The notes beneath the pieces are model-generated. The model was not told the origin of the DNA and made no database searches. It worked only from the letters and a program-made list of their open reading frames with translations. A program made the translations under genes and the position numbers. This document shows positions 1-43,527 of a stretch of DNA of 43,527 nucleotides, one piece after another. This DNA comes from Deltaproteobacteria bacterium (GTDB taxonomy: Bacteria > Myxococcota_A > Polyangia > Polyangiales > Polyangiaceae), in NCBI GenBank assembly GCA_016875405.1, contig VGRJ01000029.1, positions 1 through 43,527 on the forward strand, read 5' to 3'. The stretch's first letter is position 1. Every line of letters begins with the position of its first letter.

Positions 1-158
1 ACGTCGAAGCGCTTCTCGGTGAGCGCCTGCGCGGCCTCCTTCGCGAGGTCGCGAGCCAGCGCCTTGTCGGCGTCGGAGGCCTGCGCGACGGCGTGTGGGG
101 AGAGGGAGAGCGCGGCGAGCGAGAGCACCACGGCAAGCCACGTCGACGACGACTTCAT
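1..158 (-). CDS. Exported protein, N-terminal fragment
   Basis: Only the first 52 or so codons are in the window; the gene continues beyond base 1. The ATG at 158 opens a typical Sec signal peptide: a short Lys/Ser n-region, a hydrophobic core (LAVVLSLAALSLS) and an Ala-x-Ala-like cleavage region near residue 25 (AVAQA). The mature part starts with an Ala/Lys/Asp-rich helix (DADKALARDLAKEAAQAL), which resembles the first helix of periplasmic TPR proteins, but too little is visible to name a family. It lies 78 bp downstream of the kinase gene on the same strand, so it may be co-transcribed with it. The function is unknown. Confidence 0.7.
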   Translation of the reverse strand, partial: MKSSSTWLAVVLSLAALSLSPHAVAQASDADKALARDLAKEAAQALTEKRFD

Positions 159-236
159 CGCGCGCGAGCCTAGCGCAATCTCGACCGCTCGGGGGAACGC
201 TGCGTCGCGCCCTCCCGGGCGTGCGCTGCGAGCGTC

Positions 237-1820
237 TCAGAAGCCCGGATCGAACTTCTTCGGCGGGGCGGCCTTCGGGGCAGGCGATTTCGGCGGCGAC
301 TTCGACGGCGGCGGCGGTCGCGGCGCGTGAGCGGGGGGAGCGTGCGGAGCCGTGGGAGGCTTCGTGCTCGCGGACGCGCTCGCCGAAGCGCTCGCGCTGA
401 CGGCCGGGGGGGGTGCGCTCGCGGCGGAGGCGGACGCCGGCGCGCCAGCGGCGAGCGTGGCCGAGGCAGAGGCCTCGGGCGGCGCAGCGAGGGCGCTCGC
501 GGGCGGAGAAGACGCGTCGGTAGGCGCGGGGATCGACACGGGCTCGGTCGACGCCGAAGGAGCGGCAGGCGCCACTGCCGAGCGTGTGAGGAAGTAGGCC
601 CCCGTCGCGACGGCAGCCGCTCCGACGAGGCCGACCACGAGCACCGCGGCCCCCTTCGAGCGCGCGGGCCCTGGCGGCGGCGTCGCGGCGATGCCTGCGA
701 CCGAGCCCATCGCACCGCTGTCGCCGAAGGGCTGCGGGGTCGCCTGCGGGACGCCATAGCCGGGATTCGAGGGGTAGCCACCGTGGGCGGCGTACGGGCC
801 GCTGTTTCCCGCGTAGGCGCCCGGCGCGACACCGGCCGCAGGATACGGCGTGAGATGGCCCGGCATGGGCGTGTCGATGTCGAGCGCCATGGTCTTCTGC
901 AGCGGACTCGGCGCCGGCATCCCCGTGAGCGTCGAGTATCCGCCCGTCACCATGCTCACGCCGAGAGCGTGCGCAAGGCCCTCGCTCAGCTCCTTTGCCG
1001 TCTGGTAGCGGTGGTCGGGATCGCGCTGCGCGGCGCGGTGCCACCAGCGGTCGAACGAATCGGGGAGCCCGGGGCACACGTGCGACGGGACCGGAGGCGC
1101 CTGCGTGACGATGCGGATCAACAGGTCGCCGAGCGCATCGCTCTTGAAGGGCAGCTCACCGGTCACGCAGCGAAACGCGACGACGGCGAGGGACCAGAGG
1201 TCCGCGCGCGAGTCGACCGCCTTGATGCCCTGCGCTTGCTCCGGGCTCATGTAGTACGGCGTGCCGAGCAGCGCCCCGGTGCGCGTGTTCGAATCGAGCT
1301 GGTTGGTGCGCTTCGCGACGCCGAAGTCGAGGACCTTCGCGATTTCGCCATCGTCGTCGGGCACGAGGAAGATGTTCTCGGGCTTGAGGTCGCGGTGAAC
1401 GATCCCCGCCGCGTGGGCTTTCATCAAGGCGCGGCTCACGCCGGCGATGATCCGACAGGTCTCGGTCGCGTCGAGCCGTCCGCGCGCGCGGAGACGCGAG
1501 TTCAGCGGCTCACCCTCGAGATACTCCATCGCGAGGTACTGCAAGCTGCCCTCGACCCCGAAGTCGAGGATCTGCACGACGTTGGGGGAACGCAGCGCCG
1601 CGGCGGCCTTGGCCTCACGCTCGAAGCGCTCGCGGACATCAGCCTTCTCGGCGGAGTCGGCGTGGATGAACTTAATCGCGCACGGGATGTCGAGCGCGAT
1701 GTGCTGCGCTGCCCACACGTCCCCCATTCCGCCCTGGCCCAGCACGCGGACGAGACGGAAACGGTCGGCGATGACTGCGCCTTCCCTCAACTCCACGAAG
1801 TGTCCCTTCCGACCGGCCAC
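237..1820 (-). CDS. Membrane-anchored Hanks-type Ser/Thr protein kinase
   Basis: A 527-residue eukaryotic-like kinase that should phosphorylate Ser/Thr of cytoplasmic or membrane partners. Visible kinase features: the Gly-rich loop LGQGGMG (about 27-33), the ATP-anchoring Lys50 (PCAIK), the catalytic loop HRDLKPEN (142-149), DFG (165-167) and SPE (192-194, in place of APE) after a Thr-rich activation segment. The kinase domain ends near residue 290. A Pro/Gly/Tyr-rich linker, one membrane segment (about 388-410) and a low-complexity Ala/Pro/Ser tail ending Lys/Pro-rich follow, so the tail should be periplasmic. The GTG at 1820 is the longest start. A GTG at 1796 has a better-spaced purine-rich site (GGAAGG) and is a good alternative. 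Substrates are unknown; the FHA proteins at 13-18 kb are plausible readers but are not genetically linked. Confidence 0.93.
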   Translation of the reverse strand: MAGRKGHFVELREGAVIADRFRLVRVLGQGGMGDVWAAQHIALDIPCAIKFIHADSAEKADVRERFEREAKAAAALRSPNVVQILDFGVEGSLQYLAMEYLEGEPLNSRLRARGRLDATETCRIIAGVSRALMKAHAAGIVHRDLKPENIFLVPDDDGEIAKVLDFGVAKRTNQLDSNTRTGALLGTPYYMSPEQAQGIKAVDSRADLWSLAVVAFRCVTGELPFKSDALGDLLIRIVTQAPPVPSHVCPGLPDSFDRWWHRAAQRDPDHRYQTAKELSEGLAHALGVSMVTGGYSTLTGMPAPSPLQKTMALDIDTPMPGHLTPYPAAGVAPGAYAGNSGPYAAHGGYPSNPGYGVPQATPQPFGDSGAMGSVAGIAATPPPGPARSKGAAVLVVGLVGAAAVATGAYFLTRSAVAPAAPSASTEPVSIPAPTDASSPPASALAAPPEASASATLAAGAPASASAASAPPPAVSASASASASASTKPPTAPHAPPAHAPRPPPPSKSPPKSPAPKAAPPKKFDPGF

Positions 1821-1926
1821 TGAGCCGTTCGACGCGACTCCCGAGTATCACGCATGACCGCGAGGGTCCAGTGATGCCTCGCCTCCAAACCGTCGGTCGG
1901 CCGCCGACCCGCGCGTCGCCGCGGCG

Positions 1927-2460
1927 TCATGGGCACGTCTCCCCCGCGGGGCGCGGCGGGGCACAAGCGCAGACCCAGTCGACGAGCGTCGCGACCTCAT
2001 CCTCGGTGAGCTCGGGCGGCTTCAACGGCATGAACCCGCTCTCCACGACGCTCTTCATAAGCGCGAAGACCGCCTTGCCGACGTAGAGCTGCTGGGAGTC
2101 GGAGAATGCGTCGAGCGCGAACGGGGCGCCCTCCTTGGCAGGAGTCGTGTGGCAGCGCGCGCAGTTGTCGACCATGATCCGCTCGACCGCGCAGGGGTAG
2201 TCGCCGACCATCTCCCCAGCCTTCGCTACGTCGCACCCATCGAAGCACGCGGGGACGCTGCCGCCCGCGCCCCCCTGCCCTCCCTCGCCGCCGCCCGAAC
2301 CCGATCCGATGGCCGACGACGCGCTCGTCGACGAGGCAGCCGACGGCGGGAGCGGCTCGCACGTCCCGGCGACGCAAGTGGTCTCGAGGTCGGCCTTGCA
2401 GGACGATGCGAGCGACAAGGCGAGCACGGCGAGCGAGCCGACGACCGCGGGAATTCTCAT
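1927..2460 (-). CDS. Mono-heme cytochrome c-like lipoprotein
   Basis: A 177-residue exported lipoprotein. The signal peptide ends in a lipobox (LASSC, Cys21). A Ser/Gly-rich linker (about 35-70) of the kind common in myxobacterial lipoproteins follows, then a compact C-terminal domain with one c-type heme motif, CARCH (Cys100, Cys103, His104). A Met within GFMPLKPP followed by a helix ending LVDWVCACA matches the distal-ligand region and last helix of small class I/planctomycete-type cytochromes. Extra Cys pairs occur before and after the heme site. The likely role is periplasmic electron transfer or redox sensing; no partner oxidase or dehydrogenase is adjacent. It sits between proC and the kinase on the same strand with gaps of 59 and 106 bp. 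Confidence 0.8.
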   Translation of the reverse strand: MRIPAVVGSLAVLALSLASSCKADLETTCVAGTCEPLPPSAASSTSASSAIGSGSGGGEGGQGGAGGSVPACFDGCDVAKAGEMVGDYPCAVERIMVDNCARCHTTPAKEGAPFALDAFSDSQQLYVGKAVFALMKSVVESGFMPLKPPELTEDEVATLVDWVCACAPPRPAGETCP

Positions 2461-2519
2461 CGAAGCGTCATCCTAGCGCCGTTCGACCCATCCTTCGGGG
2501 ACATTCCAGCCGTGTCGCG

Positions 2520-3323
2520 TCACCGACCCAGCTCGTTCGCGCGGCGCGTCGCAGCCTCCACGGCCTCGATGAAGGCGCTCCTCACCCCCGCGGCCTCGAG
2601 CCTCGCGAGCCCGGCGATCGTGGTCCCACCCGGGCTCGTCACGCGGTCCTTAAGCGCGGCCGGGTGCTCGCCTGTCGCGACGAGGAGGCGCGCCGAGCCG
2701 AGCACCGTCTCGGCCGCGAGCGTCATGGCGACGTCGCGCGGCAACCCCATCTTCACGCCGCCGTCCGCGAGCGCCTCGATCATCACGAACACATACGCGG
2801 GGCCGCTCCCCGAGAGCCCGGTCACCGCGTCGAGCTGCGCCTCGGGGACTCGCACGACGCGCCCGACTGCGGCGAACAGCTCCGTCGCGACGACGAGATC
2901 CGCGTCCGTCGCGCGCGCCCCGGCGGCGAGCGCCGTGACTCCGGCGCGCACGAGGGCAGGCGTGTTCGGCATCGCGCGGACGACACGAGCAGGCATCGCA
3001 GCTTCAACGACGCGAGCCGCGATGCCGGCGGCCACCGTCACTGCAAGGCCAGCGAACTCGCCGAGCTCCGCGAGCGCGACCGCCATCGCCTGCGGCTTGA
3101 CGGCGATCACCAAGAGGTCCGCCTCGCGCGCGACGTCGCGGTTCGAGGCACGGCACGCGATCCCATGCGCCGCGGCGAGCAGCTCGCGTCGTTCGGCGTT
3201 CGGCTCCGCGACGGCGACAGCGCCCCGCTCGACGACTCCTTGCTCGAGGAGACCCCGCACGATGGCTTCGGCCATGTTGCCGCCGCCAATGAACCCGAGC
3301 CGACGCCCCGCGAGCGCTGACAT
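2520..3323 (-). CDS. proC: Pyrroline-5-carboxylate reductase
   Basis: A cytoplasmic enzyme for the last step of proline synthesis, reducing 1-pyrroline-5-carboxylate with NAD(P)H. The 267-residue product has the usual length. The N-terminus carries the dinucleotide-binding turn (GFIGGGNMAEAI). The family core is present: VIAVKPQ, RAMPNTPA, SGSGPAYVF and TSPGGTT near the C-terminus. The reading frame stays open upstream past 4600 on this strand, but that extension overlaps the divergent CoA-ligase gene. The ATG at 3323, directly before the Rossmann strand, is the correct start. It is the first gene of the leftward run proC - cytochrome lipoprotein - kinase. Other proline genes are not visible. 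Confidence 0.95.
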   Translation of the reverse strand: MSALAGRRLGFIGGGNMAEAIVRGLLEQGVVERGAVAVAEPNAERRELLAAAHGIACRASNRDVAREADLLVIAVKPQAMAVALAELGEFAGLAVTVAAGIAARVVEAAMPARVVRAMPNTPALVRAGVTALAAGARATDADLVVATELFAAVGRVVRVPEAQLDAVTGLSGSGPAYVFVMIEALADGGVKMGLPRDVAMTLAAETVLGSARLLVATGEHPAALKDRVTSPGGTTIAGLARLEAAGVRSAFIEAVEAATRRANELGR

Positions 3324-3374
3324 ACAGTTCAATGTAGGATGACGCTCGGCCGAAGGCGAGTTACCCGGTCGCCC

Positions 3375-5012
3375 ATGAGCGGGCCATTCAACCTCGCGGA
3401 TTACTATCTGTTCGACCGCCTCGACGAGGGCCTCGCGGAAGCTCCGGCCCTGCTCTTCGGGGAGCGTCGTCAGAGCTACGCCGAAGTCGCCGCCGACGTG
3501 CGCGCGCTCTCGGCGTACCTGATCGCCGCCGGCGTCGCGGCCGAGCAGCGCGTGCTCCTCGCGCTCCCAGATACGCCTGCGTATGCGGCTGCGTTCTTCG
3601 CCACGTTGCGGATCGGCGCCGTCGTCGCGATGGGCAATCCGCACGCGCCGACGGGCGATCTCGACTACCTCGTCCGCTACACCGGGGCCCGCGCCGTGGT
3701 GACCACCGTCGACGTCGCCGGCGCGCTCGCCCCGACGCTCGCCGAGTGCGGCTGCCTCGTGATTCAGGTCGAAGACGTCGCGACCGGCGAGGACTGGCGG
3801 GCTCGACGAGCAGACGCCTCGCCCGCGGTGTGGCTCGCCGACGCGCTCGAGGGCGGGCGGAGGCTCGAGGAGCGCGGCGCGCCGACCCGTCGCGAGACGG
3901 AGGCCGATCACCCCGCGATCTGGCTTTTTACCTCGGGGTCGACCGGACGCAGCAAGGCCGCGATGCACTGCCACCGCGACTTCGCGTTCAACACCGAGCG
4001 CTACGCGATCAGCACGGTCGGCTACCGTCACGGCGACATCACCGTGAGCGTGCCGAGGCTCTTCTTCGGCTACGCGACCGGCACGAACCTGATGTTCCCG
4101 TTTCGTGTGGGGGCCACGGCCGCGCTCTTCAGCGAGCGACCGACGCCCGAGACGCTGGCGCGCGCCATCGAGCGGTATCGGCCGACGATCGTCACCAACG
4201 TCCCGACCATGATGGGAAAGCTGCTCGAGGACGACGACGCACGCACGGCGCGAAAGGAGCCGCGCCTCGATTTGTCGTCGGTGCGCTTCCATTTGTCGGC
4301 CGGTGAGGCCCTGCCGCCGGCCTTGCTCGCGCGCTTCCTCGAGCGTTTCGGCGGCGAGGTGTACGATGGGATCGGCTCCGCAGAGATGTTTCACATCTAT
4401 TGCTCGAACCGCCCTGGGGATGTGATGCCAGGCTCGCTCGGGCGAGTCGTCGACGGTTACGAGCTTCGCATCCTGGCCGCGGACGCCGAGGGGCCGGGAG
4501 CCCCGACTCTTCCGGCGGGTGAGACCGGCGTGATGTGGGTGAAGGGCGACTCGGTCGCGCTCGGTTACTACGGCGATCGCGACAAGAGCTGGGAGACGTT
4601 CCACGGCCACTGGTGCAGGACCGGCGACCTGTTTCGGATCGACGAGCGCGGCTACCTATGGTTCGAGGGGCGCGCGGACGATCTGCTCAAGGTCGGAGGG
4701 ATTTGGGTCGCGCCGCTCGAGGTCGAAAACTGCCTCGCCGAGCACCCCGTCGTCGCCGCCGTCGCGGTCATCGGCGTCGAGCTCGAAGGGCTCGTCAAGC
4801 CCAAGGCGTTCGTGGTGCCGAAGAGCCAAGAGGAGGCCACGGAGTCGCTCGCGGACGCGCTGAAGCACTGGGTCCAAACGCGCCTCAGCAAGCACAAGTA
4901 CCCGCGCCTCGTCGCCTTCGTCGATGAGCTGCCGAAGAACGATCGCGGAAAGATCGATCGCAAGGAGCTCCGACGACGCGAGCTCGCGGGCCAGAACCCG
5001 GTCGGGCGATGA
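3375..5012 (+). CDS. Benzoate-CoA ligase family adenylate-forming enzyme
   Basis: A 545-residue ANL-superfamily acyl-CoA synthetase. It should adenylate a carboxylic acid with ATP and transfer it to CoA. The opening (FNLADYYLFDRLDEG) and overall length match the benzoate/4-hydroxybenzoate-CoA ligase group. Core motifs are intact: the P-loop-like LFTSGSTGRSKAAMH, YDGIGSAEMFHIY, the hinge region WCRTGDLF, GRADDLLKVGG, and the catalytic Lys near the C-terminus (NDRGKIDRKELR). An in-frame ATG at 3339 exists, but homologous sequence begins at the ATG at 3375. It is divergent from proC. Its stop overlaps the next start (ATGA), so it is translationally coupled to the creatininase-family gene. The exact substrate (benzoate, a hydroxybenzoate or another aromatic or cyclic acid) cannot be read from sequence alone. 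No ring-reducing or box-pathway genes are nearby. Confidence 0.88.
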   Translation: MSGPFNLADYYLFDRLDEGLAEAPALLFGERRQSYAEVAADVRALSAYLIAAGVAAEQRVLLALPDTPAYAAAFFATLRIGAVVAMGNPHAPTGDLDYLVRYTGARAVVTTVDVAGALAPTLAECGCLVIQVEDVATGEDWRARRADASPAVWLADALEGGRRLEERGAPTRRETEADHPAIWLFTSGSTGRSKAAMHCHRDFAFNTERYAISTVGYRHGDITVSVPRLFFGYATGTNLMFPFRVGATAALFSERPTPETLARAIERYRPTIVTNVPTMMGKLLEDDDARTARKEPRLDLSSVRFHLSAGEALPPALLARFLERFGGEVYDGIGSAEMFHIYCSNRPGDVMPGSLGRVVDGYELRILAADAEGPGAPTLPAGETGVMWVKGDSVALGYYGDRDKSWETFHGHWCRTGDLFRIDERGYLWFEGRADDLLKVGGIWVAPLEVENCLAEHPVVAAVAVIGVELEGLVKPKAFVVPKSQEEATESLADALKHWVQTRLSKHKYPRLVAFVDELPKNDRGKIDRKELRRRELAGQNPVGR

Positions 5013-5767
5013 AGCTCGCCGAGCTCACCACCGTCGCGCTCGCCGAAATGCTCGCGCGAGGCCCCGTCGTGGCGCTCTTGCCCGTCGGCTCGGTCGAACC
5101 GCACGGGCCCCACCTCCCGCTCGGGACCGACACGCTCATCAGCGAAGCCGCGATCACGCGCGCGGTAGGTCGCCTCGCAGCGCACGGCGTGACGGCGCTC
5201 GTCGCTCCCGCGATCCCGTACGGCGTCACCGAGTACGCGCGCGGCTTCGCAGGCGCGGTGTCGATCGATGGCGCGACCTTGACGGCCTTCGTCCGTGGCG
5301 TGATCGAGGCGCTCCTGCGCGAGGGGCTCTCCCACGTATGCGTGGTGAACAACCACCTCGAGCCCGAGCACGACACCGCGCTCCGGAGCGCGCTCGTAGG
5401 CCTCGCCGGGCGCGCCTCGCTCGCTTGCCCGCTGACGCGGCGCTGGGGACGCACCTTGTCCGCCGAGTACAAGAGCGGCGCGTGTCACGCAGGGCGCTAC
5501 GAGACATCGCTCGTGCTCGCCGCTGCGCCTGCCCTCGTCGACACCGCCGCCGCACGCACCTTGCCGCCGCTCGCGACGAGCCTGTCGGACGGAATCCGCG
5601 CGGGGCAGCGGACCTTTGCTGCGATGGGGCTCGACGCGGCCTACACGGGCGCGCCGGCGGAGGCGTCGGCGGACGAGGGACTCGAGCTCACGGAGCGGCT
5701 CGCCGAGATGGTGGCCACAGAGGTGCTTGAAGCCTTGGTCACGCTCGGGCTGTCGACGACCGCGTGA
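5009..5767 (+). CDS. Creatininase-family metal-dependent amidohydrolase
   Basis: A 252-residue creatininase-fold hydrolase. Families with this fold (creatininase, formamide hydrolase ArfB, mycofactocin peptidase MftE) cleave amide bonds with a two-metal site. The first metal motif is clear: SVEPHGPHLPLGTD supplies Glu, His and Asp ligands. The second is NNHLEPEH. Its H-x-E spacing corresponds to the His/Glu pair of true creatininase and not to the HGGN form common in the wider family. A third conserved block, CHAGRYETS, matches the D/C-HAGxxETS element. The start overlaps the stop of the CoA ligase by 4 bp, which suggests the two act together. One reading is that this enzyme releases a carboxylic acid from an amide and the ligase activates it; that is inference. 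Confidence 0.85.
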   Translation: MKLAELTTVALAEMLARGPVVALLPVGSVEPHGPHLPLGTDTLISEAAITRAVGRLAAHGVTALVAPAIPYGVTEYARGFAGAVSIDGATLTAFVRGVIEALLREGLSHVCVVNNHLEPEHDTALRSALVGLAGRASLACPLTRRWGRTLSAEYKSGACHAGRYETSLVLAAAPALVDTAAARTLPPLATSLSDGIRAGQRTFAAMGLDAAYTGAPAEASADEGLELTERLAEMVATEVLEALVTLGLSTTA

Positions 5768-5778
5768 GGCAAAGCGAG

Positions 5779-5794
5779 CGGCGCGTACACGCCG
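5779..5794. terminator. Small hairpin between convergent genes
   Basis: CGGCG and CGCCG flank a 6-nt loop in the 36-bp gap between the creatininase-family gene and the converging MlaE-family permease gene. It is a 5-bp, all-GC stem without a T-run, so it could act as a weak bidirectional terminator. The evidence is position and symmetry only. Confidence 0.3.
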
Positions 5795-5803
5795 TCGCCG
5801 GGC

Positions 5804-6607
5804 TCATCGACCGTCGAGCAGGAGCTGCGTGAGGACGTAGTTCGCGACGAGGATCGTGACGCAGGTCTCGACCACCGCGCGCGTCGTCGCGAGGCCCACG
5901 CCCTTCGCACCGCCGCTCGCGTGAAAGCCGTGTCGATTCGCGATCGCGGCGATGACGAAGCCGAACGCCGCAGACTTGATGATGCCCATACGCAGGTCTG
6001 CGACCACCGAAAGATCGCGCACGCTCTGAGCGAACACGCCCGGGTCACCGCCCAGCCACACGACCGCGACGAGATAAGCGCCCATCATCCCGACCGCCGC
6101 GTAGAGAACGCAGAGCAGCGGCACCATCAAGACCCCGGCGACGAGCCGCGGCGAGAGCAGGTACTGAACCGCGCTCACGCCCATCGTCGTGATCGCGTCG
6201 ATCTGCTCGGTGACCCGCATGTTGCCGAGCTCGGCCGCCATCGCGCTCCCCGCGCGCGCCGTCACCATGATCGCCGCAAACACCGGCGCGACCTCGCGTG
6301 TGAGCGATACCGCAACGAGCCCTCCGACGCGCCCCTCAGCGCTGAAATTGCGGAGCGCGTAGGTCGTCTGGAGCGCGACGACCATGCCGCTGAAGAGCCC
6401 CGTCAACCCCACGATGAAGAGGGACTGCACGCCGATGAACTCCATCTGCGCCAGCATTTGTCCGCCCCGAAAGGGCCGTCGGAACAGCCAGCGCAGCGTC
6501 CGCAGCGTCAGCGAGACGGTGAGGCCAACCCCCTCGAGCGCGCGTACGAACGGCCCGAGCAGCCGTACTGCCACGGGGCCGCGCACAGGCACGGGCTCGC
6601 CGCTCAC
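5804..6607 (-). CDS. MlaE-family ABC transporter permease
   Basis: A 267-residue inner-membrane permease of the MlaE/TtgB/YrbE type, which moves phospholipids or other lipids between inner and outer membranes together with an MlaF-type ATPase and an MCE protein. About five hydrophobic segments follow an amphipathic N-terminal region. Family blocks are visible: QMEFIGVQSLFIVGLTGLF, SLTREVAPVFAAIMVTARAG, GNMRVTEQIDAI and GFHASGGAKGVG. The GTG at 6607 lies 36 bp after tsaE on the same strand. No ATPase or MCE gene is adjacent on either side within the window, so its partners must be encoded elsewhere. Paralogues of this family are widespread, so I do not assign mlaE itself. Confidence 0.9.
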   Translation of the reverse strand: MSGEPVPVRGPVAVRLLGPFVRALEGVGLTVSLTLRTLRWLFRRPFRGGQMLAQMEFIGVQSLFIVGLTGLFSGMVVALQTTYALRNFSAEGRVGGLVAVSLTREVAPVFAAIMVTARAGSAMAAELGNMRVTEQIDAITTMGVSAVQYLLSPRLVAGVLMVPLLCVLYAAVGMMGAYLVAVVWLGGDPGVFAQSVRDLSVVADLRMGIIKSAAFGFVIAAIANRHGFHASGGAKGVGLATTRAVVETCVTILVANYVLTQLLLDGR

Positions 6608-6643
6608 GCCGCCGTCTTATCACGGCGCGCGAGCGAGCTGGAG

Positions 6644-7126
6644 TCACCCTCGCGCGACGAATTGCTGGAGCTCGGGCCGCCCGCCATCGCCGACGGCGAG
6701 GCGCGCACGTCGACTCTTCTGAGCGACCTCGATCCCGATGCGGAGCGCTCCGCCCCCCAACTCGGACTCGTAGGCGTCGCCCCACTCCACGACGAGGAGC
6801 GCCTCCTCCCGCCGCTCGCGGAGGCCGAGGAGCTCGACCTCCTCTCCGCCGCCGACGCGATACAGGTCCACATGGAGCACAGGGAACCGCGCACCGTGCT
6901 CGTGCACCAAGGCGAACGTCGGGCTCTGAACGGGGACGGCGTGCGGTACCCCGAGCGCACGCAGGAGCGCCCGCGTAAAGAACGTCTTCCCGGCGCCGAG
7001 CGGTCCCGACAGCAGCACGAGGTCACCAGGAGCGAGGAGCATCGACAGCTCTCGGGCGAGGCGGATGGTCGCGCGACGCGTGGGGAGCTCGCGCGACGCG
7101 GGCGGCGCGCTGCGCGAGCCCGTCAC
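6644..7126 (-). CDS. tsaE: tRNA threonylcarbamoyladenosine biosynthesis ATPase TsaE
   Basis: A 160-residue cytoplasmic P-loop protein needed for t6A modification at position 37 of ANN-decoding tRNAs, where it works with TsaB and TsaD. The Walker A motif SGPLGAGKTFFTRAL is followed by QSPTFALVHEH and the HVDLYRV block, and then VVEWGD, all typical of TsaE. The GTG start at 7126 overlaps the TGA of the upstream lipoprotein gene (GTGA). A longer open frame exists but lies inside that gene. tsaB and tsaD are not in the window. Confidence 0.93.
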   Translation of the reverse strand: MTGSRSAPPASRELPTRRATIRLARELSMLLAPGDLVLLSGPLGAGKTFFTRALLRALGVPHAVPVQSPTFALVHEHGARFPVLHVDLYRVGGGEEVELLGLRERREEALLVVEWGDAYESELGGGALRIGIEVAQKSRRARLAVGDGGRPELQQFVARG

Positions 7127-8928
7127 CGGATCACCTTGCCGCCGCGAACCTTCCGGATGGCGAGCTCGCGCAGGATGGTGCGATCGCCCGCGAAGCCGCT
7201 CGCCGCCGACGTCCAGAGCTCGGCCTTCGCCGCGGACAGGGCGGCGACGGCGTCGCCTCGGCGCGCGCGCACCTCGTCGTCGCTGGCCGCGTCCCCGAGC
7301 TCGCGCACGGCCTTGCCTGCCAGCACGGCCGCGTCGCGCCCGAGCGCCATCCACCAGTTCGGTGTCGGACGTCCGGACTCGAGCCACCCCACGAGCCGAA
7401 GGTCGGACGCCCCGCGCTCCGCCGGGACGGGAAAGATCCCAACCTCGAGGACGCGAGCACCCTCCGCGCGCTTGATATTCGTCAATGAGCCGAGGCCGAG
7501 CGCGAGCGGAAGCCGCTGTTCCCGGGCAAGCGCCGCGACCTCGGAGCCGCAGTACGCACCGTCCGCTACGACGAGCGCGTCGACTCGCTCGCCCGCGAGC
7601 TGCGCGGCCGTCGGCGTCGGGTCGCAGCCGAACTCCACGCCGGTGCCGGCGGGCTCGACGAGCTCCTCGAGGCCCGCGCCGAGGACGGCCCCGACTCCCG
7701 CGACCACCTTCGCGCCGTCGTCTCGAAGGGCGGCCGCGAGGCTTCCGATCGAGCGAGCGGCGGGCTCCCCCAAGACGAAGGTCCGCGTCGACCTCGTCAC
7801 CGAGGTGAGACCGCTCGCGGTGAGCAACACGACGGCGAGCCCCTGCTCCTCGGCAAAAGTCGCGGCCGGGGCGACGTGACGCGGATCGATCCCGGCGACG
7901 ATGACGGCGGCGCCCTCCGCAGCCAACTCCGCGAGAGCACGCTCGACGCGCAGGGGGTCCCCCCCGTCGTCTCGCGAGACCAAGCGCGCCCCCGAGTCGC
8001 CGATCCCCATGCCAAACGACAATCCGGTCACCACATCGGCGCTGCGTCGCTCCAGCATCGGCCCCCCGAGCGCCAACAGCACGCCGACCGTCCGCGCCGT
8101 CACGCGACCGCGCGTTCGGTCGCCCGCGAGGCGCGCGACGTCCTCCCCGGTAGGCCCGAGCAGGGGCCCAGCCTCCTGGAGCAAGGTCCTTGCGAGCGGG
8201 ACGTTCTTGTCGGCGACGGCGCGGCGCGCGAGGAACTGCGCAAGCGACTCGAGCAAGCGGCGCTCCTCTCGAGTCGCGGACCCGAGCGACGAGGCGCGCG
8301 TACGCAGGTGGTCGACGAGCCGCGGGACGGGCACGTCTCGAAACAGCGACGAGATGCGCGCGAGCACCCGCTCACGTTCGGCGGGAGCGGCCTCGACGAT
8401 GAGCACGTCCACGAGCCGCAGCGTCGTCTCCCAGTCAGCGGTCGCGACAGCGGCCCGCACGAGCTCTTCGTCCAGCAGCGCCGTGGCGAGCGGATCGAGC
8501 ATTTTGTGCAGCAGAGGCCACAAGAGACGCATCGCGCGACGCGCGTCGCCGGCTCGCCGAGCGGCGACCCCGGTGACCAAGGTCCCGAGATCACGCGTGA
8601 CGCCAGGCGGGCCGAGCACCGCACTCTGCGAGCGCTGCTCGGCCACGACGAGGTCCCCGCGTTCGAGCGCACTCCACCCCGCGAGCGCGTCGAGCAGTCG
8701 CGCGAGCGAGTCACGCGGGTAGCGCCTCGCTAGGTCGGAGAGCGTCTTCTCCATCTCGCCCCGCGCGGCCGGCTCGGCCTGCATCCAACGCCGGATCAGC
8801 GGACGCGCAGCCTCCTCGACGGGCACGGTCTCCCCAATCGAAGGTTGCGGCGCGGGGAGCTCGACCTGAGCGCTCGAGCACCCCGTCGTCGCGAGCGCGC
8901 CCACGACCGCCCAGCTTGACGCCCTCAC
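7123..8928 (-). CDS. LpoA/LppC-like lipoprotein with periplasmic-binding fold
   Basis: About 601 residues. The chosen GTG at 8928 is preceded at 7 nt by AGGAG and starts a lipoprotein signal ending ALATTGC. An in-frame ATG at 8961 is the alternative. The N-terminal half (about 40-270) is all-helical and TPR-like. The C-terminal half (about 275-560) alternates short beta strands and helices as in type I periplasmic-binding proteins (VGVLLALGG, AAVIVAGIDPRHV, LAVVLLTASG, DALVVADG). Helical repeats plus a binding-protein domain on an outer-membrane lipoprotein is the layout of LpoA, which activates the peptidoglycan synthase PBP1a in gammaproteobacteria. The equivalence here is inferred from architecture, not residues. 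A branched-chain amino-acid-type receptor is the other reading. Its stop overlaps the tsaE start. Confidence 0.75.
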   Translation of the reverse strand: MRASSWAVVGALATTGCSSAQVELPAPQPSIGETVPVEEAARPLIRRWMQAEPAARGEMEKTLSDLARRYPRDSLARLLDALAGWSALERGDLVVAEQRSQSAVLGPPGVTRDLGTLVTGVAARRAGDARRAMRLLWPLLHKMLDPLATALLDEELVRAAVATADWETTLRLVDVLIVEAAPAERERVLARISSLFRDVPVPRLVDHLRTRASSLGSATREERRLLESLAQFLARRAVADKNVPLARTLLQEAGPLLGPTGEDVARLAGDRTRGRVTARTVGVLLALGGPMLERRSADVVTGLSFGMGIGDSGARLVSRDDGGDPLRVERALAELAAEGAAVIVAGIDPRHVAPAATFAEEQGLAVVLLTASGLTSVTRSTRTFVLGEPAARSIGSLAAALRDDGAKVVAGVGAVLGAGLEELVEPAGTGVEFGCDPTPTAAQLAGERVDALVVADGAYCGSEVAALAREQRLPLALGLGSLTNIKRAEGARVLEVGIFPVPAERGASDLRLVGWLESGRPTPNWWMALGRDAAVLAGKAVRELGDAASDDEVRARRGDAVAALSAAKAELWTSAASGFAGDRTILRELAIRKVRGGKVIR

Positions 8929-8952
8929 GAGACCGCTCCTGAATAATCTCAC

Positions 8953-9627
8953 GTGACTCATCCGTCGAGCGCAGAGCCGTCCGCTCCCCCAGCCTCGCGT
9001 CTATGGCCGCGCGTCGTCGCGCGAGTCGTGGGCGTCCCGTTCACGACGTTCATGTTGCTCGACCTATGGGCGAATTCCAAGGCGGCGCAGGGAGTCGTCG
9101 CGTTTCGACACGCTCTCGAGCCCGTTCGCGCGTGGCCTTCCTGGGTCGTCATGCCGCTCGCGTTCGTGCTGGCGCTCGACTTGGTCGGATTGGCGCTGGC
9201 CGCGCGAGACCGTCGCGATTCAACCGCAGCGCTGCGCGGGCTGGGAGCCGTCGCCGTTGGCCTCGCGGCCGTGCGGCTCGCGGTGTTCTGGCGCGGGCTA
9301 CGCGTCGCGGGGCACACGCTCGAAGACGCGCGCGCGACGCTCGTCGCGGAGGCGTCGCGAACCTGGCACGGAATCCCCGGTGTCGCTTACCTGTGGATCC
9401 TGGCCCTCGGGGCGACCGCCGCCTTCTGCGCTCGCGCGGCCCCGTCGGCGGTTGAGCGGTGGTTGGGCCTCGAGGGGCTCAAGTCGAAGCGCGGCGTCGT
9501 CCTCGCGAGCGCGCTCGTCGCGGCGATCGGGTTCGCGGTCGCTGGCGCATCCGTCCTCACGTTGGCCACGGGGCTGCGACCGCTCGTCGGCGAGGACAGT
9601 CCCTGCGGCACCTGCGCCTCGCCCTGA
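8953..9627 (+). CDS. Hypothetical integral membrane protein
   Basis: A 224-residue protein of unknown function. Four to five hydrophobic segments are visible: about 20-38 (VVGVPFTTFMLLDLWA), 66-83 (VVMPLAFVLALDLVGLALA), 95-113, 145-162 and 185-205. A loop of roughly 30 residues (GHTLEDARATLVAEASRTW) lies between the third and fourth. The C-terminus ends Cys-Gly-Thr-Cys. The layout vaguely recalls the membrane-anchor subunit of succinate dehydrogenase, but no heme-ligand pattern is convincing. The GTG at 8953 lies only 24 bp from the divergent lipoprotein start and has no good ribosome-binding site. AATAAT at 8942-8947 ends 5 nt before it, so the message could be leaderless. It converges on hutU, with 10 bp between stop codons. 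Confidence 0.75.
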   Translation: MTHPSSAEPSAPPASRLWPRVVARVVGVPFTTFMLLDLWANSKAAQGVVAFRHALEPVRAWPSWVVMPLAFVLALDLVGLALAARDRRDSTAALRGLGAVAVGLAAVRLAVFWRGLRVAGHTLEDARATLVAEASRTWHGIPGVAYLWILALGATAAFCARAAPSAVERWLGLEGLKSKRGVVLASALVAAIGFAVAGASVLTLATGLRPLVGEDSPCGTCASP

Positions 9628-9637
9628 ACCCCGAGGC

Positions 9638-11302
9638 TCATCCGCCGCGACGATGCGGGACGTGGACGCCGCGCTCCTCGGCGCATCGGATCGCCGTTTC
9701 GTAGCCTGCGTCCGCGTGGCGGAACACGCCCATCCCGGGGTCCGATGTGAGCACGCGCTCGAGGCGGCGCGCGGCCTCGTCGGTCCCGTCGGCGACCACC
9801 ACCATGCCAGCGTGAATCGAGTTCCCGATGCCCACGCCACCGCCATGATGGAGGCTGACCCAGGACGCTCCGCTCGCTGTGTTGACCAGCGCGTTGAGGA
9901 GCGGCCAGTCGGCGATCGCGTCGGAGCCGTCCTTCATCGCCTCGGTCTCTCGGAAGGGCGACGCAACCGAGCCACAGTCAAGGTGGTCGCGGCCGATGAC
10001 GATCGGCGCCTTCACCTTGCCGCTCCGCACGAGCTCGTTGAAGGCGAGGCCAGCCTTGGCGCGGTCGCCGTAGCCGAGCCAACAGATGCGCGCCGGCAGC
10101 CCTTGGAAAGCGATCCGCTCCTTCGCCATCGAGAGCCATCGCGCGAGATCCTGGTCATCGGGCACGCACTCGAGGACCGCACGGTCGGTCGCCTCGATGT
10201 CGGCAGGATCTCCGGACAGCGCGACCCAGCGGAAGGGCCCCTTCCCCTCGCAGAAGAGCTCTCGCACGTAGGCGGGCACGAAACCGGGGATATCAAAGGC
10301 TCGCTCGCACCCCGCTTCCATCGCGCACGTGCGGATGTTGTTGCCGTAGTCGAAGGTCTCGCTGCCGCGCCGTTGGAGCTCGAGCATTGCCTCGACCTCG
10401 ACCCGCATCGAAGCCTTCGCGCGCACGACGTAAGCTTGAGGATCGGCGGCGCGCAGCTTCGCCGCGTCGTCGAGCGAGAGCCCAGCCGGAATGTAGCCGA
10501 CGAGCGGGTCGTGGGCGGCGGTCTGTTCGGTGACGAGCGCCGGAACGACGCCGCGACGGACGAGCTCGGGGTAGATCTCGGCGGCATTGGCGCAGAGCGC
10601 GAACGAGCGCGCTTCGCCAGCATCGGCGGCCGCTTGGACCCGACGTAGAGCCTCGTCGAGCGAGCCGACTTGCTCGTCGACGTAGCGCGTCGCGAGGCGT
10701 TTCTCGATTCGCGAGGGATCCACCTCGATCGAGAGCGATGGCAGGCCAGCGAAGGTGGCGGCGAGCGGCTGCGCGCCGCCCATCCCGCCGAGCCCCGCCG
10801 TGAGGAGCCAGAGCCCCGAGGTCGTGCCCGTCCTCGCGGCGTAGGCCTTGCGTGCCGCCACGAAGGTCTCGAACGTGCCCTGCACGATCCCCTGCGAACC
10901 GATGTAGATCCACGAGCCCGCGGTCATCTGCCCGTACATGGTGAGCCCGAGCGACTCGAGCCGTCGGAACTCATCCCAGGTCCCCCAGCGCGGCACGAGG
11001 TTCGAATTCGCGAGGAGCACCCGAGGGGCGTCCCGATGGGTGCGCACGCGCCCGACGGCCTTGCCAGACTGCACCAGGAGCGTCTCGTCGTCCGCGAGGT
11101 CGCGGAGCTCGCGGGCGAGCACGTCGAAGGCCTCCCACGAGCGCGCGGCCTTGCCCGTCCCACCGTAAACGACGAGGTCCTCCGGCCGCTCGGCGACCTC
11201 CGGGTCGAGGTTGTTGTGGAGCATCCGGAGCGCAGCTTCCTGCACCCAGCCCTTGCACGTGCGCGTCGTCCCTCGCGCCGCTCGAACCGTCCTCGTCGTC
11301 AT
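9638..11302 (-). CDS. hutU: Urocanate hydratase
   Basis: A 554-residue cytoplasmic enzyme of histidine breakdown that hydrates urocanate to imidazolonepropionate with a tightly bound NAD+. The length matches the family. Diagnostic stretches are present from end to end: [14 protein letters not shown] near the start, [13 protein letters not shown], the nucleotide-binding [26 protein letters not shown], the active-site region [20 protein letters not shown], and the C-terminal [24 protein letters not shown] lies 6 nt before the ATG. hutH, hutI and hutG are absent from the neighbourhood, so it stands alone here; the rest of the pathway would have to be elsewhere. Confidence 0.97.
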
Positions 11303-11366
11303 CGCATCCTCCGCCGCGTTCCGCGCGGTCTTCGCGTGTCTCGTCGTTTCGCTCGCCGCGCTCGCC

Positions 11367-11723
11367 TCAGACGTCGAGGTCGGTGCTGGTCATCACTTCG
11401 TGGAACTCGATGACGTTCGGCCCGGAGAACATCTCCTTCGGCGCGCGATTCTTGTGCGCTTCGGCGAATGCCTCGCTTTGCGTCCAGGCGACGAAGTCGT
11501 CGAGCCGGCGCCACCAGGTCTTCACCTCATAGAAGCCGCGCGCTGCGGGGTCGTCCACGAACGTTGCGGTGGCGCGATCGAACTTCAGCGGGCGCGGCCG
11601 GTGCACCTCGTTCCGAACGAAGCCTGGCGCCGTGTCCACGAGGTGGGCGCGATGCCGGAAGCGCTCCTCGAAATCGATCTCGTGTCCCTCGGCCACCGGG
11701 ATTCGGTTTGTCACCACGATCAT
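11367..11723 (-). CDS. IsdG/HmoB-like antibiotic-biosynthesis-monooxygenase-fold protein
   Basis: 118 residues, a single ABM (ferredoxin-like) domain. The ATG at 11723 begins directly at the first beta strand ([10 protein letters not shown]). A longer frame from 11783 has no similarity upstream. The three residues that make the catalytic site of IsdG-type heme-degrading monooxygenases appear in the right places: Asn6, Trp80 and His90, with the W-x9-H spacing inside [16 protein letters not shown]. That supports oxidative heme cleavage and iron release in the cytoplasm. ABM-fold proteins are diverse and some only oxidise aromatic metabolites, so heme as substrate is likely but not shown. No heme-uptake genes are adjacent. 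It lies 64 bp downstream of hutU and is divergent from the dehydrogenase gene. Confidence 0.82.
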
Positions 11724-11823
11724 GGCTTTGGGGTACGGGGTCGAGCGCCGCGGCGCAAGCCCGGGCGACATGGTGAGCCGCACTCTGGATGCGGTGCGAC
11801 GCGATCCGAGCTAGGTCCAAGGG

Positions 11824-12711
11824 ATGTCGACATTCGACGCTCGCAGCACCGCGGAACAAGTCTCCGAAGGCATCGACCTCCGGGGCAAGACCTGGCTCGT
11901 GACCGGTTGCAACTCCGGCATTGGCCTCGAGACGGCGCGAGTTCTTTCGCTGCGGGGGGCGCACGTCGTCGGGGCAGCGCGCACCTTGGAGAAGGCAAAA
12001 GAGGCGCTCGCAGGTTTGCCGAACCCGGGCTCGCCGCTCGCCTGCGAGCTATCCGACCTCGGCTCCGTTCGTGGCGCGGTCGAGGCGATCCGCTCGATGG
12101 GGACCGCGCTCGATGGGGTCATCGCCAACGCCGGCATCATGGCGCTGCCGAAGGCCGAGACGAAGTACGGGCTCGAGCTGCAGTTCCTGACCAACCACGT
12201 CGGGCACTTCGCGCTCGTGACCGGCATCGACGACCTCATGACCGACCTGGCGCGCGTCGTGGTCGTGAGCAGCGGAGCGCATCGCTACGCGTCCGAGCGG
12301 GGCCTCGAGCTCGACAACCTCGACGGAGCGACCGACTACGAGCCCTGGCGCATGTACGGACGCTCGAAGCTCGCCAACATCCTGTTCGCGCGCACGCTCG
12401 CGCATCGGTTCGCCAAAGGCGGCAGCCAGCGGACGGCCTTCTCCCTCCACCCGGGGGTCATCCGTACGAACCTGACGCGCCACATCGCGGACGTGGACAC
12501 CCTCCTCGCGCCGATGAAAAGCAGCATGAAGACCGTGGCGCAGGGCGCGGCGACACAAGTGTACGTCGCGACTCAGCCGGGCCTCGAGGCGCACTCCGGC
12601 GCCTACTTCTCCGACTGCGCGGTCGCTCGCACGATCCCGTCCGGCACCGACGATGCGCTCGGCGAGGTGCTTTGGGGCCGCACCGAAACGCTGCTGGCAG
12701 CGCTGGGGTGA
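11824..12711 (+). CDS. Short-chain dehydrogenase/reductase, retinol dehydrogenase-like
   Basis: A 295-residue NAD(P)-dependent oxidoreductase with a classical Rossmann fold. The cofactor loop VTGCNSGIG (about 26-34), the structural motif NAG (IANAGIMA), the catalytic Ser (VVVSSGAHR) and the Tyr-x3-Lys pair (YGRSK) are all visible, followed by the conserved HPGVIRTNL segment. The long substrate loop with LDNLDG and the order of motifs place it with the WW-oxidoreductase/retinol-dehydrogenase-like group, for which bacterial substrates are mostly unknown. It is divergent from the IsdG-like gene, and AAGGG precedes the ATG. The rplS promoter starts 25 bp after its stop, so it is probably monocistronic. 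Confidence 0.92.
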   Translation: MSTFDARSTAEQVSEGIDLRGKTWLVTGCNSGIGLETARVLSLRGAHVVGAARTLEKAKEALAGLPNPGSPLACELSDLGSVRGAVEAIRSMGTALDGVIANAGIMALPKAETKYGLELQFLTNHVGHFALVTGIDDLMTDLARVVVVSSGAHRYASERGLELDNLDGATDYEPWRMYGRSKLANILFARTLAHRFAKGGSQRTAFSLHPGVIRTNLTRHIADVDTLLAPMKSSMKTVAQGAATQVYVATQPGLEAHSGAYFSDCAVARTIPSGTDDALGEVLWGRTETLLAALG

Positions 12712-12735
12712 ATCCGCCGGCGAGCGCCCTCCCGG

Positions 12736-12763
12736 TTGACACGCGACGGCCCACGTGCATAAT
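12736..12763 (+). promoter_or_regulatory. Sigma-70 promoter of rplS
   Basis: A perfect -35 box TTGACA (12736-12741) is followed after 16 bp by CATAAT (12758-12763), five of six bases of the -10 consensus. Transcription would start near 12770, giving a leader of about 30 nt. CCCCT/AGGGG (12770-12774 and 12780-12784) can form a small hairpin at its very start. The ribosome-binding GGAG at about 12789 sits 7 nt before the rplS ATG. Confidence 0.8.
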
Positions 12764-12799
12764 TCGCCGCCCCTCCCTTAGGGGATTGCGGAGCAAGTC

Positions 12800-13153
12800 A
12801 TGAAGAGCCCGGTCGTCCAAGCCCTCGAAGCCGCCCAGATTCGCAGCGATCTCCCCGAGTTCCGCTGCGGCGACACCGTCAAGGTCAACTACAAGGTCGT
12901 CGAAGGCGACAAGACCCGCGTCCAGATGTTCCAGGGCGTGGTCATCAAGCGTCACCGCGCCGGGTCTCGCTCGACCTTCACCGTGCGCAAGGTGAGCTTC
13001 GGCACCGGCGTCGAGCGCATCTTCCCGCTCAACAGTCCGCGCATCGAGTCGATCGAGGTCGCCGCGAAGGGCCTCGTGCGCCGCTCGCGCCTATTCTACC
13101 TGCGTGAGCGCGCTGGTAAGGCCGCTCGCGTTCGCGACGTCAAGGATCGCTGA
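12800..13153 (+). CDS. rplS: Ribosomal protein bL19
   Basis: 117 residues, the normal size. It sits at the 30S-50S interface of the ribosome. The typical opening helix, the RCGDTVKVNYKVVEGDKTR segment, VQMFQGVVIKRH and the FGTGVERIFPLNSPRI block are all present, with a basic C-terminal extension. In many bacteria rplS ends an rpsP-rimM-trmD-rplS operon. Here it follows a dehydrogenase gene and has its own strong promoter, and a possible terminator follows, so it appears to be a single-gene unit. Confidence 0.97.
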   Translation: MKSPVVQALEAAQIRSDLPEFRCGDTVKVNYKVVEGDKTRVQMFQGVVIKRHRAGSRSTFTVRKVSFGTGVERIFPLNSPRIESIEVAAKGLVRRSRLFYLRERAGKAARVRDVKDR

Positions 13154-13200
13154 ACCGGCGCGCGAGAGCGCCATCCCGTTCGGGCGACCCGCCCTTCGAC

Positions 13201-13228
13201 GAGAAACCGTCGAAGCGGCGGGTTTCTC
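13201..13228 (+). terminator. Possible terminator after rplS
   Basis: GAGAAACC (13201-13208) and GGTTTCTC (13221-13228) form an 8-bp stem with a 12-nt loop, followed by TATTGATTT. A second small hairpin (CGGG/CCCG, 13181-13191) lies just upstream. The T-run is short, so efficiency is uncertain. The position, 48 bp after the rplS stop and before the FHA cluster, fits. Confidence 0.5.
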
Positions 13229-13321
13229 TATTGATTTCACGCCCACCTCAGGGTCTATGCTGCGGTGTCGTGTCTCCTCCCGACGTGCTTCGTGCGTCGG
13301 CGTCCAAGGAGCATCGAGGAC

Positions 13322-14227
13322 ATGATGACGAAGTGCCTCCGCTGCGGTTCCGACAACCTTCCTAGCGCCGGACAGTGCCAGATCTGCGGCGCGCCGCTCC
13401 CCGGAGGAGCTCCCAAGCCTCCTGGGCCTCCGTCGATGGGAGGCCTACCCGGTTTCGGTCCGCCGCCCGCGGCGCCACCGCCGCCGGGTTTCGGGGCACC
13501 GCCAGGCTTCGGGGCACCGCCAGGCTTTGGAGCCCCGCCCGGCTTCGGCCCACCCCCCGGACCGCCGGGCGCTCCCCAGGGCTTCGGCCCTCCCCCCGGA
13601 CCGCCGGGCGCTCCCCCGGGCTTCGGCCCTCCCCCCGGACCGCCGGGCGCTCCCCTGGGCTTCGGCCCACCCCCCGGGGCGAGCCCGTTCGACAGCGCCA
13701 GGGGCCCCGGGGACGCCGGCGGACCATCGGGTCGTCCGGGCTATCCGCCGCCTCCGGCGCCGTCCGCCGAGCCGCCGGCGCCGCCCCGACGCCAGAGCTC
13801 ACCGCCCCCGGCCCCGGCTTCGGCGATGGTGCCGCCCGCGCCAGGTTCCGACCGTGGTCGAGGACCGACACCTCCATCGGCGAGCAGTGACTCCGAGCCG
13901 AGGCGCGTTCTTGCGGGCTTCGTCTATTCATTCCAGGAAGACGCGTTCGGCAAGCACTGGCTGCTCCACGAAGGCGAGAACCTCGTCGGGCGTGCCGAGA
14001 CCAACGTCAAGTGCGAGATCCCAGTCGCGCACGGCACGACCTCGACGCGGCACGCCACGATTCGCTGCTCGAACGGCTCAGTCTCCATCCAGGACATGAA
14101 GTCGACGAACGGCACCTACGTGAACGGCAGGCGCCTCGACCCGAACATCCCGGTCCAGCTGAACGACGGCGATAAACTCCGGTTCGGAGGCTTCACCGTG
14201 ACCCTGGTCGTCGCACAGCGGAGCTGA
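13322..14227 (+). CDS. Zinc-ribbon/FHA-domain signalling protein
   Basis: 301 residues with three parts. A short zinc ribbon sits at the N-terminus (Cys5, Cys8, Cys19, Cys22). A long Pro/Gly/Phe low-complexity linker (about 30-190) is built from repeated GFGAPP and GFGPPPGPPGAP units. A C-terminal FHA domain (about 215-298) has the phosphothreonine-binding signature: GR in ENLVGRAETN, STRHA, and NGTYVNGRRL. FHA domains bind phosphothreonine on kinase substrates, so this is likely a cytoplasmic adaptor. The ATG at 13322 has AAGGAG upstream at good spacing and starts exactly at the zinc ribbon. It is the first gene of a co-directional set with the PP2C phosphatase (18-bp gap) and the FHA-ABC protein. 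Its binding partner is unknown. Confidence 0.9.
   Translation: MMTKCLRCGSDNLPSAGQCQICGAPLPGGAPKPPGPPSMGGLPGFGPPPAAPPPPGFGAPPGFGAPPGFGAPPGFGPPPGPPGAPQGFGPPPGPPGAPPGFGPPPGPPGAPLGFGPPPGASPFDSARGPGDAGGPSGRPGYPPPPAPSAEPPAPPRRQSSPPPAPASAMVPPAPGSDRGRGPTPPSASSDSEPRRVLAGFVYSFQEDAFGKHWLLHEGENLVGRAETNVKCEIPVAHGTTSTRHATIRCSNGSVSIQDMKSTNGTYVNGRRLDPNIPVQLNDGDKLRFGGFTVTLVVAQRS
13541..13657 (+). repeat. Three 39-bp in-frame tandem repeats
   Basis: Three nearly identical 39-bp units start at 13541, 13580 and 13619, each encoding a 13-residue GFGPPPGPPGAP plus one variable residue (Q, P, L). A partial fourth unit begins at 13658. Shorter 18-bp GFGAPP units precede them from about 13487. The unit length is a multiple of three, so copy-number change would only alter linker length. 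Confidence 0.85.
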
Positions 14228-14245
14228 AGGGACGCGTAGCTCGAG

Positions 14246-15337
14246 GTGACCGCCGGCGGCATGCAGCTCGAGTTCGCGTCGGCGACCGATCCCGGTCTCG
14301 ACCCCCACAAGCGAGTCAATGAGGACTCGTACGGGCAGGTCGACACGCCGGTCGGTCGCATCTTCGTCGTCTGCGACGGCATGGGCGGTCACGTCGGCGG
14401 CAAGCAAGCGAGCGAGCTCGCGGTCAAGACGATCGTCGACCTGGTCTCGGCCGCGCACCCCTCCGACGAGCCCGTCCGCGCCCTGGTCGCGGCGATCGAA
14501 GAGGCGGCGCGTCGCGTGTACGAGCTCGGCGGCCCAGGCGTCAACCTGCAGCGGCCCGGCTCGACGTGCGTCGCGGCCCTCTTCAAGGAGGGCATGCTCG
14601 AGCTCGCGCATGTCGGGGACAGCCGCGCCTACATGATCCGCAGCAAGCAGATCCATCGCGTGACCCGCGATCACTCCTACATCCAGGAGCTGATCGACTC
14701 GGGGAAGATCTCTGAGAAAGAAGCCTTCGGACATCCCGAGTCGAACAAAATCACGCGCGCGCTCGGCATGACGCCGACTGTCCAGGTCGAGACGCGCAGC
14801 GAGCCGCTCGAGCTCTTCGACGGTGACGTGTTCATCCTCGCGACGGATGGGCTCACCGATCTCGCGCGGAACGAGGAAATCCTCGTGACCACGCACTCGC
14901 TGCTGAAGACGGCCGACGTCCAGGCCGCGTGCAACGAGCTCGTCGCGCTCGCCAATCGCCGCGGTGGGCATGACAACATCACCGTCCAGGTGGTCCGCGT
15001 GCAGCGCGCAGGACCCAAGCTGACTCAGACGCAGGCGGGCGGACCCGTGCGGAGCCGCTCGCTGCCGCCGTCCACGGTCGTCCAGGGGCCACCTGGGCAC
15101 ACCCAACCGGCGCTCACTCCGACGCAGGTCGACGCGGGCTACGGCGCTCCCGCCTCGAGCCTGCCGATGGGCCCCCACAGCGCGCCGCCGTTTGGCGGGC
15201 CGCACGGGCCACCGCCATCGTTGCCCGCGCCCTCGGCGCCGCCCGGTCCGAACCCGCTCATGAACGTCGTCCTCGCGATGGCGGTGGTGATCGGTCTGCT
15301 GCTCGCGGCGCTGGTCTGGGCGCTGAAGCTGCGGTAG
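14246..15337 (+). CDS. PP2C-family Ser/Thr protein phosphatase with C-terminal membrane anchor
   Basis: 363 residues. The PP2C/PPM catalytic domain (about 6-250) removes phosphate from Ser/Thr with two metal ions. Metal and phosphate residues are visible in KRVNEDS, VVCDGMGGHVGG (Asp44), LAHVGDSRAY, ILATDGLTD and GGHDNITVQVV. A Pro/Gly-rich linker follows, then one membrane segment at the very end (VVLAMAVVIGLLLAALVWAL). The enzyme is therefore tail-anchored with the catalytic domain in the cytoplasm. GTG 14246 is the longest start; ATG 14261 begins nearer the domain and is possible. Lying between two FHA genes, it probably resets the phosphorylation they read. No kinase gene is in the immediate cluster. 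Confidence 0.93.
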   Translation: MTAGGMQLEFASATDPGLDPHKRVNEDSYGQVDTPVGRIFVVCDGMGGHVGGKQASELAVKTIVDLVSAAHPSDEPVRALVAAIEEAARRVYELGGPGVNLQRPGSTCVAALFKEGMLELAHVGDSRAYMIRSKQIHRVTRDHSYIQELIDSGKISEKEAFGHPESNKITRALGMTPTVQVETRSEPLELFDGDVFILATDGLTDLARNEEILVTTHSLLKTADVQAACNELVALANRRGGHDNITVQVVRVQRAGPKLTQTQAGGPVRSRSLPPSTVVQGPPGHTQPALTPTQVDAGYGAPASSLPMGPHSAPPFGGPHGPPPSLPAPSAPPGPNPLMNVVLAMAVVIGLLLAALVWALKLR

Positions 15338-15419
15338 CCCCAACGCTTCGGGGTCACGGCCACCGCGAAATCGTGGCAACCTGTCGCCCCGCGAGTTTCG
15401 CGTACCTGGAGACCGACGC

Positions 15420-18389
15420 ATGATCCCGAGCTTCGGCAAGCAAACCCTCTCGATCGGTAGCCACCCCCAGTGCGATGTCGTCCTCCAAGGGCACGGCGTC
15501 GCCTCCGAGCACGCCCGCATCACGAACCAAGGCGGCGGCAAGCTCGTCCTCACGCACCTCGGCGCTGGCGCGACGGTCGTGGATGGGCGCCAGATGGGCG
15601 CGGGCGAAGCGACCGCGTTTGACTTTCGTCAACAGTTCCGCATCGGCGATGCCGCGCTCCCGCTCGACCACCCGGCGATCACCTCGATGCTCGTCTCGGT
15701 CGGGACCGCGAGCGCCCCCCCGGGCCAGCTCATCATCGGTCGCGATCCGGCGCGAAGCTCGCTCGTGATCGGCCACCCGAGCGTGTCGAGCCTCCACTGC
15801 ACGGTCGCGCTCGATCGTCAGATGGTGACGGACCACGGCTCGACGAGCGGCACCTACCTCGCGGGACAGAAGCTCACGCCGAACCAGCCGGCGCCGCTGC
15901 CTCGGGACGGTGCGATCTACCTCGGCCCCGTGCCGGTCCGCCTCGACTTCCTCCAGAACCTGGCGATGCAGCTCCGCGGCGGAAGCCCCGAGCCCGTCCT
16001 GCCGGCCGGCGGCTACGGCGCCGCTGCCCCCGCCGCGGACACGGGCGGCGTCCGCAAGCACAAGACGGTCTTCGGGCAACTCGATTTCGGGGCGGGCGGC
16101 CCGGCGGTCCGAACGATCGGCCGCACGCCTGGCAACGACATCGTGGTCACTCACCCGCAAGTGTCGAGTCGGCACGCGCAGGTCGAGCAGATCGATGGAC
16201 GCGTCTTCGTCACCGACCTCGGCAGCGCGAACGGCACCCACGTGAACGGGCACCGCCTCGTCCCGGGTCAGCGCGTCGAGATAGCGAACGGGCAGAAGAT
16301 CTACGTCGGTCCGATGCCGCTGCAGCTCCAGCTCGGGGCCGGCGGCGCGGTCGAGGTGGTCAACGAGGCGTTCGCCGAAGAGCGCTGGGCGGGCCGGCCG
16401 CTCTACGAGATCGAAGCGTGGCAGCTCTACCTCGAGGTACCGGATCGCGACAACAAGGCGAAGATGAAGGTGCTGCTCGACAACGTCTCGTTCAAGGCGT
16501 TGCCCGGCGACATGATCGCGCTGATGGGACCGAGCGGCGCGGGCAAGACGACGCTGCTCCTGACGCTGAACGGCTACCTGCCTCCGACGCAAGGCCTCGT
16601 CCGCATCAACGGGGAGGACCTCTACTCGATCTATGACCTACTCCGCGGCTCGATCGGCTACGTCCCCCAAGACGACCTCGTGCACGCCGAGCTCACGGTG
16701 TACGAAGCCGTCCGCTACAGCGCGAAATTCCGCCTGCCCCCCGACTACAGCGACCAAGAGATCGACGCCCGCGTCCAGCAGACGCTCCGCGACCTCGGCC
16801 TCGACTCGATCCAGCACCTCGAGATCGGCGCGCCCGAGAAGAAGGTGCTCTCGGGCGGCCAGCGCAAGCGCGTCAACATCGCGCTCGAGCTCGTCACCGA
16901 TCCGATCATCCTCTACCTCGACGAGCCAACGTCTGGTCTCGCGGCGGACGATGCCGCGAGCCTCATCCAGCTCCTGAACGGCCTGACCACGGCCACCGGC
17001 AAGACGATCATCATGACGATCCACCAGCCGGCGAAGGAGGAGTACGAGAAGTTCACGCACGCGCTGATCCTCGGCTACGGCGGCGTGCCGATGTTCTTCG
17101 GGCCGACAATCCCGGACAGCTATCGGTTCTTCAGCGGCTTCAAGGCGAGGCAAGGCGCATACGTCGAACCGTCGCCGAGTGAGGTCGTCGACAACCCACG
17201 CGATATGTTCGGCAACATCGCTGAGCGCGAGGGGCCGATCCACAAGCAGCTCCTCGCGCAGAACCCGAACACGCCCCGTTCGGCCGCGCGTAACCAGGCC
17301 GCGATGGTGTGGCGCGCAGAGTATTACTCCGACGCGAACCCGACCTATCAGCGCATGTACACGGGACGTCGCTCCGTCGGCACGGCCGAGGGGCAGCGGG
17401 GCATCCCGGCATCTCGCCCGCAGACCAAGGGGCAGTTCGGCCTCCTCCTCTCACGCTACTACCGGACCAAAGTTCGCGACGTGAGCGGCACGGCGATCAT
17501 GTTCGCGCAGGCTCCCATCATCGGCGTGCTGCTCGCGGTGGTGTTCGGCGGTCAGGCCGACTCGACTCCAGCGTGGTGCCTCGGAGCCCTTCAGGATCTC
17601 GCGAAGCGCAAGGGTGCGAGCTCGACGACCGACATCCTCTCGAAGCTCTCGACGACGCAAGACCACACGGCGGCGATCTTCTTCATGGTGGTAAGCTCGA
17701 TTTGGTTCGGCACGTCGAACGCGGCCCGCGAGATCGTGCGCGAGCGCGCGATCTACGTACGTGAGCGCATGGTGAACCTTGGGCTCTTCAACTACGTGAT
17801 AAGCAAGTTCGTCCTGCTGTCGTTGTTCTGCGTGGCCCAGTGCACGATGCTGCTCGCGATCGTGTTCTTCTCGCTGGGCTTCCACGGCGGCGCCGCGGCG
17901 TTCGGACAAGAGCTCGGCGCGCTGGTCGCGACGGCGGTGACCTCGGTGGCGGTAGGCCTCCTGCTCTCGACGCTCGTCACCTCGTCCGAAGCGGCGATGG
18001 CGCTCACACCGATCGCGCTGATCCCTCAGGTCGTGCTCGGCGGCCTGATGGTCCCGGCGACGACGATCCCGAAGCTCTCGGCGCTGATGTACGCGGTCCC
18101 CGCGCGCTGGGGCTTCGAAGCCGCGGTCGTACCCGAGCGCCACGCCATCGCGAGCGAGCCGGCGTGGGTGCTCGACCTCGGCTCACCTCAGCTGACGAGC
18201 GCCGACGACTTCGTGAAGTCGGGCCGCTTCGAGTGCGCGACGGCGCAGGTCGCCTCGAATACCTTGAACGGCGCGTGGGGCTTCACGACCCACGAGCAGC
18301 CTTTCATCCCGTACGCGGTCCTGGGCGCGACCACCTTGCTCGTCTTCGTGGTGATCCTCGTAACGCTGCGTCGACGCGACCAGGTGTGA
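15420..18389 (+). CDS. Triple-FHA ABC transporter, ABCG-like half-transporter
   Basis: 989 residues. Three FHA-like domains come first. The first (about 5-90) lacks the consensus Arg (SIGSHPQCD). The second (about 101-180) has GRDP and SSLH but STSGT in place of NGT. The third (about 230-305) is canonical (IGRTPGND, SSRHAQ, NGTHVNGHRL). An ABC ATPase follows: Walker A GPSGAGKTT (about 370), signature LSGGQRKRVN (about 477), Walker B ILYLDEPTSGL (about 500). An ABC-2 type membrane region with about six helices (about 688-985) ends the protein. The order ATPase then membrane domain is that of ABCG half-transporters. FHA plus ABC resembles mycobacterial Rv1747, whose activity is tuned by Ser/Thr kinases. 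The substrate is unknown; lipid or lipo-oligosaccharide export would fit the family. GGAG precedes the ATG. Confidence 0.93.
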   Translation: MIPSFGKQTLSIGSHPQCDVVLQGHGVASEHARITNQGGGKLVLTHLGAGATVVDGRQMGAGEATAFDFRQQFRIGDAALPLDHPAITSMLVSVGTASAPPGQLIIGRDPARSSLVIGHPSVSSLHCTVALDRQMVTDHGSTSGTYLAGQKLTPNQPAPLPRDGAIYLGPVPVRLDFLQNLAMQLRGGSPEPVLPAGGYGAAAPAADTGGVRKHKTVFGQLDFGAGGPAVRTIGRTPGNDIVVTHPQVSSRHAQVEQIDGRVFVTDLGSANGTHVNGHRLVPGQRVEIANGQKIYVGPMPLQLQLGAGGAVEVVNEAFAEERWAGRPLYEIEAWQLYLEVPDRDNKAKMKVLLDNVSFKALPGDMIALMGPSGAGKTTLLLTLNGYLPPTQGLVRINGEDLYSIYDLLRGSIGYVPQDDLVHAELTVYEAVRYSAKFRLPPDYSDQEIDARVQQTLRDLGLDSIQHLEIGAPEKKVLSGGQRKRVNIALELVTDPIILYLDEPTSGLAADDAASLIQLLNGLTTATGKTIIMTIHQPAKEEYEKFTHALILGYGGVPMFFGPTIPDSYRFFSGFKARQGAYVEPSPSEVVDNPRDMFGNIAEREGPIHKQLLAQNPNTPRSAARNQAAMVWRAEYYSDANPTYQRMYTGRRSVGTAEGQRGIPASRPQTKGQFGLLLSRYYRTKVRDVSGTAIMFAQAPIIGVLLAVVFGGQADSTPAWCLGALQDLAKRKGASSTTDILSKLSTTQDHTAAIFFMVVSSIWFGTSNAAREIVRERAIYVRERMVNLGLFNYVISKFVLLSLFCVAQCTMLLAIVFFSLGFHGGAAAFGQELGALVATAVTSVAVGLLLSTLVTSSEAAMALTPIALIPQVVLGGLMVPATTIPKLSALMYAVPARWGFEAAVVPERHAIASEPAWVLDLGSPQLTSADDFVKSGRFECATAQVASNTLNGAWGFTTHEQPFIPYAVLGATTLLVFVVILVTLRRRDQV

Positions 18390-18467
18390 GGGCGACGGGC
18401 GCGGCGCAGCGGATTCTGCCCTTCACGGCATGCCTCTACCGCCAACTGGTGGTAAAACGCGAGCGCC

Positions 18468-21254
18468 ATGACCCGGCTCCGGCGACTCACCGCTCCGACG
18501 GCGCTCCTCTTTGCGCTCTTGTCGAGTGTGGCCTCCGCGCAGGACGCGACGGAGCGACCTCCCGGGGCTCCGCCTGCGGCGCCACCGAGTGAGGCCCCTT
18601 CGGCGCCGCCGTCCGAACCTCCTGCCGACGCGCCGCGCTTCGACTCACGCGGGCGCCCGATCGCTCCCGAGCCCTCACGCCCCGTTACGGTGACGTTCCC
18701 CGAGCGCACCAACGACGTGCAGCCTCGCTACACCGACGAGGCCAAATCCGCGGCGGTGCAAGGCGCCGTGATCCTGAAGATGACGATCAACGTCGACGGC
18801 AAGGTCGTCGAGGCGTCGGTCGACCAGGGCCTCGGCTACGGGCTCGATGAGTCCGCCCTCGAGGCCGCGCGTCAGCTTCAGTTCGTGCCGGCGAAGCGGA
18901 ACGGGAAGCCCTTCAAGGCGACGATTCGCTACCAGTTCGACTTCACGCTGAAGGAGGAAGTCCGCGAGGTCGTGACCGACGACGGCGCGCTCCGCGGCAC
19001 GCTGCTCGACAGGGACGATGAGCGCGCCATCGCGGGGGCTCGGCTCACGATCGAGCGTGTCGACGCGCCGACGGCCGTGCCTGCGCCGCTCGAGCTCGTC
19101 AGCGACGCGAAGGGCGTCTTCGTCGTGCCGCGCCTTCCACCGGGCGACTATCGCCTCCGCATCGCCGCCGAGGGCTTCGACGCGCTCGAGGTCACCGAGT
19201 CTGTCGTCGCGCGACAGGAAAACCTCGCGCTCTACCGACTCTCGCGGACCGGAGCCTCGAAGGACCGCGCATCGCTCGGCGTCGTGGAGATCGACGTGAC
19301 CGGAGAGCGTCCCCCGCGCGAGGTCACGCGCCGTAGCATCGAGCGCCGCGAGCTCGAGCGCATCCCCGGCACCAACGGCGATGCGCTGCGCGCAATCCAG
19401 AATCTCCCCGGCGTCGCGCGGCCCCCCGGGCTCGCAGGCGCCCTGCTGGTTCGAGGCTCGGCCCCGCAGGACACGCAAACCTTCATCGACGGCACGTTCG
19501 TCCCGCTCATCTACCACTTCGGCGGGCTCTCGAGCGTCGTCCCCACCGAGCTCCTCAGCAAGATCGACTTCTACCCTGGCAACTTCAGCGCCCGGTACGG
19601 CCGCGCCACGGGCGGCATCGTCGACGCAGGGCTCCGCGCGCCGAGGACCGACGGGTTTCATGGGCTCGCGCAGATCGACCTCATCGACGCGCGCGCGTTC
19701 GTGGAAGGTCCGGTTCCGAACACCGACGGCAAGTGGTCGTTCGCGGTCGCGGCCCGACGAAGCTACCTCGACGCGTGGCTCGGTCCCGTCCTCGAGTCGG
19801 CAGGCGCAGGCGTGACGCAAGCGCCGGTCTATTACGACTACCAACTCATCCTCGACGGGAAGCCGAAGCCCGGCCACCACCTGCGGACCTCGTTCTACGG
19901 TTCGGATGACAGCCTCGAGCTCTTGCTGAACGAACCCTCCGCCGACGAGCCCGCGCTGTCCGGCAACTTCGGGCTGAAGACCCAGTTCCAGCGGATGGCC
20001 GTGCAGTACGACGTCGAGCTCGGCAACGACCGCCGCTTCGACGGAACCTTCTCGCTCGGTCGCGACTTCCTCGAGTTCGGGCTCGGCAACCTGTTCTTCA
20101 AGCTCAAGTCGCTAAGCTTCTACGGTCGCGGCGAGTACACTTCGAAGCTCTCGCAGAAGGCCACGATGCACGTCGGCCTCGACATGCTCGTCGGCCGCTA
20201 CGACGTCGCGGTGCGCCTCCCCGCGCCGCCGATCCCGGGCCAGCCGCCGAATCAGCCGTTCTCGACGCGCACGGTCCAGACCTTCGCCGAGGAGGGCACC
20301 AACTACCGCCCCGCCGGCTACGTCGAGTTCGAGTTGACACCCGTCAAGAGGCTCCGCCTCGTGCCCGGGGTTCGCCTCGACTACGACAAGTGGATCAAGC
20401 GCTTCGACTTCGCGCCACGCATCAACGGACGCTACGCGTTCAACGAAGAGTTCCCCCGGACGACCGGCAAGTTCGGCATCGGCGTGTTCTATCAGCCGCC
20501 GACGCCGCAGCAGTCGATCCCGCCGCTCGGGACGCCGGGCCTCGCGTCAAACCGCGCGATCCACTACAGCCTCGGCGTCGAGCAAGACGTGACGCGGCAG
20601 GTGGAGGTCTCGCTCGAGGGCTTCTACAAGCAGCTCGACGATCAGGTCGCCGCCAAGCCGTCGCTCACAGGAGCGCGCGTCGTCTACGACAACTCGACCA
20701 TCGGCTACGTCGTCGGCGGCGAGCTGCTCGTGAAGTACAAGGCCGACGACCGCTTCTTCGGTTGGCTCGCCTACACGCTCTCACGCTCGGCGCGGCAGGA
20801 CGGGCGCGACGCGGAAGAGTACCTCGTCAACTTCGATCAGACGCACATCCTCACCGCTCTCGGGAGCTACCGCCTCGGCGGAGGTTGGGAGTTCGGCGCG
20901 AGGTTCCGCGTGATCAGCGGCAACCTCGTGCAGCCCAACGTCTGCGACGCGACCTCCGCGAGCTGCGATCCGAGCCGCATCGGAGGCCTCGTGTACGGCG
21001 CGACCGGCGCCTATACCCCGCTGCCCTTCGGCGCGCGCGGGAGCGAACGGTTGCCGTTGTTTCACTCGCTCGACATCCGCGTCGACAAGGCGTGGCAGTT
21101 CAAGCACTGGAAGCTCTCGGCGTACCTCGATGTGCAGAACAGCTACAACAACCAGAACGTCGAGGGGATCTCGTACAACTTCAACTACACGCGGCGACAA
21201 TACGTGACCGGTCTTCCGATTCTGCCGAGCATCGGCCTCCGAGGAGAGTGGTGA
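18468..21254 (+). CDS. TonB-dependent receptor with an N-terminal TonB C-terminal-like domain
   Basis: 928 residues. The signal peptide ends near SVASAQ (about residue 25). A Pro-rich stretch (30-60) is followed by a domain with the features of the TonB C-terminal domain (about 83-165: QPRYTDEAKSAAVQGAVIL, DGKVVEASVDQGLGYGLDES, LQFVPAKRNGKPF). Next come a carboxypeptidase-regulatory-like beta domain (about 172-262), the plug (RIPGTNGDALRAIQNLPGV, VLLVRGS-like LLVRGSAPQDT, SARYGRATGGI) and a 22-strand-type outer-membrane barrel to the end. Receptors normally bind TonB through an N-terminal TonB box, and carrying a TonB-like domain on the receptor itself is unusual. The substrate is unknown. 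The stop overlaps the start of the following lipoprotein gene. Confidence 0.9.
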   Translation: MTRLRRLTAPTALLFALLSSVASAQDATERPPGAPPAAPPSEAPSAPPSEPPADAPRFDSRGRPIAPEPSRPVTVTFPERTNDVQPRYTDEAKSAAVQGAVILKMTINVDGKVVEASVDQGLGYGLDESALEAARQLQFVPAKRNGKPFKATIRYQFDFTLKEEVREVVTDDGALRGTLLDRDDERAIAGARLTIERVDAPTAVPAPLELVSDAKGVFVVPRLPPGDYRLRIAAEGFDALEVTESVVARQENLALYRLSRTGASKDRASLGVVEIDVTGERPPREVTRRSIERRELERIPGTNGDALRAIQNLPGVARPPGLAGALLVRGSAPQDTQTFIDGTFVPLIYHFGGLSSVVPTELLSKIDFYPGNFSARYGRATGGIVDAGLRAPRTDGFHGLAQIDLIDARAFVEGPVPNTDGKWSFAVAARRSYLDAWLGPVLESAGAGVTQAPVYYDYQLILDGKPKPGHHLRTSFYGSDDSLELLLNEPSADEPALSGNFGLKTQFQRMAVQYDVELGNDRRFDGTFSLGRDFLEFGLGNLFFKLKSLSFYGRGEYTSKLSQKATMHVGLDMLVGRYDVAVRLPAPPIPGQPPNQPFSTRTVQTFAEEGTNYRPAGYVEFELTPVKRLRLVPGVRLDYDKWIKRFDFAPRINGRYAFNEEFPRTTGKFGIGVFYQPPTPQQSIPPLGTPGLASNRAIHYSLGVEQDVTRQVEVSLEGFYKQLDDQVAAKPSLTGARVVYDNSTIGYVVGGELLVKYKADDRFFGWLAYTLSRSARQDGRDAEEYLVNFDQTHILTALGSYRLGGGWEFGARFRVISGNLVQPNVCDATSASCDPSRIGGLVYGATGAYTPLPFGARGSERLPLFHSLDIRVDKAWQFKHWKLSAYLDVQNSYNNQNVEGISYNFNYTRRQYVTGLPILPSIGLRGEW

Positions 21255-22321
21255 TGCGCCTTCGTCGTTGGGTCCTCGCTTCGCTCGTCACGCTCGGCGT
21301 CGTCGTGAGCTGCGCCCCCGGGTTCGATCCGCCGAGCTCCGTCACCGGCCTCCGCGTCCTCGGCGTCGACCTCGACACGCCCTACGCCGCGCCCGGCGCA
21401 ACGGTGACGTTTCGAATGACGGTGACCGACGGGCTGCGCGACGAGGAGGGAAACCCGAGGCCCCTTCAGCTCGCGTGGATCGGCGGCTGCTTCAACCCGC
21501 AGGGCGACCAGTACGTTCTCTGCCTGCCGCAGCTCGCCGACGTGTTCGCGGGTGGCTTTGGCTCGGGGACGTCGAGCCTCGTGAAGCTCGCGACGGCCGC
21601 CCCCGAAGACGACGGCGAACCGAGCGCACACAGCTTCACGCTCGAGCTTCCTGCCGATCTCATCTCGAGTCGCCCGGCGCCCACCGAGGGACCTCGCTAC
21701 GGCGTCGGCTATGTGTTCTTCGCCGCCTGCGCCGGCACGCTCGCGCCTGCCGACTTCTCGGTCTCGACGAAGACTCCTGAGTTTCCGCTCCTGTGCCTCG
21801 ACGCGGACGGCAGCCCTCAAGGCGCCGAGAGCTTCGTGCCCGGTTACGCGCAGGTCTACGCCTTCGCCGACGGTCGTACGAACGACAACCCTCCGGTCGC
21901 GGCGCTGACGCTCGACGGGATGGAGCTCCCATCCGACCCGGCGCTCGCGCCGACCGTCCCGCGCTGCGCCGTCACCGAGGACGAGCGGCGGAAGGCCGGC
22001 TGCGCGAAGAAGGACCTCCTCGAGACGTGCAAGGAGCACGCGCTCGACGCGACCATCCCCGACGCGGCCGAGCCGCTCTACGAGACCGGGAGCGAGATCG
22101 GCGGCGCGCTGCGCGAGGCGGTCTGGGTGAACTACTACGCCGACGGTGGTGAGCTCGACGGTGCGGTGCGCCTCGTGAGCGACTCGTCGAAGGGCTACTT
22201 GCCCGAACACAACGCGACGTGGCTCGCTCCCTCGCAGCCGGGGCTCGTCTCCGTGTGGGCGTTCGCGCGCGATCAACGCGGCGGCCAGACCCCGATCCGC
22301 GGCTACGTGCGCGTCGAGTGA
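21254..22321 (+). CDS. Lipoprotein coupled to the TonB-dependent receptor
   Basis: 355 residues, not a family I recognise. The N-terminus is a lipoprotein signal (LASLVTLGVVVSC, lipobox VVSC). The mature protein opens with a beta-rich stretch (VTGLRVLGVDLDTPYAAPGATVTFRMTV), like an Ig/PKD-type fold, and contains many Cys residues (GGCFNPQ, YVLCLP, FFAACAG, PRCAV, AGCAKKDLLETC). The C-terminus ends as another beta sandwich (GYLPEHNATWLAPSQPGLVSVWAFARDQRGG). The ATG overlaps the receptor stop by one base (TGATG), so it is translationally coupled and probably a surface-exposed or periplasmic partner in substrate capture. Its last 19 bases overlap the end of the convergent protease gene. Confidence 0.85.
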   Translation: MRLRRWVLASLVTLGVVVSCAPGFDPPSSVTGLRVLGVDLDTPYAAPGATVTFRMTVTDGLRDEEGNPRPLQLAWIGGCFNPQGDQYVLCLPQLADVFAGGFGSGTSSLVKLATAAPEDDGEPSAHSFTLELPADLISSRPAPTEGPRYGVGYVFFAACAGTLAPADFSVSTKTPEFPLLCLDADGSPQGAESFVPGYAQVYAFADGRTNDNPPVAALTLDGMELPSDPALAPTVPRCAVTEDERRKAGCAKKDLLETCKEHALDATIPDAAEPLYETGSEIGGALREAVWVNYYADGGELDGAVRLVSDSSKGYLPEHNATWLAPSQPGLVSVWAFARDQRGGQTPIRGYVRVE

Positions 22322-23556
22322 CGACGCCGGCGCGCGCGAGCGAGCGCCACACCAACGACACCGACGAGCGCGCCGACGTGAGGCGAGGGCTCGTGTGCCG
22401 GCGCGGTGCTGCAGCCCGTCCAGATGAGCGGCCCATCGCCCTGGCGCGGCTGCCCCGGATCGGCCGAGGAACCTCCCCCCGCCCCCGACGGCGGCGGCGG
22501 CTCTCCGCCGCCCGTACCGGCGGTGATGCCTGAGCCATAGCCGGTCGCGCTCGACGAAGTTCCTGGCGGCGGCTCGGCGCAGTCCTGATCGAGGGCTCCG
22601 CAGCCCGGGTGACAGTCTCCGTCGGTGGCGCAGCAGTCCTTGTCGAGCGAGGGACAATCCTCGCGGCAGGTCCCGTCCTGGCCGCAGCCGTCGCAGTCCG
22701 GATCCTGCGCGGGCGTCGAGCACGCGCTCGTGCAGAAGCCGTCCGGCGCGCACGGACAATCCGGGTCGGGCTCGGTGCAGCCGGCGGCGCACTTGCCGTC
22801 GGCCTCGCAGGACGCGCTCGGGCCCGCGTCGGGATCGTGGGCTGCGATGTATTGCTTGATCCAGCCGATCGCATCGTCGGTGCGCGCGGCGCCATCCGCG
22901 CCGCTGCCGCACGCCGCGGTGCCGAACGAGGTCGCGGCGAGGACGTACTCTTGACCGCCCACGGTGATGAAGTTCGGGCCGCCGCTGTCGCCGTAGCACG
23001 TCGAGGACGGCTTCACGCCCGTGTACACGAGGCCCGGCTCGACGCTCAAGAGCGTGGTGTAGCCGTGGCGCTTCACGCCCGAGTCGCTCGAGTACTCGCC
23101 CGTCACCCCAAAGCCCACGATGTGGACCTGCATGCCGATGAAGGCCTTCGGATCCTTCTCGTTGACGGGGATCGGCGTCGTCGGGCCCGCCGACTTCAGC
23201 GTGATGAGCGCAAGATCCCAGGGGCCGCCCTCGGCCCCCTTCGCGTAGACCTCGTCATGCACCGCATCGATCCAAGTCCCCGGACCGTTCGCTTTGTTGC
23301 CGAAGAACACGCTGATCGCGTTGGTGGGGATCCCGTTCGTGCAGTGCTTTGCCGTGAGCACGACGCGCGGCGTGATCAGCGTCCCGGTGCAAGAGCCGCC
23401 GCCGAGATCGATGTACACGGTGGCAGGGCTGCCGGAGTAGGGTTCGCCGTTGACGATCTCGGCTTCCTCGGCGCCAACGCGCTCACCGACGACGAGTGGC
23501 TCACCGCCACACCCCGCCATCACCGCTGCGAACCCGACCGACGCCGTGCTCCGCAT
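22303..23556 (-). CDS. Secreted trypsin-like serine protease with Cys-rich repeats and MYXO-CTERM-like tail
   Basis: 417 residues. The ATG at 23556 follows GAGGAGG at 5 nt and starts a signal with a lipobox-like VMAGC. A chymotrypsin-fold S1 domain follows: IVNGEPY at the activation site, the catalytic His in LTAKHC, Asp in WDLALITL and Ser in CYGDSGGPNF. After the protease, about 90 residues hold four Cys-rich repeats of the form C-x-DG-x-C...DPDC. The end is a Gly/Ser/Pro linker, a GC pair, a hydrophobic segment (GALVGVVGVALA) and an Arg cluster (RARRRR). That tail fits MYXO-CTERM, a sorting signal processed at the cell surface in myxobacteria. Having both a possible lipid anchor and a C-terminal sorting tail is odd; the N-terminal Cys may simply lie in a Sec signal. 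Confidence 0.9.
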   Translation of the reverse strand: MRSTASVGFAAVMAGCGGEPLVVGERVGAEEAEIVNGEPYSGSPATVYIDLGGGSCTGTLITPRVVLTAKHCTNGIPTNAISVFFGNKANGPGTWIDAVHDEVYAKGAEGGPWDLALITLKSAGPTTPIPVNEKDPKAFIGMQVHIVGFGVTGEYSSDSGVKRHGYTTLLSVEPGLVYTGVKPSSTCYGDSGGPNFITVGGQEYVLAATSFGTAACGSGADGAARTDDAIGWIKQYIAAHDPDAGPSASCEADGKCAAGCTEPDPDCPCAPDGFCTSACSTPAQDPDCDGCGQDGTCREDCPSLDKDCCATDGDCHPGCGALDQDCAEPPPGTSSSATGYGSGITAGTGGGEPPPPSGAGGGSSADPGQPRQGDGPLIWTGCSTAPAHEPSPHVGALVGVVGVALARARRRRHSTRT

Positions 23557-23597
23557 CCCGACCTCCTCGTCGCGACCGCCGCCCGGTCGACCTCTCA

Positions 23598-23626
23598 AAC
23601 TATCGGCCGGTTGGCCGATTTGTCAA
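23598..23626 (-). promoter_or_regulatory. Protease promoter with a palindrome in its spacer
   Basis: On the minus strand, a perfect -35 TTGACA (23626-23621) is followed after 16-17 bp by GATAGT/ATAGTT (about 23604-23598) as the -10. The spacer contains a perfect inverted repeat, ATCGGCC-4 nt-GGCCGAT (23602-23619). It sits about 42 bp upstream of the protease ATG. A dimeric regulator bound here would block polymerase. A transcription-terminator role is less likely because the hairpin lies upstream of the gene and no transcript clearly ends there. Confidence 0.6.
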
Positions 23627-23778
23627 TCGCCCGACGACGATGTCAGCGCGAAGGACACGCCAGACGCGAGACAAATCGGGCCACATCACACCATTCCAGC
23701 CAGACAAGAAGCGAGGCCCGGTAGCCAACTCGATCCAGATCGCGCGAGCGCCTCACGCGAGCGCATAACTCGAGCGCC

Positions 23779-24390
23779 TCACGCGCGCGGCAGCGTGGCC
23801 TGCATCGACGGGCGGGCGAGGACGCGGTCGTACCAGGCGAAGAGCCTCGGGCGCGGCGAGCGGATGTCGCCGAGGACGTCGCGGAACTCGAGCCAGCCGA
23901 GCGTCGCGGCCGCGGCGATGTGGCCCAAGTCGAAGCCATCTCCAAGCTCGGTGGCCTCGGCCTCGAGCGCGTCGAGGCCCTGCAAGGCCTTGGTGCGCTG
24001 ACCGTCGAGCCAAGGCTGCCACCAGAGCTCGCTCGGACGATTCAGCCGCTCGTAGAACACCAGGACCGCGGCCTCGAGGATGCCATCCGCGAGCGCATGG
24101 CGTCGCAGCGTCGTCCAGCGAGCGGGGCCCGGAGGCGGCACGATCGCATCGCCCCCCGCGAGGTGCGCGAGGTACTCGCAGATGACGTGCGAGTCGTAGA
24201 GCACGCAGCCTTCGTCGGTGACAAGCGCTGGGATCTTGTTGAGCGGGTTCACCCTCGTGAGGACGGGGCTTGGCTCGAGCGGCGATGGGCGGAGCATCTC
24301 CGTGTCGATGCGCGCTGCGAGTCCGAGCTCGTGCGCGACCACCAGGCACTTTCGGACGAACGGCGACGTCGAGGTGTAGAAGAGCTTCAC
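23779..24390 (-). CDS. Glutathione S-transferase family protein
   Basis: 203 residues, the standard size. The N-terminal thioredoxin-like domain begins directly with KLFYTSTSPFVRKC, where a Ser/Thr or the Cys could activate glutathione. It includes the cis-Pro segment NPLNKIPAL and the glutathione-contacting DSHVICEYL. The C-terminal helical domain contains the conserved GFDLGHIAAAATLGWL with its structural Asp. The GTG at 24390 is chosen because the fold starts there; the open frame runs further upstream across the opposite-strand gene without similarity. The substrate is unknown. It is divergent from the gluzincin-like lipoprotein gene. Confidence 0.9.
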   Translation of the reverse strand: MKLFYTSTSPFVRKCLVVAHELGLAARIDTEMLRPSPLEPSPVLTRVNPLNKIPALVTDEGCVLYDSHVICEYLAHLAGGDAIVPPPGPARWTTLRRHALADGILEAAVLVFYERLNRPSELWWQPWLDGQRTKALQGLDALEAEATELGDGFDLGHIAAAATLGWLEFRDVLGDIRSPRPRLFAWYDRVLARPSMQATLPRA

Positions 24391-24513
24391 GGTGGGTCGA
24401 GCGTGCCGACGACGAGCGTCGAGCGCAAGCGCGTACCGGTCGACGAGCCGCGCGCGTCTCCGCCCTGCGGTCCGTTCCTTCCCGTGGTGGCCGGAAGCCG
24501 ATAGAGTCACTCC

Positions 24514-25950
<1,437 letters not shown>

Positions 25951-25965
25951 GCGCCGTCCGGACCC

Positions 25966-27677
25966 TTAGATCACGTCGAGGGCATAGGTGCCGTCGGCGT
26001 AGGTGCGAAGCGCGGTATCCTTTCGCAGCTCGTCGTCGTTCTGCTCGAAGCCCGCGACGTTGCGCGCCAGGCGCTCACGCGCCTCGTTGGCGAAGATGCG
26101 CGTGTACTCGATGTGGCGCCACGCGCCCTCGGTGCCGTGCTTCTCGATCGCCTGAGTGGCGCGCGAGAGGCAAGCCGCGAGCGCGTAGAGGTCGATGGCG
26201 ACGTCGGCGACGCGGCGCTGCACGAACTGCATCTCGGCGATCTTCTTGCCGTGCTTGCGGAGCGTGTTCTCCGAGTGTCGAGCGAGGTGGGCGACGTTGT
26301 CCTCGAGCATCACGGCCTCGCGCGCGAGCATCGGATGCACCCGCGTGAAGCGCTCCGGCCCAAGCGCGGTACGCACCTTCTTCGCCGCAAAGTCCGCGAG
26401 CAGCCCGAAGCCCTTGATAGGCTCGCGCATCGCCTTCGCGACATCGCTCAGCTGCTTGCCGGGGCCGGCCATGCCGGCGAGCGCGATGAAGCAACGAAGG
26501 ATCTCGTTCGTGCCCTCGAAGATGAGGTTGATGCGTGCATCGCGCAGCATGCGCTCGTAGGGGTACTCGGTCATGTAGCCGATGCCGGCTGCGATCTGCA
26601 GCGTCTCGTTCACGACCCACCACAAGCTCTCCGAGCCGAACACCTTGCAGATCGCGCTCTCGAGCGAGTAGTCGTCGACGTCGCCGTCGATCATGCCGGT
26701 CGTGAGGTAAGTCATCGACTCGAGCGCGTAGGTGCGGGCGAGCATCCCGGCGATCTTGTCCTTGATCAAGCCAAACTCGCCGATCGACTTGTTGAAAGCG
26801 CGGCGCTCCTGGGTTCGCTCGATCGCGAGCTTGAGCAGCGTGCGACAGCTCCCGACGCAGCCCGCCGCGAGGCCGAGGCGCCCGTTGTTGAGGACGCCCA
26901 TCGCCACCTTGAAGCCTCGCCCGGGCTCGCCGATCACGTTGGCCGCAGGCACCTTTAGGTCATCGAAGTAGACCGTCGTGGTCGAAGAGCCGCGAATCCC
27001 GAGCTTCTCTTCGGCGACGCCGGAGCGGAGCCCCTCGCCACGCTCGACGATGAACGCGGTCAGCTTGGGCTTGCCATCGGCCGAATCTGAGGTCCGCGCG
27101 AACACCGTGAACACGTCGGCGAAGCCGCCGTTCGTGATCCAGATCTTCGAGCCGTTCAAGACGTAGTGGCTCCCATCGGCCGAGAGCTCGGCCTTGGTCT
27201 TGATGGCGGCAGCGTCCGACCCCGCATCCGGCTCGGTGAGCGCAAAGGCCGCGACGCGCTCGCCGGTCGAGAGTGCTGGGAGGAACTGACGCTTCTGCGC
27301 CTCGGTGCCGTAGAGGAGGATCGCCTTCAAGCCGATCGACTGGTGCGCGCCCATCGTCACGGCGAGAGACGAGTCGTGCGAGGCGACCTCCTGCATGACG
27401 CGGCTGTACGCCGTCGCCCCGAGGCCGAGGCCGCCGTACTCGGTGCCGATTTGAAGGCCGAAGAGCCCGAGTGCCTTCGCCTCTTCGAGCACGTCCTTCG
27501 GGATCTCGTGGTTCTTGTCGATGGCGCGCGCGTCGACCTTGTCGTCGAGGAAGCGGCGCGTGGACTCCACCATGAGCTGAAGGTTTTCGAGCTCCTCGCC
27601 CTTCAGCTGCGGGAACGGAAACAGGGCCTCCTCGCTCACGACCCCGTGAAATACGCCCTTCATGAAGCTCGCTTCGC

Positions 27678-27681
<4 letters not shown>
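25966..27681 (-). CDS. Acyl-CoA dehydrogenase, VLCAD/ACAD9-like
   Basis: A 571-residue FAD enzyme that introduces the alpha-beta double bond in fatty acyl-CoAs, the first step of beta-oxidation. Family blocks: AFALTEPDAGSD, the FAD/substrate strand VLNGSKIWITNGG, the arginine-rich RTQERRAFNKSIGEF, and QIAAGIGYMTEYPYERMLRD followed by INLIFEGTNEILR, whose Glu is the catalytic base. At about 570 residues it has the extra C-terminal helical domain of the very-long-chain group. GTG 27681 is coupled to the stop of the 7TM-HD gene (GTGA); an ATG at 27663 is a possible alternative start. No thiolase or hydratase gene is beside it. Confidence 0.93.
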
Positions 27682-29399
<1,718 letters not shown>

Positions 29400-29529
29400 G
29401 GAGGAACGAGCGCAGCGTAGCAGACCGTGCGCTCCGTTGCTTATCGTGACCGAAGTTTCGCGGAACGCGACAAGATTCGGGATCGATTGAACATTGCGAT
29501 GCGGCCCGCAACTTGCTAGCCAGGAAGAG

Positions 29530-30459
29530 GTGACCGCGCTCGAGGCCCCCGCACGAAGCATCGACGGGAGCCGCGTTCGAGTGATGGGCATCGTCAACCG
29601 GACCCCCGACTCTTTCTCCGACGGCGGCCGCTTTGTGGAAGACGGTGCCGCTCGCTCGCACGTGGCGGCCCTGGTTCGCGCCGGTGCCGACGTGGTCGAT
29701 CTCGGCGCCGAGTCCACTCGCCCCGGAGCCCCGGCGGTCGCTCCAGCCACGCAGATCGTCCGACTCGGAGCGCTCGTCGGGTACGCGGTGTCGCTGGGCG
29801 TGACGGTCTCGGTCGATACGACCTCACCTGAGGTCGCAGCCTTTGCGCTCGCGGAAGGCGCGAGGATGATCAACAGCGTGGCGCTCGCGCCTGCGCGTGA
29901 CCTCGCGCGGCTCGCCGCACGGCACGGCGCCGACCTCATCCTCACACACTGCCGCGGCTCGATGACCGAGATGGCGGGGTTCTCTCGCTATCCCGACGAC
30001 GCTTACGGCGACGTGGTAGAAGACGTCGCGCGGGAGTGGCGGTGCGCCGCCGAAGAGGCGCTCTCGATGGGCCTGCCGCCTGAACGGCTGTGGTTCGACC
30101 CAGGGCTCGGATTCACCAAGAACGCCGCGCAGTCGCTCGAGCTGTGCGCGCGCCTCGACGAGCTGAAGGCCCGCGTCGAGCACCCCATCCTCGTCGGTGC
30201 GAGCCGGAAGTCGTTCGTCGCTCACGCCATCGCGAACGGCGACGCCGAAGGCCCCGAGGACCGTCTCGGAGGCTCGCTCGCAGCAGCCCTCGACTGCGCG
30301 CGGCGCGGCGCCGACATGCTGCGCGTCCACGACGTTCGTGAGACGGTCCAGGCCCTCGCCTACCTCCGCGCCGTCGCCCGCCACGAGCGGGCTCGGGTCA
30401 CGCCTTCGGCAACGACGTCGAGCGATGCGACACGGGAGGCCACGTGCTCGACGGCCTGA
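29530..30459 (+). CDS. folP: Dihydropteroate synthase
   Basis: 309 residues from the GTG at 29530. It joins 4-aminobenzoate to dihydropterin diphosphate in folate synthesis, the step blocked by sulfonamides. Diagnostic motifs: MGIVNRTPDSFSDGG, ESTRPGA, THCRG, WFDPGLGFTKN and LVGASRKSF, in TIM-barrel order. The start is uncertain: the purine-rich AGGAAGAG abuts the GTG at 29530, and an in-frame TTG at 29494 would place it internally. The end overlaps the cdaA-type start by 16 bp, so these genes are one transcript. folP next to the diadenylate cyclase gene is a recurring arrangement outside Firmicutes as far as I recall, but I cannot verify that here. Confidence 0.93.
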   Translation: MTALEAPARSIDGSRVRVMGIVNRTPDSFSDGGRFVEDGAARSHVAALVRAGADVVDLGAESTRPGAPAVAPATQIVRLGALVGYAVSLGVTVSVDTTSPEVAAFALAEGARMINSVALAPARDLARLAARHGADLILTHCRGSMTEMAGFSRYPDDAYGDVVEDVAREWRCAAEEALSMGLPPERLWFDPGLGFTKNAAQSLELCARLDELKARVEHPILVGASRKSFVAHAIANGDAEGPEDRLGGSLAAALDCARRGADMLRVHDVRETVQALAYLRAVARHERARVTPSATTSSDATREATCSTA

Positions 30460-31631
30460 ACCACCTGTTCGTCGCTCGCCCGCCGGCCGAATTCGCCCGC
30501 GATATCGTCGACATCCTCGTCATCGCCTTCCTCGTCTACCGCGCGCTGCTCGTCCTCAAGGGGACTCGGGCCATGCAGATGGGGCTCGGCGTCGTGGCGT
30601 TCGGCGCGCTGTACCTCGTCGCTCGCTACGCACAGTTGACCACCGTCACGAGCCTCCTGTCGTGGCTCGCGTCGAGCGCCCTCCTCATCCTCGTCGTGGT
30701 GTTTCAGAACGACATCCGACGCGCGCTGATTCGTCTTGGCGCGAAGGCCTGGCTCTCGCGAGGGCGCGACGCCCAGGAGCGCGTCCTCGAGGAGGTCGTC
30801 GCCGCCGCGACCGAGCTCGCGCGTCACCGAATGGGCGCGATCATCTGCCTCGAGCGGGACGCGAACGTCCTCGAGTTCGTGAAGAGCGACGGCGTCGACC
30901 TCAACTGCGAGGTGTCCCGCGAGCTGCTCGTGTCGCTGTTCATCCCTGAAGCCGTGAACAAACTCCACGATGGCGCGGTGCTGATTCGCGACCTGCGCAT
31001 CGCTTGCGCCGGCGTGTTCCTACCGATGCCCGAGGCCACTCGCGTCGCGGACTCGTCGCTCGGCTCGCGGCATCGCGCCGCGATCGGCATCACCGAGGAG
31101 ACCGACGCGGTGGTGATCGTCGTGAGCGAGGAGCGCGGCACCATCACGCTCTGCTTCCCGAACGGCATGGTGCAGAACGTCGACGGGGCCTCGCTCAAGC
31201 AAGCGCTCCTTGGCCTCTTTGGGAAGCGCGCTCCAAGCGAGGCGGCGACGACGACCGAGAGACCCCAGGCGGAGCGTGAAGCACCACACGCCACATCGCG
31301 CTCTGGGATGCATGCCGCCGTCGAGAGGACGGGGCCGCGCTCCGCGACGCCCGAGGTTGAGCGTGCGGCCGAGTCGCGCACCTTGGCCCCCGCGCGGACG
31401 ATCCTCCCCGCACCTCGACGCGTCGAAGTGCTCGTCCCGGCGAGCCGCTCGCTCGAGCTCTTCGACGAGGAAGAAGGACCGCTCTCGCGGCTGTCGCTCT
31501 CTCGCCCGATGGAGCCCACGGAGCTCCGCTTGCCCATCGACGATCGCGACATCTCGGACGAGAGCCCCGAGCCCGCCCCCGCGACCCTTGGCCGGCCGTA
31601 CGGCGAGCCGAGCGTGAACGAGGAGCCGTGA
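30444..31631 (+). CDS. cdaA: Diadenylate cyclase, CdaA type
   Basis: A 395-residue membrane enzyme that condenses two ATP into cyclic di-AMP. Three closely spaced hydrophobic segments (about 18-85) lead into the DisA_N catalytic domain (about 100-260). Both signature motifs are intact: DGA in KLHDGAVLI (about 176) and RHRAA in GSRHRAAIG (about 209). Beyond the usual end near residue 265 there is an extra low-complexity, charged tail of about 125 residues (Ala/Glu/Arg/Pro-rich) that standard CdaA lacks. The GTG has GGGAGG at 4 nt. The stop overlaps the ybbR-type start (GTGA), which matches the cdaA-cdaR arrangement of Firmicutes. glmM, often next, is absent. Confidence 0.94.
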   Translation: MLDGLNHLFVARPPAEFARDIVDILVIAFLVYRALLVLKGTRAMQMGLGVVAFGALYLVARYAQLTTVTSLLSWLASSALLILVVVFQNDIRRALIRLGAKAWLSRGRDAQERVLEEVVAAATELARHRMGAIICLERDANVLEFVKSDGVDLNCEVSRELLVSLFIPEAVNKLHDGAVLIRDLRIACAGVFLPMPEATRVADSSLGSRHRAAIGITEETDAVVIVVSEERGTITLCFPNGMVQNVDGASLKQALLGLFGKRAPSEAATTTERPQAEREAPHATSRSGMHAAVERTGPRSATPEVERAAESRTLAPARTILPAPRRVEVLVPASRSLELFDEEEGPLSRLSLSRPMEPTELRLPIDDRDISDESPEPAPATLGRPYGEPSVNEEP

Positions 31632-32623
31632 GCGGCCCGGCAGGCGTGCACCCGTCGGGGACGGCCCCGAGCCGTGCCCCGTCGCGACGACGGACGACCG
31701 AACAGTCGCTGCTCGGTCGCCTGCTCTTCGAGAACTTCGGATTGAAGCTCCTGTCCCTCGTCGTGGCGCTCGGGTTCTACGCCTCGATGCACACGACGAG
31801 CAACGCCCAGCGGACTCTTCAGGTCCCGCTCGTCGCGGACATGCCATCGCCGGGGACCCAACGCTCGCTCGTGAGTGAGGTCCCGCAGACCATCAGCGTG
31901 ACGCTCGAGGGGCCGCGGACGCAGCTCGACGCGCTCGAGGCGAAGCTGGACCCCATCGCGCTCAACCTTCGCGGCGCGCGCGACGAGACCGTCACCTTCA
32001 CACAGGCGATGCTCGCGGGACTCCCGCGAGCAGCGAAGGTCACACGCATCATCCCTGAGGTGCTCGTGATTCGTTGGGAGGACGTGATCGAGCGCAAGGT
32101 CGAAGTCCAGGTTCCGATCGCCGGGCAGCTCGCCAAGGGCCTCGAGGTCCGCGGGGAGGTGCTCGTCTCGCCGCGGCAGCTCGAGGTGACGGGCCCTCAA
32201 TCGTACGCGAAGGCGCTCCAGCTCGCGCGCGCCGAGCCCTTCGACCTCACGGGGCTCGGCGAGGGCAAACACACGCGGAACCTCGCGCTCGCGGCTCCAC
32301 CTACGAAGCTCGCGTTCGAACAGCGGCACGTCGAGGCGACCATCGAGATCGCCAGGAAGCTCGCAACCCGGGAGCTCTTGGCCAAGGTGCAGGTGATTGG
32401 GCTCGCCCGAGGGCGCGCGGAGCCCGCCGTCGTGCGCGTGGTGGTGGCGGGGGCGCCGGAGCGCGTGAGCACGCTGAAGCCTGAAAGCGTGCTCGTGCGA
32501 GTCGATCCGCGAGCCGCGGGCGCCGATCCTATGAAGCCAGGCAGCGCGGTGATGCCCGTCCTCGTCGACGTCCTCGACGCGACCGCGCAATCGGACCCGC
32601 CGCAGGTCGTGGTCCGCTGGTGA
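31628..32623 (+). CDS. YbbR-domain protein, CdaR-like regulator of the cyclase
   Basis: 331 residues. After a basic, Ser/Pro-rich cytoplasmic stretch of about 35 residues comes one membrane segment (FGLKLLSLVVALGFYASM), then an exterior region of about 270 residues built from repeated beta-rich YbbR units (for example VPQTISVTLEGPRTQLDAL, SPRQLEVTGPQSYAKAL, LAFEQRHVEATIEI). CdaR, the Firmicutes counterpart, binds CdaA in the membrane and tunes c-di-AMP output. The 4-bp overlap with the cyclase gene supports the same pairing. Overall identity to CdaR seems modest, so the symbol is left empty. Confidence 0.87.
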   Translation: MSGPAGVHPSGTAPSRAPSRRRTTEQSLLGRLLFENFGLKLLSLVVALGFYASMHTTSNAQRTLQVPLVADMPSPGTQRSLVSEVPQTISVTLEGPRTQLDALEAKLDPIALNLRGARDETVTFTQAMLAGLPRAAKVTRIIPEVLVIRWEDVIERKVEVQVPIAGQLAKGLEVRGEVLVSPRQLEVTGPQSYAKALQLARAEPFDLTGLGEGKHTRNLALAAPPTKLAFEQRHVEATIEIARKLATRELLAKVQVIGLARGRAEPAVVRVVVAGAPERVSTLKPESVLVRVDPRAAGADPMKPGSAVMPVLVDVLDATAQSDPPQVVVRW

Positions 32624-32636
32624 GGCGCGCCCTGAT

Positions 32637-32664
32637 GACGGCGGGTCGAGGATGACCCCCCGTC
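32637..32664. terminator. Hairpin between convergent genes
   Basis: GACGGCGGGTC (32637-32647) and GACCCCCCGTC (32654-32664) form an 11-bp stem with one C-C mismatch and a 6-nt loop. It fills the 53-bp gap between the YbbR gene and the converging MopE-motif gene. There is no T-run on either strand. A bidirectional terminator is the simplest reading. Confidence 0.5.
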
Positions 32665-32676
32665 TCGCGGCAGCCG

Positions 32677-33999
32677 TTACTTCGGGTCAGGCACCACGTT
32701 GGTGCTGACGGTCGTCCCGGGCTCGGCGAGCCAGCGAAAATTGTCCACGAGGACGCTGGTGTCGAGCACACCGTCACCCGAGTCCGACACCGCAAACTGC
32801 AGCGTGATCTCCGTGTTCGGCAGCACCGGAGCCTGCGTCTCGAGCCAACCGCTCGACGCGTGATCCGAGAACGCGAGGTCGGCACCGAAGCCCGTCCCGA
32901 CGAGGCCGGCGTTTCCGAGCGGGCAGGTGAACTGCTTGCCGCCAGCGGTACACGGCGGGCCCCCGCTGCAGCCGCACACCTCGAGGAACGCGTTGTTGAC
33001 GCTCACCGGATCGCCGTTCTTGTCGAACGAGATGTTGCCATCGACGAGCCCCATCGGGACCGGATCGAGCATCGCGACGAAGAAGTCGTTGAAGGTGGAG
33101 CAGACGAAGACCGGCCACTCGTAGGTGAAGAAGTTGAAGTTGAAGCGGAAGCCCTGGGCGTTCGATGGCGTGCGAAGCTTCAACGTGACGGACGCCCCGT
33201 CGTTCGCCTTGCCGGTGGTCGCGTTTGGGCACGCAGCCGACTCCTTCGGAAACTGCCCGATCGGCTGAGGCGTCGAGTAGCCCTTGCTGAAGCCGCTGAC
33301 GCTCTGGTAGCCGGGGTCCGTCGGCTGGCGCGCGGTCCCGCTCGAGAGCGCGAGCATTTTCACGCCCTCTTGGACCTTCACGTTCGGCCCGAAGGCGGTA
33401 AGGATGCCGTGACCGAGCGCGTAGTTCGGGCTCGCGGGAGGAGGGGTCTGGTCGAGGTTCGTCCACTGGGCGCTCACGACACCCCAGTCGTTCGGCCCCT
33501 TCGACTGCTTGCAGAGCCCAATCGCGCGCGCCTCATCCATCGCGTCCATCGAGTCGAGCGCGAGCCCGCCGTCGCAAGGCATCGGTGCCTCGTCGACCTG
33601 CCCGTCGCAGTTCTCGTCGGACGGGACGTAGCCCCCCGCGCCACCGCCGCCGTCGTCGCCGCCGATCACCTCGACTGCGTTCGGGTTGACGTTGGCGTCG
33701 CAGTCGTTGCAGTCGCCCTGCTTCGGCGTGAAGCCGTCCTTGTCCGCGTCGTCGTTCTCACCGGAGTCGCAGAACTTCCCGGAGTCGCTGCCGCCGTTGC
33801 CGCCCGAGAGATCGATGCCTGTTTGGCTGCTGGTCGGAGTCGTTCCACCTGCGCCGCCGCCCCCGACGGCCGTCGTCGCGCTCCCCGAGCCCTCGTTCAG
33901 CGACTTGTTCGAGGCTGCCGAGCAGGCGATGCCGACGAAGGTCGCAGCCGCGAGGCAAAGGAGGAGCGCGTTGCGGTTGGCGAAAAAAGTGAAACGCAT
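32677..33999 (-). CDS. MopE-motif surface lipoprotein, choice-of-anchor L-like
   Basis: 440 residues. The ATG at 33999 has GGAG at 6 nt; the codon at 34005 is too close to that site. The signal ends in a lipobox-like VGIACS. A Ser/Gly linker follows, then an Asp-rich segment (DADKDGFTPKQGDC ... DENCDGQVDE) matching the MopE-type putative metal-binding motif common in myxobacterial surface proteins. The rest (about 150-440) is a beta-rich domain (MLALSSGTARQPTDPG, GFRFNFNFFTYEWPVFVC, FNDFFVAMLDP, SVLVDNFRWLAEPG). The order LSSG - YEWP - NDFF - VLVDNF is what I associate with choice-of-anchor L domains. Its role may be in adhesion or the outer surface; the function is otherwise unknown. Confidence 0.83.
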   Translation of the reverse strand: MRFTFFANRNALLLCLAAATFVGIACSAASNKSLNEGSGSATTAVGGGGAGGTTPTSSQTGIDLSGGNGGSDSGKFCDSGENDDADKDGFTPKQGDCNDCDANVNPNAVEVIGGDDGGGGAGGYVPSDENCDGQVDEAPMPCDGGLALDSMDAMDEARAIGLCKQSKGPNDWGVVSAQWTNLDQTPPPASPNYALGHGILTAFGPNVKVQEGVKMLALSSGTARQPTDPGYQSVSGFSKGYSTPQPIGQFPKESAACPNATTGKANDGASVTLKLRTPSNAQGFRFNFNFFTYEWPVFVCSTFNDFFVAMLDPVPMGLVDGNISFDKNGDPVSVNNAFLEVCGCSGGPPCTAGGKQFTCPLGNAGLVGTGFGADLAFSDHASSGWLETQAPVLPNTEITLQFAVSDSGDGVLDTSVLVDNFRWLAEPGTTVSTNVVPDPK

Positions 34000-34112
34000 T
34001 TTCATCTCCGACGAGAGTACGACACGGCCGACCCCGTGCCACAACCTCGACTCTATCGACAAGGCCGCGACGCGTCACGTCCGCCGCGCAAGAACGGTGG
34101 CGCGCCGGGCAG

Positions 34113-35141
34113 TCACTTGCTCGACGGGACGCGCACCTCTGCCGAGCGGATTTTCGCCTCGAGCTCCGCGACCCGCGCGCGCGTCGTGGGGCGAATGCCC
34201 GAAGCGTGCGGCCCGTCGCTCACATAAGAGACGCCGTTCTCGGCCACGCCGAACGAGGTGAGCCCAGGGGTGAAGCGCCCCTCTCCAACGGCGACGATGG
34301 TGTCGTGCACCGCCACGTCGACCCGCTTCACCATGCTCGTGAGGACGGTGCCAGGCATCTCGTCATGCTGATCGGCGTCGACCCCAATCGCCTTTACGCC
34401 AAGGTCCCGCGCGGCCTCGAACACGCCGTGACCGGTGAGCCCGGACGCGTGGTAGAGCACATCCGCGCCCGCCGAGATCTGACTGACCGCGATGGCCTTC
34501 CCGCGCGCAGGATCGCGAAACGCGTCGGGGGTCGTGCCTGCGTACGCCGCGTGAATGCGACAGTCGGGGCACGCCGCGAGCACCCCTGCGCGATAGCCAG
34601 CCTCGAAGCGACGGATGAGCGGGATATCCATCCCCCCGACGAACCCGACCTCGTGCGTTCGGCTCTCGAGCGCCGCAACCGCGCCAACGAGGAACGAGCC
34701 TTCTTCCTCGCGAAATCCGAGCCCAACAAGGTTCTTCGGGATCGCGCCGTCGGCAGGCGGCGCATAGTCGACGCAGGCGAAGCGCACCGAGGGAAAGTCA
34801 CGCGCGACGACGTTGATGTCAGCCGAGAAGATGAACCCGACACCGATGACGAGGTCGAAGTTGCGAGCCGCGAAGAGCCGAAGCGCGGCCTCGCGGTCCT
34901 CGGCACCCGACGGCTCGAGCATCTCCATCGTGACGCCGAGCTCTCGACGCGCACGACTGACGCCCTCGTAGGCGGCGTCGTTGAAGCTCTTGTCGCCGCG
35001 ACCTCCGACGTCGAAGACGAGTCCGACGCGCAACTGCTCGAACCGACCGGCGGGCGATGCCTCGGGCTCGGTGCCAGGCAACGCCACGGTCGCTGCGCCG
35101 AGCGCGACGGCGAGGAGCACGGCGCGTGCGAGCCCGGTCAT
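34113..35141 (-). CDS. BMP-family (PnrA-like) periplasmic substrate-binding protein
   Basis: 342 residues. A Sec signal without a lipobox (LARAVLLAVALGAATVALPG) precedes a two-lobed binding domain. Family blocks: VGLVFDVGGRGDKSFNDAAYEG, VIGVGFIFS, VRFACVDY, GFREEEGSFLVGAVAAL, VGFVGGMDIPLIRRFEAGY, and GADVLYHASGLTGHGVFEA. BMP proteins usually bind nucleosides for an ABC importer, but no ATPase or permease gene is nearby. The ATG overlaps the stop of the HEAT-like lipoprotein gene (ATGA), so the two are translationally coupled. Coupling to a HEAT-like protein is unusual and hints at a sensory or scaffold role instead of simple uptake; that is inference. Confidence 0.9.
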   Translation of the reverse strand: MTGLARAVLLAVALGAATVALPGTEPEASPAGRFEQLRVGLVFDVGGRGDKSFNDAAYEGVSRARRELGVTMEMLEPSGAEDREAALRLFAARNFDLVIGVGFIFSADINVVARDFPSVRFACVDYAPPADGAIPKNLVGLGFREEEGSFLVGAVAALESRTHEVGFVGGMDIPLIRRFEAGYRAGVLAACPDCRIHAAYAGTTPDAFRDPARGKAIAVSQISAGADVLYHASGLTGHGVFEAARDLGVKAIGVDADQHDEMPGTVLTSMVKRVDVAVHDTIVAVGEGRFTPGLTSFGVAENGVSYVSDGPHASGIRPTTRARVAELEAKIRSAEVRVPSSK

Positions 35142-36571
35142 CGCAGCTCCTCGGTCAAGAGCGCGCACGCCGCTGCGCCGCGGACGACGGGGTCGACGTC
35201 GGTGAGCAGCACGGCGGCTTCTGCAAACGCGCCGCTCTTCACCAACCCCAACGCGGCATCGCCGCGGATGACGGCGTCGGTCGAGCCCGCCGCGCGAACC
35301 AGCGACGCCACGAGCGCCGGCGTGCGCTCCCCGGCGAGAGCGGCACGCGCGCGCGCGGCCGAGGACGTGTCGCCATCGACGCGCCTCACGAGCGCTTCGA
35401 GGGCCTTCGTGCGCTCGTGAGGAGAGACGAGCGGAGACTCCTCGACGAGTCGACCGAGAGCCGCCGTCGCGAGTTCGACGTCGGTACCGTTCGCAATCTC
35501 ACGCCACGCCTCCACGATGGCCGCGACCGAGCCCGGAGCCTCGTCGATCGCCAACAGCCGCTCCTCGATCGAGCCCTTCAGCAGGCGTCGGACGAGCATC
35601 GCGGCGGCACGCCCCTCAATGGCGGTTCGCGCCGGGCCTGCGTCGCCGCTCGATGGAGAGCGGAGGACTCCTGCGGCCGCGAGGATCGACGACCGTCCCG
35701 AGTCCATGTCGATCGCCCGTGCGAGCATGGCGAGCGCGAGGACCGCGGGGGTCTCGACCGACGCCCGCGCGCCAGTCGGCGGGGCGCTCGCGTCCGGCGC
35801 AGCGAGCAGGACCTCGAGCCACGCTTCGACGACCGCGAGGCGCTCGTCTTCGTTCGCTTGCGCCCAGAGATCCTGCAAGGCGAGGACGCCGTCGACCGAG
35901 CCGAGCGCAGCGAGCGCGTCGATGGCGAGGTGGCGCGCGAGCGGGTCGGGATCGCGACGTGCAGCGTCGACAAGCGCCGGAAGGTCGAGCGGGTCTTCAG
36001 CGTCGACGGCGGCGGCGAGCCCGGCGCGCCGGACCTCGGGGTGTGGGTCCAAGATGGCGGCCCTGCGCCAACGCGCGATGGCGACACCACGACGTGCGTC
36101 GCGATCGCATGGCCCCCAGTTTCCCTCACAAGGCGCCGAGGGCCCCTCCGATTCGGGGAGGACCATCGCGCGCGCCCCCACGGCACGCCACGCAGGGTCG
36201 TCCGCGGCAAACGAGCGCACCTGGCTCGTCGAGTCGATGAGGCTCGCATCGAGCGCTGCGAGCGCCGCGCGCGCGCCAACCTCGTCTGCGACGGCCGCGC
36301 GGGCTCGCATCATTTCACCGATCGGGGCGGCGCACGGCGCGACCGCGTCGACGAATGCGACGGACTGCTCGGTCGGTGGGGCGTCGAATTCGCGCTTGAC
36401 CCGGGCCCTCGCCACGGCGCGCGCCTCGGAGGCCGCCAGCCGCGGACCGACGTTGCGCAAGGCGAACCGCAGCTCGGCGTCCGGGCGTTCACGTGCCGCA
36501 CGAACGAGCGCCGACGAGCAGCCATTCACGCCGAGCAGAAGGAGCACGAGGCCCAGCGAGCACGGCTTCAT
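35138..36571 (-). CDS. HEAT-like repeat lipoprotein
   Basis: 477 residues, a lipoprotein by its signal (LLLLGVNGC, Cys18). The mature protein is almost all alpha-helical and Ala/Arg/Leu-rich, with repeating paired helices typical of HEAT/armadillo folds (HPEVRRAGLAAAVDAED, DPLARHLAIDALAALGSV, DAVIRGDAALGLVKSG, DPVVRGAAACALL). Such proteins act as protein-binding scaffolds. Its start follows a hairpin at 36615-36634, and its end is coupled to the BMP-type gene. No enzymatic motif is visible. A second, unrelated-looking HEAT-like lipoprotein is encoded directly upstream. Confidence 0.8.
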   Translation of the reverse strand: MKPCSLGLVLLLLGVNGCSSALVRAARERPDAELRFALRNVGPRLAASEARAVARARVKREFDAPPTEQSVAFVDAVAPCAAPIGEMMRARAAVADEVGARAALAALDASLIDSTSQVRSFAADDPAWRAVGARAMVLPESEGPSAPCEGNWGPCDRDARRGVAIARWRRAAILDPHPEVRRAGLAAAVDAEDPLDLPALVDAARRDPDPLARHLAIDALAALGSVDGVLALQDLWAQANEDERLAVVEAWLEVLLAAPDASAPPTGARASVETPAVLALAMLARAIDMDSGRSSILAAAGVLRSPSSGDAGPARTAIEGRAAAMLVRRLLKGSIEERLLAIDEAPGSVAAIVEAWREIANGTDVELATAALGRLVEESPLVSPHERTKALEALVRRVDGDTSSAARARAALAGERTPALVASLVRAAGSTDAVIRGDAALGLVKSGAFAEAAVLLTDVDPVVRGAAACALLTEELR

Positions 36572-36614
36572 GGTCGCGACCCTAGCTCGGATCCTCACCC
36601 TTGGGAAATGGCGA

Positions 36615-36634
36615 AGGGCGCCCTACGGCGCCCT
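36615..36634 (-). terminator. Hairpin between the two HEAT-like lipoprotein genes
   Basis: AGGGCGCC and GGCGCCCT form a perfect 8-bp stem with a 4-nt loop, 35 bp after the stop of the upstream (minus strand) HEAT-like gene. On the minus strand it is followed by TCGCCATTTCCC, only mildly T-rich. It may end transcription from the promoter at about 38.5 kb or reduce read-through. Confidence 0.5.
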
Positions 36635-36669
36635 CCTCCGTCGTCGTCACGCCCGCGAGGGCGCGCGAA

Positions 36670-38454
36670 TCACTGACCGCGCGCGCGCAGGCGGTTGGTC
36701 ACGGTCTTCAGGTTGGACACCGAGTTCGCGCGCTGCTCGTCGCGCGACGACACCGCCTTGTCGATGAACGCCTGGAATTTCTCGACGGCGTCCTTGTCGC
36801 CCTGCGGCGACAGCCGATCGATCATCGACTCGATCGCGAACGCCACCGCCGCGTTCGCCGTCGCGAGCCGACGCTCGACGAGCTTGGCGCGAACGGCATC
36901 CCCACCGAACGCCGCCACCATGTATGCCGACTTGATGCCGACGAAGCCCGAATCCTTCTGTGCTTCGGGCGACTCGAGCTTCTTCAACCAAGCGTCGGGC
37001 TTGTCGCCGCACTCCTTCAGGAGGTCGCGGACGATCTTGAGCTCCTTCTCGAAGCCCTTCCCGAGCGGCGTCCCTTCACTGGTCTTGGCGGCGAGCTTCT
37101 CGATGAGGTCAAGCTGCGCCGGGCCGCCCGCCTTGAGCAGCATGACGAGCGCGGCCTCCTGCACGTCCACGATGTCGCCCGCTTCGCCCGTCTTGAGGTC
37201 GTGCGCCGCCTGACCGATCGCCCCGGCGAGCGTGGGATCGGCAAAGCTCGCCGCCGCCTCGGTGAGGGCCTGCTTCGCCTTCATGCCGCCAGGAATCGTC
37301 GCTTCGAGCTTGGTGTCGTCCCAAACCTTCTTGAAGGCGTCAGTAACCTTCTGGTCCTTCGGAAGCTTGTAGAGCTCACGGGCGATGATGACGTCGCTGG
37401 TCTCGTCGCCCTTCTCGAGCTGCTCGAGCATCGGCGCGGCGCACTCGGCGCGCCCGATGTTGGCAACCACGATCACGGCGTTGTCGAGGTAGGCCTTCTT
37501 TGCGTCAGCCTTCTTCTTGTCATCGACCTTCTCGCCCTTGTCCTCGAGGGCGCGGAGGAACTCCTCCTCCGCGTACATCGCGAGGTCGGGGTCGGCGCCC
37601 GTCAAGAGCTTCACGCCCGCGTCGATCGAGGGCTTGCCGATCTTGATGAGCGCGCTGATCGCCGTGACGCCGACCGGCCCCTTGAATGGCGTGAGCACCA
37701 CCTTGATGAGCGTCGGGACGGCCTTCTGCGACTTGATGTTTCCGAGGATCAGCGCGGAGACCGTCTGCCAGTACATCTGGTCAGCGATCGCCTTCTGCTC
37801 CTTGTTGTTGAGCGTCTTGATCGGCGCGTCGAGGAGCTTGATGAGGCCGTCTTCCCACTTGGGGTCGTTGATGGCGATCATCGTGTCCTGCAACGTGCGC
37901 CCGAAGGTCTTGTTCTGCGCCTTCGGCCAGGAGAAGCGCGTCGACTGGAAGAGCTTGAGGAGCGCGTCGCTCGCCTCGGTCGCCTTCATCTCGCCGAGGT
38001 TTCGCACGACGTCGTTCATGTTCGTGTCGAACTCCTCGGGGCGCTTGTCGTCCATCTTGTACGAGTCGACGGCCTTCACGAGCGCGGTCAGCGCGCGCTT
38101 GTCGCGCGTGTCGGCGAGCATCGCGAGGAGCTTGCCCTGGGTCTTCTGGTCGAGATCCGCCTTCTCGGCGAGCTCTGAGAGCGGCTTGACGATGAGGTCG
38201 AGCAACGGCTTTACCGCAGGGCCGTTTCGTTCCTGCTTATCGCTCGTCATCTTGTCGTTGTACATCAGGATCAAGCGCTCAACCGCAGCGGTCCGCTTGA
38301 TCGGGTCGGAGAGCCGCTTGATGTGGGTCTCGGGCGCCCTGTCGTCACCCTCACAGCCGATGAGGACGGAGCCGGTCGCGACGACCCCCGTCGTCATGAC
38401 GGTCCCCATCATGAGTGCCCGGACGAGCGTGGCGATACGACGCACCTTCACCAT
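36670..38454 (-). CDS. HEAT-like repeat lipoprotein
   Basis: 594 residues. The long signal ends in a lipobox (GSVLIGC, Cys34). The mature protein is helical, richer in Lys/Asp than its neighbours, with repeated HEAT-like units (DKRALTALVKAVDSY, KATEASDALLKLFQ, QKAVPTLIKVVLTPFKGPVGVTAISALIKIG, GRAECAAPMLEQLEKG). The spacing of "ALI/LLKL" helices suggests about ten units. AAGGAG lies 7 nt before the ATG. It would be a periplasmic or outer-membrane scaffold. No catalytic motif is visible and partners are unknown. A promoter candidate lies about 70-100 bp upstream. Confidence 0.83.
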   Translation of the reverse strand: MVKVRRIATLVRALMMGTVMTTGVVATGSVLIGCEGDDRAPETHIKRLSDPIKRTAAVERLILMYNDKMTSDKQERNGPAVKPLLDLIVKPLSELAEKADLDQKTQGKLLAMLADTRDKRALTALVKAVDSYKMDDKRPEEFDTNMNDVVRNLGEMKATEASDALLKLFQSTRFSWPKAQNKTFGRTLQDTMIAINDPKWEDGLIKLLDAPIKTLNNKEQKAIADQMYWQTVSALILGNIKSQKAVPTLIKVVLTPFKGPVGVTAISALIKIGKPSIDAGVKLLTGADPDLAMYAEEEFLRALEDKGEKVDDKKKADAKKAYLDNAVIVVANIGRAECAAPMLEQLEKGDETSDVIIARELYKLPKDQKVTDAFKKVWDDTKLEATIPGGMKAKQALTEAAASFADPTLAGAIGQAAHDLKTGEAGDIVDVQEAALVMLLKAGGPAQLDLIEKLAAKTSEGTPLGKGFEKELKIVRDLLKECGDKPDAWLKKLESPEAQKDSGFVGIKSAYMVAAFGGDAVRAKLVERRLATANAAVAFAIESMIDRLSPQGDKDAVEKFQAFIDKAVSSRDEQRANSVSNLKTVTNRLRARGQ

Positions 38455-38522
38455 GACCAGTCTCCTTCGCTTTTTCGCGGTCTCGAACGCGCGGCCAGAA
38501 GCGCAGCCTCCGGCGCGCGCGA

Positions 38523-38552
38523 ACCGTAAACCCGGGGCGGGAACGGAGTCAA
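38523..38552 (-). promoter_or_regulatory. Candidate sigma-70 promoter of the HEAT-like gene
   Basis: On the minus strand, TTGACT (38552-38547) is followed after 18 bp by TACGGT (38528-38523). The -35 matches five of six bases and the -10 only three. The site is 69 bp upstream of the ATG at 38454, in a 130-bp gap with no other gene. Confidence 0.42.
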
Positions 38553-38584
38553 ACGGAGTGCGGCGGAGCGGGCGCGTCCGCTTG

Positions 38585-39457
38585 TCAGCGTGGCGAAGTC
38601 CGCGCGACCTCGCGTTCCGCCCAGGCCACCGCGGACATCACGCCGGGGTGCAGCGCCCCGTTCGATGCGACGAGCCCTCGCGAGAGTCCGGTCGGCCCTC
38701 GGTAGTCGATGGGCAGTCCGTCGAGGTCGGTCATCCGTCCGCCGGCCGCCGCGAGGATCGCTCCCGGCGCGCAGGTATCCCAGAGCGACAGCCCCCGACC
38801 GGCGTGCACGTAGAGGTCGCCTTGCCCGAGGACGATTCTCGACACCTTGACCCCGACGCTCCCGCAGGGAAGCAGGCGGCCAATGCCGAGCCTCCGTCGG
38901 AGCGGCTCGACCAGCGGCGGCCGATGGGCTCGGGAGACGAGCATCCGGGCCTCATCGAAGCGCTCGATCGACGTTACGGCGAGGAGGTCGCGGCGCCCGT
39001 CAGGATGCTCCACGAAGGCCCGCTGTCCAACCCGGCCCGCCAGGAGGAGACGATGCGCGGGCACGACCACCACGCCCGCCGACGCTCGTCCCCCGCGGGC
39101 GAGGCCGACCATGACCGCAAACTCGCCGTTCCGCTCGAGGAACTCCCGGGTGCCGTCGATCGGGTCGAGGAAGAACACCTCATCCTTCGCGAGCTCGTCG
39201 AAGAGCGCGGCCGCGGTGGGCACGCTCTCCTCGCTCACGACTCCGGCTTCGGGATAGGCGCTCCGGATCGCCTCGGACAGCATCCGGTCGAGCTCCCGGT
39301 CGGCCCGCGTCACCGGGTTACCGGGGGACTTCTCCTCGACCTCGAGCGCGCCACGACCGTGCTCCGCGTAGAGCTCTTCGGCTCGAGCACCGGCACGACG
39401 TCCGAGCTCGACGAGCGCCTCGAGCTGGGCGTCGCCTTCGACCCGGATTGCGGTCAC
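38585..39457 (-). CDS. CysQ-like 3'(2'),5'-bisphosphate nucleotidase / inositol monophosphatase family
   Basis: A 290-residue metal-dependent phosphatase. Metal and substrate motifs of the family are present: KSPGNPVTRADRELD, VVSEES, the hallmark DPIDGTREFLERNGEF and the C-terminal LSLWDTCAPGAIL. The REF sequence after DPIDGT and the early KxDxxPVT-like element fit CysQ-type 3'-phosphoadenosine-5'-phosphate phosphatases better than inositol phosphatases, but the two are hard to separate by eye. The GTG start overlaps the stop of the aldo/keto reductase gene (GTGA). Confidence 0.87.
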   Translation of the reverse strand: MTAIRVEGDAQLEALVELGRRAGARAEELYAEHGRGALEVEEKSPGNPVTRADRELDRMLSEAIRSAYPEAGVVSEESVPTAAALFDELAKDEVFFLDPIDGTREFLERNGEFAVMVGLARGGRASAGVVVVPAHRLLLAGRVGQRAFVEHPDGRRDLLAVTSIERFDEARMLVSRAHRPPLVEPLRRRLGIGRLLPCGSVGVKVSRIVLGQGDLYVHAGRGLSLWDTCAPGAILAAAGGRMTDLDGLPIDYRGPTGLSRGLVASNGALHPGVMSAVAWAEREVARTSPR

Positions 39458-40392
39458 AGCTCGATCCCGGCCCTGCGGAGCAGCTCCGGGAGCGCGGCGA
39501 GGACGGCGTCCGGGAGATACTCCGGCCCTTCGCCGACCTCACGAACGAGCTGACGGAGCTGTGTCTGGGAGCGGACTCCGAGCACCGCCGTGCTGACGAC
39601 CTGGTTCGCGAGCACGAAGCGAAGCGCTGCCGCGCGCATCGTCAGGATCTCGCCGCCGACCATCTGCCGGACGGCTTGGAGCTGCCCGATCCGGTAGCGA
39701 AGCGCGTCGGGGGTCCAGCGGCGGCTGCGATGATCATGCTCGAAGAACGTCTTGTTCACCGACCAGTGGCCCACGAGGAGGCCATGAGCGAGCACCGAGC
39801 GGGCCATGACCGCGGTGTCGGTCTGCGCGAGCCTGTCCGTCAGCTCGTGCAGGGTCCGCGCGGAGAACAGGTTGTAGGCGAGCTCGAGCACGTCGGCCGA
39901 CTGATCGATGGCGGCCGAAGCGACCGACTTGTCGCCGGCGCTCACTCCCCACGCGGCAATGCGCCCGGCATGCTTCTCGGCGCGGAGGAACTCGACCGCA
40001 TCCCCCTCGCGGAGAGCCGCCGCCGGCGGGTTGTGCAGCAACACGACGTCGATCGTCTCGCGCTTCAGTCGATCGCGAGACCGCTCGAGCGCGTCCTTAA
40101 GAGAGGCGGCGTCGAAGCGCTTGCGGGGCGGCTCGTCGCGACACGTCCCGAGCTTGGTCACGACCTGGGTCGTTCGGTAGTCGAGCACGTCGCCGAGGAG
40201 CTTTTCCATCGCCCCGCCGCCGTATACGTCGGAGGTCTCGAACATCGTGACCCCGAGCTCGACGGCGAGCTCGACCACGCGCTCGAGGTCGGCCTCGTAG
40301 ACCGGGCCATAGGCGTCCCCCGACAGGCCCCAGGTGCCGAGCGAGAGCTCCGACACCTCGAAGCCGAGCCGCCCGAATCGCCGCGTCCGCAT
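39454..40392 (-). CDS. Aldo/keto reductase
   Basis: A 312-residue NADPH-dependent TIM-barrel oxidoreductase. The N-terminal hairpin (RRFGRLGFEVSELSLGTWGL) and catalytic tetrad are visible: Asp and Tyr in ETSDVYGGG, Lys in VVTKLG, His in VLLHNPP. The cofactor-binding C-terminus is VSTAVLGVRSQTQLRQLV. AGGAG lies 6 nt before the ATG. It is the first gene of a two-gene unit with the CysQ-like phosphatase, and is divergent from rpmI. The substrate is unknown. Confidence 0.93.
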   Translation of the reverse strand: MRTRRFGRLGFEVSELSLGTWGLSGDAYGPVYEADLERVVELAVELGVTMFETSDVYGGGAMEKLLGDVLDYRTTQVVTKLGTCRDEPPRKRFDAASLKDALERSRDRLKRETIDVVLLHNPPAAALREGDAVEFLRAEKHAGRIAAWGVSAGDKSVASAAIDQSADVLELAYNLFSARTLHELTDRLAQTDTAVMARSVLAHGLLVGHWSVNKTFFEHDHRSRRWTPDALRYRIGQLQAVRQMVGGEILTMRAAALRFVLANQVVSTAVLGVRSQTQLRQLVREVGEGPEYLPDAVLAALPELLRRAGIEL

Positions 40393-40457
40393 CCGAGGCT
40401 CCTACCACCGATGTCGCGCGAGGTCCCGCTCCGATGGCGCGCACCCAAGCCGCCGCC

Positions 40458-40486
40458 TTGACATGCGAGAAGCGACGCAGTATCAA
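40458..40486 (+). promoter_or_regulatory. Sigma-70 promoter of rpmI-rplT-pheS
   Basis: A perfect TTGACA (40458-40463), a 17-bp spacer and TATCAA (40481-40486; four of six -10 bases) lie 90 bp upstream of the rpmI ATG. No infC lies between, so this promoter should drive the ribosomal genes directly. Confidence 0.72.
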
Positions 40487-40516
40487 CCGCGTCCCCTCGC
40501 GTTCCGTCGGCAATGA

Positions 40517-40545
40517 CGGCCGTCCCGATGGTCGGGCGGCGGCCG
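40517..40545 (+). promoter_or_regulatory. Structured leader before rpmI
   Basis: Within the 5' leader, an inner stem CCCGA/TCGGG with a TGG loop (40524-40536) is enclosed by two copies of the self-complementary CGGCCG (40517-40522 and 40540-40545). rpmI-rplT leaders in other bacteria are bound by L20 for autoregulation. Whether this one mimics that site cannot be decided by eye. Confidence 0.4.
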
Positions 40546-40575
40546 CCGGTAGCGAGTCAGCGCACGAGCACAGTC

Positions 40576-40782
40576 ATGGCGAAGAAGATCAAGGTCAAGA
40601 CGAACCGCGCGGCCGCCAAGCGTTTCCGCGTCAGCGGCAGCGGTCGCGTCCGTCGCTCGAAGTGCGGCCACTCGCACGGCATGTGGAACAAGTCGCGCAA
40701 GCGCAACCGCACCCTTCGCAAGAACGACATGGTCCACGGCGATCACGAGAAGCGCATTCGTCTGCTGCTTCCGTACGCCTGA
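40576..40782 (+). CDS. rpmI: Ribosomal protein bL35
   Basis: 68 residues, highly basic, the usual size. It opens MAKKIKVKTNRAAAKRFRV and contains HSHGMWNKSRKRNRTLRKN, close to the family pattern. In-frame codons upstream back to 40513 belong to the leader; the ATG at 40576 is the conserved start. First gene of rpmI-rplT-pheS. Confidence 0.96.
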   Translation: MAKKIKVKTNRAAAKRFRVSGSGRVRRSKCGHSHGMWNKSRKRNRTLRKNDMVHGDHEKRIRLLLPYA

Positions 40783-40841
40783 TCGTCACCATCGATCGTC
40801 ACCACGGCCGCATCGCACGAGCGCACAGGAGAAATTGAGTC

Positions 40842-41186
40842 ATGGCACGCGTCAAGCGCGGGTTCAAAGCACGTCGTCGTCGCAACCGGGTCCTGAAGCA
40901 GACCGAAGGCTTCTGGGGCGGGCGCAAAAACCGTCACCGCCAGGCCGTCGAGGTCCTTCGCAAGTCGTGGGTCTACGCGTACATCGGGCGCAAGCTCCGC
41001 AAGCGCGACTTCCGTCGCCTCTGGATCACCCGCATCAACGCTGCGGCGCGAATCAACGGCTTCAGCTACGGAAAACTGATTCACGCCCTCAAGGTCGCGG
41101 GCATCACCCTCGACCGGAAGGTGCTCTCGGACATCGCGATCCACGATCCGGCCGCCTTCACGGCCGTCGTCGCCGCCGCCCGCTGA
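40842..41186 (+). CDS. rplT: Ribosomal protein bL20
   Basis: 114 residues. It binds 23S rRNA early in large-subunit assembly. Family signatures: ARVKRGFKARRRRNRVLK, the YIGRKLRKRDFRRLWITRINAA block, and NGFSYGKLIHALKVAGI. AGGAG lies about 9 nt before the ATG, in a 59-bp gap after rpmI. In many bacteria L20 represses its own operon. Confidence 0.97.
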   Translation: MARVKRGFKARRRRNRVLKQTEGFWGGRKNRHRQAVEVLRKSWVYAYIGRKLRKRDFRRLWITRINAAARINGFSYGKLIHALKVAGITLDRKVLSDIAIHDPAAFTAVVAAAR

Positions 41187-41214
41187 GACACCTGACGGTT
41201 CTGCACGTCACACC

Positions 41215-42297
41215 GTGACCGCTGACGCCGTCGCCGCGATCGAACGGGGCCTCGCCGAGCTGGGAGAGGCCTACCGTGACGCGTTCGCGACGGCGTCGAG
41301 TGAGACCGCTCTCCGCGACGAGTACGCGAAGGTCCTCGGCAAGAAGCAGGGGTCGCTGACGCGCGTGATGGCGCTGATGCGCGACGTCCCCGCCGAGCGC
41401 AGGCCGGATGCCGGAGCGCGCGTCAACGCGTTCAAGGATCAAGTCGAGGCCGCGTTCACAGCGCGCCTCGGAGAGCTGACATCCGCGGCCCGCGACGCTG
41501 AGCTGGGGGCGCGCCCGTTCGACCTCACGCTCCCCGGGAGACCTCCCGTCGGCCGCGGTCACCTCCATCCGGTGCTGCAGACGCGCGACGACCTCTTGAC
41601 GATTTTTCGAGATCTGGGGTTCGAGGTCGTCGAGGGCCCCGAGGTCGAGGTCGAGGAGAACAACTTCACGAAGCTTGCGTTCCCGCCGGATCATCCGGCG
41701 ACAGACATGCAGGACACCTTCTGGGTGTCCGTTGCGGGCGCGCCCGACGACGCTCGCGTCCTCCTTCGGACCCACACGTCGAACACGCAGGTGCGGGTGA
41801 TGAGCACGCGCACACCGCCGATGGCGGTCGTCAGCGCGGGCTCGGTGTACCGCCGCGATGACGACGTGACGCACTCGCCGATGTTCCACCAGATCGAGGG
41901 CTTTCTGGTCGACGAGGCGGTCAGCATGGCCGACCTGAAGGGCGTGCTCCAGGCGTTCGCGGAGGGGCTCTACGGCCCAGGGACGCCAATCCGCTTCCGC
42001 CCGAGCTACTTCCCATTCGTCGAGCCGGGCGCCGAGGTCGACATCGGGTGCGTGTTCTGCTCCGAGTCTGACGGGACTCGTGCGACTTGCCGAGTCTGCA
42101 AGACCACCGGCTGGGTCGAGGTGCTCGGCTGCGGGATGATTCACCCCGAGGTTCTGAAGCACTGCGGCATCGACCCCGAACGCTACCGCGGCTACGCTTT
42201 TGGCTTCGGGATCGAGCGCATCGCGATGCTCCGCTACGGGATTCCCAGCATCAAGCACCTGTTCGAAAACGATCCGCGGTTCCTCGCGCAGTTCTGA
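41215..42297 (+). CDS. pheS: Phenylalanyl-tRNA synthetase alpha subunit
   Basis: 360 residues, GTG start 28 bp after rplT. A coiled-coil N-terminal domain is followed by the class II catalytic core: motif 1 region (FDLTLPGRP, GRGHLHPVLQT), GFEVVEGPEVE, HPATDMQDTFWV, motif 2 (SVYRRDDDVTHSPMFHQIEG) and motif 3 (YAFGFGIERIAMLRYGI). A four-Cys insert (CVFCSES, CRVCKTTGWVEVLGCGMIHP) matches the family's zinc-like loop. The enzyme is an alpha2-beta2 tetramer, yet pheT does not follow. Confidence 0.97.
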   Translation: MTADAVAAIERGLAELGEAYRDAFATASSETALRDEYAKVLGKKQGSLTRVMALMRDVPAERRPDAGARVNAFKDQVEAAFTARLGELTSAARDAELGARPFDLTLPGRPPVGRGHLHPVLQTRDDLLTIFRDLGFEVVEGPEVEVEENNFTKLAFPPDHPATDMQDTFWVSVAGAPDDARVLLRTHTSNTQVRVMSTRTPPMAVVSAGSVYRRDDDVTHSPMFHQIEGFLVDEAVSMADLKGVLQAFAEGLYGPGTPIRFRPSYFPFVEPGAEVDIGCVFCSESDGTRATCRVCKTTGWVEVLGCGMIHPEVLKHCGIDPERYRGYAFGFGIERIAMLRYGIPSIKHLFENDPRFLAQF

Positions 42298-42684
42298 GCG
42301 CCACCAAGAGCCCCCGTCGACGCACCCTGTCGCGCGTCGTCCCACGGCATCAAAGCGCGCTGAGGCCGGTCGGTGGACGCCGAAACGGGCGCGCGGAGCG
42401 ACGTCCCAGGGCCACGCCAGGCTCCACACCGCGACACCACGATCGCGGGTTCACGCCAGAGCCGAGGTGCCGATGCGGCTCCTCACGAGCGCGTGACGCA
42501 CGACCCTGTGCACGCGTGGACCAGCAAAATCACGGCCCCCGAAACTTTCGCGCGGCCTTTGCAAAGCCTTTCGCCGCAAAGGGTCGAGGCGCTGGCATCG
42601 ACCTTGCGAACGAGTCGAATGTCGTCGAACGAGCGAAAAGACGGCAATTGTCGCTCATCGGGAATGTCGCCGGGGGCGAGACCG

Positions 42685-42726
42685 TTTCAAGATTGAAAAG
42701 GGTTTTGCATATGAAATCGTTTTCAT
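42685..42726. promoter_or_regulatory. Paired TTTCA/TGAAA palindromes, candidate operator
   Basis: Two perfect inverted repeats lie 12 bp apart: TTTCAA-2 nt-TTGAAA (42685-42698) and ATGAAA-4 nt-TTTCAT (42711-42726). Together they present four TGAAA-like half-sites ending 17 bp upstream of the -35 of the downstream promoter candidate, a position suited to an activator. The symmetry is even (14 and 16 bp), unlike the 7-1-7 Fur box. Confidence 0.5.
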
Positions 42727-42742
42727 GCTCCGCTGCACAGGC

Positions 42743-42771
42743 TTGTGCGGGACGGCCAAGGTGTCCATAAA
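42743..42771 (+). promoter_or_regulatory. Candidate promoter of the sigma-factor gene
   Basis: TTGTGC (42743-42748), a 17-bp spacer and CATAAA (42766-42771) match the sigma-70 consensus at four of six bases in each box. The leader would be about 145 nt long. Other promoters in this AT-richer stretch are possible. Confidence 0.45.
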
Positions 42772-42924
42772 TTGGCTTGTCGAAGGTTTTTACCGAAGAC
42801 ATCGCGACTCCCACGCGACACCGCGCCTCGCATCCAACCCTTTTCAAACTCAACCTCTAAGGGTGTGCATCCCCGGCGCCTTCTCCCCCCGACGACTCTC
42901 CCCTCCAGCCCCACAAGGACCGCC

Positions 42925-43527
42925 ATGACCACCCGCAAGCAAGCTGTAGCCCGCCCCCTCGGTGCGCTCGATGCCGTCGAGGGCCCCACGTCGGCCAGTG
43001 CGTCGCGCGCCTCGAGCGTCGTGAGCACGTCCGAGCCGCCGCCTCCCGACGAGTCGCAAGCCTTCGCGAAGGGCGCCCTCGAGTCGACGACCGGGGGGGA
43101 CGTCGACCTCGACGACATGTTCGACGCCGAGCCCGACGCAGCGGAACCCCGGGACGAGGAGATGGTTCGCGCTGCCGCGCCGACTCGCTCGCCCGACTCC
43201 CCGCTCGACGTGCGCGCGGTCCAGGGCGACACGATGCTCGCTCGTTACTTCCGCGACATGTCGCACCACCCGGTGATGGATCACTCGGAGGAGGTCGCCG
43301 CGGCGGTCAGCGTCGAGTCGGCGGAGTGCGCTCACTGGGTGGCGCTGCTCGCCTACCTCCCCGCGGCCAGCAGCATCCTGCGTGCCCTCCGAGAGGACGT
43401 CGCGCGCGACACCGAAGGGCAGCTCGTCGTGGCAGAGCTCGAGGCCGCCCTGAAGCTCGTGACGGCACCGCCCGGCAAGACGCCGTCGCTCGCCGACAGG
43501 AAGCTTGACCGCTACACCGACCTTACG
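42925..43527 (+). CDS. Probable sigma-70 family RNA polymerase sigma factor, N-terminal part
   Basis: 201 codons are visible from the ATG at 42925 (AAGGA at 5 nt); the frame is still open at the window end. Residues 1-100 are low-complexity and acidic (Ser/Ala/Pro then DLDDMFDAEPDAAEPRDEE). The segment from about 108, MLARYFRDMSHHPVMDHSEE, followed by VAAAVSVESAECAHW, matches sigma region 1.2, which usually reads "Y(L/F)R(E/D)-x2-x-P(L/V)-(L/M)-x3-EE". The following helical part would be the start of the non-conserved/1.2-2.1 region. Region 2-4 signatures lie beyond the end, so primary versus alternative sigma cannot be decided. The divergent N-terminus points to an alternative factor. Confidence 0.72.
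   Translation, partial: MTTRKQAVARPLGALDAVEGPTSASASRASSVVSTSEPPPPDESQAFAKGALESTTGGDVDLDDMFDAEPDAAEPRDEEMVRAAAPTRSPDSPLDVRAVQGDTMLARYFRDMSHHPVMDHSEEVAAAVSVESAECAHWVALLAYLPAASSILRALREDVARDTEGQLVVAELEAALKLVTAPPGKTPSLADRKLDRYTDLT

Follow-up and report, generated by a model that had tools for sequence, protein, structure and literature searches.

Phosphothreonine (pThr) is bound by FHA domains through an Arg, a Ser, a His and an Asn residue. In GarA and OdhI the ligand of the FHA domain comes from the protein's own N-terminal region. Myxobacteria have very many Ser/Thr kinases, and to our knowledge few of these have known outputs. A conserved cluster in which an exporter is joined to pThr readers and a phosphatase would be one defined and testable kinase output. 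The nearest described exporter is Rv1747 of Mycobacterium tuberculosis, a half-transporter that carries two N-terminal FHA domains, a nucleotide-binding domain and a membrane domain on one chain. According to one study, PknF, the kinase of the Rv1747-PknF operon, modulates the transporter positively (PMC3908365). A review states that the N-terminal region of Rv1747 forms condensates upon phosphorylation by PknF and that the phosphatase PstP reverses this (PMC9312465).

The locus described here lies in a window of 43,527 nucleotides, which is the whole stretch of DNA that was analysed. A tandem trio on the + strand (13322-18389) encodes a zinc-ribbon/FHA adaptor, a PP2C-type phosphatase with a membrane helix near its C-terminus, and an ABCG-type half-transporter that has three FHA domains; the gaps between the genes are 18 and 82 bp. 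An earlier note had called these genes consecutive and co-directional, and open reading frames, Pfam domains and strands confirm this; genes were taken as stop-to-stop ORFs and assigned with home-made domain profiles rather than a gene finder. The adaptor (301 aa, 13322..14227, + strand, with an alternative GTG start at 13265) joins its zinc ribbon to its FHA domain by a Pro-rich linker. The FHA domain (Pfam 66 bits, residues 221-289) has GR, S..H and STNGT intact. The ribbon is seen as CLRC-x10-CQIC (CxxC-x10-CxxC), with a Pfam Zn_Ribbon_1 score of 19.9 against a cut-off of 25. Some adaptor ORFs truncated at contig ends lack the two-CxxC pattern, and so do those of L084/L137, L142, L149 and L166.

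The phosphatase (363 aa, 14246..15337, + strand) was annotated from a GTG start, and the ATG at 14261 is in our view the likelier one. It scores 64.4 bits for PP2C_2 and 56.9 bits for PP2C in Pfam, and 213.1 bits for NCBIfam Stp1/IreP, which is below the cut-off of 230. Its metal-binding Asp motifs fit five of five permissive catalytic patterns, as do those of 41 of the 47 PP2C rows compared. This count, like the motif-pattern counts given below, contains contigs that were fetched twice (L083/L044, L085/L043, L086/L060 and L084/L137). The single hydrophobic segment, at residues 341-359, is the predicted membrane anchor.

The transporter (989 aa, 15420..18389, + strand) has three FHA stretches (141.9 bits in total), ABC_tran (109 bits) and ABC2_membrane (92 bits) in Pfam. 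Its nucleotide-binding domain (residues 353-505, 16476..16934, + strand) contains GPSGAGKT, LSGGQRKRV and LDEPTSGL, which we take to be the Walker A, signature and Walker B motifs, respectively. The ABC-2 membrane domain follows (residues 672-904, 17433..18131, + strand), and hydropathy gives six hydrophobic segments for the protein, two of them overlapping. A nucleotide-binding domain with all three motifs ahead of the membrane domain is the ABCG arrangement, and the fusion of both to N-terminal FHA domains in a single chain is that of Rv1747. ABCG/PDR transporters (ABCG2, ABCG1 and CDR1) share the domain order and are the top PDB matches by sequence, and ABCG2 leads a Foldseek search with the transporter part (E 5.6e-10). 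However, they have no FHA domains and are only about 20% identical to the window transporter. The agreement in fold rests mostly on sequence because the transporter part is poorly modelled, with TM-scores of 0.13-0.23; the full-length model has a mean pLDDT of 48.5 and is usable for the FHA region only.

The three FHA domains are not equivalent. By alignment, FHA1 (residues ~8-66, 15441..15617, + strand) is degenerate, with GS in place of GR, A in place of S and no NG. FHA2 (residues ~100-166, 15717..15917, + strand) keeps R, S and H, but its Asn is replaced (STSGT). FHA3 (residues ~228-297, 16101..16310, + strand), placed by alignment and PDB matches, has the complete set R235-S249-H252-N271. 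This pattern is conserved among 45 ortholog loci, a number from which twice-fetched contigs and the truncated L110 were removed. FHA1 has lost the Arg in 45/45 and the Ser in 44/45, FHA2 has lost the Asn in 45/45, and the FHA3 signature is complete in all 45. Thus the proposal that only the third domain is complete holds throughout. What if the FHA domains are phosphate-independent scaffolds and the transporter is constitutive? The losses in FHA1 and FHA2 are what this would predict, whereas the intact binding residues of FHA3, the preserved signature of the adaptor FHA domain and the linked PP2C speak against it, which makes it an unlikely account of the whole. For FHA1 and FHA2 themselves a structural or oligomerisation role is probable. 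FHA1 is still recognisable as an FHA domain (Pfam 38.4 bits; best PDB match an FHA protein, E 0.022), and its strands are predicted with pLDDT blocks of 76-87.

FHA3 also resembles the FHA domains of Rv1747. Among its 16 sequence matches in the PDB are GarA, OdhI, EmbR, ArnA and the Rv1747 FHA domains (6ccd, E 2.7e-5; 6cah, E 2.3e-4). Its fold matches MDC1, DgcB, EmbR, ArnA, GarA, OdhI and Rv1747 with Z 10.9-13.1 (10.9 and 11.0 for the Rv1747 domains), in a comparison that probed FHA3 and the transporter part, and FHA1 and FHA2 barely. The resemblance drawn by the earlier note is therefore sound for both sequence and fold. It is not an identity, as the window transporter has three FHA domains, one complete, where Rv1747 has two, and its FHA2-FHA3 linker is short and modelled with low confidence (186-217), unlike that of Rv1747.

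This linker ends in a K-H-K-T216-V-F-G motif (residues 213-219, 16056..16076, + strand) recognised by its conservation, with T216 invariant in 45/45 orthologs. An invariant Thr on the N-terminal side of the FHA3 binding loops recalls GarA, OdhI and DgcB, to which FHA3 is similar in both sequence and fold. For DgcB, the published study describes the FHA ligand as part of its own N-terminal region (PMC6733907). However, the model predicts that T216 opens strand 216-222, the first of FHA3, rather than lying in a free tail. Because of this position the same mechanism is doubtful for FHA3, and T216 is not claimed as a phosphosite. A motif shared by all linkers as an FHA ligand was also considered. 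The pattern [KR]T[VIMLS][LIMF][GDEN] occurs in 45 of 89 transporter ORFs (shuffles: mean 0.91, maximum 4). FHA-only ORFs have 8 matches in 5 of 65, from L149, L166 and L168 only (shuffle mean 0.48, maximum 2), PP2C ORFs have it in 4 of 47 (shuffle mean 0.28, maximum 2) and vWA ORFs in 0 of 46. The small counts exceed the shuffles, but the pattern is not general beyond the transporter, so the idea was dropped and the pattern is kept as a lead.

The window also departs from Rv1747 in the neighbouring genes, which are PP2C and the adaptor here and the kinase PknF there. The only kinase gene in the window (240-1820, - strand) is 11.5 kb from the adaptor gene and on the opposite strand, bearing out the remark that the cluster supplies no kinase. 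Because no kinase is linked in the window, a plain copy of the Rv1747-PknF pair is rejected. A kinase-free cluster is usual but not a rule. A kinase on the same strand lies within 6 kb in only 4/40 family loci, whereas in two family paralogs (L077 and L078) a kinase gene is directly upstream, the nearest arrangement to Rv1747-PknF in the family, and 9/40 loci outside the family have one nearby on the same strand. The window's genome has 102 Pkinase matches, 96 of them above the Pfam cut-off, and a trans-acting kinase could come from among these.

The reading preferred here is an Rv1747-like, ABCG-type exporter under pThr control, whose phosphatase is encoded beside it and whose kinase would come from another locus; we put its probability at about one half. 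As the set recurs in related myxobacteria, it is probably a real, switchable export system. An unlinked Hanks kinase would phosphorylate Thr residues on the transporter, its partners or both. FHA3, together with the adaptor FHA domain, would then bind pThr and thereby assemble, cluster or gate the transporter. PP2C, at the same membrane, would strip the phosphates and reset it. Such a cluster would test how far the Rv1747 mechanism reaches outside mycobacteria, and also if a phosphatase in the same cluster can substitute for a linked kinase.

The conservation of gene order, a check proposed in the earlier note, favours the trio. PP2C adjoins the transporter in 29/40 family loci, counted as a same-strand match no more than 6 kb upstream, with distances taken from domain match to domain match. 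The 40 loci represent 39 genomes, as G026 contributes two; G011:C619, G025:C303 and partial second matches of G020 and G029 also matched but were left out of the neighbourhoods. Five of the 11 loci without PP2C are limited by the contig. The other six (L051, L054, L057, L062, L063 and L141) have at least 5 kb upstream yet no PP2C within 6 kb, which counts against the exporter reading; in L062 a PP2C gene lies further upstream, past two kinase genes. Could the genes simply be unrelated neighbours in tandem? Outside the family FHA-ABC genes often lack a linked PP2C, which also counts against the exporter reading; 8/40 loci have a same-strand PP2C within 6 kb and 32/40 have none, including some on truncated contigs. 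(These 40 come from 35 of 46 matching non-family genomes and three more genomes, several with short flanks; L163 is counted here and also listed as a paralog, and L156, with PP2C on the opposite strand, is not counted.) However, the window's genome of 5.02 Mb has only 9 PP2C_2 and 32 FHA matches, against which PP2C is found beside the transporter, on the same strand, in 29/40 family loci. Comparable gene sets, sometimes including a kinase, also recur in a different order in further families of Myxococcota. Chance tandem placement is therefore rejected as very improbable.

A more serious alternative is a general signalling hub at the envelope, made up of the FHA proteins and PP2C, with the transporter as just one client that shares the operon by chance. 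One genome (G007, locus L102) keeps the adaptor, a vWA gene and PP2C and has no transporter at E <= 1e-60. In three others (G021, G029 and G034) hub parts and transporter are on separate contigs, and gene order varies among families. On the other hand, the transporter adjoins PP2C in 29/40 family loci and has an invariant FHA3 signature of its own. G015, too, lacks the transporter, and its vWA match is weak and partial (2.7e-12), so losses can coincide. The hub is thus a possibility to keep in mind, though we regard it as rather unlikely. The same evidence bears on the claim that the PP2C is a dedicated reset enzyme. The phosphatase itself stands, whereas 'dedicated' is weakened by the transporter-less G007 and by transporters that have no PP2C linked to them. 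With 9 PP2C_2 matches against 102 kinase matches in the genome, the enzyme may act for many kinases. A SpoIIE search of 20 genomes added only a PP2C-like match adjoining the G011 transporter match.

The three genes are conserved as a unit, but the unit is incomplete because 25/40 family loci carry a fourth, upstream gene whose product combines a vWA-like secreted region with a membrane helix, and in 20/25 there is an FHA domain in the same frame. The three genes as the entire system are therefore rejected. The vWA gene was not found in the window's genome, and in its genus the gene is outside the cluster and without FHA. The vWA assignment is tentative. Pfam matches in 14 family members (E <= 0.1, overlapping) were to VWA_2 in 5 (best E 5.1e-6), VWA_3 in 1 and VWA in 1, and those of the L048 gene are under the cut-offs. 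Outside the family, L150 (40.9 bits) and L156 (36 bits) pass the VWA_2 cut-off of 27, L166 and L168 are under it, and L118 and L149 have no Pfam vWA match. The profile of the family's vWA-like region has no match in the PDB at E <= 1, and an AlphaFold model of one such sequence (mean pLDDT 34.9) was set aside.

A pair of this kind is known from Sulfolobus, where ArnA, a zinc-domain/FHA protein, is paired with ArnB, a vWA protein. The adaptor, with its complete FHA domain and putative zinc ribbon, may be of the ArnA type, and the FHA3 fold resembles the FHA domain of ArnA (Z 12.1). However, the family's vWA-like part is secreted and membrane-anchored, usually with its own FHA domain, and PP2C and the transporter are linked to it, while the window has no vWA gene. 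In much of the family, the secreted vWA-like protein, through its membrane helix and usually cytoplasmic FHA domain, might feed an envelope signal into the FHA network, an input that would have been dropped from the cluster in the window's genus. A tentative extension of the exporter reading, which we hold somewhat less probable than the exporter itself, is thus a Myxococcota envelope module in which a vWA receptor, the adaptor and the membrane PP2C control the exporter via FHA3, with the kinase in trans and the receptor missing from the window's lineage. Such a module is not described in the open-licence PMC literature among the matches listed, where no paper links FHA, von Willebrand factor, ABC transporter and myxobacteria.

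Downstream of the transporter, after 78 bp, is the gene of a TonB-dependent receptor with a TonB_C domain at its N-terminus (18468..21254, + strand), assigned from Pfam and neighbourhoods. A TonB-dependent receptor gene is 3' of the transporter in 9/40 family loci, and the one in the window is possibly on the cluster transcript. A promoter and terminator scan was not decisive. It found one promoter-like site (11/12) upstream of the L19 gene where 0.5 were expected, and five terminator-like sites where 3.9 were expected, one of which (13207-13221) lies between the L19 gene and the adaptor gene.

Open reading frames and domain matches confirm the three-gene tandem that the earlier note had described: a zinc-ribbon/FHA adaptor (13322-14227), a PP2C phosphatase (14246-15337) and a triple-FHA, ABCG-type half-transporter (FHA-ABC, 15420-18389), all on the forward strand. 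The source genome comprises 5.02 Mb in 218 contigs (completeness 99.13%; the window is contig C29), and among named relatives the window stands closest to metagenome bins labelled Polyangiaceae or Myxococcales. The genome has one copy of the transporter, which scores 2226 bits against itself versus 75.5 bits for the runner-up among 62 matches in the genome, the lesser of which are ATPase or FHA segments. Clear orthologs occur at 5 of 16 compared loci (best-segment identity 57-75%); the other 11 are similar only near the ATPase domain. An export function is suggested by the transporter's kinship with ABCG proteins and by its intact ATPase motifs. The cluster is a variant of the already known FHA-ABC transporter kind. 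Proline-rich near-repeats (GFGPPPGPPGAP) were noticed in the translated adaptor linker (13451-13678).

That only the third FHA domain keeps the full binding signature is borne out by an alignment of 45 orthologs (39 loci of the window's family, Polyangiaceae, and six that belong to two further families of the order). FHA3 retains R235, S249, H252 and N271 in every one. FHA2 always keeps its Arg, Ser and His; at the Asn position it has Ser in 41 orthologs and Thr, Ala or Gly in four. In FHA1 the Arg is Ser in 42 and Ala or Thr in three, the Ser survives once and the His throughout. The pattern is thus old and maintained, and not decay in the window's genome. Three distant homologs (L079-L081) have a complete first FHA. 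By sequence FHA3 has 16 PDB matches, headed by a plant FHA protein (1uht) and including GarA, OdhI, EmbR, Rv1747 and ArnA; its predicted fold resembles MDC1, DgcB, EmbR, ArnA, GarA, OdhI and Rv1747 (Z 10.9-13.1).

Length and composition of the FHA2-FHA3 linker differ from protein to protein, and only K-H-[KR]-T-[VI]-x-G, directly before FHA3, stays constant. T216 and G219 are invariant in all 39 family loci, and T216 in all 45 orthologs. The search pattern occurs once per ORF in 45 of 89 transporter ORFs, duplicates and non-orthologs among them (shuffle mean, 0.91 matches). In the structure model T216 is the first residue of strand 216-222, and stretch 186-217 has low confidence. The motif may be either the structural beginning of FHA3 or a candidate phosphosite.

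How well is the neighbourhood conserved? In 40 transporter loci from 39 Polyangiaceae genomes, 29 have a same-strand PP2C gene no more than 6 kb upstream, which upholds the PP2C-transporter linkage. Five of the 11 misses (L046, L061, L065, L082, L117) have less than 5 kb of upstream sequence, leaving six real absences within 6 kb (L051, L054, L057, L062, L063, L141). Of 47 PP2C entries, 41 show the full set of motif patterns and 46 have, as read by eye, a hydrophobic stretch after the catalytic domain (exception, L118). In 16 of the 40 loci the ribosomal protein L19 gene stands no more than 6 kb upstream, and in others somewhat farther away; it marks the same chromosomal place. The usual lack of a linked kinase also holds: only L060, L062, L072 and L138 have a same-strand kinase at a distance of 6 kb or less. 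The window itself carries a Ser/Thr kinase gene at 240-1820, on the reverse strand and 11.5 kb from the cluster. Among four family paralogs, a kinase gene directly precedes the FHA-ABC gene in L077 (kinase at 10751-12391) and L078 (10039-11412), which is the arrangement of Rv1747, a two-FHA transporter, and its kinase PknF in Mycobacterium tuberculosis; in L075 a kinase gene is found 4.4 kb downstream.

In 25 of the 40 family loci the 6 kb ahead of the transporter also contain a fourth gene, placed between adaptor and PP2C where both exist. Its product, roughly 750-850 aa in most loci, has what looks by eye like a signal peptide, about 510 conserved residues that match Pfam vWA models weakly and nothing in the PDB, a membrane helix, and a linker rich in Gly and Pro. 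An in-frame FHA follows in 20 of the 25, its signature nearly always full (degenerate in L058); in L056, L060 and L143 it lies in another frame, and L057 and L110 showed none. Searched with a profile of the vWA region, 38 of 59 relatives gave a match (a weak one in G015 and G025), and the window's genome gave none. In sister genomes G001-G004 the vWA gene and transporter are on different contigs; the three vWA genes with a readable end (L099, L100, L101) show no FHA, and the other (L116) is cut. The lineage has therefore moved and trimmed the fourth gene, which in the window's species was either lost or missed by the assembly. Adaptor is followed directly by PP2C in the window, G001, G003, G004 and also G164, of another genus. 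At L102 (G007:C124, 5996-11261) L19, adaptor, a vWA-FHA gene and PP2C are grouped together, and the G007 genome has no transporter match at E <= 1e-60.

Across the phylum, 65 of 282 sampled genomes have a transporter match at that threshold. Outside the family, 8 of 40 loci (L071, L073, L118, L149, L150, L154, L166, L168) have a same-strand PP2C within 6 kb and 9 a same-strand kinase; the other 32 lack such a PP2C, contig ends being responsible in some. L071 has the complete four-gene order. L118, L166 and L168 combine FHA-ABC and PP2C with two FHA proteins, one CxxC-bearing and the other of secreted type with a vWA-like region, in a different order and with kinases nearby. The vWA-like region was recognized there by eye, Pfam being below cut-off or silent; in L150 and L156 a vWA domain exceeds the cut-off. 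FHA-only proteins of L149, L166 and L168 have linkers with KT[VIS]LD or RTVL[EDG] type motifs (8 matches over 65 ORFs; shuffle mean, 0.48), which are possible pThr ligands.

The reading of the cluster as a phosphorylation-gated exporter with a dedicated phosphatase is supported in part, in its gene linkage and FHA3 signature, and extended by the fourth gene. A kinase acting in trans would phosphorylate the transporter or its partners. FHA3 and the adaptor would read the pThr, leaving the transporter active, clustered or blocked, and the membrane PP2C would undo that state. A precedent is described in a review (PMC9312465): the N-terminal region of Rv1747 forms condensates that are promoted by PknF phosphorylation and reversed by PstP.

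Downstream of the cluster lies a TonB-dependent receptor gene (18468-21254), and such a gene follows that of the transporter in 9 of the 40 Polyangiaceae loci. The product has a TonB_C domain of its own close to the N-terminus, ahead of plug and barrel, and its N-terminal half scores 67.4 against the myxochelin receptor model MxcH, far under the cut-off of 925. Positions 21254-22321 encode a protein of 355 aa whose N-terminus resembles that of a lipoprotein (VVSC) and for which NCBIfam gave no match; the ATG of its gene overlaps the stop codon of the receptor gene.
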